Shown here piece after piece: positions 1 to 39,263 of a DNA stretch of 39,263 nt (the stretch's first letter is position 1; every line of letters begins with the position of its first letter). The notes beneath the pieces are model-generated. The model searched no databases. It was not told where the DNA came from and worked only from the letters and a program-made list of their open reading frames with translations. Position numbers and translations under genes: made by a program. The stretch comes from Frankia sp. AgB32. Lineage in GTDB: Bacteria > Actinomycetota > Actinomycetes > Frankiales > Frankiaceae. The stretch covers positions 1-39,263 of the forward strand of contig NZ_JALKFX010000082.1 of the NCBI RefSeq assembly GCF_023243045.1. The letters are read 5' to 3'.

Positions 1-51
1 AAAGTTGACCAGAAAGGGATCGGGTGTTGGCGTGTCGGGATGGACGAACAC
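1..51 (-). CDS. possible 5' end of a leftward gene, cut by window edge
   Basis: On the minus strand a purine-rich AAGGAGG lies 4 bases before a GTG at 51-49. From there 17 codons stay open to the window edge and read MFVHPDTPTPDPFLVNF. I do not recognise the protein. The strong ribosome-binding site and the lack of any other gene here are the only support. The SOS-like box at 201-216 lies about 150 bases upstream and could control it. It could equally be a chance start. Confidence 0.3.
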   Translation of the reverse strand, partial: MFVHPDTPTPDPFLVNF

Positions 52-535
52 CCCTCCTCCTTAACCGAGTGGCATTGCCGCAGGGTCAGAAAACGGGTCC
101 ACGGCACCTGCCTTACTTCTACTAAATATTAGAATGATTTAACGTCAGAAGTAGATGACCTTCTCGATACCGCAGCGTCGATCTCGATCATCTCATTCGC
201 ACGAACGCATGTTCGAACTATAGCGAACGTCGCCCACCGTGCCAAGTGCGTGTCGCCCGCACCTTCGCTGATCCAAGAAGATGGCGCCGCGCTGCCATGC
301 CAGAGCCGGTCCCGCACCAGAACGCGAAATTCCTCGAAGAAATGGCGACCCGAACCTCGAGTCTGCATCTCCACCTGGATCAGCTATGGATCTGGCGCTG
401 AACCTGACCTACTCTCATCCCAGCCGCATCCCACTACCGGAGGCGCAAGCGAGGAGAACTCGGAGCGGGACTCGGCACCACCAGACGCATGCCCCTGATT
501 CGACTGCCCACCGGGGAGGACCTATGCTGAGCGGC
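52..535. other. gene-poor left intergenic region
   Basis: I see no convincing gene here. The G+C is lower than in the rest of the window, with an AT-rich core around 120-145. A 7-bp inverted repeat (TACTTCT/AGAAGTA) brackets that core. The SOS-like box is at 201-216. A 34-codon frame from an ATG at 293 to a TGA near 397 is open but lacks a ribosome-binding site. Longer open frames toward 1447 are antisense shadows of the flavoprotein gene. Confidence 0.4.
201..216. promoter_or_regulatory. LexA/SOS-box-like palindrome
   Basis: The sequence ACGAACGCATGTTCGA matches the mycobacterial and actinobacterial LexA operator TCGAAC-N4-GTTCGA at 11 of its 12 fixed positions. A further GTTCG...CGAAC pair overlaps its right half. 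It lies in a relatively AT-rich, gene-poor stretch. The most plausible target is the leftward gene starting at 51. No recognisable SOS gene lies inside the window to confirm it. Confidence 0.4.
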
Positions 536-2017
536 TCACACAGGGTTGTCGAAGCCAGCGAAGAAGTCCCGTGGCCGCAGCACTCGAGCTGCCTCGGTTA
601 TCGATCCGGACAGCGATGGATACACGGAGAACGTATGCGCGATCTGATCGACCGTGAGTCCGTGTTCGACAGCGAGCGCCACAGAAAGAATGAGCTCGGA
701 GGCACGCGGAGCCACGACAACTCCACCGAGGACGCTCCCGCTACCAGGCCGGCAGAAGAGCTTCACAAAACCGTCCTCGATGCCCATCATCTTCGCGCGC
801 GGGTTACGGGAGAGCGGCACGGTCGTCACTTCGGCCGCCACCGCGCCGGTGTCCTTCATCACCTGCGTGACGCCGACCGTCGCGATCTCCGGCTCGGTGA
901 AGATGTTGGAGGACACCGTGCCCAGACGCAACGGGCTGACCGCCTCGCCGAGGGCGTGCCACATTGCGATGCGACCCTGCATTGCCGCGACGGACGCCAG
1001 CGGCAGGACGCCGGTGCAGTCACCCGCTGCGTAGACCCCCGGGACAGAGGTTCGGGACATCCGGTCCACGTTCACGTGCCCACCTGGCCGCAGGCGGATG
1101 CCCACATCGGTCAGTCCGAGCCCCTTCGTCCGAGGCACGGAGCCAACCGCCATCAGAGCGTGGCTACCCGTTACTGTCCGGCCGTCGGTGAGTTCGACGA
1201 TCACTCCGTCGCCGATCCGGCGCACGGACGCCGCTCGCGAACGGTTGAGCACCTCGATCCCGCGGCGGACAAACACATCCTCGATGACTCGGGCGGCGTC
1301 CGGATCCTCTCCGGGCAGCACCCGCTCACGGGACGACACGAGCGTGACCTCGGCGCCCAACGCACGATAGGCACTCGCGAACTCGGCTCCGGTCACCCCC
1401 GAGCCGACGACCACGAGGTGTTCCGGAATGTCTTTAAGATCGTATAGATGGCGCCATGTGAGTATGCGCTCACCATCCGGCTCGGCCGAGGCAAGATTAC
1501 GCGGCGTGGCCCCCGTCGCGATGAGAATCACATCCCCGACGAAGGTGTCGCCCGTGCTCACTTCGACAGCGTGCGGCCCGACAAGGCGCCCCAGGCCGTG
1601 GACGACCTCGACCTTCTCCCGTTCCAGACGATGCTCGATGTCCATGGACTGCGCCTTGGCCAGCTCCCGGACACGTTCGTACACCTGCTCCGGATCGACG
1701 CCGACGACCTCGGGCGGGGTGAGAGCAGGGCCGTCGGCCTCCGGTCCGCTGGACATGCCCCACGCGACGGCGGGCAGCGCCGCCTCACCGGGTGCACCGA
1801 AGCCGTGTGGTCGGATCCCCAGACCGGGAGCAAGTGCGAGATTTGTCATCGTCTCGGACGTCGCGATCAACGTCTTGGAAGGGACACAGTCGGTTAGCAC
1901 GCACGCGCCACCCACCCCGTCCGAGTCGATGACCGTGACGGTGGCGCCCAGCGATGCCGCGACGAGGGCCGCCTCGTACCCGCCTGGTCCGCCGCCCAGA
2001 ATGACGATGCGCGTCAC
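536..2017 (-). CDS. lpdA: LpdA-like flavoprotein disulfide reductase / NAD(P)H quinone reductase
   Basis: This 493-residue class I pyridine nucleotide-disulfide oxidoreductase shows the FAD motif GGGPGG (8-13), a CX4C pair (C39, C44 in GGACVLTDC), an NAD(P)H motif GSGVTGAEFAS (205-215) and the second FAD motif AAGDCTG (about 330). The C-terminal dimerisation domain is present. The His-Glu catalytic pair of true dihydrolipoamide dehydrogenases (HPTLSE) is replaced by YPSLSG at 466-471. This fits the Rv3303c-type LpdA/FDR group, which reduces quinones rather than acting in pyruvate dehydrogenase. The GTG start is preceded by GGAGGA at good spacing. The gene is divergent from the cyclotransferase-like gene across 190 bases that hold a perfect palindrome. 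Confidence 0.85.
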   Translation of the reverse strand: MTRIVILGGGPGGYEAALVAASLGATVTVIDSDGVGGACVLTDCVPSKTLIATSETMTNLALAPGLGIRPHGFGAPGEAALPAVAWGMSSGPEADGPALTPPEVVGVDPEQVYERVRELAKAQSMDIEHRLEREKVEVVHGLGRLVGPHAVEVSTGDTFVGDVILIATGATPRNLASAEPDGERILTWRHLYDLKDIPEHLVVVGSGVTGAEFASAYRALGAEVTLVSSRERVLPGEDPDAARVIEDVFVRRGIEVLNRSRAASVRRIGDGVIVELTDGRTVTGSHALMAVGSVPRTKGLGLTDVGIRLRPGGHVNVDRMSRTSVPGVYAAGDCTGVLPLASVAAMQGRIAMWHALGEAVSPLRLGTVSSNIFTEPEIATVGVTQVMKDTGAVAAEVTTVPLSRNPRAKMMGIEDGFVKLFCRPGSGSVLGGVVVAPRASELILSVALAVEHGLTVDQIAHTFSVYPSLSGSITEAARVLRPRDFFAGFDNPV

Positions 2018-2092
2018 GTGTCCTCCCGATCTGATAACTCCTCCTTTTATCTTCCCCCGTACCGAAGTCTGCTCTCCTCCCGGTGCGGAGAG

Positions 2093-2114
2093 CTCCGTAG
2101 GATCGCCTACGGAG
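2093..2114. promoter_or_regulatory. perfect 9-bp inverted repeat in divergent promoter region
   Basis: CTCCGTAGG and CCTACGGAG form a perfect 9-bp inverted repeat around a 4-base loop. It lies between the divergent flavoprotein gene (start 2017) and the cyclotransferase-like gene (start 2208), 76 bases from the first start. No T tract follows, so an operator or a 5' leader hairpin is more likely than a terminator. The binding protein is unknown. Confidence 0.4.
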
Positions 2115-2207
2115 GTAACAGGTGGGATGTAATACGCATCACCCTTCCTCCATTGTCAACCAGAAACGCGTTGTCATAGCCACGCACCGTCACCCCGAGA
2201 GATCACG

Positions 2208-2648
2208 ATGACCTTGTACGCGGCGTACGCCGGCAATCTCGATCCGGCGCAGATGAAGGAGCGGACTCCCCATTCGCCCGTCACCGGTACCGGTTGGATC
2301 AACGGCTGGCGGCTGACCTTCGGCGGCGAGAACGTCGGCTGGGACGGAGCCCTGGCCACCATCGTCGAGTCGCCGGGCGCCCACGCCTACGTACTTCTCT
2401 ACGATCTCGACCGCTACGACCTCGAGCGTCTGGACATCTGGGAGGGTGCCGACACCGGCCTGTACACCCGCATCCGGGTTCGGGTGTCGACCCTGGATGG
2501 TGAAGCCCTGGCCTGGACATACATTCTCAACTCGTACGAAGGCGGGTTGCCGTCCCGCTGGTACCTGGACATGATCGCCGACTCGGCGGAGAAGGCCGGT
2601 GCCCCGGCGGACTACATCGAGGAGCTTCGTTCACGGCCCACCGCGTAG
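2208..2648 (+). CDS. gamma-glutamylcyclotransferase-like (GGCT/AIG2 fold) protein
   Basis: A 146-residue protein that opens with LYAAYAGNLD, the equivalent of the YGSN substrate-binding loop of the GGCT/AIG2 fold. An acidic residue in GALATIVES (about 46-54) sits where the catalytic Glu of the family is expected. The domain ends with the usual beta strands (VSTLDGEALAWTYIL). Family members release 5-oxoproline from gamma-glutamyl peptides or act on related amide bonds; the substrate here is unknown. Mycobacteria carry a similar short gene beside lpdA and the amiA/amiB amidohydrolases, and this order is kept here. The ATG follows a weak GAGAG. Its stop is about 50 bases from the convergent amidohydrolase stop. 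Confidence 0.7.
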   Translation: MTLYAAYAGNLDPAQMKERTPHSPVTGTGWINGWRLTFGGENVGWDGALATIVESPGAHAYVLLYDLDRYDLERLDIWEGADTGLYTRIRVRVSTLDGEALAWTYILNSYEGGLPSRWYLDMIADSAEKAGAPADYIEELRSRPTA

Positions 2649-2701
2649 CCGCGCGCGTCGCGCCGTCCAGATCCCAACCCGCCGGCAACCGCAACCAGCG
2701 G

Positions 2702-3919
2702 TCAGGAGTTGGCTGGAGGATGACGCAACAGCTCGAGCGCAGCTCCGGCGAGCAGACGCACCCCGACGCCGATCGCCCGTTCGTCCACATCGAAGGTGCC
2801 CTGGTGAAGATCGTGCGTCGGGCCGCCAGGTACGCGGGTGCCCAGCCGCGCGAGTCCGCCGGGGACGTGATTGAGGTACCAACCGAAGTCCTCGCCGCCC
2901 AGTGACTGGGCGACGGTGGTCGCCGCAGCGTGCCCTAACGCACTGTCGACGGCGCTCCGGAAGGCGTCCACCACCTCCCCGTTGTTGACAACGGGCGGCA
3001 CACCCCGGCGGTAGTCGACGACGATCTGAGCACCGTAGGGCGCGACAAGCTGCTCGGCGAGTCTGGTCACGAGCGCCGGGATCGTGTCCCAGGTCTCTCG
3101 GGAGAACGTGCGCAGGGTGCCACGCAGCTGTCCGGTCCGGGGAATGGCGTTGGCGACGGTGCCGGCCTGCACCTGCCCCCAGACCAACGACAGCGCGGAG
3201 CGCGGATCGACCAGCCGACCCAGGGCGGCGGGCAGATCGGCCGCCAGCCGGACCATGGCGTAGATCAGGTCCACCGTGTTCTGCGGCCGGGACGTGTGGC
3301 CGCCAGGCCCCGCGATCGTGATCTCGATCGCGTCGGCGGCGGAGGTGATCGGGCCGGTCCGCAGGCCGATGGTGCCCACGTCGAGAGCCGGATCGCAGTG
3401 CACGGCAATCGCCGCGGACACCGGCTTCAGCACGCCGGCGTCGATGACGTCCAACGCGCCACCCGGCATGAGTTCCTCCGCCGGCTGAAACACGAGGCGG
3501 ATCGTTCCCGGAAGGGGATGGGACCTGGCATGGTCGGCGAGCGCGAGCCCGGCGCCGAGCGCCACGACAGTGTGCACATCGTGGCCACACGCATGTGCGA
3601 CGCCGGGAACGGTGGAACGGTAGGGCACGTCCTTCACGTCCGCCAGCGGCAGGGCATCCATGTCGGCCCGCACCACGACCACCGGCCCCACCGGATTCCC
3701 GTCCGGGCCGGCGCCGATGTCGCACCACATCCCGGGCACATCCGGCAACAACCTGGGCGACAGGCCGGCGGAGCGCAGCCTCGCCTCGATCTTGCTCGCC
3801 GTGCGCCGCTCCTGGCGGCCAAGCTCCGGATGCGCGTGCAGATCGCGGCGCAGGGCAATCAGCTCAGGTTCGTGGTCGGTCACCCAGCCGGCCACCGCAG
3901 CGGTCTCGTTCGCCTCCAT
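2702..3919 (-). CDS. M20-family amidohydrolase (AmiA/AmiB-like)
   Basis: This 405-residue zinc-dependent amidohydrolase of the peptidase M20/aminoacylase-HipO group has the hallmarks in order: DLHAHPELG (26-34), VVRADMDALPL (about 82-92), HACGHDVH (109-116, metal ligands), FQPAEE (metal ligand and general base region), and a late GGEDFGWYL. It probably hydrolyses N-acyl or peptide-like amides. Mycobacterial amiA1/amiB1 occupy the same neighbourhood. The ATG at 3919 was preferred over an upstream frame extending to 4006 because the family-like sequence begins here (MEANETAAV) and a GGAGGA lies upstream, somewhat far away. The ligase gene ends at 4012 on the same strand, so the two may be cotranscribed. 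Confidence 0.85.
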   Translation of the reverse strand: MEANETAAVAGWVTDHEPELIALRRDLHAHPELGRQERRTASKIEARLRSAGLSPRLLPDVPGMWCDIGAGPDGNPVGPVVVVRADMDALPLADVKDVPYRSTVPGVAHACGHDVHTVVALGAGLALADHARSHPLPGTIRLVFQPAEELMPGGALDVIDAGVLKPVSAAIAVHCDPALDVGTIGLRTGPITSAADAIEITIAGPGGHTSRPQNTVDLIYAMVRLAADLPAALGRLVDPRSALSLVWGQVQAGTVANAIPRTGQLRGTLRTFSRETWDTIPALVTRLAEQLVAPYGAQIVVDYRRGVPPVVNNGEVVDAFRSAVDSALGHAAATTVAQSLGGEDFGWYLNHVPGGLARLGTRVPGGPTHDLHQGTFDVDERAIGVGVRLLAGAALELLRHPPANS

Positions 3920-4011
3920 CGGCCGGCCAGGCTCCTCCCACGGGCGGCACCCGAACCGACGATCACCTCGGGCGGCGCACAACGATTTTCGAAACGCTCC
4001 TCCCATGAAAG

Positions 4012-5160
4012 CTACGGCTCATTGGCCGGATAGCCGGTGTTCATCTCGGCCAGGAGGGTGTCGACCACCTGCTGAAGATCTCCGTCGGCCCGCCGGGCGA
4101 CCGCCCGCTGACGCGAGTAGCTCGCCCCGGTCTCCAGGATGACGAGGACGTCGGACAACTCCTGATCACAGCCGAGCCGCCGAGCGACCGGGTGGAGGTC
4201 CTCCACCAGGTCCACCAGATCGTCCCGTACCGGTCGCACCGCACCGCGGCCGTCGACCATGATCTGCGCGTCCAGTCCGTAGCGAGCCGCCCGCCACTTG
4301 TTCTCCTGTACGAGCCACCGCGGCGGTCTCGGCAGGCGATAGCCGCGGTCGATCTGCGTGTTCATCCGGTCCACCAGGCACTGGGCAAGGGCAGCGACAG
4401 CGCCGACCTCCAGCAGCGTGGGCAGTCCGTCACAGATCCGCAGTTCCACGGTGCCGAAGTTGGGATGCGGCCGGATGTCCCACCAGACCTCCCTGATCGT
4501 TTCGATCGTGCCGGAGGTGACGAGGGTCTCCATGAAGGATTCGAATCCGGGCCAGTCCTCCAGCGGATAAGGCAGCCCGGCGGTCGGCAGGCTCGCGAAG
4601 ACCTGGGAACGCGACGACGCCAGGCCGGTCTCGCCGCCGAGCCAGTAGGGCGACGACGCAGACAACGCCAGAAAATGGGGAATGTAGGCCATCAACGCAT
4701 TCACGATAGGCATGGCCTTGTCGGGCGAACGCACCCCGACGTGTACATGCACCCCGAAAATCAGCAGGCGCCGAGCGAGCCACTGCATCTGACTGACCAG
4801 CCGGGTGTATCGACCGTCCTCGGTGATCTGCTGGTGGTTGTAGTCGCTGATGGGATGGGTTCCGCTGCACATGAGCCCGATGCCGCGACGCTCCGCGAGG
4901 TCCCGGATGAGCGAGACGGTGCCAGCAAGATCGGCGGTTGCCTCGCCCACCGACCCACAGACATCGGTGATGACCTCGATGGTCGATTCGAACAGCTCGT
5001 GTTTCGCCTTCGCCGCTTCCCGATCGCCGACCTTCGCCTGAAGCTCCTTGAGGATCACGCTCCCGTCGCCGCGAAGCTGCCGCGTCCGGAGATCGACAAG
5101 CTGCAGTTCCCACTCGATTCCGAGACTGGACGTCGTCGACGACGAGAAGGGAATCTGCAC
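4012..5160 (-). CDS. YbdK-type carboxylate-amine ligase (glutamate-cysteine ligase 2 family)
   Basis: A 382-residue member of the GCS2/YbdK family of ATP-dependent carboxylate-amine ligases. Signature pieces are LGIEWELQLVD near the N terminus (nucleotide and metal-binding Glu residues), FGVHVHVGV mid-protein, and WWDIRPHPNFGTVELRICD in the second half. E. coli YbdK has weak glutamate-cysteine ligase activity; the actinobacterial substrate is often unproven. The open frame extends upstream to a GTG at 5223, but GTG 5160 is preferred: GAGGAG lies 5 bases before it, and family members start just before the GxEWELQ motif. The downstream amidohydrolase on the same strand suggests a possible two-gene unit. 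Confidence 0.8.
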   Translation of the reverse strand: MQIPFSSSTTSSLGIEWELQLVDLRTRQLRGDGSVILKELQAKVGDREAAKAKHELFESTIEVITDVCGSVGEATADLAGTVSLIRDLAERRGIGLMCSGTHPISDYNHQQITEDGRYTRLVSQMQWLARRLLIFGVHVHVGVRSPDKAMPIVNALMAYIPHFLALSASSPYWLGGETGLASSRSQVFASLPTAGLPYPLEDWPGFESFMETLVTSGTIETIREVWWDIRPHPNFGTVELRICDGLPTLLEVGAVAALAQCLVDRMNTQIDRGYRLPRPPRWLVQENKWRAARYGLDAQIMVDGRGAVRPVRDDLVDLVEDLHPVARRLGCDQELSDVLVILETGASYSRQRAVARRADGDLQQVVDTLLAEMNTGYPANEP

Positions 5161-5324
5161 TCGGGCTCCTCGGGTCGGGACCGGTGCCGGCGTCGGACGG
5201 CCGTCACCGTGCCGCTGGCTCACGGACAGCAGGAGGTCAGTACCCCTGTTGCTCCGTCGCTATTCACCCGGTACCCGCAGCACTGAGGAACTCCGTGGGC
5301 GCGCCGAGGAGGCGCCGGCAGCGG

Positions 5325-7067
5325 TCAGGAGGCCGCGGTCGGAGCCTCGGCGATCACTCGAACTCCGAGCTCACGAAGCTGACGATCGGTCACCGGGGTC
5401 GGCGCTCCGGTCAGCGGGTCGAGTCCGGACTGCGTCTTCGGGAACGCGATGACTTCGCGAATGTTCTCCTCGCCGGCCAGAATGGCGACAAGCCGGTCGA
5501 TGCCGACCGCGAAACCACCGTGCGGCGGCGCACCGTACCCGAACGGGGTGAGAAAGAAACCGAACCGGGCGTTCGCCTCCTCGGGCGTGATCCCGAGCAG
5601 GCCGAATATCCGCTGCTGTAGCGCACTTTCATGGATCCGGATCGAACCGGAGCCGAGTTCCCATCCGTTGAGCACGAGGTCGTAGGCCCGGCTGCGCACC
5701 GCGAGCGGATCGGACTCCATTTTGTCCAGGTCATCAGGATGCGGCCGGGTGAAAGGATGATGGCCGGGCTTGGGCCGTCCGGTGGCCGCGTCAACCCCGA
5801 CGAACAAGGGGAAGTCGACGACCCAGACAAACCGCAGCGGACCCTGCCCCGCCGGCGGACGCCCGAGATCGTTGCGCAGCTGCCCGAGCACCTCACAGGT
5901 GGTCGCCCATTCGTCGGCCACCAGCAGGAGCAGGTCACCGTCGACGGCGTCGGTGGCCGCGACGATGCCAGCGAGCTCCTCGGGTGAGAGGAACTTCTTC
6001 ACCGGCGACTCCAGCTCGCCGCCGGGACCGACCCGCATCCACACGAGCCCCTTGGCGCCGAGTGACTTGGCCCGGTCGGTGAGATCGTCGAGCCGGCGCC
6101 GGTTGTGGGTCGCCGAGCCACCGGGCACCCGGATGCCCTTGATCGCGGGCGCTCCCGCGAACGCCTTGAAGCCACTGGCGGCGAAGATCGCGGTGAGCTC
6201 GACGAGCTCCATGCCGAAGCGCAGGTCCGGTTTGTCGACGCCGAACCGGTTCATCGCCTCGTGCCAGGTGATCCGTTCGATCGGCGGCACCGGATCGCTC
6301 GTCGCCGCCCGCGCCGCCGCGAGCACCGCGCCGGACACCACGTCGAGCACGTCGTCCTGGTCGACGAAGCTCATCTCAAGGTCGAGCTGGGTGAACTCGT
6401 ACTGCCGGTCGGCGCGCAGGTCCTCGTCGCGCAGGCAGCGGGCGAACTGGAAGTACCGGTCCGTCCCGCCGACCATGAGCAGCTGCTTGAACAGCTGCGG
6501 CGACTGTGGCAGCGCGTAGAAGCTGCCGGGGAACTGCCGGGACGGCACGATGAACTCCCGCGCGCCCTCCGGCGTCGACGGCATCAGCAGCGGCGTCTCC
6601 ACCTCGACGAAGTCCAGGGGAGCCAGCGCCGCGCGCATCGCCAGGAGCACGGCCGAGCGGGTGCGCAGGTTGCGCTGCATCCGCTCCCGGCGCAGGTCGA
6701 GGTAGCGGTAGGCCAGCCGGGTCGATTCATCGACCGCGTCGGCGCGGACGTCAAGCGGGAACGGCGGCGGGATGGCGGTCGAGAGGATGTCGACCGCGCA
6801 GTCCCGCAACTCGATCTCGCCGGTGGCCAGAGCCGGGTTCGCCGTGCCCTCCGGCCGGATGACGACGGTGCCGGTGACGCGAAGCACGTACTCGGACCGG
6901 ACGTCGACGGACCCGTCGACGACGACCTGCACGAGCCCGGAGTGGTCCCGCAGGTCGACGAAGGACAGCGCCTGCCCGTGCTGGCGGCGATGCGCCACCC
7001 AACCGCACACCGAGACGGTCTGGCCGACGTGCTCCGCCCGCAGGTCACCGCACAGATGGGTGCGCAT
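5325..7067 (-). CDS. aspS: aspartyl-tRNA synthetase
   Basis: A bacterial-type class IIb aspartyl (possibly aspartyl/asparaginyl) tRNA synthetase that charges tRNA-Asp. The order is an N-terminal OB anticodon-binding domain (MRTHLCGDLRAEHVGQ..GWVAHRR), motif 2 around FARCFRDE-type text (here FARCLRDEDLRADRQYEFTQ), a GAD insertion, and the C-terminal motif 3 (GGFAVGIDRLVAI) followed by IREVIAFPKTQSG. The length from ATG 7067 is 580 residues, typical for the family. An in-frame ATG at 7145 would add 26 low-complexity residues. The start at 7067 is chosen because homologues begin with MxRTHxxGxLR. The gap to the upstream PH-like gene on the same strand holds no other gene. Confidence 0.93.
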   Translation of the reverse strand: MRTHLCGDLRAEHVGQTVSVCGWVAHRRQHGQALSFVDLRDHSGLVQVVVDGSVDVRSEYVLRVTGTVVIRPEGTANPALATGEIELRDCAVDILSTAIPPPFPLDVRADAVDESTRLAYRYLDLRRERMQRNLRTRSAVLLAMRAALAPLDFVEVETPLLMPSTPEGAREFIVPSRQFPGSFYALPQSPQLFKQLLMVGGTDRYFQFARCLRDEDLRADRQYEFTQLDLEMSFVDQDDVLDVVSGAVLAAARAATSDPVPPIERITWHEAMNRFGVDKPDLRFGMELVELTAIFAASGFKAFAGAPAIKGIRVPGGSATHNRRRLDDLTDRAKSLGAKGLVWMRVGPGGELESPVKKFLSPEELAGIVAATDAVDGDLLLLVADEWATTCEVLGQLRNDLGRPPAGQGPLRFVWVVDFPLFVGVDAATGRPKPGHHPFTRPHPDDLDKMESDPLAVRSRAYDLVLNGWELGSGSIRIHESALQQRIFGLLGITPEEANARFGFFLTPFGYGAPPHGGFAVGIDRLVAILAGEENIREVIAFPKTQSGLDPLTGAPTPVTDRQLRELGVRVIAEAPTAAS

Positions 7068-7320
7068 CGCCGTGCGCCCCCCGACCGGGGAGCCCCCCGG
7101 GCCCGGGATCGGTAGCTCGCCGGTGGCCGGCTGGGTTGTAGTCATCGGTCCGTCGTTCCCATCGCTGTCCGGTTCGGCCCGCCTGGCGCGAGTTTCGCCT
7201 GTCTGGCGGCGACATTCGCCCGTGTGGTGGCGACATCGTCACGCCCGCCGCGGGATCCCGTCCCGACCTTATCGGCCGCCACGCCGGGACGGACCGGTCA
7301 GGCCACCCGGGGGCCAGGCG

Positions 7321-7710
7321 TCAGCGACGCAACGCCCGGATGAACCGGCCGACCTCCGAGCGCAACCGGGCCGGCACGCGCAGGGTCTGGCGGCCCCGCG
7401 GGGTGCTCAGCTCCACGGTGATGACATCACCGTGCTTGACGCCCCGCGACGCGCTCACCTCCCGCCGGTCGAACACGACGTCGAACCAGTCACCCTCGCG
7501 GGGAAACGGGGCGAGGACGAGCAGCCGTCGATCGGTGAGCATGATCCAGCGGGACGCGCCGACCCGATGGCCGACGAACGCCTCCACCCGCGCCGTGAGC
7601 CGACCCACGCCCGCCGGATCGGACAGCCGGCCACGCAGCACGACTTCGGTGAACTCACCCGACTCCAACGGGACGGACGGGAGCTGGCGGCGGGACGGCA
7701 ACACGGGCAC
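7321..7710 (-). CDS. small PH-like domain protein
   Basis: A 129-residue protein with alternating beta-strand character: [15 protein letters not shown], then [26 protein letters not shown], and a closing helix [14 protein letters not shown]. The LTDRRLL-type strand and the C-terminal helix resemble bacterial PH-like (bPH) modules. The function is unknown. The frame stays open further upstream, but that part is antisense to the phosphorylase gene. GTG 7710 is chosen because GGGGAG lies about 11 bases upstream and it clears the divergent gene. The divergent intergenic space is only 40 bases. Confidence 0.6.
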
Positions 7711-7738
7711 ACCTGCCAGTCTCCCCCCGGGCACCCCG

Positions 7739-7744
7739 TACAGT
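7739..7744 (+). promoter_or_regulatory. -10 element for leaderless phosphorylase mRNA
   Basis: TACAGT fits the actinobacterial -10 pattern TANNNT and ends 6 bases before GTG 7751, which has no Shine-Dalgarno sequence. Transcription would start at or next to the start codon, giving a leaderless mRNA. Confidence 0.45.
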
Positions 7745-7750
7745 CGCCGC

Positions 7751-8563
7751 GTGCGGGAGCAAGGGGAGCAGCCTGACGCGGCGGCCTCGGCCGCTCGGCT
7801 CGCGGAACTGACCGGAGCCGAGCGCCACGACGTGGCGATCATGCTCGGTTCGGGCTGGCGACCAGCGGCCGACGTGCTGGCCGAGCGCGCGGACGAGGCC
7901 GTCGAGATCGCGTTCGACCGACTCGGCGGGTTCCCGCCCCGCACGGAGGTGCCGGGCCACCATGCGGCCGCCCGCTCCCTGCGGTTCGGGGAACGCCGGC
8001 TGCTCGTCCTCCTCGGCCGGGTGCACGCCTACGAGGGGCACGAGCTGTCCCGGGTGGTGCACGCGGTGCGGCTGTCGTGCGCCGCCGGGGCGGCGGCGGT
8101 CGTCCTGACGAACGCCGCCGGCGGGCTGCGCGAGGGCCTCTCCGTCGGCCAGCCGGTGCTCATCGCGGACCATCTCAATCTCACCGGGCGATCGCCGCTG
8201 GTCGGGCCGGCGTTCACCGACATGACCGAGGCGTACTCCCCGCGCCTGCGACGGCTGGCCCGCGAGGTCGAGCCGAGCCTCGCCGAGGGGATCTACGCGG
8301 GCCTGCCCGGACCACAGTTCGAGACCCCGGCGGAGATCAGGATGCTGCGGGTCCTGGGCGCCGACCTCGTCGGCATGTCCACGGTGCACGAGACGATCGC
8401 GGCCCGGGCCGCCGGGGCGGAGGTGCTGGGCATCTCGCTGGTGACCAACCTCGCCGCCGGGATGACCGGGCAGCCGCTGGATCATCTGGAGGTGCTGGCC
8501 GCGGGGGCGGCAGCCGCGGGGCGGATGGGCAGCCTCCTCGCCGACATCGTCCTGCGGTTCTGA
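7751..8563 (+). CDS. deoD: purine nucleoside phosphorylase (trimeric type)
   Basis: A 270-residue low-molecular-mass PNP. It cleaves purine nucleosides with phosphate to free base and (deoxy)ribose-1-phosphate in the cytosol. Seen motifs are a phosphate-binding start MLGSGW (about residue 30), a [13 protein letters not shown] loop, [10 protein letters not shown], the family signature [37 protein letters not shown] and the base-binding VTNLAAG near the end. No ribosome-binding site precedes GTG 7751, but a TACAGT -10 lies 6 bases upstream, so the message is probably leaderless. The stop overlaps the start of the mutase gene (TGATG), which implies translational coupling. The mycobacterial deoD-pmmB pair has the same order. 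Confidence 0.9.
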
Positions 8564-10395
8564 TGACCGGGCTGCCCGACCCCCTCGCCGCCAGGGTCCG
8601 GGAATGGCTCGCGGACGATCCCGACCCGGCGGACCGGTCCGAACTGACCCGGCTGTGCACGGCAGCCGTCGCCGACCCGGCGGCGCTCGCGGACCTCGAC
8701 GACCGCTTCCGCGCACCGCTTCGGTTCGGCACGGCCGGTCTGCGCGGACCGCTGCGCGCCGGTCCCGGGGGGATGAACACGGCGGTCGTGCGGTGCGCGG
8801 CCGCGGGACTGGCCGACTGGCTGCGGGCCGCGACGTCGTCGGACGGCGTGGCGCCAGGCGTGGCCCGCCCGCCCGTTCCGCCGCCGGACGCGGATCCGCC
8901 GACCGGTACCCCGCTCGTGGTCATCGGCTACGACGCGCGGCATCGCAGCGCGGCGTTCGCCGTGGACACGGCCCGGGTGCTCGCCGGCGCCGGGCTGCGG
9001 GCACTGCTGCTGCCCGCGCCGCTGCCGACCCCGGTGCTCGCCTTCGCCGTCCGCCGGCTGCGCGCCGACGCCGGGGTGATGGTCACCGCGAGCCACAATC
9101 CGGCCAGCGACAACGGCTACAAGGTCTACGTCGGCGGGGACGACTCCGACCCGGGCCGGGGCGCCCAGCTTGTCGCCCCCCTGGACGCCGACATCGAGCG
9201 GCGGATCGCCGCCGTCGGCCCCGCGATCGCGATCCCGCTCGCCGACTCCTGGCGCCGCCTCGACGACCAGATCGTCACGGACTACGTGCACGCCGCCGCC
9301 GCGGCGGTCCTCGACCTGATGCCGCCGCCGCCCGACCGGACGGGTGGCGCCGCGGATTCGACCAGCCCGCCGCCGAGCGCTCCCGTCGTCGCGTACACCG
9401 CGCTGCACGGAGTCGGCACGCGGGTGCTCAACGCGGTGTTCGCCGCCGCCGGGCTCACCGCGCCGACGCCCGTCGAGGAGCAGGCCGCGCCGGACCCCGA
9501 CTTCCCGACCGTCCGCTGGCCGAATCCCGAGGAGCCAGGTGCCATGGACCGGGCGTTGGCGCTCGGTGCCCGGATCGGCGCGGACCTCGTGCTGGCCACC
9601 GATCCGGATGCCGACCGGTGCGCGGTCGCCGTCGGCGGGCGGCTGCTGACCGGTGACGAGGTCGGGCTGCTCCTCGCCGACCAGGTCCTGCGCCGGCGGC
9701 CCGGTCCCGTGGCGACCACGCTGGTGAGCTCCCGCGGCCTGCGGGCGCTGGCACGACAGGCCGGGGTCGCCCACCGGGAGACCCTCACCGGCTTCAAATG
9801 GATCATGAGGGCGGACCCGGGACTCGTCTTCGGCTACGAGGAGGCCCTGGGCTACGCCCTCGTCCCCGAGCTCGTCCGGGACAAGGACGGCATCACCGCC
9901 GCGCTGGCCGTCACCCTTGTCGCGGCGGCGGCCCGACGCCACGGGAAGACCCTGACCGATCTTCTCGACGACCTGGCGGCCCGCATCGGCGTGCACACCA
10001 CCGGTGCGTACTCGGCCCGCCTCCCCGATGCCGCGGGGATCACGGCGGCGATGCGGCGGCTGCGCGCGACCCCGCCGGACCGCCTGGCGGGCCGACTGGT
10101 GACGGGCCGGCGCGACGTGCTCCGCGGGGAGACGGCCGGCAGGGTCGGCCCGGCCGAGGCGCTGCCCGTGTCCGACGTGCTCGTGCTCCTCGTCGACGAC
10201 GACCGGGTGATCTTCCGACCCAGCGGGACCGAGCCGAAGCTGAAGGTCTATCTGGAGGTGGTCGAGGGGGTCCCGGACGGGGCGCGGGCAGCGGGCGCGG
10301 CCGCCCGCGCCCGGGCCGAGCACCGGCTGTCCGAGCTCACCGCGGGCGTCCGCGACCTGCTGTCCCCGGCGGGACCGCCTCACATCTCGCCGTAG
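8563..10395 (+). CDS. pmmB: PmmB/PGM2-like alpha-D-phosphohexomutase
   Basis: A 610-residue mutase, the length of PGM2-type enzymes rather than of 450-residue ManB. It carries the active-site phosphoserine loop VTASHNPASDNGYKVY (about 175-190), the metal loop ATDPDADR (about 350), the sugar-binding GFKWI and EEALGY region, and the phosphate-binding RPSGTEPKLKVYLEV near the C terminus. It interconverts sugar 1- and 6- (or 5-) phosphates. Its start overlaps the PNP stop by one base and deoC and deoA lie nearby, while no deoB is seen. That makes a phosphopentomutase role likely, though phosphomannose or phosphoglucose activity is also possible. Its last 16 bases overlap the convergent upp gene. 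Confidence 0.88.
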   Translation: MTGLPDPLAARVREWLADDPDPADRSELTRLCTAAVADPAALADLDDRFRAPLRFGTAGLRGPLRAGPGGMNTAVVRCAAAGLADWLRAATSSDGVAPGVARPPVPPPDADPPTGTPLVVIGYDARHRSAAFAVDTARVLAGAGLRALLLPAPLPTPVLAFAVRRLRADAGVMVTASHNPASDNGYKVYVGGDDSDPGRGAQLVAPLDADIERRIAAVGPAIAIPLADSWRRLDDQIVTDYVHAAAAAVLDLMPPPPDRTGGAADSTSPPPSAPVVAYTALHGVGTRVLNAVFAAAGLTAPTPVEEQAAPDPDFPTVRWPNPEEPGAMDRALALGARIGADLVLATDPDADRCAVAVGGRLLTGDEVGLLLADQVLRRRPGPVATTLVSSRGLRALARQAGVAHRETLTGFKWIMRADPGLVFGYEEALGYALVPELVRDKDGITAALAVTLVAAAARRHGKTLTDLLDDLAARIGVHTTGAYSARLPDAAGITAAMRRLRATPPDRLAGRLVTGRRDVLRGETAGRVGPAEALPVSDVLVLLVDDDRVIFRPSGTEPKLKVYLEVVEGVPDGARAAGAAARARAEHRLSELTAGVRDLLSPAGPPHISP

Positions 10396-11018
10396 AGGCG
10401 GTCGCCGGCATCGCCGAGGCCGGGAACGATGTAGGCGATGTCGTTCAGTCGCTCGTCGACCGCCGCGGTGACCACCGTCAGCTCGGCCGCCGCCTCGGCC
10501 GGCAGCTCCGCCTCCAGCGCCGACAGGCCCTCGGGGGCGGCGACGATCGAGACGACGATGATCCCCCGGGCCCCCCGGCCGAGCAGCAGCCGCAGGCAGT
10601 GCAGCACCGAGCCACCCGTGGCGAGCATCGGGTCGAGCAGCAGCACCGGCCGGCCGGCGAGGTCCGCGGGGACCGCTTCGAGGTAGACGGTGGGGCGGTG
10701 GGTGGACTCGTCCCGGGCCAGCCCGATGAAGGCGGTGTGTGCCTCGGGGAGAAGCCCGAGCGCGGCGGGCAGCATGCCCAGGCCGGCCCGCAGCACGGGG
10801 GCGACCACCGGTTCGGCGGCGAGGCGCGCGCCGGTGGTCGTCGCCAGCGGCGTCGTGACGGTCACCGGCATGATCGGCAACGTCCGGGTCGCCTCGTAGA
10901 CCAGCATCGTCGCGAGGTCGTGCAGGACCGGCCGGAAGCGGGAGCGCGGGGTGCGCTCGTCGCGCAGCACGGTGAGCGACGAGGCGGCCAGGGGATGGTC
11001 CACGACGTGCAGCTGCAT
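10380..11018 (-). CDS. upp: uracil phosphoribosyltransferase
   Basis: A 212-residue UPRT that joins uracil and PRPP to give UMP, the pyrimidine salvage step. Motifs are ATRTLP and VVAPVLRAGLGM (base and phosphate contacts), the PRPP loop LLLDPMLATGGS (about 125-136) and the uracil-binding end YIVPGLGDAGDRLYGE. The ATG at 11018 is preceded by GGAG at good spacing. The 3' end overlaps the convergent mutase gene by 16 bases. The divergent deoC start is only 33-45 bases away, so the promoters must overlap the coding ends. Confidence 0.93.
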   Translation of the reverse strand: MQLHVVDHPLAASSLTVLRDERTPRSRFRPVLHDLATMLVYEATRTLPIMPVTVTTPLATTTGARLAAEPVVAPVLRAGLGMLPAALGLLPEAHTAFIGLARDESTHRPTVYLEAVPADLAGRPVLLLDPMLATGGSVLHCLRLLLGRGARGIIVVSIVAAPEGLSALEAELPAEAAAELTVVTAAVDERLNDIAYIVPGLGDAGDRLYGEM

Positions 11019-11051
11019 GGACTGACTCCTCGAACCCGGGGCTGGTCGGCA

Positions 11052-11822
11052 ATGATGGAAGATATGACATCCGTTCCCGCCGGACCCGACCGCTCCGCCG
11101 CGCGATCCGCGGACGGCTCCACGCCGGCGGCGGCCGGAGCGCTGCGCCGGGCGGACGTGGCCCGGATCATCGATCACACCCTGTTGGCGCCGGCGGCGAC
11201 GGGCGAGGAGGTGCTGTCGCTGTGCACGGAGGCGGCGAGGCTCGGCGTCGGCGCCGTGTGCGTCGCGCCGACCCACGTGTACCTGGCCGCGGCGAGCGCC
11301 CGGCGGGAGCGGCAGGACGAGCCCGCCTTCGCGGTGGCCTCGGTGATCGGCTTCCCGCACGGCAATCACCTTACCGTGATCAAGGCCGAGGAGGCCCGCC
11401 GGGCGTACGCGGACGGCGCCTCCGAGATAGACATGGTGATCGACATCGCGAACGCGATGGACGAGAACTGGCGGGCGATCGAGACCGAGATCGCCGAGGT
11501 CCGGCTGTCGCTGCCGCCGCACGTGATCCTCAAGGTGATCCTGGAGACGGCGCTGCTGCCCGACGCGAACATCATCGCGGCCTGTCGGGCGGCCGAGGCC
11601 GGTGGGGCCGAGTTCGTGAAGACCTCGACCGGCTTCCACGCGGCCGGTGGAGCCAGCGTGCGCGCCGTACGGGCGATGGCCGAGGCCGTCGGCGGGCGTC
11701 TGGGCATCAAGGCCTCCGGCGGCATCCGGACGGCCGAGCAGGCCACCGCCATGATCGAGGCCGGCGCGACACGGCTGGGTCTGTCCGCGTCGGCGCAGGT
11801 GCTGGCCGGCTTCCCCGTCTGA
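11052..11822 (+). CDS. deoC: deoxyribose-phosphate aldolase
   Basis: A class I aldolase of about 256 residues that splits 2-deoxyribose-5-phosphate into glyceraldehyde-3-phosphate and acetaldehyde. The TIM-barrel signatures are IIDHTLL, the strand with VGAVCVAP, IDMVIDI, the Schiff-base lysine in AEFVKTSTGF and the second lysine in GIKASGGIR. Three in-frame ATG codons (11052, 11055, 11064) are possible and no clear ribosome-binding site separates them; the first 30 residues are low complexity. It completes the deoxynucleoside degradation route with the neighbouring phosphorylases. The stop lies 17 bases from the convergent tag stop. Confidence 0.92.
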   Translation: MMEDMTSVPAGPDRSAARSADGSTPAAAGALRRADVARIIDHTLLAPAATGEEVLSLCTEAARLGVGAVCVAPTHVYLAAASARRERQDEPAFAVASVIGFPHGNHLTVIKAEEARRAYADGASEIDMVIDIANAMDENWRAIETEIAEVRLSLPPHVILKVILETALLPDANIIAACRAAEAGGAEFVKTSTGFHAAGGASVRAVRAMAEAVGGRLGIKASGGIRTAEQATAMIEAGATRLGLSASAQVLAGFPV

Positions 11823-11839
11823 GCCGACCGGCGCCGCCC

Positions 11840-12484
11840 TCACCCGACCGGCAGGGCGGGTACCCAGCAGTCGGCCAGATGGTCGTCGACCAGGCCGCAG
11901 GCCTGCATGAGCGCGTAGGCCGTGGTCGGACCGATGAAGACGAACCCGGCCGCGCGCAGCGACTTCGCCAGCGCCACCGACGCCGGGGGCGTCGCCGGCA
12001 CGTCCGCGAGCGTCACCGGACGCGGCCCGGGCGCGGGCTGGTGGGCCCAGATGACGTCGGTCAGCGGACGGTCGAGGGCCAGCATGGCCCGCGCGTTGAC
12101 GATGGTGGCCTCGATCTTGCGCCGGTTACGCACGATGCCGGCGTCGCCGAGCAGCCGATCGACGTCGGCGGGACCGAACGCCGCGACGACGGCCGGGTCG
12201 AAGCCGGCGAAGGCGGCCCGGAACGCCGGCCGCTTGCGCAGGATCGTCAGCCAGGACAGCCCGGACTGGAAGGCCTCCAGGGTCACCCGCTCGAACAGCC
12301 CCACCGGATCCCGGACGGGCCGTCCCCACTCCTGGTCGTGGTACTCGACGTACTCCGGGGCGGACAGACCCCAGGGGCAGCGCGCCCGCCCGTCCGCGCC
12401 CACCACGGCCCCGGCCCCGGTCGCCGGTACCGCGGGCCGCGCCGGAGCAGGGGCGCCGTCCTCGTTCACCGCGGTCGCGCTCAT
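11840..12484 (-). CDS. tag: DNA-3-methyladenine glycosylase I
   Basis: A 214-residue Tag-type glycosylase that excises 3-methyladenine from alkylated DNA. Family marks are [45 protein letters not shown], the aromatic pocket around [18 protein letters not shown], and the zinc ligands (Cys in RCPW, plus His and Cys in DDHLADCW). The ATG overlaps the add stop (ATGA), so it is the last gene of the cdd-deoA-add-tag unit. A repair gene coupled to nucleoside salvage is a mild oddity. The N-terminal 30 Ala/Pro-rich residues are an extension. Confidence 0.92.
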
Positions 12485-13584
12485 CGGGCGAGTTCCTCCT
12501 GGACGTACGGGGCGTAGCCCGGCTTGATGACGTTGTTGATGAGGTCGAGCCGCTCGTCGAACGGGAGGAACGCCGACTTCATCGCGTTGAGCGTCAGCCA
12601 CCGGATGTCGGCCCACCCGTAGCCGTGGACGTCGACGAGCGTGGCGAACTCGCTGGCCAGGGACACCCCGCTCATCAGCCGGTTGTCGGTGTTCACCGTC
12701 ACGCGGAAGTGCAGGGCCCGCAGCAGGGCGATCGGATGACGTTCGATGCTCGGCGCCGCGCCGGTGTGCACGTTGGAGGTCGGGCACATCTCCAGCGGCA
12801 CCCGCACATCGCGCACGTAGTTGGCGAGGTCGCCGAGCGTGGCCTTGCCGTCCGGATCGACCGTGATGTCGTCCATGATGCGCACGCCGTGGCCGAGCCG
12901 GTCGGCGTTGCACCACTGGACGGCCTCCCAGATCGACGGCAGCCCGAACGCCTCCCCGGCGTGAATCGTGAAGTGGCCGTTGGCCCGCTGGATGTACTGG
13001 AAGGCGTCCAGGTGCCGGGTCGGCGGGTTGCCCGCCTCGGCACCGGCGATGTCGAAGCCCACCACGCCGGCGTCGCGCCAGCGGACCGCGAGCTCCGCGA
13101 TCTCCAGCGAGCGGGCCTGGTGGCGCATGGCCGTCAGCAGCGCGCGAATGCGCAGCGACGTGCCCGCGCAGCCGGCCCGGAACCCATCGAGCACGGCCTC
13201 GACCACCCCATCCAGCGACAGGCCGCGCCCGACGTGCAGCTCCGGGGCGAACCGCACCTCGGCGTAGACGACCCCGTCGGCCGCGAGATCCTCCGCGCAC
13301 TCGCGGGCGACCCGCCGGATCGCCTCCGCCGTCTGCATGACGGCGACGGTGTGGCTGAACGTCTCCAGGTAGCGGACCAGCGAGCCGCTGTGCGCGCCGC
13401 CGCGGAACCAGGTGCTCAGCTCGTGCACGTCGGTGGTCGGCAGGTCCCGGTAGCCACCCTCGTCGGCCAGCTCGACCACCGTGGCCGGGCGCAGGCCGCC
13501 GTCGAGATGGTCGTGCAGCAGGACCTTCGGCACCCGGCGGATCTGCTCGATCGTGATCGGGCCGGGCGAGGCGTCGTTCGTCAT
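12481..13584 (-). CDS. add: adenosine deaminase
   Basis: A 367-residue zinc hydrolase converting (deoxy)adenosine to (deoxy)inosine. The metal and catalytic motifs are HDHLDGG (HxH), [10 protein letters not shown], the HAGE motif in [24 protein letters not shown] and the Asp in [10 protein letters not shown]. The ATG is preceded by GGAGGG. It lies 96 bases after deoA and overlaps tag by 4 bases, so it forms part of the leftward salvage operon. It supplies inosine to the purine nucleoside phosphorylase encoded nearby. Confidence 0.93.
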
Positions 13585-13680
13585 CGTGTCCCTCCGTCTC
13601 CCGCCCGACGGTAGGCCACGGGTCCGACAGAACCGCGTCGACGACCCCGCCGGTCCGCGGCGGCGGTCGGTCCGCCCTGT

Positions 13681-14985
13681 TCAGGCCCCGATGCGCTCGA
13701 GGACGAGCGGGCTGGCCGGCGCCGGCCGCGGACCGATCTCCACTGCGTCGGCGAGCGCCGCGCGCGCCCGGGGAAGCGTGGCCGGGTCGTCGGTGTGCAG
13801 TTCCACCAGCGGCTCGCCCGCCTGGACGGGATCGCCGATCCCCGCCAGCCAGCGCACCCCGGCCGTCGCCGAGACCGCGTCCTCCTTGCGGGCGCGCCCC
13901 GCGCCCAGCCGCCACGCCGCGACGCCGACGCCCCGAGCGTCCAGGCGGGTCAGGAACCCGGACGTCGGTGCGGGAAGGGTCTCGACCGTCGGCGCCAGCG
14001 GCAGCTCCGCGTCCGGATCGCCGCCCTGGGCCGCGACCATGGCCCTCCACACCGGATACGCACCACCTGCCGCCAGCACCTCGGCCGGATCCCGCAGGTC
14101 AGCCGGCCGGCCCGCGGCCTCGGCGGCGAGCTCGACCATGACCCGGGCGAGCGCGACCGTGACCTCCACCAGGTCCGCCGGGCCGCCGCCACGCAGCGTG
14201 TCGACCGCCTCGGCGACCTCCAGGGCGTTGCCGGCGGTCCGCCCCAGCGGGTGATCCATCGCGGTCAGCAGCGCCGCGGTCCGCACGCCCGCCGCCGTGC
14301 CGAGGCCGACCATGGTCCGGGCCAGCTCGCGGGCGGCGTCCGGGGAACTCAGGAACGCCCCGGCGCCGACCTTCACGTCCAGGACCAGTGCGGACGTGCC
14401 CTCGGCGATCTTCTTGCTCATGATGGACGAAGCGATCAACGGGATCGACTCGACCGTGCCGGTCACGTCACGCAGCGCGTACAGCCGCCGGTCGGCGGGC
14501 GCGAGGCCCGTGCCCGCGGCGCAGATCACCGCGCCGACGTCGGCGAGCTGGCGCCGCATCCGGTCCAGCGGCAGGTCGGCGCGCCAGCCCGGGATCGACT
14601 CCATCTTGTCCAGTGTTCCGCCGGTGTGCCCGAGACCGCGCCCGGACAGCTGCGGGACAGCGACCCCGCAGGCCGCGACGAGCGGCACCAGTACCAGGGA
14701 CACCTTGTCGCCGACTCCGCCGGTGGAGTGCTTGTCGACGGTCGGGCGGCCGACGTCGGCGAGATCGAGCCGCTCCCCGCTGTCGATCATTGCGGTGGTC
14801 CACCGGGCCAGTTCGTCCGGGGACATGCCGCGCCACACGACCGCCATCAGATAGGCGGACATCTGCTCGTCGGCGACCCGCCCGCGGGTGTAGGCGTCGA
14901 CCAGCCAGTCGATGGCCGCGGCAGGCAGGGACCGGCCGTCCCGCTTGGCCCTGATCAGGTCGACGACGTCGAACTCGTCGCTCAT
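13681..14985 (-). CDS. deoA: thymidine phosphorylase
   Basis: A 434-residue pyrimidine nucleoside phosphorylase. The N-terminal helical domain (VVDLIRAKRDGRSL) is followed by the signature phosphate-binding loops KHSTGGVGDKVSL and SGRGLGHTGGTLDKMESIPG, a middle SSIMSKKIAEG segment, and the C-terminal PYNP domain (DAVSATAGVRWL..GEPLVELHTDDP). It yields thymine and deoxyribose-1-phosphate, which a mutase and DeoC can break down. Its ATG overlaps the cdd stop by 4 bases (ATGA), so the two are translationally coupled. Confidence 0.94.
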   Translation of the reverse strand: MSDEFDVVDLIRAKRDGRSLPAAAIDWLVDAYTRGRVADEQMSAYLMAVVWRGMSPDELARWTTAMIDSGERLDLADVGRPTVDKHSTGGVGDKVSLVLVPLVAACGVAVPQLSGRGLGHTGGTLDKMESIPGWRADLPLDRMRRQLADVGAVICAAGTGLAPADRRLYALRDVTGTVESIPLIASSIMSKKIAEGTSALVLDVKVGAGAFLSSPDAARELARTMVGLGTAAGVRTAALLTAMDHPLGRTAGNALEVAEAVDTLRGGGPADLVEVTVALARVMVELAAEAAGRPADLRDPAEVLAAGGAYPVWRAMVAAQGGDPDAELPLAPTVETLPAPTSGFLTRLDARGVGVAAWRLGAGRARKEDAVSATAGVRWLAGIGDPVQAGEPLVELHTDDPATLPRARAALADAVEIGPRPAPASPLVLERIGA

Positions 14986-15437
14986 GACGCGCCGGTCCCG
15001 CCAGCCGGGACCGCACCCGGCTCCGGCAGGTCGTCGGGGCCGAACGCGCCGGGCAGCAGCTCCCCCAGCCGCCGCGGCCCGGTCGCGGTCGCGACCAACA
15101 GCTCGGCGCCGCCGTGTTCGTGGAGCACCTGCCGACACCGACCACAGGGCGCCAGCGTGCTCCCGTCCGCGGCGACGCAGACGAAGGCCACCAGCCGGCC
15201 ACCGCCCCGGGCGTGCAGCGCGGACACCAGGCCGCACTCGGCGCACAGCGTGAGCCCGTAGGAGGCGTTCTCGACGTTGCAGCCGACGACGATCCAGGGC
15301 TCGCGCCCGGTCGTGTCCACGACGAGCGCGGCGGCACCCACCCGCAGACCGGAGTACGGCGCGTAGGCACTGTGCGCGACCCGGGTCGCCGCGGCCCGCA
15401 ACCGCAGCCAGACGCTGTCGTCCACGCTCGGTTCCAT
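14982..15437 (-). CDS. cdd: cytidine deaminase
   Basis: A 151-residue homotetramer-type cytidine deaminase giving (deoxy)uridine. The active site is visible as AHSAYAPYSGLRVGAA, GCNVENASYGLTLCAE (Cys-Ala-Glu) and APCGRCRQVLHE (CxxC zinc ligands). The C terminus is Pro/Gly-rich and extends slightly beyond the usual 130 residues. The ATG at 15437 has GGGGG and GAGG upstream. It is the first gene of the cdd-deoA-add-tag unit, and the promoter is expected in the 130 bases before the divergent kinase gene. Confidence 0.93.
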   Translation of the reverse strand: MEPSVDDSVWLRLRAAATRVAHSAYAPYSGLRVGAAALVVDTTGREPWIVVGCNVENASYGLTLCAECGLVSALHARGGGRLVAFVCVAADGSTLAPCGRCRQVLHEHGGAELLVATATGPRRLGELLPGAFGPDDLPEPGAVPAGGTGAS

Positions 15438-15570
15438 GTCCTCGACCCCCTGCCGGCGCCACCGTCCGTGGTCTGGTCGGGCGCTGTCGCCAGCATGCCC
15501 GATCACCCCGCGCCGGCCGCGATGTGATCCCATGGACACGAGCCCCACCGGCGATCGGAAGGACGAAGGG

Positions 15571-18500
15571 ATGGCAGGCGAGTCCCCGGACAGCGTCCGC
15601 CCGCAGGGGTCAGTGGCCCTCGTCGGCGGACGGTACCGGCTCGACGGAGTGCTCGGCTGCGGCGGTTTCGGCGTCGTGCACCGGGCCACCGACGAGCTGC
15701 TTCAGCGGGTGGTCGCCGTCAAGGAGGTCCGCCTCCCCATCAGCGGGAGCGCCGATGAGCGAGATCGGGCCCGCGAGCGTGTCCTGCGGGAGGCCCGCGC
15801 GGCCGGCCGGCTTCAGCACCCGGGCGCGGTGAGCGTCCTCGACGTCATCGACGACGGCGACCTGCCCTGGATCATCATGGAGTACGTCGAGGGACGAGCG
15901 CTGTCCCGGATCATCACCGGTGAGGGACCGCGCCCGGTCGACGAGACCTGTCGCGTCGGCATCAGCCTCGCCTACGCGCTGGAGGCCGCGCACCGGCTCG
16001 GCATCGTGCACCGGGACGTCAAGCCGAGCAACGTCCTGATCACGCCGGACGGCCGGGCCAGGCTGACCGACTTCGGCATCGCGGTCAGCCACGGCGATCC
16101 CCGCCTCACCAGTACGGGCATGGTGCTCGGTTCACCCGCGTACCTGCCGCCCGAGCGTGCCCGCGGCGACGCGGGCAGCGCGAGCGGTGATCGCTGGGCG
16201 CTCGGCGCGACCCTGTTCACCACGGTCGAGGGCAGCCCACCTTTCGGCGGTGGGGACCCGATCGCGGTGCTCGGTGCCCTCATGCGAGGGCAGCGCCAGC
16301 CCTTCCGGCTCGCCGGACCGCTCGCGCCGCTGCTCGACGATCTGATGGCACCGCAGGCGACCAGCCGACCCCCGTTGTCGCTCGTCCGGCGGCGGCTGCG
16401 CGAGATCCTCGACCTCACCGGCGACCACCGTTCATCCCGGTCCGGCGCCAGAACCACCCGTGGCCTCCGGTCGGACCGATCCGCGCGGGTGCCGGCCGTG
16501 GTCGCCCCGCCCCCGCCGGCCTCAGCCGAGGTGGCACCATTCCCGGCGGGGCCGATCGCCCCGGCGACCTCGCTGGCGCCGACGGTCGCCGTTCATGCCC
16601 CGGAACAGACCGCGGCCACGCCGACGGCGCGGGCCGGCGACACCGCGACCGATGACCGGGAGACACCGACTCTGTCCGAGGGGGCCGGCGTCGATTCACC
16701 TTCCCCGCCGCTCGCCGACCCGGTGGGGAAACCGCCGGTGTCGCCTGAAGCCGCAACACCGGACGTCCTGATGGAATCCCTCGCCACGAACGATGTGAAC
16801 ACGGCGCATACGCCGCCGATGCCGGCGGAAATCCCAACAAAGCACAACACTGACGATGAACGTCTGCCAGTCGAACAACACGGCGAAAGCGAATCTCCCG
16901 ACCGGTCGGACCACGCGGAACACGGCCCGCCCGCCGCGACACCACCGGAATCCGTCGAGGTGACGGCAGCCGCGAAAGAGCCGGCAGAACCCGCCGGGCC
17001 GAGCGGTGCCGAAGACTCGGAGCCGACCGGAACCGCCTCGACGATCGCGGCCATCGCACTCGTGGAGGCGGCGGTCATCGGCGCGACGGCGACCCTCGCC
17101 ACCGCCGCTACCGCGGCGCTGCACGTCGTCGGCGCCGGCACGCCCAGCACCGCGAAGACGGCCGAACAGGCCGTCAAGACGTTCGCACCACGCGGCCCAG
17201 CCGACCCCGGGTCTCCGAGCCCGGAGGCAGCCACGGCGCACGCCGATGAGGCGACCCGGTCCACTCCGGCGGGCCCCGTCGAGGCGGAAGCGGCCGCCGC
17301 AGCCTCCGATCCCGACGACTCCGATCCCGACGACTCCGACCCCGGGCCTTCCCCTGCCCCCCACGCCGAGGCACCCGGCGCCGATGCGGCCCGCGCGCTG
17401 GCCGATCAGCCCGACACCGACCCTCCGCTGACAGATGGGGCGACACCGGCCGGTCAGGCAGCGCGCCCGCGGCCGACCGGCCCCCTCGAACGGATCCGCC
17501 ACGCGGACCGGATGCGCGCACTCGGCGGCATCCCGGCCCGCGCCCGGCTTGTCCGCCGCGGCACCGGCGGCTCCCCACCGGTCGGGCCTGCCGCGTCGAC
17601 CGGGACGGATCAGCCTCCCGGCTCCGGTCAACCGACCGGGACGGACCGCACAGCCGACGGCCCACGCCCGGACAGCGGTTTGCCGCAGCGCGCCAGGCCA
17701 GCCAGGAAGGTGTCGGCACCGACCGCCGGCGCGGTCCAGACAGACGCGGCGACTCCCGCCAGCGGACTGACGGCGGATCCGCCCGCCCTTGGGATCGCCG
17801 TCACAGCCCCGGCGGCGGACGGCCTCCCGCCGTTGCCCACGCGCAGCCGACTGGGGCAGCACTGGCCGCGGGCGCGGCCCGCGATCACGGCGTCCGCGTC
17901 GACCTCGCCGCCGCCCCTGGCCTTTCGCGCCGCGTCCCCGCCAGGCGTCTCCACCCCGGACACCTTCCCCGCGCAGGTCGCGGAGTCCTCGCCGTGGCTC
18001 CCGGCCGGGACCGCACCGCCGCCGACCTCGCCGCCACCTGCCGCCGGCTCCCTCACGGCCGGTCCGCCGACCGTTGCGGAGCCTGGCGCGACGGCGCCCG
18101 GCGACAAGCCGCGCCGGCGGTGGCGCCGGATCGCCGTGGCCTCGGTCGCCGGAGCCCTCGTGACCGCCGCGGCCATCATCCTGCTGGTCGTGCTCAGCAG
18201 GCCGGGTTCGGTGGACGCCGCGTCCGCCGGACGTGTCGCCGCACCGACCAGCGGCCCGAACGCCGAGCCGCGCGGCGGGAGGACGGCCGGCGCCCAGCCG
18301 GTGGATCCGGCGGTCGTCCCGGCGGTTCCCGTGGCGCACGACACAGTTCCGGCGCCCGCACCGCCGGGGTGGGCCTCCTACACCGACCCCGACGCCGGCT
18401 GGTCTGTGGCCTATCCCACTGGCTGGCGGCGGCAGGCGGGCCCCGGCGGCCCAGGTAACGTCGATTTCATGGACCCGGTATCCGGGTCGTTCCTGCGGGT

Positions 18501-18810
18501 GGGTAGCGTCAGGCAGGCAAACACTTCTGCGATCGTGGACTGGCAACGCAACGAGGCCGGTTTCGTTCGGAGCGTGCAGGACTATCGGCGCGTACGACTC
18601 GCTTCCAGCGACGGTGGAGACGGCACCAACCAGGCCGACTGGGAGTTCACGTACCGCAGGTCGGACGGGGTCATGGTGCATGTGCTCAATCGGGGTGCGA
18701 TTCGCAACGGCCACGGATATGCGCTCTACTGGCATACCCGGGACGATCTGTGGTTGCAGGATCAACCATTGCTGCGCCAACTCCTCGGAACCTTCCGGCC
18801 CGGGCCGTGA
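15571..18810 (+). CDS. receptor-type Ser/Thr protein kinase with extracellular C-terminal domain
   Basis: A 1079-residue Hanks-type kinase. The kinase domain (about 20-290) has the Gly loop GCGGFG (29-34), Lys51 in VAVKEV, HRDVKPSN (147-154), DFG (167-169) and LPPER (192-196). A long acidic, Pro/Ala-rich linker of about 560 residues follows, including an Ala-rich hydrophobic stretch near 489-520 that might touch the membrane. The clear transmembrane helix is about 852-876 (VAGALVTAAAIILLVVL). The outer domain (about 930-1079, PPGWASYTDPDAGWSVAYP..) has no PASTA repeats and may sense a ligand. ATG 15571 is chosen for its upstream GGAAGGA; an in-frame ATG at 15532 lacks one. It is paralogous to the next gene. 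Confidence 0.88.
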   Translation: MAGESPDSVRPQGSVALVGGRYRLDGVLGCGGFGVVHRATDELLQRVVAVKEVRLPISGSADERDRARERVLREARAAGRLQHPGAVSVLDVIDDGDLPWIIMEYVEGRALSRIITGEGPRPVDETCRVGISLAYALEAAHRLGIVHRDVKPSNVLITPDGRARLTDFGIAVSHGDPRLTSTGMVLGSPAYLPPERARGDAGSASGDRWALGATLFTTVEGSPPFGGGDPIAVLGALMRGQRQPFRLAGPLAPLLDDLMAPQATSRPPLSLVRRRLREILDLTGDHRSSRSGARTTRGLRSDRSARVPAVVAPPPPASAEVAPFPAGPIAPATSLAPTVAVHAPEQTAATPTARAGDTATDDRETPTLSEGAGVDSPSPPLADPVGKPPVSPEAATPDVLMESLATNDVNTAHTPPMPAEIPTKHNTDDERLPVEQHGESESPDRSDHAEHGPPAATPPESVEVTAAAKEPAEPAGPSGAEDSEPTGTASTIAAIALVEAAVIGATATLATAATAALHVVGAGTPSTAKTAEQAVKTFAPRGPADPGSPSPEAATAHADEATRSTPAGPVEAEAAAAASDPDDSDPDDSDPGPSPAPHAEAPGADAARALADQPDTDPPLTDGATPAGQAARPRPTGPLERIRHADRMRALGGIPARARLVRRGTGGSPPVGPAASTGTDQPPGSGQPTGTDRTADGPRPDSGLPQRARPARKVSAPTAGAVQTDAATPASGLTADPPALGIAVTAPAADGLPPLPTRSRLGQHWPRARPAITASASTSPPPLAFRAASPPGVSTPDTFPAQVAESSPWLPAGTAPPPTSPPPAAGSLTAGPPTVAEPGATAPGDKPRRRWRRIAVASVAGALVTAAAIILLVVLSRPGSVDAASAGRVAAPTSGPNAEPRGGRTAGAQPVDPAVVPAVPVAHDTVPAPAPPGWASYTDPDAGWSVAYPTGWRRQAGPGGPGNVDFMDPVSGSFLRVGSVRQANTSAIVDWQRNEAGFVRSVQDYRRVRLASSDGGDGTNQADWEFTYRRSDGVMVHVLNRGAIRNGHGYALYWHTRDDLWLQDQPLLRQLLGTFRPGP

Positions 18811-18903
18811 TGTCACTTTTCGTCGGGTTTCCGACGTCCGTGGCGGCCGAAAACACGCGGGCTGTCGCGCACGCAGATGCGTCCGTCTGTCAGACTTGAC
18901 ACG

Positions 18904-20886
18904 ATGGCCAAATCGGCAAGCGTGCCCTCGGACACCGACCGGCACGGCACCCCCCGCTACGTAGCACAGCGCTACCGACTCGACACGCCCATCGGGCGGG
19001 GTGGAGCCGGTGTTGTCTGGCGCGGTGAGGACGAACTCCTCCAGCGGCCGGTGGCCATCAAGGAGATCCTCGTCCCGATGGCCGGCGCGCAGAACGAGCG
19101 CGACGCCATCCGGGCCCGGGTCCTGCGTGAGGCCCGCGCCCTCGCCCGGCTGCACAGCCCCGCGATCGTGTCCGTCTACGACGTGGTCGAGGAGCACCAG
19201 CGGCACTGGATCATCATGGAGCTTGTCGACGCGGACAGCCTCGGCGACGTGATCCGCACCCACGGCCCGCTGCCGTTCGACCAGGTCGCCGCCATCGGGC
19301 TGGCCCTGACCGACGCGCTCGCCGCCGCGCACTCGGCCGGCGTGCTGCACCGTGACGTGAAGCCGGGCAACGTCCTGCTCGGCCGGGACGGCCGGGTCCG
19401 CCTGACCGACTTCGGCATCGCCGCGACCGAGGGCGATGTGACTCTCACGGGAACCGGCGCGCTCGTCGGCTCCCCCGCCTACATCGCGCCCGAGCGGGTG
19501 CGGGGCTCGTCCGGCAGCCCCGCCAGCGACATGTGGGGCCTTGGCGCGACGCTGTACTCCGCCGTCGAGGGCCAGCCCCCGTTCGAAGGCCCGGAGACCT
19601 ACGCGGTGCTCACCGCCGTCGTCGAGGGACGCCGGCGCGCGTTCCGGCTCGCCGGCCCCCTGCGCAACCTGCTCAGCGACCTGATGGACCGCCCCGCCGA
19701 GGAACGGCCGGACGCCACCGAGATCCGCCGGCGTCTCATCCCGGTCGCCCGCAACGCGAACCCGGTCCCGGCATCGGTGATGCACGCGAGGCCCCGCGGG
19801 GAGAACGACTCCGCCGGGCCGAGCGCCGCCGACGTCGGCCTGGAGAATCTCGACGACGACGCCGCGGACCGGGACGCCCCGGCCGCCGGTAGCGGACCGA
19901 CACCCTCGCGCACCGGTCCGTCCGGCCGCAGCGTCCGCTCCACCGGTCCGCGCTCCACCGGTCCGCGCTCCACCGGTCCCGGCACCGGTGGGACCCCGGC
20001 GCCCGCCGGGCAGCCGGCCGCGGCCGGCGCGCTGGGCGCGGCGTCCTCCCTGTCCGAGGACGCGGAGATTACCGCCGACCCGGTGATGGACCCCCCGGAC
20101 GCGACCGCGATCTCGCCCGCGACCGGCGGCAAGCCGTGGCCGCCCCGCGCGGGCGCGGCGTCACCCACGTCACAACCGCGGACCAGGCCATCCGCCGATC
20201 ATGACGCGCTGACCCAGATCAGGCCGGCCGCCCAGGGCTCGGGACCGACCCGCGGCGGCACCGACGACGAGACCCGGATCGGCACCGCTCCGCTGGTCGC
20301 GGCCGAGTTCGGGCTGCTCGACGACGACCACGCGGCCGGGCTGGTGCCGCTGGACGAAGCCCGGCGACGAGCCGAACCGCAGCATCGTGGTACGCACGAG
20401 GGATCCGGCGGCGGTTGGCACAAGGGGGACAGCCGGCGCACGATCGCGATCGTGGCCGGCGCGGTGGCGGCCCTCGCGGGCGCGGCCATCGCGCTCGCCG
20501 TGACGCTGTCCGGAGGCGGCAGCTCCAACGAGCCCAACGACGTCACGGCACAGAAGACGACCCCGCCGCCGGCATCGGCCACCAGAGTCCATACGACGAC
20601 GCCCTTGCCCGCGTTCAGCGCGCCGTTGGTGGTGACGCCGGAGACGCCCCGTTACACCCGCCGGCCGCAGGCCACGACGCCGCCTCCGCCGAACCCCACG
20701 CCCACGCAGGAGCCGACCGCCGGGCCAACCTCGGCAGCCCCGACTCCCAGCGAGCCCACGCCGACGTCCGCATCCCCCACACGCCCGGCGCCGACGACCA
20801 CGCCTCCGGCACCGCCCACCAAACCGGCACCGACCACCGCCCCGGCTCCGCCGCCAGCGACCACCGAACCGCCCGTGAACGGCTAA
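18904..20886 (+). CDS. receptor-type Ser/Thr protein kinase with Pro/Thr-rich outer tail
   Basis: A 660-residue membrane kinase. The catalytic domain (about 22-290) has GRGGAG (31-36), Lys53 in VAIKEI, HRDVKPGN (149-156), DFG (169-171) and IAPER. A charged linker contains three exact-to-near 15-bp tandem units encoding STGPR. One transmembrane helix lies at about 511-535 (IAIVAGAVAALAGAAIALAVTL). The outer tail of about 120 residues is almost only Pro, Thr and Ala and has no folded domain. Its N-terminal half resembles the upstream kinase closely (LLQRxVAxKE, VLREARA, AGPL..LL.DLM), which suggests tandem duplication. Phosphorylation targets are not evident. Confidence 0.88.
   Translation: MAKSASVPSDTDRHGTPRYVAQRYRLDTPIGRGGAGVVWRGEDELLQRPVAIKEILVPMAGAQNERDAIRARVLREARALARLHSPAIVSVYDVVEEHQRHWIIMELVDADSLGDVIRTHGPLPFDQVAAIGLALTDALAAAHSAGVLHRDVKPGNVLLGRDGRVRLTDFGIAATEGDVTLTGTGALVGSPAYIAPERVRGSSGSPASDMWGLGATLYSAVEGQPPFEGPETYAVLTAVVEGRRRAFRLAGPLRNLLSDLMDRPAEERPDATEIRRRLIPVARNANPVPASVMHARPRGENDSAGPSAADVGLENLDDDAADRDAPAAGSGPTPSRTGPSGRSVRSTGPRSTGPRSTGPGTGGTPAPAGQPAAAGALGAASSLSEDAEITADPVMDPPDATAISPATGGKPWPPRAGAASPTSQPRTRPSADHDALTQIRPAAQGSGPTRGGTDDETRIGTAPLVAAEFGLLDDDHAAGLVPLDEARRRAEPQHRGTHEGSGGGWHKGDSRRTIAIVAGAVAALAGAAIALAVTLSGGGSSNEPNDVTAQKTTPPPASATRVHTTTPLPAFSAPLVVTPETPRYTRRPQATTPPPPNPTPTQEPTAGPTSAAPTPSEPTPTSASPTRPAPTTTPPAPPTKPAPTTAPAPPPATTEPPVNG
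19936..19980 (+). repeat. three 15-bp tandem repeats in kinase linker
   Basis: Three copies of CGCTCCACCGGTCCG stand in tandem, the last with one base changed at its end. They encode repeated STGPR in the cytoplasmic linker of the second kinase. The number of units could vary between strains. Confidence 0.7.
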
Positions 20887-20924
20887 CGGCGGGGACGAAA
20901 GAGACGTCGCCGGCCAGCCCACCC

Positions 20925-20970
20925 CGAGTCGACCATTGATTTAAATGATTTATTGACCGCGGTCGACTCG
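20925..20970. terminator. 10-bp inverted repeat around an AT-rich loop after kinase gene
   Basis: CGAGTCGACC (20925-20934) and GGTCGACTCG (20961-20970) are perfect inverted copies around a 26-base AT-rich loop. The structure lies 38 bases after the kinase stop and before the convergent small gene. It may be a bidirectional terminator, although the loop is long and no T tract follows. An operator is the alternative. Confidence 0.4.
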
Positions 20971-21060
20971 CGGCCGATATGGACAGCGCGAATGCGGCCG
21001 TCCGGGCCCATCGCGGAGCGACGAAGCCACCCGGTATCGCGCCCGATCTGATGGACGGGG

Positions 21061-21423
21061 TCAGCCGGCGCGGCGGGGCATCAGATCCTGCGCGCGCAGG
21101 ACCCTGAGCAGATCCTGGGGTTCGATCAGTAGCCGGCCGGTCGGCGGCCGGGTCGGCTCGGACTCGTCGTGTTCGAGGGTGGCGGGCAGCTGGTAGAAGT
21201 CGGCGAGGTGCTGGGCGAGCTCCCCGAGCCGACGCTCGTTCTCCCTGCTGCGCAGGAGGTTTCGCTCGTCCACCTCGGTGTCCTGCGCGCCCTCCCGGGC
21301 CAGCCGGTGGGTGCGGCACAGACCGTCCGGATCCTTGGCGATCGCTCGCTTGCCACAGCGGTGCGCGACGTAGCCCCGGCCGCCGCCCATCACCGTCGCG
21401 ATACAACGATCACTGTTGAACAT
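21061..21423 (-). CDS. small Cys/His protein of unknown function
   Basis: A 120-residue protein. Cys7, Cys23, Cys36 and His39 (CRTH) near the N terminus could form a zinc site. The middle is strongly charged (RNLLRSRENERRLGELAQHLADFYQL, likely a helix), and the end is LLRVLRAQDLMPRR. The RxC..GxCxTH pattern resembles small zinc-binding proteins of actinobacteria, but I do not recognise a named family. It starts with ATG 21423. It stands alone between the kinases and the helicase and is convergent to the kinase gene. Confidence 0.6.
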   Translation of the reverse strand: MFNSDRCIATVMGGGRGYVAHRCGKRAIAKDPDGLCRTHRLAREGAQDTEVDERNLLRSRENERRLGELAQHLADFYQLPATLEHDESEPTRPPTGRLLIEPQDLLRVLRAQDLMPRRAG

Positions 21424-21622
21424 GGTCAGTACATGCCCGCTTTCGTCTACTCGGCCGACAGCACGGGCTGACTCCCAAGCCCTCGCGTGCCAGGCTAGGG
21501 CGAATACGGGAGAAATCCAGCGTCACCCCGCTAAATTCACTTCGATGTCACAGCCGAACAACATCGCCGTCCGACGCGCCGATTTCCGGAGAAATGACAG
21601 GCGACAGACAGATCGTCGCCGT

Positions 21623-21656
21623 CCGCAGCGGTGACGCGCAGAAGCAACCGCTGCGG
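21623..21656 (-). terminator. hairpin downstream of the helicase gene
   Basis: CCGCAGCGGT and ACCGCTGCGG form a perfect 10-bp stem with a 14-base loop. The hairpin starts about 40 bases beyond the helicase stop at 21697. No U tract is seen, as is usual for terminators in G+C-rich actinobacteria. Confidence 0.4.
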
Positions 21657-21696
21657 TGACCGCCGTCAGGCGTGCCCGCGCCCGCACCCGGCCGGG

Positions 21697-23898
21697 TCAG
21701 CCGGCGTCGGTGGCGAGGGCGAATGGCAGCACGGTGGATGCGCCCGCCTGGCGCAGCAGCCTGGCAGCGACCGTCATCGTCCAGCCGGTGACGATGCGGT
21801 CGTCGACGAGCAGGACCGGACCGTCGACCGCGGCCAGCGCGACCCGCAGTTCCTCGGACACCGTGAACGCATCCCAGAGACCGGCGAGGCGGTGCGCGCT
21901 GTTGTGGACCTCCCCGGCGGACGGCCCGCCGCGGACCCGCTCGAGCTGCCCGAGCAGCGGCAGGCGGCCGATCGCGGCGATCCGCTCGGCGAGGCTCACG
22001 ACGAGCTGCGGCCGGCCGCGGGAGGCGATCGCCACGACCGCCGCCGGTCGGCGCTCCCACTTCCAGCCGGCGAGCGTGGCCACGACGGCCTCGACCAGAT
22101 CGGCCGGCAGCGGTCCGTCCGCGCCGCCGGGCGCGAACACCGGCCGCAGCCGACTGCCCCAGCCCACCTCCGCGAGCCGGGCCAGGACCCGGCCGGGATC
22201 GGCGGCGACCCCCGCCGGGATCCGCCCGGACAGGGTGATTCCCAGCCGGCTCATGCCCGTCGGCCACATCCGGCGCGACTCGACGACGACCCCCGGCCGC
22301 ATGAGCTCCGCCCTGGCCCGCGCCCGCGCGTCGGCGGAGACGTCGGAGGACCACTGCCGCCCGGTGCAGCGGTCACACCGCCCGCAGGCGGCGGCGTCGG
22401 GGTCGTCGAGCTGGCGGCGCAGGAACTCCATCCGGCAGCCAGGGGTGACAAGGTAGTCGAGCATCGCCTGTTGTTCGCGCTCGCGCGCGGCTGCCACCCG
22501 CCGGTAGCGGGGTTCGTCGTAGGACCAGGCGAGACCGGTCGCGGTCCAGCCGCCCCGGACCCGCCGGACCGCGCCGTCGGTGTCGAGGACCTTGAGCATC
22601 TGGTCGAGCCGGCCGGGACCGATGTCGACGGCGGTCAGCAGCGCCTGGGTCGACGTCGGTCGACTGGTCTCGGCAAGCTCGGCCAGCACGGTGCGGACCA
22701 CCGCCTCGGGCGGGAAGGACGTGTCGGCGAAGTACCGCCAGATGTCCCGGTCCTCCGTGGCCGGCAGCAGGATGACCTCCGCGGCATCGACCGCCCGCCC
22801 GGCCCGGCCGATCTGCTGGTAGTACGCCACCGGCGACGCGGGCGCGCCGAGATGGACGACGAAACCGAGATCCGGCTTGTCGAAACCCATCCCGAGGGCG
22901 CTGGTCGCGACGAGGGCCTTGATCCGGTTCGCCAGCAGATCCTCCTCCGCGGCGAGCCGTTCGGCGGCTTCCGTTCCACCGTGGTAGCAGGCCACCGCGA
23001 GACCCTCACCGCGCAGGAAGACGGTCAGCTCCTCCGCGGCGGCCTTGGTCAGCGTGTAGACGATGCCTGAGCCCGACAGCTGCCGCAGCCGTTCGGCGAT
23101 CCAGCCGAACCGGTCCTCGGCCCGGGGCAGCGCGACGACGGCGAGACGCAGGCTTGCCCGGTCGAGCGACCCACGCAGCACCAGCGCGGCATTGTCCTCG
23201 GCGCCGGTGCCGAGCTGCTCGCTCACGTCCGCCACCACGCGCTGGTTGGCCGTGGCGGTGGTGGCGAGGACCGGAACACCGGACCGCAGGCCGGCAATGA
23301 TGGTGCGCAGCCGGCGGTAGTCGGGCCGGAAGTCGTGGCCCCAGTCGGAGATGCAGTGCGCCTCGTCGACGACGAGCAGGCCGGTCCTGGCCGCGAGCTC
23401 GGGCAGGTAGTCATCGCGGAACTGCGGGTTGTTCAGCCGCTCCGGCCCGATGAGGAGAACATCGAGCTCGTCGGCGCGCAGCGCCGCGTAGACCTCGTCC
23501 CACTCGGTGACGTTGCCGGAGTGGATCTCGCCGGCGCGGATGCCCAGCCGCCCCGCCGCCGCGGCCTGGTTGCGCATGAGGGCGAGCAGCGGCGAGACGA
23601 TGACCGTCGGCCCGACTCGCCCACCCTCGCCGACCGCGGCCCGCAGCAGCACGGTGGCGAGGAAGTACACCGCCGACTTGCCCCAGCCGGTGCGCTGCAC
23701 GAGCAGCACCCGACGACGGTGGCTGACCAGCGCCTCGATCGCCCGCCACTGGTCGTCCCGCAGCGCGGCCGCCGGGCCGGCGAGCTCACGCAGCAGCTCC
23801 TCCGCCCGCGCCCGCAGGGCCCCGGGCCCCCCGTCGGCAGCAGGTGCCGCTGTGGCCAGGCCCACCGGCCCGGTCGTGGTCAATCCGTCCGCCGCCAT
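21697..23898 (-). CDS. recQ: RecQ-type DNA helicase with C-terminal phosphoribosyltransferase-like domain
   Basis: A 733-residue protein. The helicase core has QRTGWGKSAVYF (Walker A, about 68-79), DEAHCISDWGHDFRPDYRRL (178 onward), TATAN (motif III), and QQIGRAGR in the second RecA domain. A cysteine cluster (CRMEFL..CGRCDRC) forms the RecQ zinc site. The last 150 residues are not a standard HRDC domain: LVVSLAERI and VLLVDDRIVTGWTMT (695-709) match the PRPP-binding motif of ComF-like phosphoribosyltransferases. It probably unwinds DNA in repair; the role of the added domain is unknown. ATG 23898 is chosen because the N terminus before it is antisense-like. No clear ribosome-binding site is present. 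Confidence 0.88.
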   Translation of the reverse strand: MAADGLTTTGPVGLATAAPAADGGPGALRARAEELLRELAGPAAALRDDQWRAIEALVSHRRRVLLVQRTGWGKSAVYFLATVLLRAAVGEGGRVGPTVIVSPLLALMRNQAAAAGRLGIRAGEIHSGNVTEWDEVYAALRADELDVLLIGPERLNNPQFRDDYLPELAARTGLLVVDEAHCISDWGHDFRPDYRRLRTIIAGLRSGVPVLATTATANQRVVADVSEQLGTGAEDNAALVLRGSLDRASLRLAVVALPRAEDRFGWIAERLRQLSGSGIVYTLTKAAAEELTVFLRGEGLAVACYHGGTEAAERLAAEEDLLANRIKALVATSALGMGFDKPDLGFVVHLGAPASPVAYYQQIGRAGRAVDAAEVILLPATEDRDIWRYFADTSFPPEAVVRTVLAELAETSRPTSTQALLTAVDIGPGRLDQMLKVLDTDGAVRRVRGGWTATGLAWSYDEPRYRRVAAAREREQQAMLDYLVTPGCRMEFLRRQLDDPDAAACGRCDRCTGRQWSSDVSADARARARAELMRPGVVVESRRMWPTGMSRLGITLSGRIPAGVAADPGRVLARLAEVGWGSRLRPVFAPGGADGPLPADLVEAVVATLAGWKWERRPAAVVAIASRGRPQLVVSLAERIAAIGRLPLLGQLERVRGGPSAGEVHNSAHRLAGLWDAFTVSEELRVALAAVDGPVLLVDDRIVTGWTMTVAARLLRQAGASTVLPFALATDAG

Positions 23899-23999
23899 GG
23901 ACAGATGTCTACCCGACGCCACCGACAGAACCGTGAACGCGCAGGTGATGGGCCCGACGATCCACAACGATCATCCGCCGGCCGCTCGGGGACCCCGAC

Positions 24000-24278
24000 T
24001 CAACGCCCCGAGTTGACCAGGTCCGCGGAAGGCGCGCTGCCCGCACCGGTGCCCGTACGGCGGCCCGCCCGGACCGCCCGAACCCCCAGCCAGCCGACAA
24101 TCGTGCCGATGACCAGGGAGACCACGGTCAGCACGAGGTGGACGGTGAAGAAGGCCGTCGGCCCGGAATTCCAGGAGCGATCGTCCTTCCAGATGTTCCG
24201 CAGGAAATTCGGCCAGATCGCCCACGTCCACACACCCACCGCGATCAGGAACCAGGACGCACGCTTCGACAGAGTCAC
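24000..24278 (-). CDS. SCO4848-family small membrane protein
   Basis: A 92-residue protein with two transmembrane helices: SKRASWFLIAVGVWTWAIWP (about 4-23) and FFTVHLVLTVVSLVIGTIVGWLG split by NIWKDDRSWNSG. This is the pattern of the SCO4848 family found across Actinobacteria, whose function is unknown. GTG 24278 is the start, with GGGCGG just upstream; the open frame further upstream is noncoding. The 185-base region to the divergent abi gene is copied further right. The first 24 codons are the element repeated four more times in the following 3.5 kb. This is the only full-length copy. Confidence 0.8.
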   Translation of the reverse strand: MTLSKRASWFLIAVGVWTWAIWPNFLRNIWKDDRSWNSGPTAFFTVHLVLTVVSLVIGTIVGWLGVRAVRAGRRTGTGAGSAPSADLVNSGR

Positions 24279-24297
24279 CCGCCCAGCCTCGCACCGG
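24205..24297 (-). repeat. parent copy of the SCO4848 5'-end repeat
   Basis: This segment covers codons 1-25 of the intact SCO4848-family gene plus about 19 upstream bases. Copies with the same orientation occur at 25160, 25896, 27071 and (partial) 27361 and 27650. The homology with the copies begins at AAATTC (24205); to the left of it the gene continues here, while the copies carry TTGTAG (stop) instead. Confidence 0.85.
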
Positions 24298-24463
24298 CCG
24301 CGAGCCGTGGTCTCCGTGTGGGGGCGCGAGTTCGGACACGTTGATCGCCATAAGGTGGGCGGACAGACAAAACCCCGGGGGCTTGCCGCCAGAGCCGTGA
24401 AGGGCATCAAGCGGTAGAGGCCATCCGGGGTCTACCCGGCCACTGTAGAAGACCGGTGCACCG

Positions 24464-25177
24464 ATGTCCAACCCCCTACCTCCGTCCCACGCCGCTCGGC
24501 TCCGCCGAAGGTTGAGCGCCGAACGCCTCGCCCCCTACGAGCAGGCATGCGACGGCGACGTTGTCCGCGCGATCGCGCTCTACGGCTGGAACAGCGCTGT
24601 CAGCGCCGCCTTCTACGAGATTCTGGGGTTATTCGAAGTTGCGCTTCGCAACGCGCTTCATGACCAGCTCACAGCGTGGCACGCCCGCCAGCGTCGATCT
24701 GGGGAGTGGTGGGACGCCCCAACCGGGACTCTCGAAACGCGCGCACGCCAGGACATAGCGGACGCCAGGTCCAGGATCCGACGCAACAACAAGATCGCGA
24801 TCCCTGGCCGGGTCGTCGCCGAGCTGAACTTCGGTTTCTGGAGATATCTGCTATCCCGTCGCTACGAGGCGACTCTCTGGACACCCGCGCTCCGCCACGC
24901 CTTCCCGCGGCTTCGCCCCGCCCGCCGCGCGACGGTCTACGAACCGGTCAACAGACTCGTCAACCTCCGGAACCGCATCGCTCACCACGAGCCGATCCAC
25001 AACCGTCCGCTGAAGCAGACGCACGCCGACCTGCTACGGGTGGCCGACTACCTGGACGCCGACGTCCATGACTGGATTATGAGCCACAGTCGCGTTCCCG
25101 GTCTTCTGTCCACCAAGCCCGCTTCTGACGTACCCGCGCCACGCCAATCACCCGACCAGTACCTAGGTCATAAGTGA
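24464..25177 (+). CDS. Abi-like HEPN protein (Abi_2 family)
   Basis: A 237-residue helical protein with the Abi_2/AbiD-F-like pattern: LSAERLAPYEQACDGD at the start, ALRNALHDQLTAWH, then ELNFGFWRYLLSRRYE, and the HEPN RNase motif R169-x4-H174 in NLRNRIAHHEPI. Such proteins act in abortive infection or as toxins, probably cleaving RNA. It lies alone with no obvious antitoxin beside it, divergent from the SCO4848 gene. Its last four codons (LGHK and stop) lie in the repeat at 25160, so the 3' end is part of the repeated element. A decayed copy of its start and end exists at 27543. Confidence 0.75.
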   Translation: MSNPLPPSHAARLRRRLSAERLAPYEQACDGDVVRAIALYGWNSAVSAAFYEILGLFEVALRNALHDQLTAWHARQRRSGEWWDAPTGTLETRARQDIADARSRIRRNNKIAIPGRVVAELNFGFWRYLLSRRYEATLWTPALRHAFPRLRPARRATVYEPVNRLVNLRNRIAHHEPIHNRPLKQTHADLLRVADYLDADVHDWIMSHSRVPGLLSTKPASDVPAPRQSPDQYLGHK

Positions 25178-25278
25178 ATGTTCTACAAATTCGGCCAGAT
25201 CGCCCACGTCCACACACCAACAGCGACCAGGAACCACGACGCACGCTTCGACAGAGTCACCTGTCCAGCTTGCACCCG
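25160..25278 (-). repeat. SCO4848 5'-end repeat, copy B
   Basis: It begins with TACCTAGGTCATAAGTGA, which contains the abi stop, and continues with a copy of the first 24 codons of the SCO4848 gene in reverse. On the minus strand it encodes a 25-residue frame (25183-25260, GTG to TAG) that starts VTLSK, contains AVGVWTWA and ends WPNL. Together with the hicA end that follows, it was later duplicated as copy D. Confidence 0.85.
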
Positions 25279-25292
25279 GGATCGCTACAGGC

Positions 25293-25520
25293 TCAGGTGA
25301 GCAACGTCCTAAGATCCTCCGCGTCGATGCCCGCCTGACGCAGGACCGAGGCGAGGGTGCCCGTCGCCAGCTCCCGATGGAGTGGGACGATCACGACCCG
25401 AGCGTTCTCCTTATGTCGCAGCTTGCAGTGCGAGCCACGCGTGGCGACCTCCTCGAAGCCGGCACGCCCCAAAGCCTTCACCACCTTCGCCCCGGAGACC
25501 CGAGGCAGCGCGGGTGTCAC
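25293..25520 (-). CDS. hicA: HicA-family toxin
   Basis: A 75-residue HicA/YcfA-like mRNA interferase with a double-stranded RNA-binding fold. It shows RVSGAKVVKALGRAGFEEV, the active His in RGSHCKLRH, the strand VVIVPLHRE, and LASVLRQAGID in the last helix. GTG 25520 overlaps the hicB stop (GTGA), so the toxin is translated after its antitoxin. The stop lies 14 bases from repeat copy B. A truncated duplicate of this gene is present at 27204. Confidence 0.85.
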   Translation of the reverse strand: MTPALPRVSGAKVVKALGRAGFEEVATRGSHCKLRHKENARVVIVPLHRELATGTLASVLRQAGIDAEDLRTLLT

Positions 25521-25738
25521 GCCGACAGGCGGATGTCCAGCGGAGCGACGATGGGGCCGTCCGCGGCAGTCACAGGGAAGGGCTGGTCCTCGAAGTACAG
25601 CTCCAACGCCTCACGAAGATTCGCCAGCGACTCCTCGACGCTGCCACCCTGGCTGGTCACCTCGACCTCCAGGGCCCGCGCCACATACCAGTCGCCCTCG
25701 TGCGTGACGACAGCCGTCAGCCGCGCCGCTCGCTCCAT
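25517..25738 (-). CDS. hicB: HicB-family antitoxin
   Basis: A 73-residue HicB-type antitoxin consisting of the partial RNase H-like fold only: LTAVVTHEGDWYVARALEVEVTSQGGSVEESLANLREALELYFE. No DNA-binding domain follows, so autoregulation would need another module. ATG 25738 is chosen because the preceding in-frame residues are not family-like. It precedes hicA with a 4-base overlap; the order antitoxin-toxin is the reverse of the second module at 26109-26910. Confidence 0.8.
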   Translation of the reverse strand: MERAARLTAVVTHEGDWYVARALEVEVTSQGGSVEESLANLREALELYFEDQPFPVTAADGPIVAPLDIRLSA

Positions 25739-25895
25739 GGAGATCAGCCTAACCGTCCCTCCCGCGCCTGGCGAAGTACTCACCGCCGCCTCCTTGACAT
25801 GATCGACCAGACCTCTGTCGACCATACGAGCAGAAACGATCTCCGATGGCCCGGGTACACACGAGAGACACAAGGCCGCTCCCGATCCAGGGGAG

Positions 25896-26013
25896 TACCT
25901 AGGTCATAAGTGAATGTTCTACAAATTCGGCCAGATGGCCCACGTCCACACACCGACCGCGATCAGGAACCAGGACGCACGCTTCGACAGAGTCACCCCA
26001 CCAGCTTCGCACC
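25896..26013 (-). repeat. SCO4848 5'-end repeat, copy C
   Basis: It shares TACCTAGGTCATAAGTGA and the SCO4848 5' end with copies B and D, but no abi gene precedes it. The minus-strand 25-residue frame is 25919-25996. It differs from copy B at five codon positions, four of them silent and one Val/Ile. It separates the short hicBA pair from the long hicB module. Confidence 0.85.
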
Positions 26014-26108
26014 CGAGCGAGAAGCCCCCACCGATCAAGAGCGGTCGCACCACGTGAGGTCGAGCACGGCGGACACAGTCACATTTTGTGTCCGGATCGC
26101 CGCGGCCC

Positions 26109-26681
26109 CTACGCGCTGAGCTTCAGCCCGGGCCCGGTGAATGTCGTCATGATCTCGCCGAATGTCGTGTCTGGCAGATAGCCGACGTCGACCGACCCAG
26201 CGCCGGCTCGGCTCCCAGTACCGAACTGCAGGGTCCACAACATCGCCTCTGCCGCAGGCAGCGCAACGACAACCGGATCGGCGACGTCGCCGACCTGAGT
26301 CGTCAGCCAGGAGATCGGGTCGGTCGGCAGCGCACACACATAAACGATCTCCCCCGCGGAATTCGGCGGCGCCGCACGCAGCCGCTCCGCCTGGTCCTCG
26401 ACACCGAGCGCAGCCCCCAGCCGCTCCGCGACCAACTGCCGCTCCCACCCAAAGGCATCCTGAGCAATCCGAACAACGACCCCCCGCAGCTCCTGCTCAA
26501 GATGAACGAGGATCTCGAAGTCGGAGTCTCCGTCGAAGTACCACGTCAGCGCCTCGGGCAGGGCCCCACGCAGCTCCGCCGCGGTCGGCTCCGCAACCGC
26601 CAGACCAGGGCACTGCGGCGACCACGCCGACCAGGACTCACCATCCCGCCGCACGATCACCGTGATCGCCCTAGTCACCAT
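26109..26681 (-). CDS. long HicB-like antitoxin with C-terminal extension
   Basis: A 190-residue protein. Residues 1-70 resemble HicB (ITVIVRRDGESWSAWSPQCPGLAVAEPTAAELRGALPEALTWYF). The remaining 120 residues (VVVRIAQDAFGWERQLVAERLG... FGEIMTTFTGPG) are unfamiliar and have no HTH or ribbon-helix-helix that I can see. The ATG at 26681 overlaps the hicA-like stop by 11 bases, so it is the partner of that toxin. A paralogue lies at 28674-29249 with the same whole-length architecture, so the extension is a real domain and not a run-on. Confidence 0.7.
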   Translation of the reverse strand: MVTRAITVIVRRDGESWSAWSPQCPGLAVAEPTAAELRGALPEALTWYFDGDSDFEILVHLEQELRGVVVRIAQDAFGWERQLVAERLGAALGVEDQAERLRAAPPNSAGEIVYVCALPTDPISWLTTQVGDVADPVVVALPAAEAMLWTLQFGTGSRAGAGSVDVGYLPDTTFGEIMTTFTGPGLKLSA

Positions 26682-26910
26682 GGATCTCCAGAGCCTCCTC
26701 CACGGTCAAGCCCACCTGCTTGACCAGTATCTGACGAACCAGGCCCGGACCAACAGTCACACGATCGTGGAACGCCAGCCGTAGCCGCGGGCGCCCCTCC
26801 GCCTCCAGCCACCGGTGCGACGAGCCGTCCTGCCTGGTCACCCGATACCCCAGCCGCCCGAGCACGCGCAGCAGCTGCCGAGCCTTCAGCGACGGGAACT
26901 CTCCGGTCAC
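26671..26910 (-). CDS. hicA: HicA-family toxin, second module
   Basis: A 79-residue HicA-like protein: FPSLKARQLLRVLGRLGYRVTRQDGSSHRWLEAEG carries the conserved Gly-Ser-x-His motif, and the last helix reads VRQILVKQVGLTVEEALEI. It is only distantly similar to the hicA at 25293. GTG 26910 has no clear ribosome-binding site. It is followed with an 11-base overlap by the long HicB-like gene, an order toxin-antitoxin. Repeat copy D lies 160 bases upstream. Confidence 0.8.
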   Translation of the reverse strand: MTGEFPSLKARQLLRVLGRLGYRVTRQDGSSHRWLEAEGRPRLRLAFHDRVTVGPGLVRQILVKQVGLTVEEALEIHGD

Positions 26911-27070
26911 GACGGCAAAAAGGTCGACTCCCGCCGACCGCAGTACCCGTCACCAGCAGTTCGAGAGAACGCGTCCACCGGCACCTCCACACCATGATCA
27001 GGGATGTGGCCCCAGCGTAGGCGTCCGCATGTGGACGAATGCCGCCAGGACACGAGAGGACACGGTGCCG

Positions 27071-27189
27071 TACCTAGGTCATAAGTGAATGTTCTACAAG
27101 TTCGGCCAGATCGCCCACGTCCACACACCAACAGCGACCAGGAACCAGGACGCATGCTTCGACAGAGTCACCTGTCCAGCTTGCACCCG
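27071..27189 (-). repeat. SCO4848 5'-end repeat, copy D
   Basis: It begins with the same 18 bases TACCTAGGTCATAAGTGA as copies B and C. The minus-strand 25-residue frame is 27094-27171, with an Arg-to-His change and two silent changes relative to copy B. The homology with copy B continues through the hicA 3' end to about 27358, so copy D plus the hicA remnant is one duplicated block. Confidence 0.85.
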
Positions 27190-27203
27190 GGAGCGCCGCA
27201 GGC

Positions 27204-27374
27204 TCAGGTGAGCAACGTCCCAAGCCTCTCCGCGTCGATGCCCGCCTGACGCAGGACGGAGGCGAGGGCGCCTGTCGCCAACTCCCGACGAAGCGGGACG
27301 ATCACGACCCGGGCGTTCTCCTTGTGCTCCTTGTGCCGCAGCTTGCAGTGCGAGCCGCTCTTCGACAGAGTCAC
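27204..27374 (-). pseudogene. hicA remnant fused to the SCO4848 start
   Basis: An open frame of 56 residues starts with GTG 27374 and the SCO4848 codons VTLSK, then continues in frame into GSHCKLRHKEHKENARVV and the rest of the HicA C terminus. The HicA N-terminal third is missing. A 9-base tandem duplication adds residues around KEHKEN compared with the copy at 25293. It keeps the active-site His, but the missing first helix and strand make toxin activity doubtful. The join of two coding starts shows recombination at the repeat. Confidence 0.6.
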
Positions 27375-27645
27375 CCCACCAGCCTCGCACCAGCCACCAG
27401 CCGTGGCCTCCGCGTGGGGGCGCGGGTTCGGACACGTTGATCGCCATAAGGTGGACGGACAGAAAAACCCCGGGGGCTTGCCGACCAGGCGGTAGAGGCC
27501 ATCCGCGGCGTCCATCTCCACGTTTAGAAGGCCGGTAGCCCGATGTCGAACGCCGTGACTCCGTCGCATGCCCTCGCGGTCCCGCTCCGGCGCAGGCTCA
27601 GCGCCGAACGCCTCGATCCGTACGAACAAGCCTGCGACCATGACC
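27361..27645. repeat. partial duplicate of the SCO4848-abi divergent region
   Basis: This stretch matches about 24265-24552: the first SCO4848 codons, the divergent intergenic region (shared GGGCGCG, GACACGTTGATCGCCATAAG, CCCCGGGGGCTTGCCG, GCGGTAGAGGCCATCC) and the first 30 codons of abi. A small deletion and scattered base changes show that it is not recent. The copy ends where the abi remnant jumps to the abi 3' end. Confidence 0.75.
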
Positions 27646-27821
27646 GGGACCAGGGCCACAAGCGCATGTTCTACAAATTCGGCCAGCTGGCCCACGTCCA
27701 GACACCCACCGCGACCAGGAACGGGTGGCGGGCCGATGTCCTGGCCCGCCACCCGCCGAAAGAATCTGATCAGAGGACCGTCAGGTTCACGTTCAGAACC
27801 TGTCCGCCGCCCGGCCGGTAA
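27543..27821 (+). pseudogene. abi remnant with large internal deletion
   Basis: The frame opens like the intact Abi protein (LRRRLSAERLDPYEQACD), then skips about 195 residues to the terminal DQGHK and reads through the next repeat and into sequence antisense to the secreted-protein gene. The HEPN motif is lost, so no activity is expected. It shows that an SCO4848-abi-repeat unit once stood here and collapsed. Confidence 0.65.
27650..27722 (-). repeat. SCO4848 5'-end repeat, copy E (truncated)
   Basis: It matches the repeat from the abi tail through about 17 SCO4848 codons and stops at ACCAGGAAC (27714-27722), where unrelated sequence begins. The minus-strand reading again ends in WPNL and TAG, with Ile changed to Ser two residues before WPNL. 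It is the rightmost copy and marks the array boundary. Confidence 0.75.
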
Positions 27822-28138
27822 AAGGGGAAGCTCGTCGAGGGATATGTTCTCTTCCCGAGAATATCGCACCGCACCTGAGCAGTCGCGATGCCGGGGACCT
27901 TGGGGTTCCCGAAGACCACCGAGAACCGACCACCCACGCCGGTGGGCGCGCCGTGCGACTCTCCACCAGCGGTGATCCGAATTGATTCGGCGGAGCCGGC
28001 CTGACACCGGACGGTGCCGGTCACTGTCAGCGGATTGTTTGTCGTCCCCGCCATCGCCGGTGCCATGGGAACAACGGCCAACGTCACACCCGTCCCCACT
28101 ACCAGACCCAGAGCCTTGAGTTTCGAAAGTCCTCGCAA
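27770..28138 (-). CDS. secreted protein of unknown function
   Basis: A 122-residue protein with a Sec signal peptide: basic start (RGLSKLK), hydrophobic core ALGLVVGTGVTLAVVPM and a likely cut after AMA. The mature part is about 90 residues, rich in Gly and Val with two Cys (VRCQ.., VRCDI) that may form a disulfide, and has beta-sandwich-like strands. I do not recognise the family. TTG 28138 is preferred because GGAGGT lies 6 bases upstream; an in-frame GTG at 28156 is the alternative. It sits just outside the cassette array. Confidence 0.65.
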   Translation of the reverse strand: MRGLSKLKALGLVVGTGVTLAVVPMAPAMAGTTNNPLTVTGTVRCQAGSAESIRITAGGESHGAPTGVGGRFSVVFGNPKVPGIATAQVRCDILGKRTYPSTSFPFYRPGGGQVLNVNLTVL

Positions 28139-28346
28139 GACGCACCTCCAACGCACGCATCGGAAAGTTGCCGGCGTGGGGTTCGGTGTACCCGGGCAGC
28201 AGAATCATCACGCACCGAAGCCGCGGGGCCATCCGTGGAACTCCGGCTCACCGGACCGCCGCACCACGGCACAGGAAAAGTCCGACATTGCGTCAGATCT
28301 CCCCCATCGGGTCGGCTTCGGTGGGCAGCCGCGGCAGGCCGGACCG

Positions 28347-28352
28347 TATGAT
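28347..28352 (+). promoter_or_regulatory. -10 element for leaderless small gene
   Basis: TATGAT, one base from TATAAT, ends 7 bases before the ATG at 28360. No ribosome-binding site is present, so a leaderless mRNA is likely. Confidence 0.5.
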
Positions 28353-28359
28353 CCCAGGC

Positions 28360-28611
28360 ATGTCGTCGCGCCTTGACAGTTCGTGGCGGGTACTCGCCAG
28401 CCACCAGACCTTCGAAGCCGATCGCTGCGTCGATATCTTCAAACGCCCCGACGGAACGTTCGGGTTCGAGGAGTTTCGCCGGGACGCCGAGGACGTGGGC
28501 GCGTGGACCCCGGTCAGCTACTTCTCCGGCTGGGAGTACGCGACGCGGGAGGCGACCATTGATTCCGCCTGCGAAGCGGTGCCGTGGCTGGGGCCCCTCG
28601 TCGGCCGTTGA
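28360..28611 (+). CDS. conserved small protein of unknown function
   Basis: An 83-residue protein beginning MSSRLDSSWRVLASHQTFE and containing CVDIFKRPDGTFGFEEFRRD and FSGWEYATREATIDSACEAVPWL. The balanced composition and the strong -10 box 7 bases upstream support a real gene. Similar short proteins are, from memory, common in actinobacteria without known function. It lies between the secreted-protein gene and the second long hicB. Confidence 0.65.
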   Translation: MSSRLDSSWRVLASHQTFEADRCVDIFKRPDGTFGFEEFRRDAEDVGAWTPVSYFSGWEYATREATIDSACEAVPWLGPLVGR

Positions 28612-28673
28612 GCGCTCCCGACGAAGGCTGATCACCTACCCGGGACGAGGTGACGCGTTTCCCCGGCCTCGTG

Positions 28674-29249
28674 TCAGATACGCAGGTGCTGACGCGGGCC
28701 GGCGAAACTGCGCATGACCTCGCCAAGTGTGATTTCCGGCGGGTACGCCGACACCGGCACCGACACCGCGGTGCCCTCGCCGTCCCGACCCGCGCCGAAC
28801 CGGACGGCCCACAGCATCGACTCGGCCACCGGCAACAGCGCGACCACGGCGTCGTCGTGCTCCATCTGAGCGGCCAGCCAGGAGACCCGGTCGGACTGCA
28901 ACGCGCAGACCAGGGTGGCCTCGTCACCGCCGCCGACCGGTCCGGTGCGCAGCCGCCGTCGCTGGCCGGCCTCTTCAAGCGCCTCACCGAGCCGCTCCGC
29001 GACCAGCTCTCGTTCGTACAGGTGGTCGTCCTGCGCGATCCGGACGACCACGCCGTGCAGGTCGCGCTCGTGGTGCACCTGCGGGTCGATCTCCGTGTCC
29101 TGCCCGAAGTACCAGGTGAGAACTTCGGGTAGGACCGTCCGCAGCTCCGCCGTCGCCGGCTGCACCATGGCGAGGCCAGGGCACTGTGGGGACCAGGCCG
29201 ACCACGAGGGGCCGTCCTGCCGCACGATGACCGAGACGGGCCTACCCAC
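28674..29249 (-). CDS. long HicB-like antitoxin, orphan paralogue
   Basis: A 191-residue paralogue of the protein at 26109: VSVIVRQDGPSWSAWSPQCPGLAMVQPATAEL, a shared centre (VVVRIAQDD..ERELVAERLG) and a shared end (PEITLGEVMRSFAGP). The long architecture is kept over the full length. GTG 29249 overlaps a TAG at 29242-29244 that ends a hicA-like tail, so the ancestral hicA-hicB overlap is preserved although the toxin gene is destroyed. It may be a solitary antitoxin that neutralises related toxins, or a decaying leftover. Confidence 0.7.
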   Translation of the reverse strand: MGRPVSVIVRQDGPSWSAWSPQCPGLAMVQPATAELRTVLPEVLTWYFGQDTEIDPQVHHERDLHGVVVRIAQDDHLYERELVAERLGEALEEAGQRRRLRTGPVGGGDEATLVCALQSDRVSWLAAQMEHDDAVVALLPVAESMLWAVRFGAGRDGEGTAVSVPVSAYPPEITLGEVMRSFAGPRQHLRI

Positions 29250-29307
29250 GATGGATCATCTCCAGCGAACTCCTCCGCCGTCCCGCCGCTTTGATCAGTA
29301 TCTGTGA
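29242..29307 (-). pseudogene. hicA C-terminal remnant
   Basis: The minus-strand sequence before the orphan hicB reads SQILIKAAG..SSLEMIHRG and TAG, matching RQILVKQVGLTVEEALEIHGD of the hicA at 26671 with small indels. No HicA N terminus or GSxH motif lies upstream; the next 150 bases are unrelated. It is the last 20 codons of a lost toxin gene. Confidence 0.6.
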
Positions 29308-29480
29308 TCGCGAGGCGGCCTGGGAGCCGTTTGGGCTAAAGGTCGCGCCGATTACGCACAACGCCGAGCGCCGTTCGCGCAACGATCTCATCGCAGGACA
29401 GGAGAAGAGGGTGTCCGTGGGACATCTCGGCGTGGACACTCGTTCTCGTGCCCATCGGGGACGGAGAGGGGCGGGAACTC

Positions 29481-30023
29481 GTGACGGACGGCGCCGAGAT
29501 CCGGACGCGACACATCGCGTCCGACGAGGGGCCGTTGTTGCGTCGGCTGCGGTTGGCCGCCCTCGCCGACGCACCCGCGGCCTTCTGGCAGACCCTGGAG
29601 ATCGTCCGCGACGAGCCGGCGTCGACGTGGACACGGCTGGCCCGCGAGGGCGCGGACTCCCCGGAAAACCTGGTGGTGATCGCGGAGCGGGCCGGCGACG
29701 CCGTCGGGATGGTGCAGGGCCTCACCCCGACCCGCCGAGCCTGGTTGCGCGAGTTGGCAGCCATGGGGGGGGCACCCGAGGCCCGGGGCACCGCCGCGGG
29801 CGACGCCCTGGTGCGGGCCGCGGTGGACTGGGCGCGCCGGTCCGGCGCCGAGGCGGTGAAGCTGTGGGTGGCCCCGCGCAATCAGCCGGCCCGCCGGCTG
29901 TACGCCCGACACGGCTTCGTCGCGCTGGGTAGCCCACAGCCGGTGACGGACGATCCGACGGTGAAGACGTTCATCCCGATGCTGCGGCCCTTGTATCCGG
30001 CGCGGCCGGCAGCGTGCCGGTGA
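29481..30023 (+). CDS. GNAT-family N-acetyltransferase
   Basis: A 180-residue acyl-CoA transferase of the GNAT fold. It begins IRTRHIASDEGPLLRRLRLAAL, has the beta4/acetyl-CoA loop GAPEARGTAAGDALVRAAVDWAR (R-G-T-A-A-G pyrophosphate loop) and ends with APRNQPARRLYARHGFVALG, the usual motif B. The acceptor is unknown; small molecules or protein N termini are typical. GTG 29481 is chosen because GAGAGGGG lies about 10 bases before it; GTG 29448 is possible. The 3' end overlaps the convergent metallopeptidase gene by 53 bases. Confidence 0.8.
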   Translation: MTDGAEIRTRHIASDEGPLLRRLRLAALADAPAAFWQTLEIVRDEPASTWTRLAREGADSPENLVVIAERAGDAVGMVQGLTPTRRAWLRELAAMGGAPEARGTAAGDALVRAAVDWARRSGAEAVKLWVAPRNQPARRLYARHGFVALGSPQPVTDDPTVKTFIPMLRPLYPARPAACR

Positions 30024-31317
30024 CCGGCGTACCGCCGATCACATCGTGCACGAAGGCAAGCTTCGCCTGCACGGCGGGCGTCAGTACGAACGGGTAGAGA
30101 TCGTCACTCCCCATGCTGCGGTTGATCGCGTTGAGGGCGTAGGTAAGCGGCAGCCACTGGGCGATGATGTCCGCGGCCGACTGGGACGAGTCGGTGCGGT
30201 GCCCGCCTGCTCCGCCGGGGCGGCCCGGCTCGGCCGCGTGCTCGCGGGGAGGCACCCCGAACGCATCAAGGTCCGGACCGTCCACGCGCAGCCCGAACTC
30301 GGCGGCCGCGCGCAGCGTGTCCCGGATGTGGAGGTAGTGGGCGAACGTCTCGGCCCAGTCCTCCCAGGGATGCATCGTGGCGTACGCGCTGACGTAGCTC
30401 TCGCGCCAGTCCGCCGGCGGCCCGTCGGCATAGTGCCGGTCGAGTGCCGCCGAGTAGTCGATGTTCGGATCGCCGAACAGGTTCCGGAACGCGTCCGCCC
30501 GCGCCGGATCGGCGTTGGCCAGTGAACCCCAGTAGTAGTGGCCGACCTCGTGCCGGAAGTGCCCGAGCAGCGTGCGGTACGGCTCGCCGAGCTGCGTGCG
30601 GACCAGTTCGCGGTGGGCGTCATCGGACTCGGCGAGGTCGAGCGTGATGACGCCGTCGCTGTGCCCGGTCACCACCTTGTGCCCGGTGCTGTTCAGCAGG
30701 TCGAACGCCAGTCCGCCGGCTGCGTCGATGCTCTTGGGTACGACCGGGAGTGCCAGGTCCAGCAGTTGCGCCACCAGCCGGCGCTTCGCCGCCTCGGCCC
30801 GCTCGAACCGCTCCCGGCCGACCTGGTCGGCGTCTGCCGGCCGGACCCGGGTCAACCGACAGCACACGCACAGTTCGCCGGGGCCCAGGTCGTCGCCACC
30901 CTGCGGCGCCGGTGCCTGGACCAGCCAGTTGCAGCCCGCCAGTTCGGCGTTGCCGCAGCGCCGGTACCAGCGGCGCCGGCCTGGCGGCACCGCGTCCGCG
31001 AGATCGCGCGCGATCGGATCCGTCGCCGCCACCTCGTTGGCCCCGGACACCCTGCCGCCCTCGGACACCCTGCCGCCCTCGGTCATGACGTTCCGACCGG
31101 CAGCGTCGTCCGCCACGCCCAGCGCCGCCGCCACGACCGCCACCGGAGGTAGCTCGCGGAACAGCGCACCGGTGCCGTCCGCACTCGGCGTCCCTGCGAC
31201 GAGCGTGACCACGTGACCGGTGCCCGGATCGAATCCGAGCGGTGTGCCACAGCGCAGACAGGCCGAGTTCTCGAAAAAAACGAGCTGCCCACACGTGGCA
31301 CACCCACTGATCTTCAC
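29971..31317 (-). CDS. zinc-ribbon putative metallopeptidase
   Basis: A 448-residue protein. An N-terminal zinc ribbon has C6xxC9 and C20xxC23 (CATCG..CLRC). A second cysteine-rich segment (CGNAELAGC..CVCC) lies near 130-165. The core contains HEVGHYYW (HExxH, about 255) with a downstream Asp/Glu-rich helix WEDWAETFAHYLH that could supply the third ligand. The C terminus is a helix-rich region ending in a low-complexity tail. This is the layout of the putative zinc-binding peptidase family common in actinobacteria; the substrate is unknown. The GTG start has GGAAGGA upstream. Two copies of an 18-base repeat encode GGRVSE. Confidence 0.78.
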   Translation of the reverse strand: MKISGCATCGQLVFFENSACLRCGTPLGFDPGTGHVVTLVAGTPSADGTGALFRELPPVAVVAAALGVADDAAGRNVMTEGGRVSEGGRVSGANEVAATDPIARDLADAVPPGRRRWYRRCGNAELAGCNWLVQAPAPQGGDDLGPGELCVCCRLTRVRPADADQVGRERFERAEAAKRRLVAQLLDLALPVVPKSIDAAGGLAFDLLNSTGHKVVTGHSDGVITLDLAESDDAHRELVRTQLGEPYRTLLGHFRHEVGHYYWGSLANADPARADAFRNLFGDPNIDYSAALDRHYADGPPADWRESYVSAYATMHPWEDWAETFAHYLHIRDTLRAAAEFGLRVDGPDLDAFGVPPREHAAEPGRPGGAGGHRTDSSQSAADIIAQWLPLTYALNAINRSMGSDDLYPFVLTPAVQAKLAFVHDVIGGTPVTGTLPAAPDTRAAASG

Positions 31318-32023
31318 CGTGTTTCCTTCCACCACGTGCCCGGGCTGCCGGCATACCCCGCCCAGCCGGCCCAATACTCCGCTCGCCACCGGGCAGCCAA
31401 CTCTCGCCGCTTTCTGTCAGCACACAGTCACGCTGGCGCATGTCGGTCGACTCGGGCAACGCAGCGAATGCCCGGGGTGACACCTTCGCGACGGACGTCA
31501 CGGATGCCCCAACAGACCGGTCCGCCCAGTACCCGGTTATCCTTGACAGGCCCCCGAAACTTCCTCTACGGAGGACCAGCGCGAGGAGGTGGCCGCTGTG
31601 AGTCCTGGCGGGTGCTCCAGTAACGGCCGCTTCCTGCTAGTGGACGACGCCAGCCGAGGCTGATTCAGGCCAGAGCGCGTCACGCGCCCAGCCCACGTCC
31701 ACGAACCCGGGGTCGACGATTCCCCGGGGCACTGCTCGAAGTCCGGCCGACTGCCGGTTCGCGATTCGCCGCCGCGATCTCTCGCGATGCCCGACTGCGC
31801 GGGCGTGGGACTTCGGTTCTCGCGTGCCGATCGGCGAGTGTCGACGTCGGAGCCGGCGACCCAGACGTTCCCAGCCGACAGCGGCGGGACGGAGCAGTGC
31901 ACGAGCAGGTGCGGTCGATCGATGTCGTGCCGACCCGAGGCCGCCTGGCGACGATGCCCGCGGCCCGCTCGAGAAGTGCGCGCAAGGGGTGTGTAGTCGC
32001 CCGCGCGCGGATGGGGAGCTTCC
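31318..32023. other. 700-base gap without a convincing gene
   Basis: Frames open here are either shadows or low-complexity. A TTGACA at 31543-31548 could be a -35 box. The small frame at 31598-31663 follows it. I see no tRNA, riboswitch or repeat. The rest (31700-32000) is G+C-rich with patchy inverted repeats near the DUF1003 start. Confidence 0.4.
31598..31663 (+). CDS. possible 21-residue peptide gene
   Basis: GTG 31598 is preceded by GAGGAGG with an 8-base spacer and followed by 21 codons reading MSPGGCSSNGRFLLVDDASR plus Gly and TGA. An upstream TTGACA is compatible with a promoter. The peptide resembles no family I know. The frame is also open to 31548 before the start, so it could be the tail of a decayed gene. 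Confidence 0.22.
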   Translation: MSPGGCSSNGRFLLVDDASRG

Positions 32024-33307
32024 ATGGCCATCACCGCATCGCGATCCACGAACCGCCGCGCCCGGTCCGAACGTCTCGACGTGCCCGGCCCCACTCGCTC
32101 CACCTTCCTTCCCCGGGTGGACGGGGAGCGGGTCACCCGCGTCGCGGAGACCTTCGCCCGCTTCCTGGGCACTGGCCGCTACCTGGGCATCCAGACCGCT
32201 GTCGTGATCGTCTGGATCGCGCTGAACATCGCGGTACCCCTGATGCGCTGGGATCCCTACCCGTTCATTCTGCTGAACCTGGCCTTCTCGACCCAGGCGG
32301 CGTACGCGGCACCGCTGATCCTGCTTGCGCAGAACCGGCAGGACGACCGTGAGCGGGCGGCGCTGACGGAGGACCGCGCGGCCGCCGCGCGGATGCGCGA
32401 GGACACCGAGTTCCTCACTCGGGAGGTGGCGGGGCGGCGCCTGGCCCAGAGCGAGGCGGCGACCCGCCAGTACCTGCGGGGCGAACTCGCGGGCCAGTTG
32501 GAGTCGCTGCGGGAGGATCTCCAGGACCTGCTCCTCGACGCCGTGCGCGCCCAGTGGCAGGGAGCCCCGGCCCTGGCACCGGCGGCGGCCATGGCGGGCC
32601 CGGGGCTGACCGGTCCCCGACGGGCCGGCTCGACCCGCGGCAACGGTGCCGGCCTCGCCGGCGAGGCCGGCACCAAAACCCATGGCAAGGCTGCGAAGCG
32701 GGCCAAGAAGAACCGCCGGTCGGACACAGCGGGCGCCCGCAGTCTCGCCCCCACCGACGCCACGTTCGACGCCGACGCCGACGTCACAGCCGCACCCGCC
32801 AACCCGACTCCCGCGAAGGCGCCCAGCGCTGCCGCGACCGCTCCGACCACGGCGGTTCCCGGTACGGCCAGCTCGCTCCCGGCCGCACGCACCGCGGATG
32901 CCCCCAGCTCCGGCAACGAGCCCGAGGTCTCCCCCGGCAATCCGCCACCCACCGTCGATGCGCCTTCGACGGGGCACCCAGACGGGGGTTTTCGGCCCGA
33001 TCGGGCCCGATCCGAGGGTGACCTTTCCGCGCCGGCCCGACCGCGTTCGGCGCCCGTGCCCGCCTCCGCCGAGCGTGACTCCGAGCCCGACCCTGCCCGG
33101 TCCGCCAACCGCCCCGATGCGGCTGGTCGAGCCGTTACCAGGACGGACTCCGCCGGGGGCGGCGCCGCGCCGCATCGACCGGGCCGGCCGGCGGCCACCC
33201 GCGGGCCGCACCGCTCCAGCACGTACTCGGGCATCGCTCGACGATCGGGAGAACACCCGAAAACAGGCGATTCCCCGCCGGTGGAGACCCGTCCGCGACA
33301 CGTTTGA
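32024..33307 (+). CDS. DUF1003 membrane protein with long tail
   Basis: A 427-residue protein. Residues 25-150 form the DUF1003 module: RVAETFARFLGTGRYLGIQTAVVIVWIALNI (first membrane helix, about 53-72), WDPYPFILLNLAFSTQAAYAAPLILLAQNRQ (second helix, about 80-104), then the coiled-coil segment DRERAALTEDRAAAARMREDTEFLTREVAGRRL. The remaining 260 residues are disordered Ala/Pro/Ser/Arg-rich sequence; most DUF1003 proteins end soon after the coiled coil. The function is unknown. The ATG follows GGGGAG at 5 bases. Confidence 0.85.
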   Translation: MAITASRSTNRRARSERLDVPGPTRSTFLPRVDGERVTRVAETFARFLGTGRYLGIQTAVVIVWIALNIAVPLMRWDPYPFILLNLAFSTQAAYAAPLILLAQNRQDDRERAALTEDRAAAARMREDTEFLTREVAGRRLAQSEAATRQYLRGELAGQLESLREDLQDLLLDAVRAQWQGAPALAPAAAMAGPGLTGPRRAGSTRGNGAGLAGEAGTKTHGKAAKRAKKNRRSDTAGARSLAPTDATFDADADVTAAPANPTPAKAPSAAATAPTTAVPGTASSLPAARTADAPSSGNEPEVSPGNPPPTVDAPSTGHPDGGFRPDRARSEGDLSAPARPRSAPVPASAERDSEPDPARSANRPDAAGRAVTRTDSAGGGAAPHRPGRPAATRGPHRSSTYSGIARRSGEHPKTGDSPPVETRPRHV

Positions 33308-33338
33308 TGGCCGCCCGCACCGGGCTCGGTCGAACCAG

Positions 33339-33344
33339 TAGCGT
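33339..33344 (+). promoter_or_regulatory. -10 element for leaderless carboxypeptidase mRNA
   Basis: TAGCGT fits TANNNT and ends 7 bases before GTG 33352. No ribosome-binding site precedes the GTG. Confidence 0.45.
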
Positions 33345-33351
33345 GCTCTAG

Positions 33352-35130
33352 GTGCGCGCCGGCCGCTCGTGTCACCTCCGTCCCACCTCGCCTACGGCGA
33401 TCGGGATCGGCGGGCGGCTGCGCACCGGCGCCGGTCGCGCCGCGTTCCCACGCCGGACCTGCGGGCACCGCCCGCGCACGTCACTTCTCACCGCCGCCTG
33501 CGGGCTGCTGCTCGCCCTCGCCTGGTGCGCCCCGGCCGGGGCAGCCACCGCGGCGACGCCAAGCGCGCTGGCGGCGCCTGCGGGGCAGGCGGCAGCGCTG
33601 AGCGGGCTGGCCGCCAAGGCGTGGCTCATCGCCGACGCCGGGACCGGCGCCATCCTGGCCGCTTCGGGGCTGCACAACCGGGATCTGCCGGCGAGCACGA
33701 TGAAGATACTCACCGCCCTGACAATCATGCCGGGCCTGCAACCCGACCAGCAGATCACGATGAGTGACAGCGCCTCACGCGTGGATGGCACGCGGGTCGG
33801 CCTGGTACCGGGAGTCGGCTACTCGGTTCGGGATCTCGCCACCGCCATGCTGATCTCCAGCGGCAACGACGCGACGATGGCGCTCGTCGAGGCCAGTGGT
33901 GGTACCGCAGCGGTGCTCCAGCGGATGAACGCGCTGACGGTGACGCTCGGCGCGCACGACACCGTCGCCGGTGACCCCACCGGCCTGGACAGCCCGGGCC
34001 AGGTCACGAGCGTCTACGACCTCGCCGTGTTCGGGCGGGCGGCACTCGACGAGCCGAGCGTGCGGCAGTACCTCACGATCCCTCGGGCGTCCCTGCCCGG
34101 CCGGGACAACCAGCGATTCGAGATTCAGAACCACAATCTTCTGCTGGGCCGCTACGACGGCACGGTCGGGGTGAAGAACGGCTACACGGTGGCCGCCGGC
34201 GCGACCTACGTCGGCGCGGCCACGCGCGGCGGTCGCACGCTGATCGTCTCCCTCCTGCGTACCGCCCCGGCCTTCGACAAGGACGCCCGCGCCCTGCTCG
34301 ACTGGGGATTCGCCCACGACGGGCAGGTGACGCCGGTCGGCTATCTGCCGAGCGCCGGGCAACAGCCGGCCGCGGACACGGCCCCGCGCGCGACCGCCGT
34401 CGCCGGGGTGGCGGCTTCGCCAGCGGCTCCAGCGACCCAGTCGGCCCGCGCCGCCGGCGGGCGGGACGGCCTGCTCGGTGGCATCGGGCCGGCCACCTGG
34501 ATCGCCGCCACCCTCACCGCCGCCGCCGCGCTGGTCACGGTGTTGATGGGTGGCGCGACGAGGCGTCGTCGACGGCGTCTGGTCGTCAGCTCACGGCTGG
34601 CCGCCACGTCGGCCGGGCCGCCGACGGTGCCGGTCAGCCGGTCAGCCGGCCAGTTCGACCGGCTCCCCGCCGACGCACCCCGCCGCGCGCCGGCCCGCAG
34701 CCTGGCAGAGCGAGAACTTCGAGGACCACGCCTCGTCCCGCCCTCCGAACGGCCGACGGGGCCGGTCCGCCGCAGGCCGCCCGACGGCGGCGGGCGGCGG
34801 GTCACATCGCGGCCGGGCTCGACCGAGTACGGCTTCGGCGAACCCGGCGCCGAGACGGACGAACACGGTCACCAGTCCGGCGGCTACCGTGACCACGACG
34901 CCGACCTGGCCGACCCCGGTCGCGTCGGTCACCTTCGCTTCTCCGACGGCCGGCCCACCGAGAACGGCGTCCGGCCCGGCCACCCCGTCGGCGAACCCGG
35001 CGGCCTTTTCGCCGAGGACTGGCTCGCCGAGGACTGGCTCGACGAGGAAGAGGAGCAGCACGCCCACGGTGGGTCCAGGGTGACCAGATTCGGCCGATCG
35101 GCTCGGTTCGGCGACGCCTCCGGACGCTGA
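33352..35130 (+). CDS. D-alanyl-D-alanine carboxypeptidase (S11) with transmembrane anchor and long tail
   Basis: A 592-residue penicillin-binding-protein-type serine peptidase that trims pentapeptide stems of peptidoglycan outside the cell. A signal peptide (about 43-65) is followed by the domain with STMK (S115-K118), SGN (170-172) and KNG (275-277, in place of KTG, as in several actinobacterial members). A transmembrane helix (about 382-402) follows, and then about 190 residues predicted inside the cell, basic at first and acidic at the end with a tandem LAEDWLAEDWLDEEEE. The tail is unusual for the family. GTG 33352 fits a leaderless start. It lies 44 bases after the DUF1003 gene. Confidence 0.88.
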   Translation: MRAGRSCHLRPTSPTAIGIGGRLRTGAGRAAFPRRTCGHRPRTSLLTAACGLLLALAWCAPAGAATAATPSALAAPAGQAAALSGLAAKAWLIADAGTGAILAASGLHNRDLPASTMKILTALTIMPGLQPDQQITMSDSASRVDGTRVGLVPGVGYSVRDLATAMLISSGNDATMALVEASGGTAAVLQRMNALTVTLGAHDTVAGDPTGLDSPGQVTSVYDLAVFGRAALDEPSVRQYLTIPRASLPGRDNQRFEIQNHNLLLGRYDGTVGVKNGYTVAAGATYVGAATRGGRTLIVSLLRTAPAFDKDARALLDWGFAHDGQVTPVGYLPSAGQQPAADTAPRATAVAGVAASPAAPATQSARAAGGRDGLLGGIGPATWIAATLTAAAALVTVLMGGATRRRRRRLVVSSRLAATSAGPPTVPVSRSAGQFDRLPADAPRRAPARSLAERELRGPRLVPPSERPTGPVRRRPPDGGGRRVTSRPGSTEYGFGEPGAETDEHGHQSGGYRDHDADLADPGRVGHLRFSDGRPTENGVRPGHPVGEPGGLFAEDWLAEDWLDEEEEQHAHGGSRVTRFGRSARFGDASGR

Positions 35131-35214
35131 CACCGGTCTGACGACGACGCGCGCCCCGGGCCGGTCGACCCCCGGTGACTCAGGGGACGTGCCGGCTCAG
35201 GGACGGTGCCGGGC

Positions 35215-36003
35215 TCACTCCTGGGAGCCCACCCCGGCCCGGTGGCCACCGCCCGCCGACCGGGGCGCGTCTCCCGGCCGGCCGAACGGGAAGAAGCGCA
35301 ACTGCCGCCACCGCAGGTCGGCGCCGCGTTCGTAGAGCCCGAACCCGCGCACGTCGAACTGGGCGCTGTAGTCCGCGAGCGCCTCATAGGCGTTGTCGAG
35401 ACCATCCTCGGGGATGTCATGCGCCACCGTGACGTGCGGGTGGTAGGCGAACGTCAGTGGCCGGTCCAACGGACCGGAGCGCACCGCGGCCGCCAGCTCG
35501 GCGCAGCGGGCCGCCCCGGCGACCAGCGCGACGAAGACCACCGGCGACAGCGGACGGAACGTTCCCGACCCGGCGAGCCGGATCGTGAAGGGATCGTTCG
35601 GGCCGGCGGCGCGGGACAGATGGGCCTCGATCGCCGGAAGGTCCGTCAACCGGACGGTGGTCGGGCCCAGCAGCGTGACGTGCGGAACGATCAGGGAGGC
35701 GTTGGGATCGCCCAGCCGCTCCCGCCAGTCCTGCAACTGGGTGCGGTACGGCTCCGGAATACCGATCGCGACCCCGATGTCGGCGAGGTCGGCGACGTCC
35801 TCCGGTCGGTCCGGGTCGGTGACCCGCGCCGGGCCCGTGACCGGCGCGGGGTGACCGGCGAAGGTCGCATCCGCGGGATACGACGGGTCGGCGGCGAACG
35901 TCGGGTGGGCATCGAACATCGGGTCGGGGTCGTCGGCCGGTCGCGCGGGGCGGGCCGCCCGGCCGGGCACGCCTTCAGCCATGCGCGACCGGCGCCGCGC
36001 CAT
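35215..36003 (-). CDS. 2'-5' RNA ligase-like 2H phosphoesterase
   Basis: A 262-residue 2H-superfamily protein. The two catalytic HxT motifs are PHVTLLGP and HPHVTVAHD, spaced as in LigT and its relatives. The first 70 residues are disordered with repeated AD/PA. The enzyme may hydrolyse 2',3'-cyclic phosphates or act on RNA ends; the substrate is not known. ATG 36003 has AGGAAG upstream; ATG 35982 is an alternative. It is convergent with the carboxypeptidase gene. Confidence 0.8.
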   Translation of the reverse strand: MARRRSRMAEGVPGRAARPARPADDPDPMFDAHPTFAADPSYPADATFAGHPAPVTGPARVTDPDRPEDVADLADIGVAIGIPEPYRTQLQDWRERLGDPNASLIVPHVTLLGPTTVRLTDLPAIEAHLSRAAGPNDPFTIRLAGSGTFRPLSPVVFVALVAGAARCAELAAAVRSGPLDRPLTFAYHPHVTVAHDIPEDGLDNAYEALADYSAQFDVRGFGLYERGADLRWRQLRFFPFGRPGDAPRSAGGGHRAGVGSQE

Positions 36004-36287
36004 GCGCCGTCTTCCTGGGCCGCCAGCCGGGCATCATCACCCTCGGTGATTGCTGGCGTGCCGTCGCCGGGTCGGCGGCCGGCCCTCCGGATCGGTGTCG
36101 GCAAGGAAGCATGCCGACATCATGGCCCACGGACCCGGTCTGTCTCCCGCGGACCGTCGTACCACCCGTTCGCCAGGGCCAGGTTGGGCGAAAATGGCGG
36201 CAACCGGACCTTGCGCCCCGCGCTGACGGCCGAGAAGTCCGACTCACACCGTCCAGGTCACGGCCCGCGCCGGCCGCGGCAGTCGAC

Positions 36288-37136
36288 TCACCCCGCCGAA
36301 TTCACCATGGGCGGACGGGCGTCCGCCAGGACGTCATCCGACAGGGGTGGCCAGAGCTCACGTGCCCAGTCACCAAAGTTGCGATCACACAGAGTGATGC
36401 AAGCGGCCTGGGCGACCGGGTCCACCCAGAGGAACGTGCCGGCCTGGCCGAAGTGGCCGAAGGTCCGCGCCGAGTTCGCGGCGCCGGTCCAGTGCGGCTG
36501 CTTGTGGCCGCGGATCTCGAAGCCGAGCCCCCAGTCGTTCGGGTTCTGGCGGCCGAAACCCGGCAGGACCCCGGACAGCCCCGGGAAGGCGACCGACGTC
36601 GCCGCGGCGAAGGTCTCGGCCGTCAGCAGTGTCGGTGCGAGCAGCTCGGCGGCGAAGCCGAGCAGGTCCGTGAGGGTCGCCGTCACGCCATGGGAGGGCG
36701 GGCCGACGAGGCGCGCGCCGCTCATGCCCAGCGGCTCGAAGACCGCTTCGGCGAGGTAGTCCGCGAACGTGATCCCACTTGCCCGGGTGATCTCCTCTCC
36801 CAGCCGGTCGAAACCGGCGTTCGAGTAGATCCGACGGTCGCCCGGTGCCGCGAGCGGGGCGCTGCCCTCGAAGGGCAGCCCCGACGCGTGCGCGAGCAGG
36901 TGCGCCACCGTCGACCCTGGCGGGCCCGCCGGGTCGGCCAGGCCGATCGCGCCCTCCTCGACCGCGATGAGGACCGCGTAGGCACACAGGATCTTCGACA
37001 CCGAGGCGAGCCGGAACGGCTGGTCCGGCGGCCCCCACCTACCGAGCTCCCGCACCGCCCCGCCGTCGTCGCGCCCGAGCACGCCGACCGCCACCGTCTC
37101 GACCGGCCACCGCGAAACCTGCGCCAGTGCGTCCAC
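36288..37136 (-). CDS. beta-lactamase-fold serine hydrolase (class C type)
   Basis: A 282-residue member of the serine beta-lactamase-like/esterase family. The active-site SxxK is SVSK in FRLASVSKIL, the YxN motif is YSN in RRIYSNAGFDRLGEEI, and a late GHKQPHWTG segment may stand for the third motif. No signal peptide is present, so it is probably cytoplasmic and acts as an esterase or peptidase rather than as an antibiotic-resistance enzyme. GTG 37136 is chosen because TACAGT lies 7 bases upstream and no ribosome-binding site is seen (leaderless). It is divergent from the flavoprotein gene. Confidence 0.82.
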   Translation of the reverse strand: MDALAQVSRWPVETVAVGVLGRDDGGAVRELGRWGPPDQPFRLASVSKILCAYAVLIAVEEGAIGLADPAGPPGSTVAHLLAHASGLPFEGSAPLAAPGDRRIYSNAGFDRLGEEITRASGITFADYLAEAVFEPLGMSGARLVGPPSHGVTATLTDLLGFAAELLAPTLLTAETFAAATSVAFPGLSGVLPGFGRQNPNDWGLGFEIRGHKQPHWTGAANSARTFGHFGQAGTFLWVDPVAQAACITLCDRNFGDWARELWPPLSDDVLADARPPMVNSAG

Positions 37137-37143
37137 GCCAAGA

Positions 37144-37149
37144 ACTGTA
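37144..37149 (-). promoter_or_regulatory. -10 element for leaderless serine hydrolase mRNA
   Basis: On the minus strand TACAGT ends 7 bases before GTG 37136. It is the same hexamer that precedes the purine nucleoside phosphorylase gene. Confidence 0.45.
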
Positions 37150-37363
37150 CGAAGTTCCGTGCCTGTGCGGGCGAACGAGACCGGCCCACGGTCCGCCAGG
37201 CCCACAGCCGGTCGGAGCCGCCCGAGGGCGCTCGCTCGCCGCCGGGAGGCCGGCTGCGAGACTGGCTGTCGTGCAGACCTCGTCCTCTCCGTCCGATCCG
37301 ACCGGCCCACCCGCCTCGCGCACCGTCTCCGCGGGCCCGACCAAGGACGCCGGGACGATCACC

Positions 37364-38605
37364 ATGGCCACCCCGATCGTGCGGCTCGACGAGCCCGACG
37401 AGCTGCCGGCCGGTCCCATCGACGTACTGATCGTCGGGGGTGGCCCGGCCGGCTGCGCCGCGGCGCTGGCGGCGCTGCGGGAACGTCCCGGCGCGAGTGT
37501 CGTCATCGCGGATGCTGCGGCCTTTCCCCGGGACAAGACCTGCGGCGACGGCATCGCCCCACACGGCCTGGACGTGCTGCGCGACCTCGGGGTGACCGAC
37601 GCGGTGGCCGGCTACCGGCCGGTCGACCGGCTGCGGCTGCGGACTCCGGGCGGCGCCGAGGTCGCCACCCCGTCGGCGCGGGCCAGCTATGTGGTGCCCC
37701 GGCAGGTTTTCGACGCGCGGCTGATGGCGGCGGCGCGGGCGCGGGGCGCCAATCTGATCCGGCGCCGGGTGCGGACTCTGGAGCTGTCCGACCGGCCCCG
37801 GCCCGGCGGCCGGGGCCGCGAGCCCGTCGTCGTCGTCAACGGCGCGCTGACCGCCCGGGTGGTGATCGGTGCCGACGGCGCGAACTCGGTCGTGCGCCGC
37901 GCGCTGGGGCTCGCGGTCAACCCGCCGGAGGCGATGGCGATCGCCGTGCGGGCCTACGCCGATCTGCCCGCCGACGACCAGCCGTCCGAGCAGTTCATCC
38001 ACATGACGGACGAGGGCTGGCCCGCCTACGCCTGGTCCTTCCCGATCGGTGACGGCCGAGCGAACATCGGCTACGGCATGCTGCGGTCACAACTCGGTAC
38101 CGGCAGTGACGGGGCCAGCGCGAAGACCGTCCTGCACCGGACCCTGGACCGCATGCTCCCGCGGACCCCCGCCGATCCGGCCACCCTGCGGGCCCACCAT
38201 CTGCCGTTGTCCACCCATCGGCCGCGCCAGCCACCCGGCCCGGTCCTGCTCGCCGGCGACGCGGCATCCCTGATCAACCCGTTGACCGGCGAGGGGATCT
38301 ACTACGCGCTGCTGTCCGGTTCGCTGGCGGGCCGCGGGGGGGGGGGGGGGGCCCCCCCCCCCCCCCCGGGCCGGCAGTACCGGCGCTCCCTCGACGGGGA
38401 GCTCGGCCGGCACCTGCGGCACACCACCCTGCTCGCCGGTCTCGTCGGCCGCAGCCGCACGATGATGGACGGCGCGGTCCGGGCCGCCCGTACCCGCACC
38501 GAGCTCTACGACACCCTCGTCGAGATCGGCCTGGGCCGCGGGACCATCCCGGCGAGCACCCTGACCCGCCTGGCCGTGCGGCGCACGATGGCCGGCCTGC
38601 GCTGA
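37364..38605 (+). CDS. geranylgeranyl-reductase-family flavoprotein
   Basis: A roughly 413-residue FAD-dependent oxidoreductase. The dinucleotide motif is VLIVGGGPAGCAAAL near residue 22; the family's FPRDKTCGDGIAP follows, then VIGADGANSVVRRALG, and the second FAD motif VLLAGDAASLINPLTGEGIYYAL. Such enzymes hydrogenate isoprenoid chains of quinones or lipids. ATG 37364 is chosen by closeness to the FAD motif; an in-frame GTG at 37271 is possible. A block of 16 G then 16 C at 38336-38367 turns the protein into RGGGGGAPPPPPG right after the FAD motif, which is almost certainly not the true sequence. Confidence 0.83.
   Translation: MATPIVRLDEPDELPAGPIDVLIVGGGPAGCAAALAALRERPGASVVIADAAAFPRDKTCGDGIAPHGLDVLRDLGVTDAVAGYRPVDRLRLRTPGGAEVATPSARASYVVPRQVFDARLMAAARARGANLIRRRVRTLELSDRPRPGGRGREPVVVVNGALTARVVIGADGANSVVRRALGLAVNPPEAMAIAVRAYADLPADDQPSEQFIHMTDEGWPAYAWSFPIGDGRANIGYGMLRSQLGTGSDGASAKTVLHRTLDRMLPRTPADPATLRAHHLPLSTHRPRQPPGPVLLAGDAASLINPLTGEGIYYALLSGSLAGRGGGGGAPPPPPGRQYRRSLDGELGRHLRHTTLLAGLVGRSRTMMDGAVRAARTRTELYDTLVEIGLGRGTIPASTLTRLAVRRTMAGLR
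38336..38367. other. 16 G + 16 C homopolymer block, probable artefact
   Basis: Sixteen G are followed directly by sixteen C inside a conserved enzyme. Natural coding sequence in this family has varied Ala/Arg/Asp codons here. A read end filled with dark-cycle G meeting an opposite-strand read end would produce exactly this order. The frame stays open through it. Confidence 0.7.
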
Positions 38606-38716
38606 CGGACTGCCTGCGCTGACGGACGATGGGGACGGACCTGGCCGGGACCGCCGCCACCGCGCCGAACCTGCGTCCTCGCCGGCGGCGCCCGGGAGGC
38701 ACCGCCGCTGCGGGCG

Positions 38717-39121
38717 CTACGGGCCCAGGTAGGGCACGGCGGACGTCAACCCGACGATGGCCGCGCCGAGGCCCAGCAGAAGCACGGTGTCGAACAGGCG
38801 CCCCCGCACGACGAGCAGCCCGGCCCGCCGCGCCGGCAGCGCCAGCCGCGCGAGCCCGGCAAGGATGAGCATGGTCCCGACCGTCAGCAGCCCACGCCGC
38901 CAGCGGTCCTCGGAGACCAGCACGAAGCCGGCAAACACGCCGACGAGGACCGCGGCGAAGACCGCTTCCCGCCGCAGCCAGCCGATGAGACCTGGCCGCC
39001 CCGCAGCGGCCGTGCCGACGACCCCTGTGCGCTCCTTCGCCGCCGCGGCGGACCCGGGCGGGCCCTGAACGGCCGAGTCCCGCGGGGCGGACCGGTGCCG
39101 GTCGTCGTCATCGCCGGTGGC
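38717..39121 (-). CDS. DUF3017 membrane protein, 5' end unresolved
   Basis: The clear part is about 110 residues: GLIGWLRREAVFAAVLVGVFAGFVL (helix 1), then SEDRWRRGLLTVGTMLILAGLARLALP (helix 2) and a last helix FDTVLLLGLGAAIVGLTSAVPYLGP. This is the DUF3017 pattern, usually next to folD and malate dehydrogenase in actinobacteria. The polar N-terminal part (GDDDDRHRSAPRDS) runs back into the second G tract and no in-frame ATG or GTG is found before the window end, except a GTG at 38938 that would cut helix 1. The start is therefore probably disturbed by the tract or lies outside. Confidence 0.6.
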   Translation of the reverse strand, partial: ATGDDDDRHRSAPRDSAVQGPPGSAAAAKERTGVVGTAAAGRPGLIGWLRREAVFAAVLVGVFAGFVLVSEDRWRRGLLTVGTMLILAGLARLALPARRAGLLVVRGRLFDTVLLLGLGAAIVGLTSAVPYLGP

Positions 39122-39124
39122 CCC

Positions 39125-39187
39125 GGGGGGGGGCGGGGGGGGGGGGGGGGCGGGGGGCGGGCCCCGCCGGGGGGGGCCGGCGGGGGG
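39125..39187. other. degenerate G tract near the window end
   Basis: About 60 bases consist almost wholly of G with scattered C, including one run of 17 G. The reading frame of the DUF3017 gene enters it from the right. It resembles the block at 38336 and is probably low-quality sequence. Confidence 0.6.
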
Positions 39188-39263
39188 GCGAGTCCAGGTG
39201 TTCCACGATCTGACGCCGCCTCCTGCGCTCGGCCGCCCGCGGGCGACACCGCGGGTGGGTCCT

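What the first reader, a model, noticed from the sequence alone, without database searches (positions are those of the whole stretch)
21697..23898. RecQ-type helicase with a phosphoribosyltransferase-like C terminus
The last 150 residues end with VLLVDDRIVTGWTMT and a following helix, matching the PRPP loop of type I phosphoribosyltransferases such as ComF, in place of HRDC. A nucleotide-sugar-binding module on a repair helicase suggests sensing of PRPP or nucleotide pools, or a base-related reaction at unwound DNA.
Basis: partly seen in the sequence, partly recalled or inferred. Interest (0 to 1): 0.6.

Follow-up and report, generated by a model that had tools for sequence, protein, structure and literature searches.

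The report
RqlH: known RecQ-like helicase–phosphoribosyltransferase fusion
The gene encodes a DNA-unwinding enzyme joined to a PRPP-binding domain; this fusion, called RqlH or PsyrT, was described years ago and is common in actinomycetes, so the find is correct but not new.

Summary
Window 21697-23898 (-) encodes 733 aa: a RecQ-type helicase core, a four-Cys zinc module, no detectable RQC or HRDC, and a C-terminal type I phosphoribosyltransferase (PRT) fold with an intact PRPP loop (DDRIVTGWT, residues 699-707). AlphaFold2 models residues 512-733 at mean pLDDT 94.5; the best solved matches are H. pylori ComF and the PRT toxin ShosT with PRPP-Mg. But the family is known: PADLOC PsyrT matches 30-731 at 697 bits. 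RqlH was named in Mycobacterium smegmatis in 2012, and in E. coli its PRT domain was shown in 2015 to be needed for genotoxicity (PMC4670107). The same paper reports that 99.6% of the Gram-positive strains in its set carry RqlH without the DprA-like antitoxin RqlI/PsyrA. That agrees with what I find: no PsyrA in the window or in 104 other actinomycete loci as far as their flanks reach. At least 114 of 197 sampled genomes of the class have a match spanning both halves. The PRT part is under purifying selection, so it is probably functional; its chemistry is unknown. Already known, low interest, apart from how solo RqlH is kept harmless.

The parts
21697..23898 (-). rqlH (PsyrT-type) gene, 733 aa
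   Evidence: ORF; PADLOC PsyrT PDLC03928 697 bits over residues 30-731
23227..23757 (-). DEAD helicase domain, residues 48-224
   Evidence: PF00270 73.4 bits
23674..23688 (-). Walker A, GWGKS, residues 71-75
   Evidence: each residue in at least 80 of 81 aligned rows
22792..23079 (-). Helicase_C domain, residues 274-369
   Evidence: PF00271 63.5 bits
22363..22482 (-). RecQ zinc-binding module, residues 473-512, with Cys 488, 505, 508, 511
   Evidence: PF16124 19.2 bits, under its cut-off of 25; the four Cys in 81 of 81 rows
21700..22365 (-). C-terminal region, residues 512-733: hood-like part (512-577, my division) plus PRT core (578-733)
   Evidence: AlphaFold2 mean pLDDT 94.5; ComF, ShosT and APRT folds
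21778..21804 (-). PRPP loop DDRIVTGWT, residues 699-707
   Evidence: pattern kept in 79 of 81 rows; profile aligns it with the loop of PRPP synthetases

Best explanation
The gene is an actinomycete rqlH (PADLOC's PsyrT family): a RecQ-type DNA helicase with a ComF/ShosT-type phosphoribosyltransferase domain where canonical RecQ has HRDC. Shown here: the domain order, intact helicase motifs, intact PRPP loop, predicted PRT fold, absence of the PsyrA antitoxin near the gene, and purifying selection on both halves. Inferred: the helicase half unwinds DNA 3'-5' as reported for M. smegmatis RqlH, and the PRT domain binds Mg-PRPP or nucleotides. When unrestrained, the PRT domain may harm DNA or nucleotide pools, as RqlH does in E. 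coli and as ShosT is reported to do. In solo actinomycete proteins the restraint is most likely in cis, by the helicase half, so that PRT activity is released or aimed only when the helicase is engaged on unusual DNA (repair or anti-phage use). Identity about 0.97; the cis-restraint mechanism about 0.35; the confidence given covers the whole statement.
For: PsyrT model 697 bits over residues 30-731; the next best models, of DpdF, reach 308. Model with pLDDT 94.5 whose best solved matches are ComF and ShosT-PRPP. PRPP loop kept in 79 of 81 rows and zinc Cys in 81 of 81. dN/dS against three Frankia homologues 0.16, 0.27, 0.30 for residues 512-733 and 0.13, 0.19, 0.20 for 28-511. A PsyrA profile hits nothing in the window, 80 actinomycete loci and 24 loci of relatives; it hits the three plasmid loci it was built from (by construction) and, independently, the Sinorhizobium locus. 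Published: loop mutant D663A had no notable effect on growth, SOS or filamentation and only modest effects on viable counts, and helicase mutants K49A and D148A gave more SOS and filamentation, from which the authors suggest that RqlI and the helicase domain keep the PRT domain in check (PMC4670107 section 11, read whole). A review reports ShosT as phosphoribosyl transferase and pyrophosphatase that disturbs purine metabolism (passage in PMC12593503).
Against: I read of no demonstrated enzymatic activity of an RqlH PRT domain. In M. smegmatis the PRT domain is dispensable for ATPase and helicase activity (as cited in PMC4670107). The E. coli PRT domain alone was not toxic; the authors call the regulation complex, note that helicase mutants are often dominant-negative, and saw lowered titres when RqlI was combined with the double mutant. 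ComFC binds PRPP and nucleotides without a demonstrated reaction (passages of PMC9005727), so the domain may only bind. PF00156 stays under its cut-off and Foldseek TM-scores are modest. I saw no test of toxicity for any solo actinomycete RqlH.
Confidence: 0.6

Rival explanations
1. The PRT domain is a catalytically idle sensor: it binds PRPP or nucleotides (as B. subtilis PurR and ComFC do) and adjusts helicase loading or activity to nucleotide supply.
For: ComFC binds PRPP and NMPs, and its authors leave open PRTase activity or a regulatory role (passages). B. subtilis PurR structures are among the fold matches. The loop is kept in proteins with no antitoxin nearby.
Against: In E. coli a PRPP-loop aspartate is needed for genotoxicity, which fits an activity better than silent sensing, although a binding defect would give the same result.
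Confidence: 0.25
2. It is the toxin of a PsyrTA toxin-antitoxin or anti-phage pair whose antitoxin lies elsewhere in the genome, for example the DprA homologue on contig C267.
For: PsyrT match; a DprA homologue exists in the genome (PF02481 222 bits). Pairs with a DprA-like gene beside rqlH exist on E. coli, Nostoc and Acinetobacter plasmids.
Against: The genome's best PsyrA-model hit is that DprA, at 77.6 bits, against 577 and 470 bits for two annotated partners. In 197 genomes of the class the best PsyrA hit is 253 bits, in G034, whose best PsyrT match covers the helicase part only; the next is 124 bits. The search scores only candidates of a first look, at most 8 per genome there.
Confidence: 0.07
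3. A degenerate remnant: a former toxin that lost its antitoxin and whose PRT domain is decaying.
For: The PRT core is less conserved than the helicase part (median identity to the window 54% against 68%) and has higher dN/dS. One plasmid homologue, Tsukamurella L093, has a degenerate loop, six rows have Arg for the loop Gly and one lacks the second Asp.
Against: dN/dS 0.16-0.30 over residues 512-733; loop kept in 79 of 81 rows.
Confidence: 0.05

Closest known systems
RqlH of Mycobacterium smegmatis (MSMEG_5935) and ExPEC F11
   Same: Same architecture: RecQ-like helicase plus C-terminal PRT domain (PMC4670107). M. smegmatis RqlH likewise comes without RqlI.
   Different: I did not compare the window with either protein directly; an E. 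coli plasmid relative is about 41% identical (L091). The window protein's biochemistry is untested.
PsyrT of the PsyrTA toxin-antitoxin/defence system
   Same: PADLOC PsyrT model matches residues 30-731 at 697 bits.
   Different: No PsyrA near the gene and none at partner-level score in the genome.
ShosT (PRT toxin of ShosTA)
   Same: PRT fold, entry with PRPP-Mg, Z 11.2, 3.5 A over 169 residues. ShosTA and RqlHI both have DprA-like antitoxins (PMC9122126, passage), and two PsyrA proteins hit the ShosA model.
   Different: 10% identity. I did not test ShosT for a helicase domain.
ComF/ComFC competence protein
   Same: Top VIA-align match: Z 12.4, rmsd 7.9 over 178 residues. Same loop pattern; ComFC has DDIITTGTTL.
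   Different: TIGR00201 comF scores 19.6 bits against a cut-off of 233.55.
Canonical RecQ (RQC + HRDC)
   Same: Helicase core and a zinc module.
   Different: No RQC or HRDC match. A RecQ with both sits elsewhere in this genome (L104).

Membership tests
RqlH / PsyrT helicase family | Full-length similarity to PsyrT | tested here: met
   697 bits, residues 30-731 on model 6-684 of 689
RqlH / PsyrT helicase family | Intact SF2 RecQ helicase motifs (Walker A, DEAH) | tested here: met
   GWGKS 71-75 and DEAH 178-181, each residue in at least 80 of 81 rows
RqlH / PsyrT helicase family | Four-Cys zinc module after the helicase core | tested here: met
   Cys 488, 505, 508, 511 in 81 of 81 rows; PF16124 itself under its cut-off
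RqlH / PsyrT helicase family | C-terminal PRT domain with PRPP loop | tested here: met
RqlH / PsyrT helicase family | ATP-dependent 3'-5' unwinding | not testable with these tools
   Needs purified protein
PsyrTA / RqlHI two-gene system | DprA-like PsyrA/RqlI gene next to the helicase gene | tested here: not met
   No hit in the window. Genome-wide best 77.6 bits, a DprA on another contig; two annotated partners score 577 and 470 bits
PsyrTA / RqlHI two-gene system | Toxicity neutralised by the partner | not testable with these tools
   Needs expression tests
Dpd system helicase DpdF | NCBIfam DpdF over its curated cut-off | tested here: not met
   139.4 against 550 bits. PADLOC DpdF models score up to 308 bits on the helicase part and one, PDLC02866, 238 bits on residues 490-730, all below PsyrT's 697
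Type I phosphoribosyltransferase | PRT fold | tested here: met
   The 50 VIA-align rows shown have Z 8.9-12.4 and, by title, are PRTs or PRPP-related proteins apart from two uninformative titles, 7f06 and 4paw. Foldseek alone: 6 matches at E<=0.001 with TM-scores by query of 0.33-0.45
Type I phosphoribosyltransferase | PRPP loop DDxxx[TS]Gx[TS] | tested here: met
   DDRIVTGWT, residues 699-707
Type I phosphoribosyltransferase | Pfam PF00156 over its curated cut-off | tested here: not met
   20.5 bits whole protein, 23.6 bits domain alone, 24 bits in the genome search; cut-off 26.3
Type I phosphoribosyltransferase | PPi loop and flexible loop | tested here: inconclusive
   Conserved S626, P630, G644, R645, N666, S667, A668, R670 precede the PRPP loop, but no residue-level superposition was made
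Type I phosphoribosyltransferase | Transferase activity | not testable with these tools
   Needs an assay
ComF family (TIGR00201) | Score over the curated cut-off | tested here: not met
   19.6 against 233.55 bits
Canonical RecQ (TIGR01389) | RQC and HRDC domains; score over the cut-off | tested here: not met
   No RQC or HRDC match; 259.5 against 640.2 bits

The most novel reading that the evidence does not exclude
In actinomycetes RqlH is a one-gene genome-integrity sensor: the helicase half holds a potentially genotoxic PRT domain silent and releases it on phage or damaged DNA, making the DprA-like antitoxin unnecessary. The PRT domain then acts on nucleotides or on DNA bases with PRPP.
Probability: 0.15. 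Interest if true: 0.55.

Novelty: already known. Interest (0 to 1): 0.15.

Why it matters
The fusion itself is described and named. What remains open in what I read is the chemistry of the PRT domain and how so many actinomycetes (at least 114 of 197 sampled genomes of the class) carry the toxin-like protein without its antitoxin beside it. An actinomycete RqlH is a suitable single-gene model for that question.

Tried and rejected
Dedicated neighbour gene: an all-against-all comparison of flanking ORFs of 80 loci plus the window gave no cluster present in more than 31 of 81. Some cluster representatives I recognised by eye only: Obg- and ProB-like (representative from Saccharothrix), NadD-like (Amycolatopsis), RNase HII-like (Streptomyces); many clusters look like antisense artefacts of GC-rich DNA. 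I did not check the taxonomy of each cluster.

The small downstream gene at 21061-21423 was considered as a substitute partner. Of the 24 same-family genomes among 40 relatives (own genome included; family unnamed, taken as Frankiaceae from named close homologues), 12 have both it and rqlH, 6 have rqlH without it (one of these, G203, has rqlH cut by a contig end), 6 have neither and none has it alone (rqlH threshold 1e-150). In G056 it lies about 23 kb away and in G206 on another contig. Shared regional synteny explains this as well, so I claim no partner.

Phage carriage: 21 phage records match P0001, none over 80% of it; the 15 listed end at residue 511 or before, so they match the helicase part only. 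Plasmids: 243 records match, 11 over at least 80% of the query.

Tree (quick method, 53 rows: 32 of 80 loci, 12 of 24 relatives, 6 plasmid loci, 2 RecQ outgroups, window): the window sits in a 10-row clade of Frankia and same-family rows (SH-aLRT 100); two other such rows, L014 and L130, fall elsewhere. The four antitoxin-paired plasmid proteins and one haloarchaeal protein form a clade (100). The root is unreliable because of very long outgroup branches, so I conclude nothing on loss or gain of the antitoxin.

Unusual Trp in the loop: in five PRT relatives of this genome where a loop pattern was found the residue is L, R, G, G and S (three of the eight loci gave no pattern), so Trp is no sign of inactivity.

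Papers: the 2012 RqlH paper (10.1093/nar/gks046) is not held; I saw only its title in reference lists and what others say of it. The ShosTA paper (Pu et al. 2025) is known only through a review passage; my ShosT searches did not list it. Among the 15 of 105 papers listed for RqlH, Streptomyces and RecQ I saw no title on a solo actinomycete RqlH; I read only that listing.

Rows dropped and limits of counts: the 80 loci are the best of at least 585 relatives. Alignment A1 holds 57 of them plus the window. In the loop count of 111 rows, 101 are canonical, 6 have Arg for Gly, 1 lacks the second Asp and 3 have no match (L132 and L133 end at contig ends; L093 is degenerate); some rows look like the same species from two collections and were not merged. 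For the PsyrA profile search, 76 of 80 loci have at least 1.5 kb downstream and 74 at least 1.5 kb upstream; flanks of the 24 relatives are about 1.5 kb or less. The count of at least 114 of 197 comes from 127 genomes whose best places I copied out (cut-offs start <=70, end >=630); 9 of the 127 stop short of the PRT end and 4 start late. Of four of those nine I read longer frames with an intact loop in fetched loci (G181, G088, G172, G152). Six of the 114 show one stop codon inside the match, whose place I did not check. The 139 of 197 includes ordinary RecQ.

Full report
What is there. Window 21697-23898 on the minus strand encodes 733 residues from an ATG, inside a 756-codon frame with an upstream TTG. 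Pfam finds DEAD (residues 48-224) and Helicase_C (274-369) well over their cut-offs, and the RecQ zinc-binding family and PF00156 phosphoribosyltransferase below theirs. Walker A (71-75) and DEAH (178-181) are kept in at least 80 of 81 aligned rows and four Cys (488, 505, 508, 511) in 81 of 81, the rows being the window and the 80 best of at least 585 relatives. No RQC or HRDC match appears. The same genome holds a canonical RecQ with both domains (L104) and a third RecQ-like helicase (L103). So this is an additional RecQ paralogue. The genome is probably a Frankia: two named Frankia loci match at 79-81% identity (L009, L079); the handles themselves are unnamed.

The C terminus. Residues 699-707 read DDRIVTGWT. 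The pattern DDxxx[TS]Gx[TS] is intact in 79 of 81 rows; the exceptions are L011 (Gly to Arg) and L086 (second Asp to Leu). Its chance expectation in a protein of this composition is about 0.002. AlphaFold2 on residues 512-733 with 57 homologues gives mean pLDDT 94.5 and pTM 0.89, with the DD (188-189 in model numbering) in the last half of a strand (184-191) before a helix (195-206). Foldseek has 6 matches at E<=0.001, PRTs or relatives including H. pylori ComF (and 7f06, whose title says only '1144'), with modest TM-scores of 0.33-0.45 by query length. VIA-align 2 ranks ComF first (Z 12.4, but rmsd 7.9 over 178 residues), then ShosT with PRPP-Mg (Z 11.2, 3.5 A over 169) and ShosT with phosphate, then adenine PRTs. 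By sequence, a profile of the C terminus reaches PRPP synthetases through the loop (best E 0.00026). The observation and its fold assignment hold.

What is known. PADLOC's PsyrT model matches residues 30-731 at 697 bits; DpdF models come next with at most 308 bits, and NCBIfam DpdF stays far under its cut-off (139 of 550). PsyrT is an RqlH orthologue, toxic without PsyrA (PMC4670107, passage). RqlH was named in M. smegmatis by Ordonez, Unciuleac and Shuman in 2012 as defining a clade of RecQ-like 3'-5' helicases (title seen in reference lists; paper not held). Russell and Mulvey 2015 describe the C-terminal PRT domain and show in E. coli that deleting it abolishes growth inhibition and SOS induction, that D663A leaves only modest effects on viable counts, and that helicase mutants increase SOS and filamentation; they caution that the regulation is complex (section 11, read whole). 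In their set 99.6% of Gram-positive bacteria encode RqlH alone (section 15, read whole).

Tests made here. In 197 genomes of the class, at least 114 carry a PsyrT match spanning helicase and PRT parts (six of these with one stop inside the match, not followed up). A PsyrA search of 197 genomes gives 253 bits in G034, whose best PsyrT match covers the helicase part only, then 124 bits and less; two annotated partners score 577 and 470 bits. These searches score only candidates of a first look. A profile of three plasmid PsyrA proteins finds nothing in the window, in 80 actinomycete loci (76 with at least 1.5 kb downstream) or in 24 loci of relatives with short flanks; it finds the three loci it was built from and, independently, the Sinorhizobium locus, but not the Tsukamurella and haloarchaeal plasmid loci. 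The genome's best PsyrA-model hit is a DprA on another contig (77.6 bits), with one fragment-level hit besides (24.5 bits). Selection: Nei-Gojobori dN/dS against three Frankia homologues is 0.16, 0.27 and 0.30 for residues 512-733 and 0.13, 0.19 and 0.20 for 28-511; median identity to the window is 68% for the helicase part and 54% for the PRT core. The PRT domain evolves somewhat faster but is kept. In a quick tree the gene sits among Frankia and same-family proteins.

Reading. Identity is secure. The most likely mechanism is a DNA helicase that carries a PRPP/nucleotide-binding and perhaps catalytic domain, restrained in cis in species without RqlI. The E. coli mutants suggest a restraining role of the helicase half, and ShosT, the nearest solved toxin fold, is reported by a review to be a phosphoribosyl transferase and pyrophosphatase that disturbs purine metabolism (passage). 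Cis restraint in actinomycetes is inference only. A pure sensor role, as for PurR or possibly ComFC, is not excluded.

Verdict. Correct observation, known family, low novelty. The remaining value is the open question of the PRT chemistry and of the antitoxin-free form. One side observation may merit a look: the loop glycine is replaced by arginine in six of 111 rows (L011, L127, L131, Nostoc L092, haloarchaeon L094, Sinorhizobium L134), in proteins with and without the antitoxin nearby.

Noticed in passing
L011, L127, L131, L092, L094, L134 (C termini): The otherwise nearly invariant PRPP-loop glycine is Arg ([TS]RW[TS]) in 6 of 111 RqlH rows, both with and without the PsyrA partner nearby; possibly a distinct functional state of the domain.
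   Followed up: partly
window 21061-21423 (-): 120-aa Cys/His-containing ORF downstream of rqlH, no Pfam, NCBIfam, PADLOC or PHROG hit. Found in 12 of 40 genomes (own included), all of the same family and all with rqlH.
   Followed up: partly
window 24464-25177 (+): Abi-like protein (PADLOC PD-T4-5 45.5 bits; Pfam Abi_2 20.7 bits, under its cut-off of 25.6); no tblastn hit at 1e-6 in 104 rqlH loci as far as their flanks reach.
   Followed up: partly
window 27204-28232 (-): 342-aa ORF with a HicA-toxin-like domain at its C terminus (30.8 bits, cut-off 27).
   Followed up: no
window 10380-11843 (-): Uracil phosphoribosyltransferase in about the last 210 residues of a 487-aa frame; an N-terminal extension is possible, or the start is simply further in.
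   Followed up: no
window 11840-14050 (-): 3-methyladenine glycosylase domain at residues 560-729 of a 736-aa frame; no Pfam hit at 1e-4 in the first 559 residues.
   Followed up: no
L094 2914-4995: A haloarchaeal plasmid carries a PsyrT-type protein (817 bits) with no PsyrA hit within 3 kb.
   Followed up: no
L134 5022-6415: The PsyrA-like gene beside rqlH on a Sinorhizobium pSymB record matches in two overlapping frames, so it is probably broken there.
   Followed up: no
L093 2914-5022: Tsukamurella plasmid RqlH with a degenerate PRPP loop, directly upstream of yajC-secD-secF.
   Followed up: no
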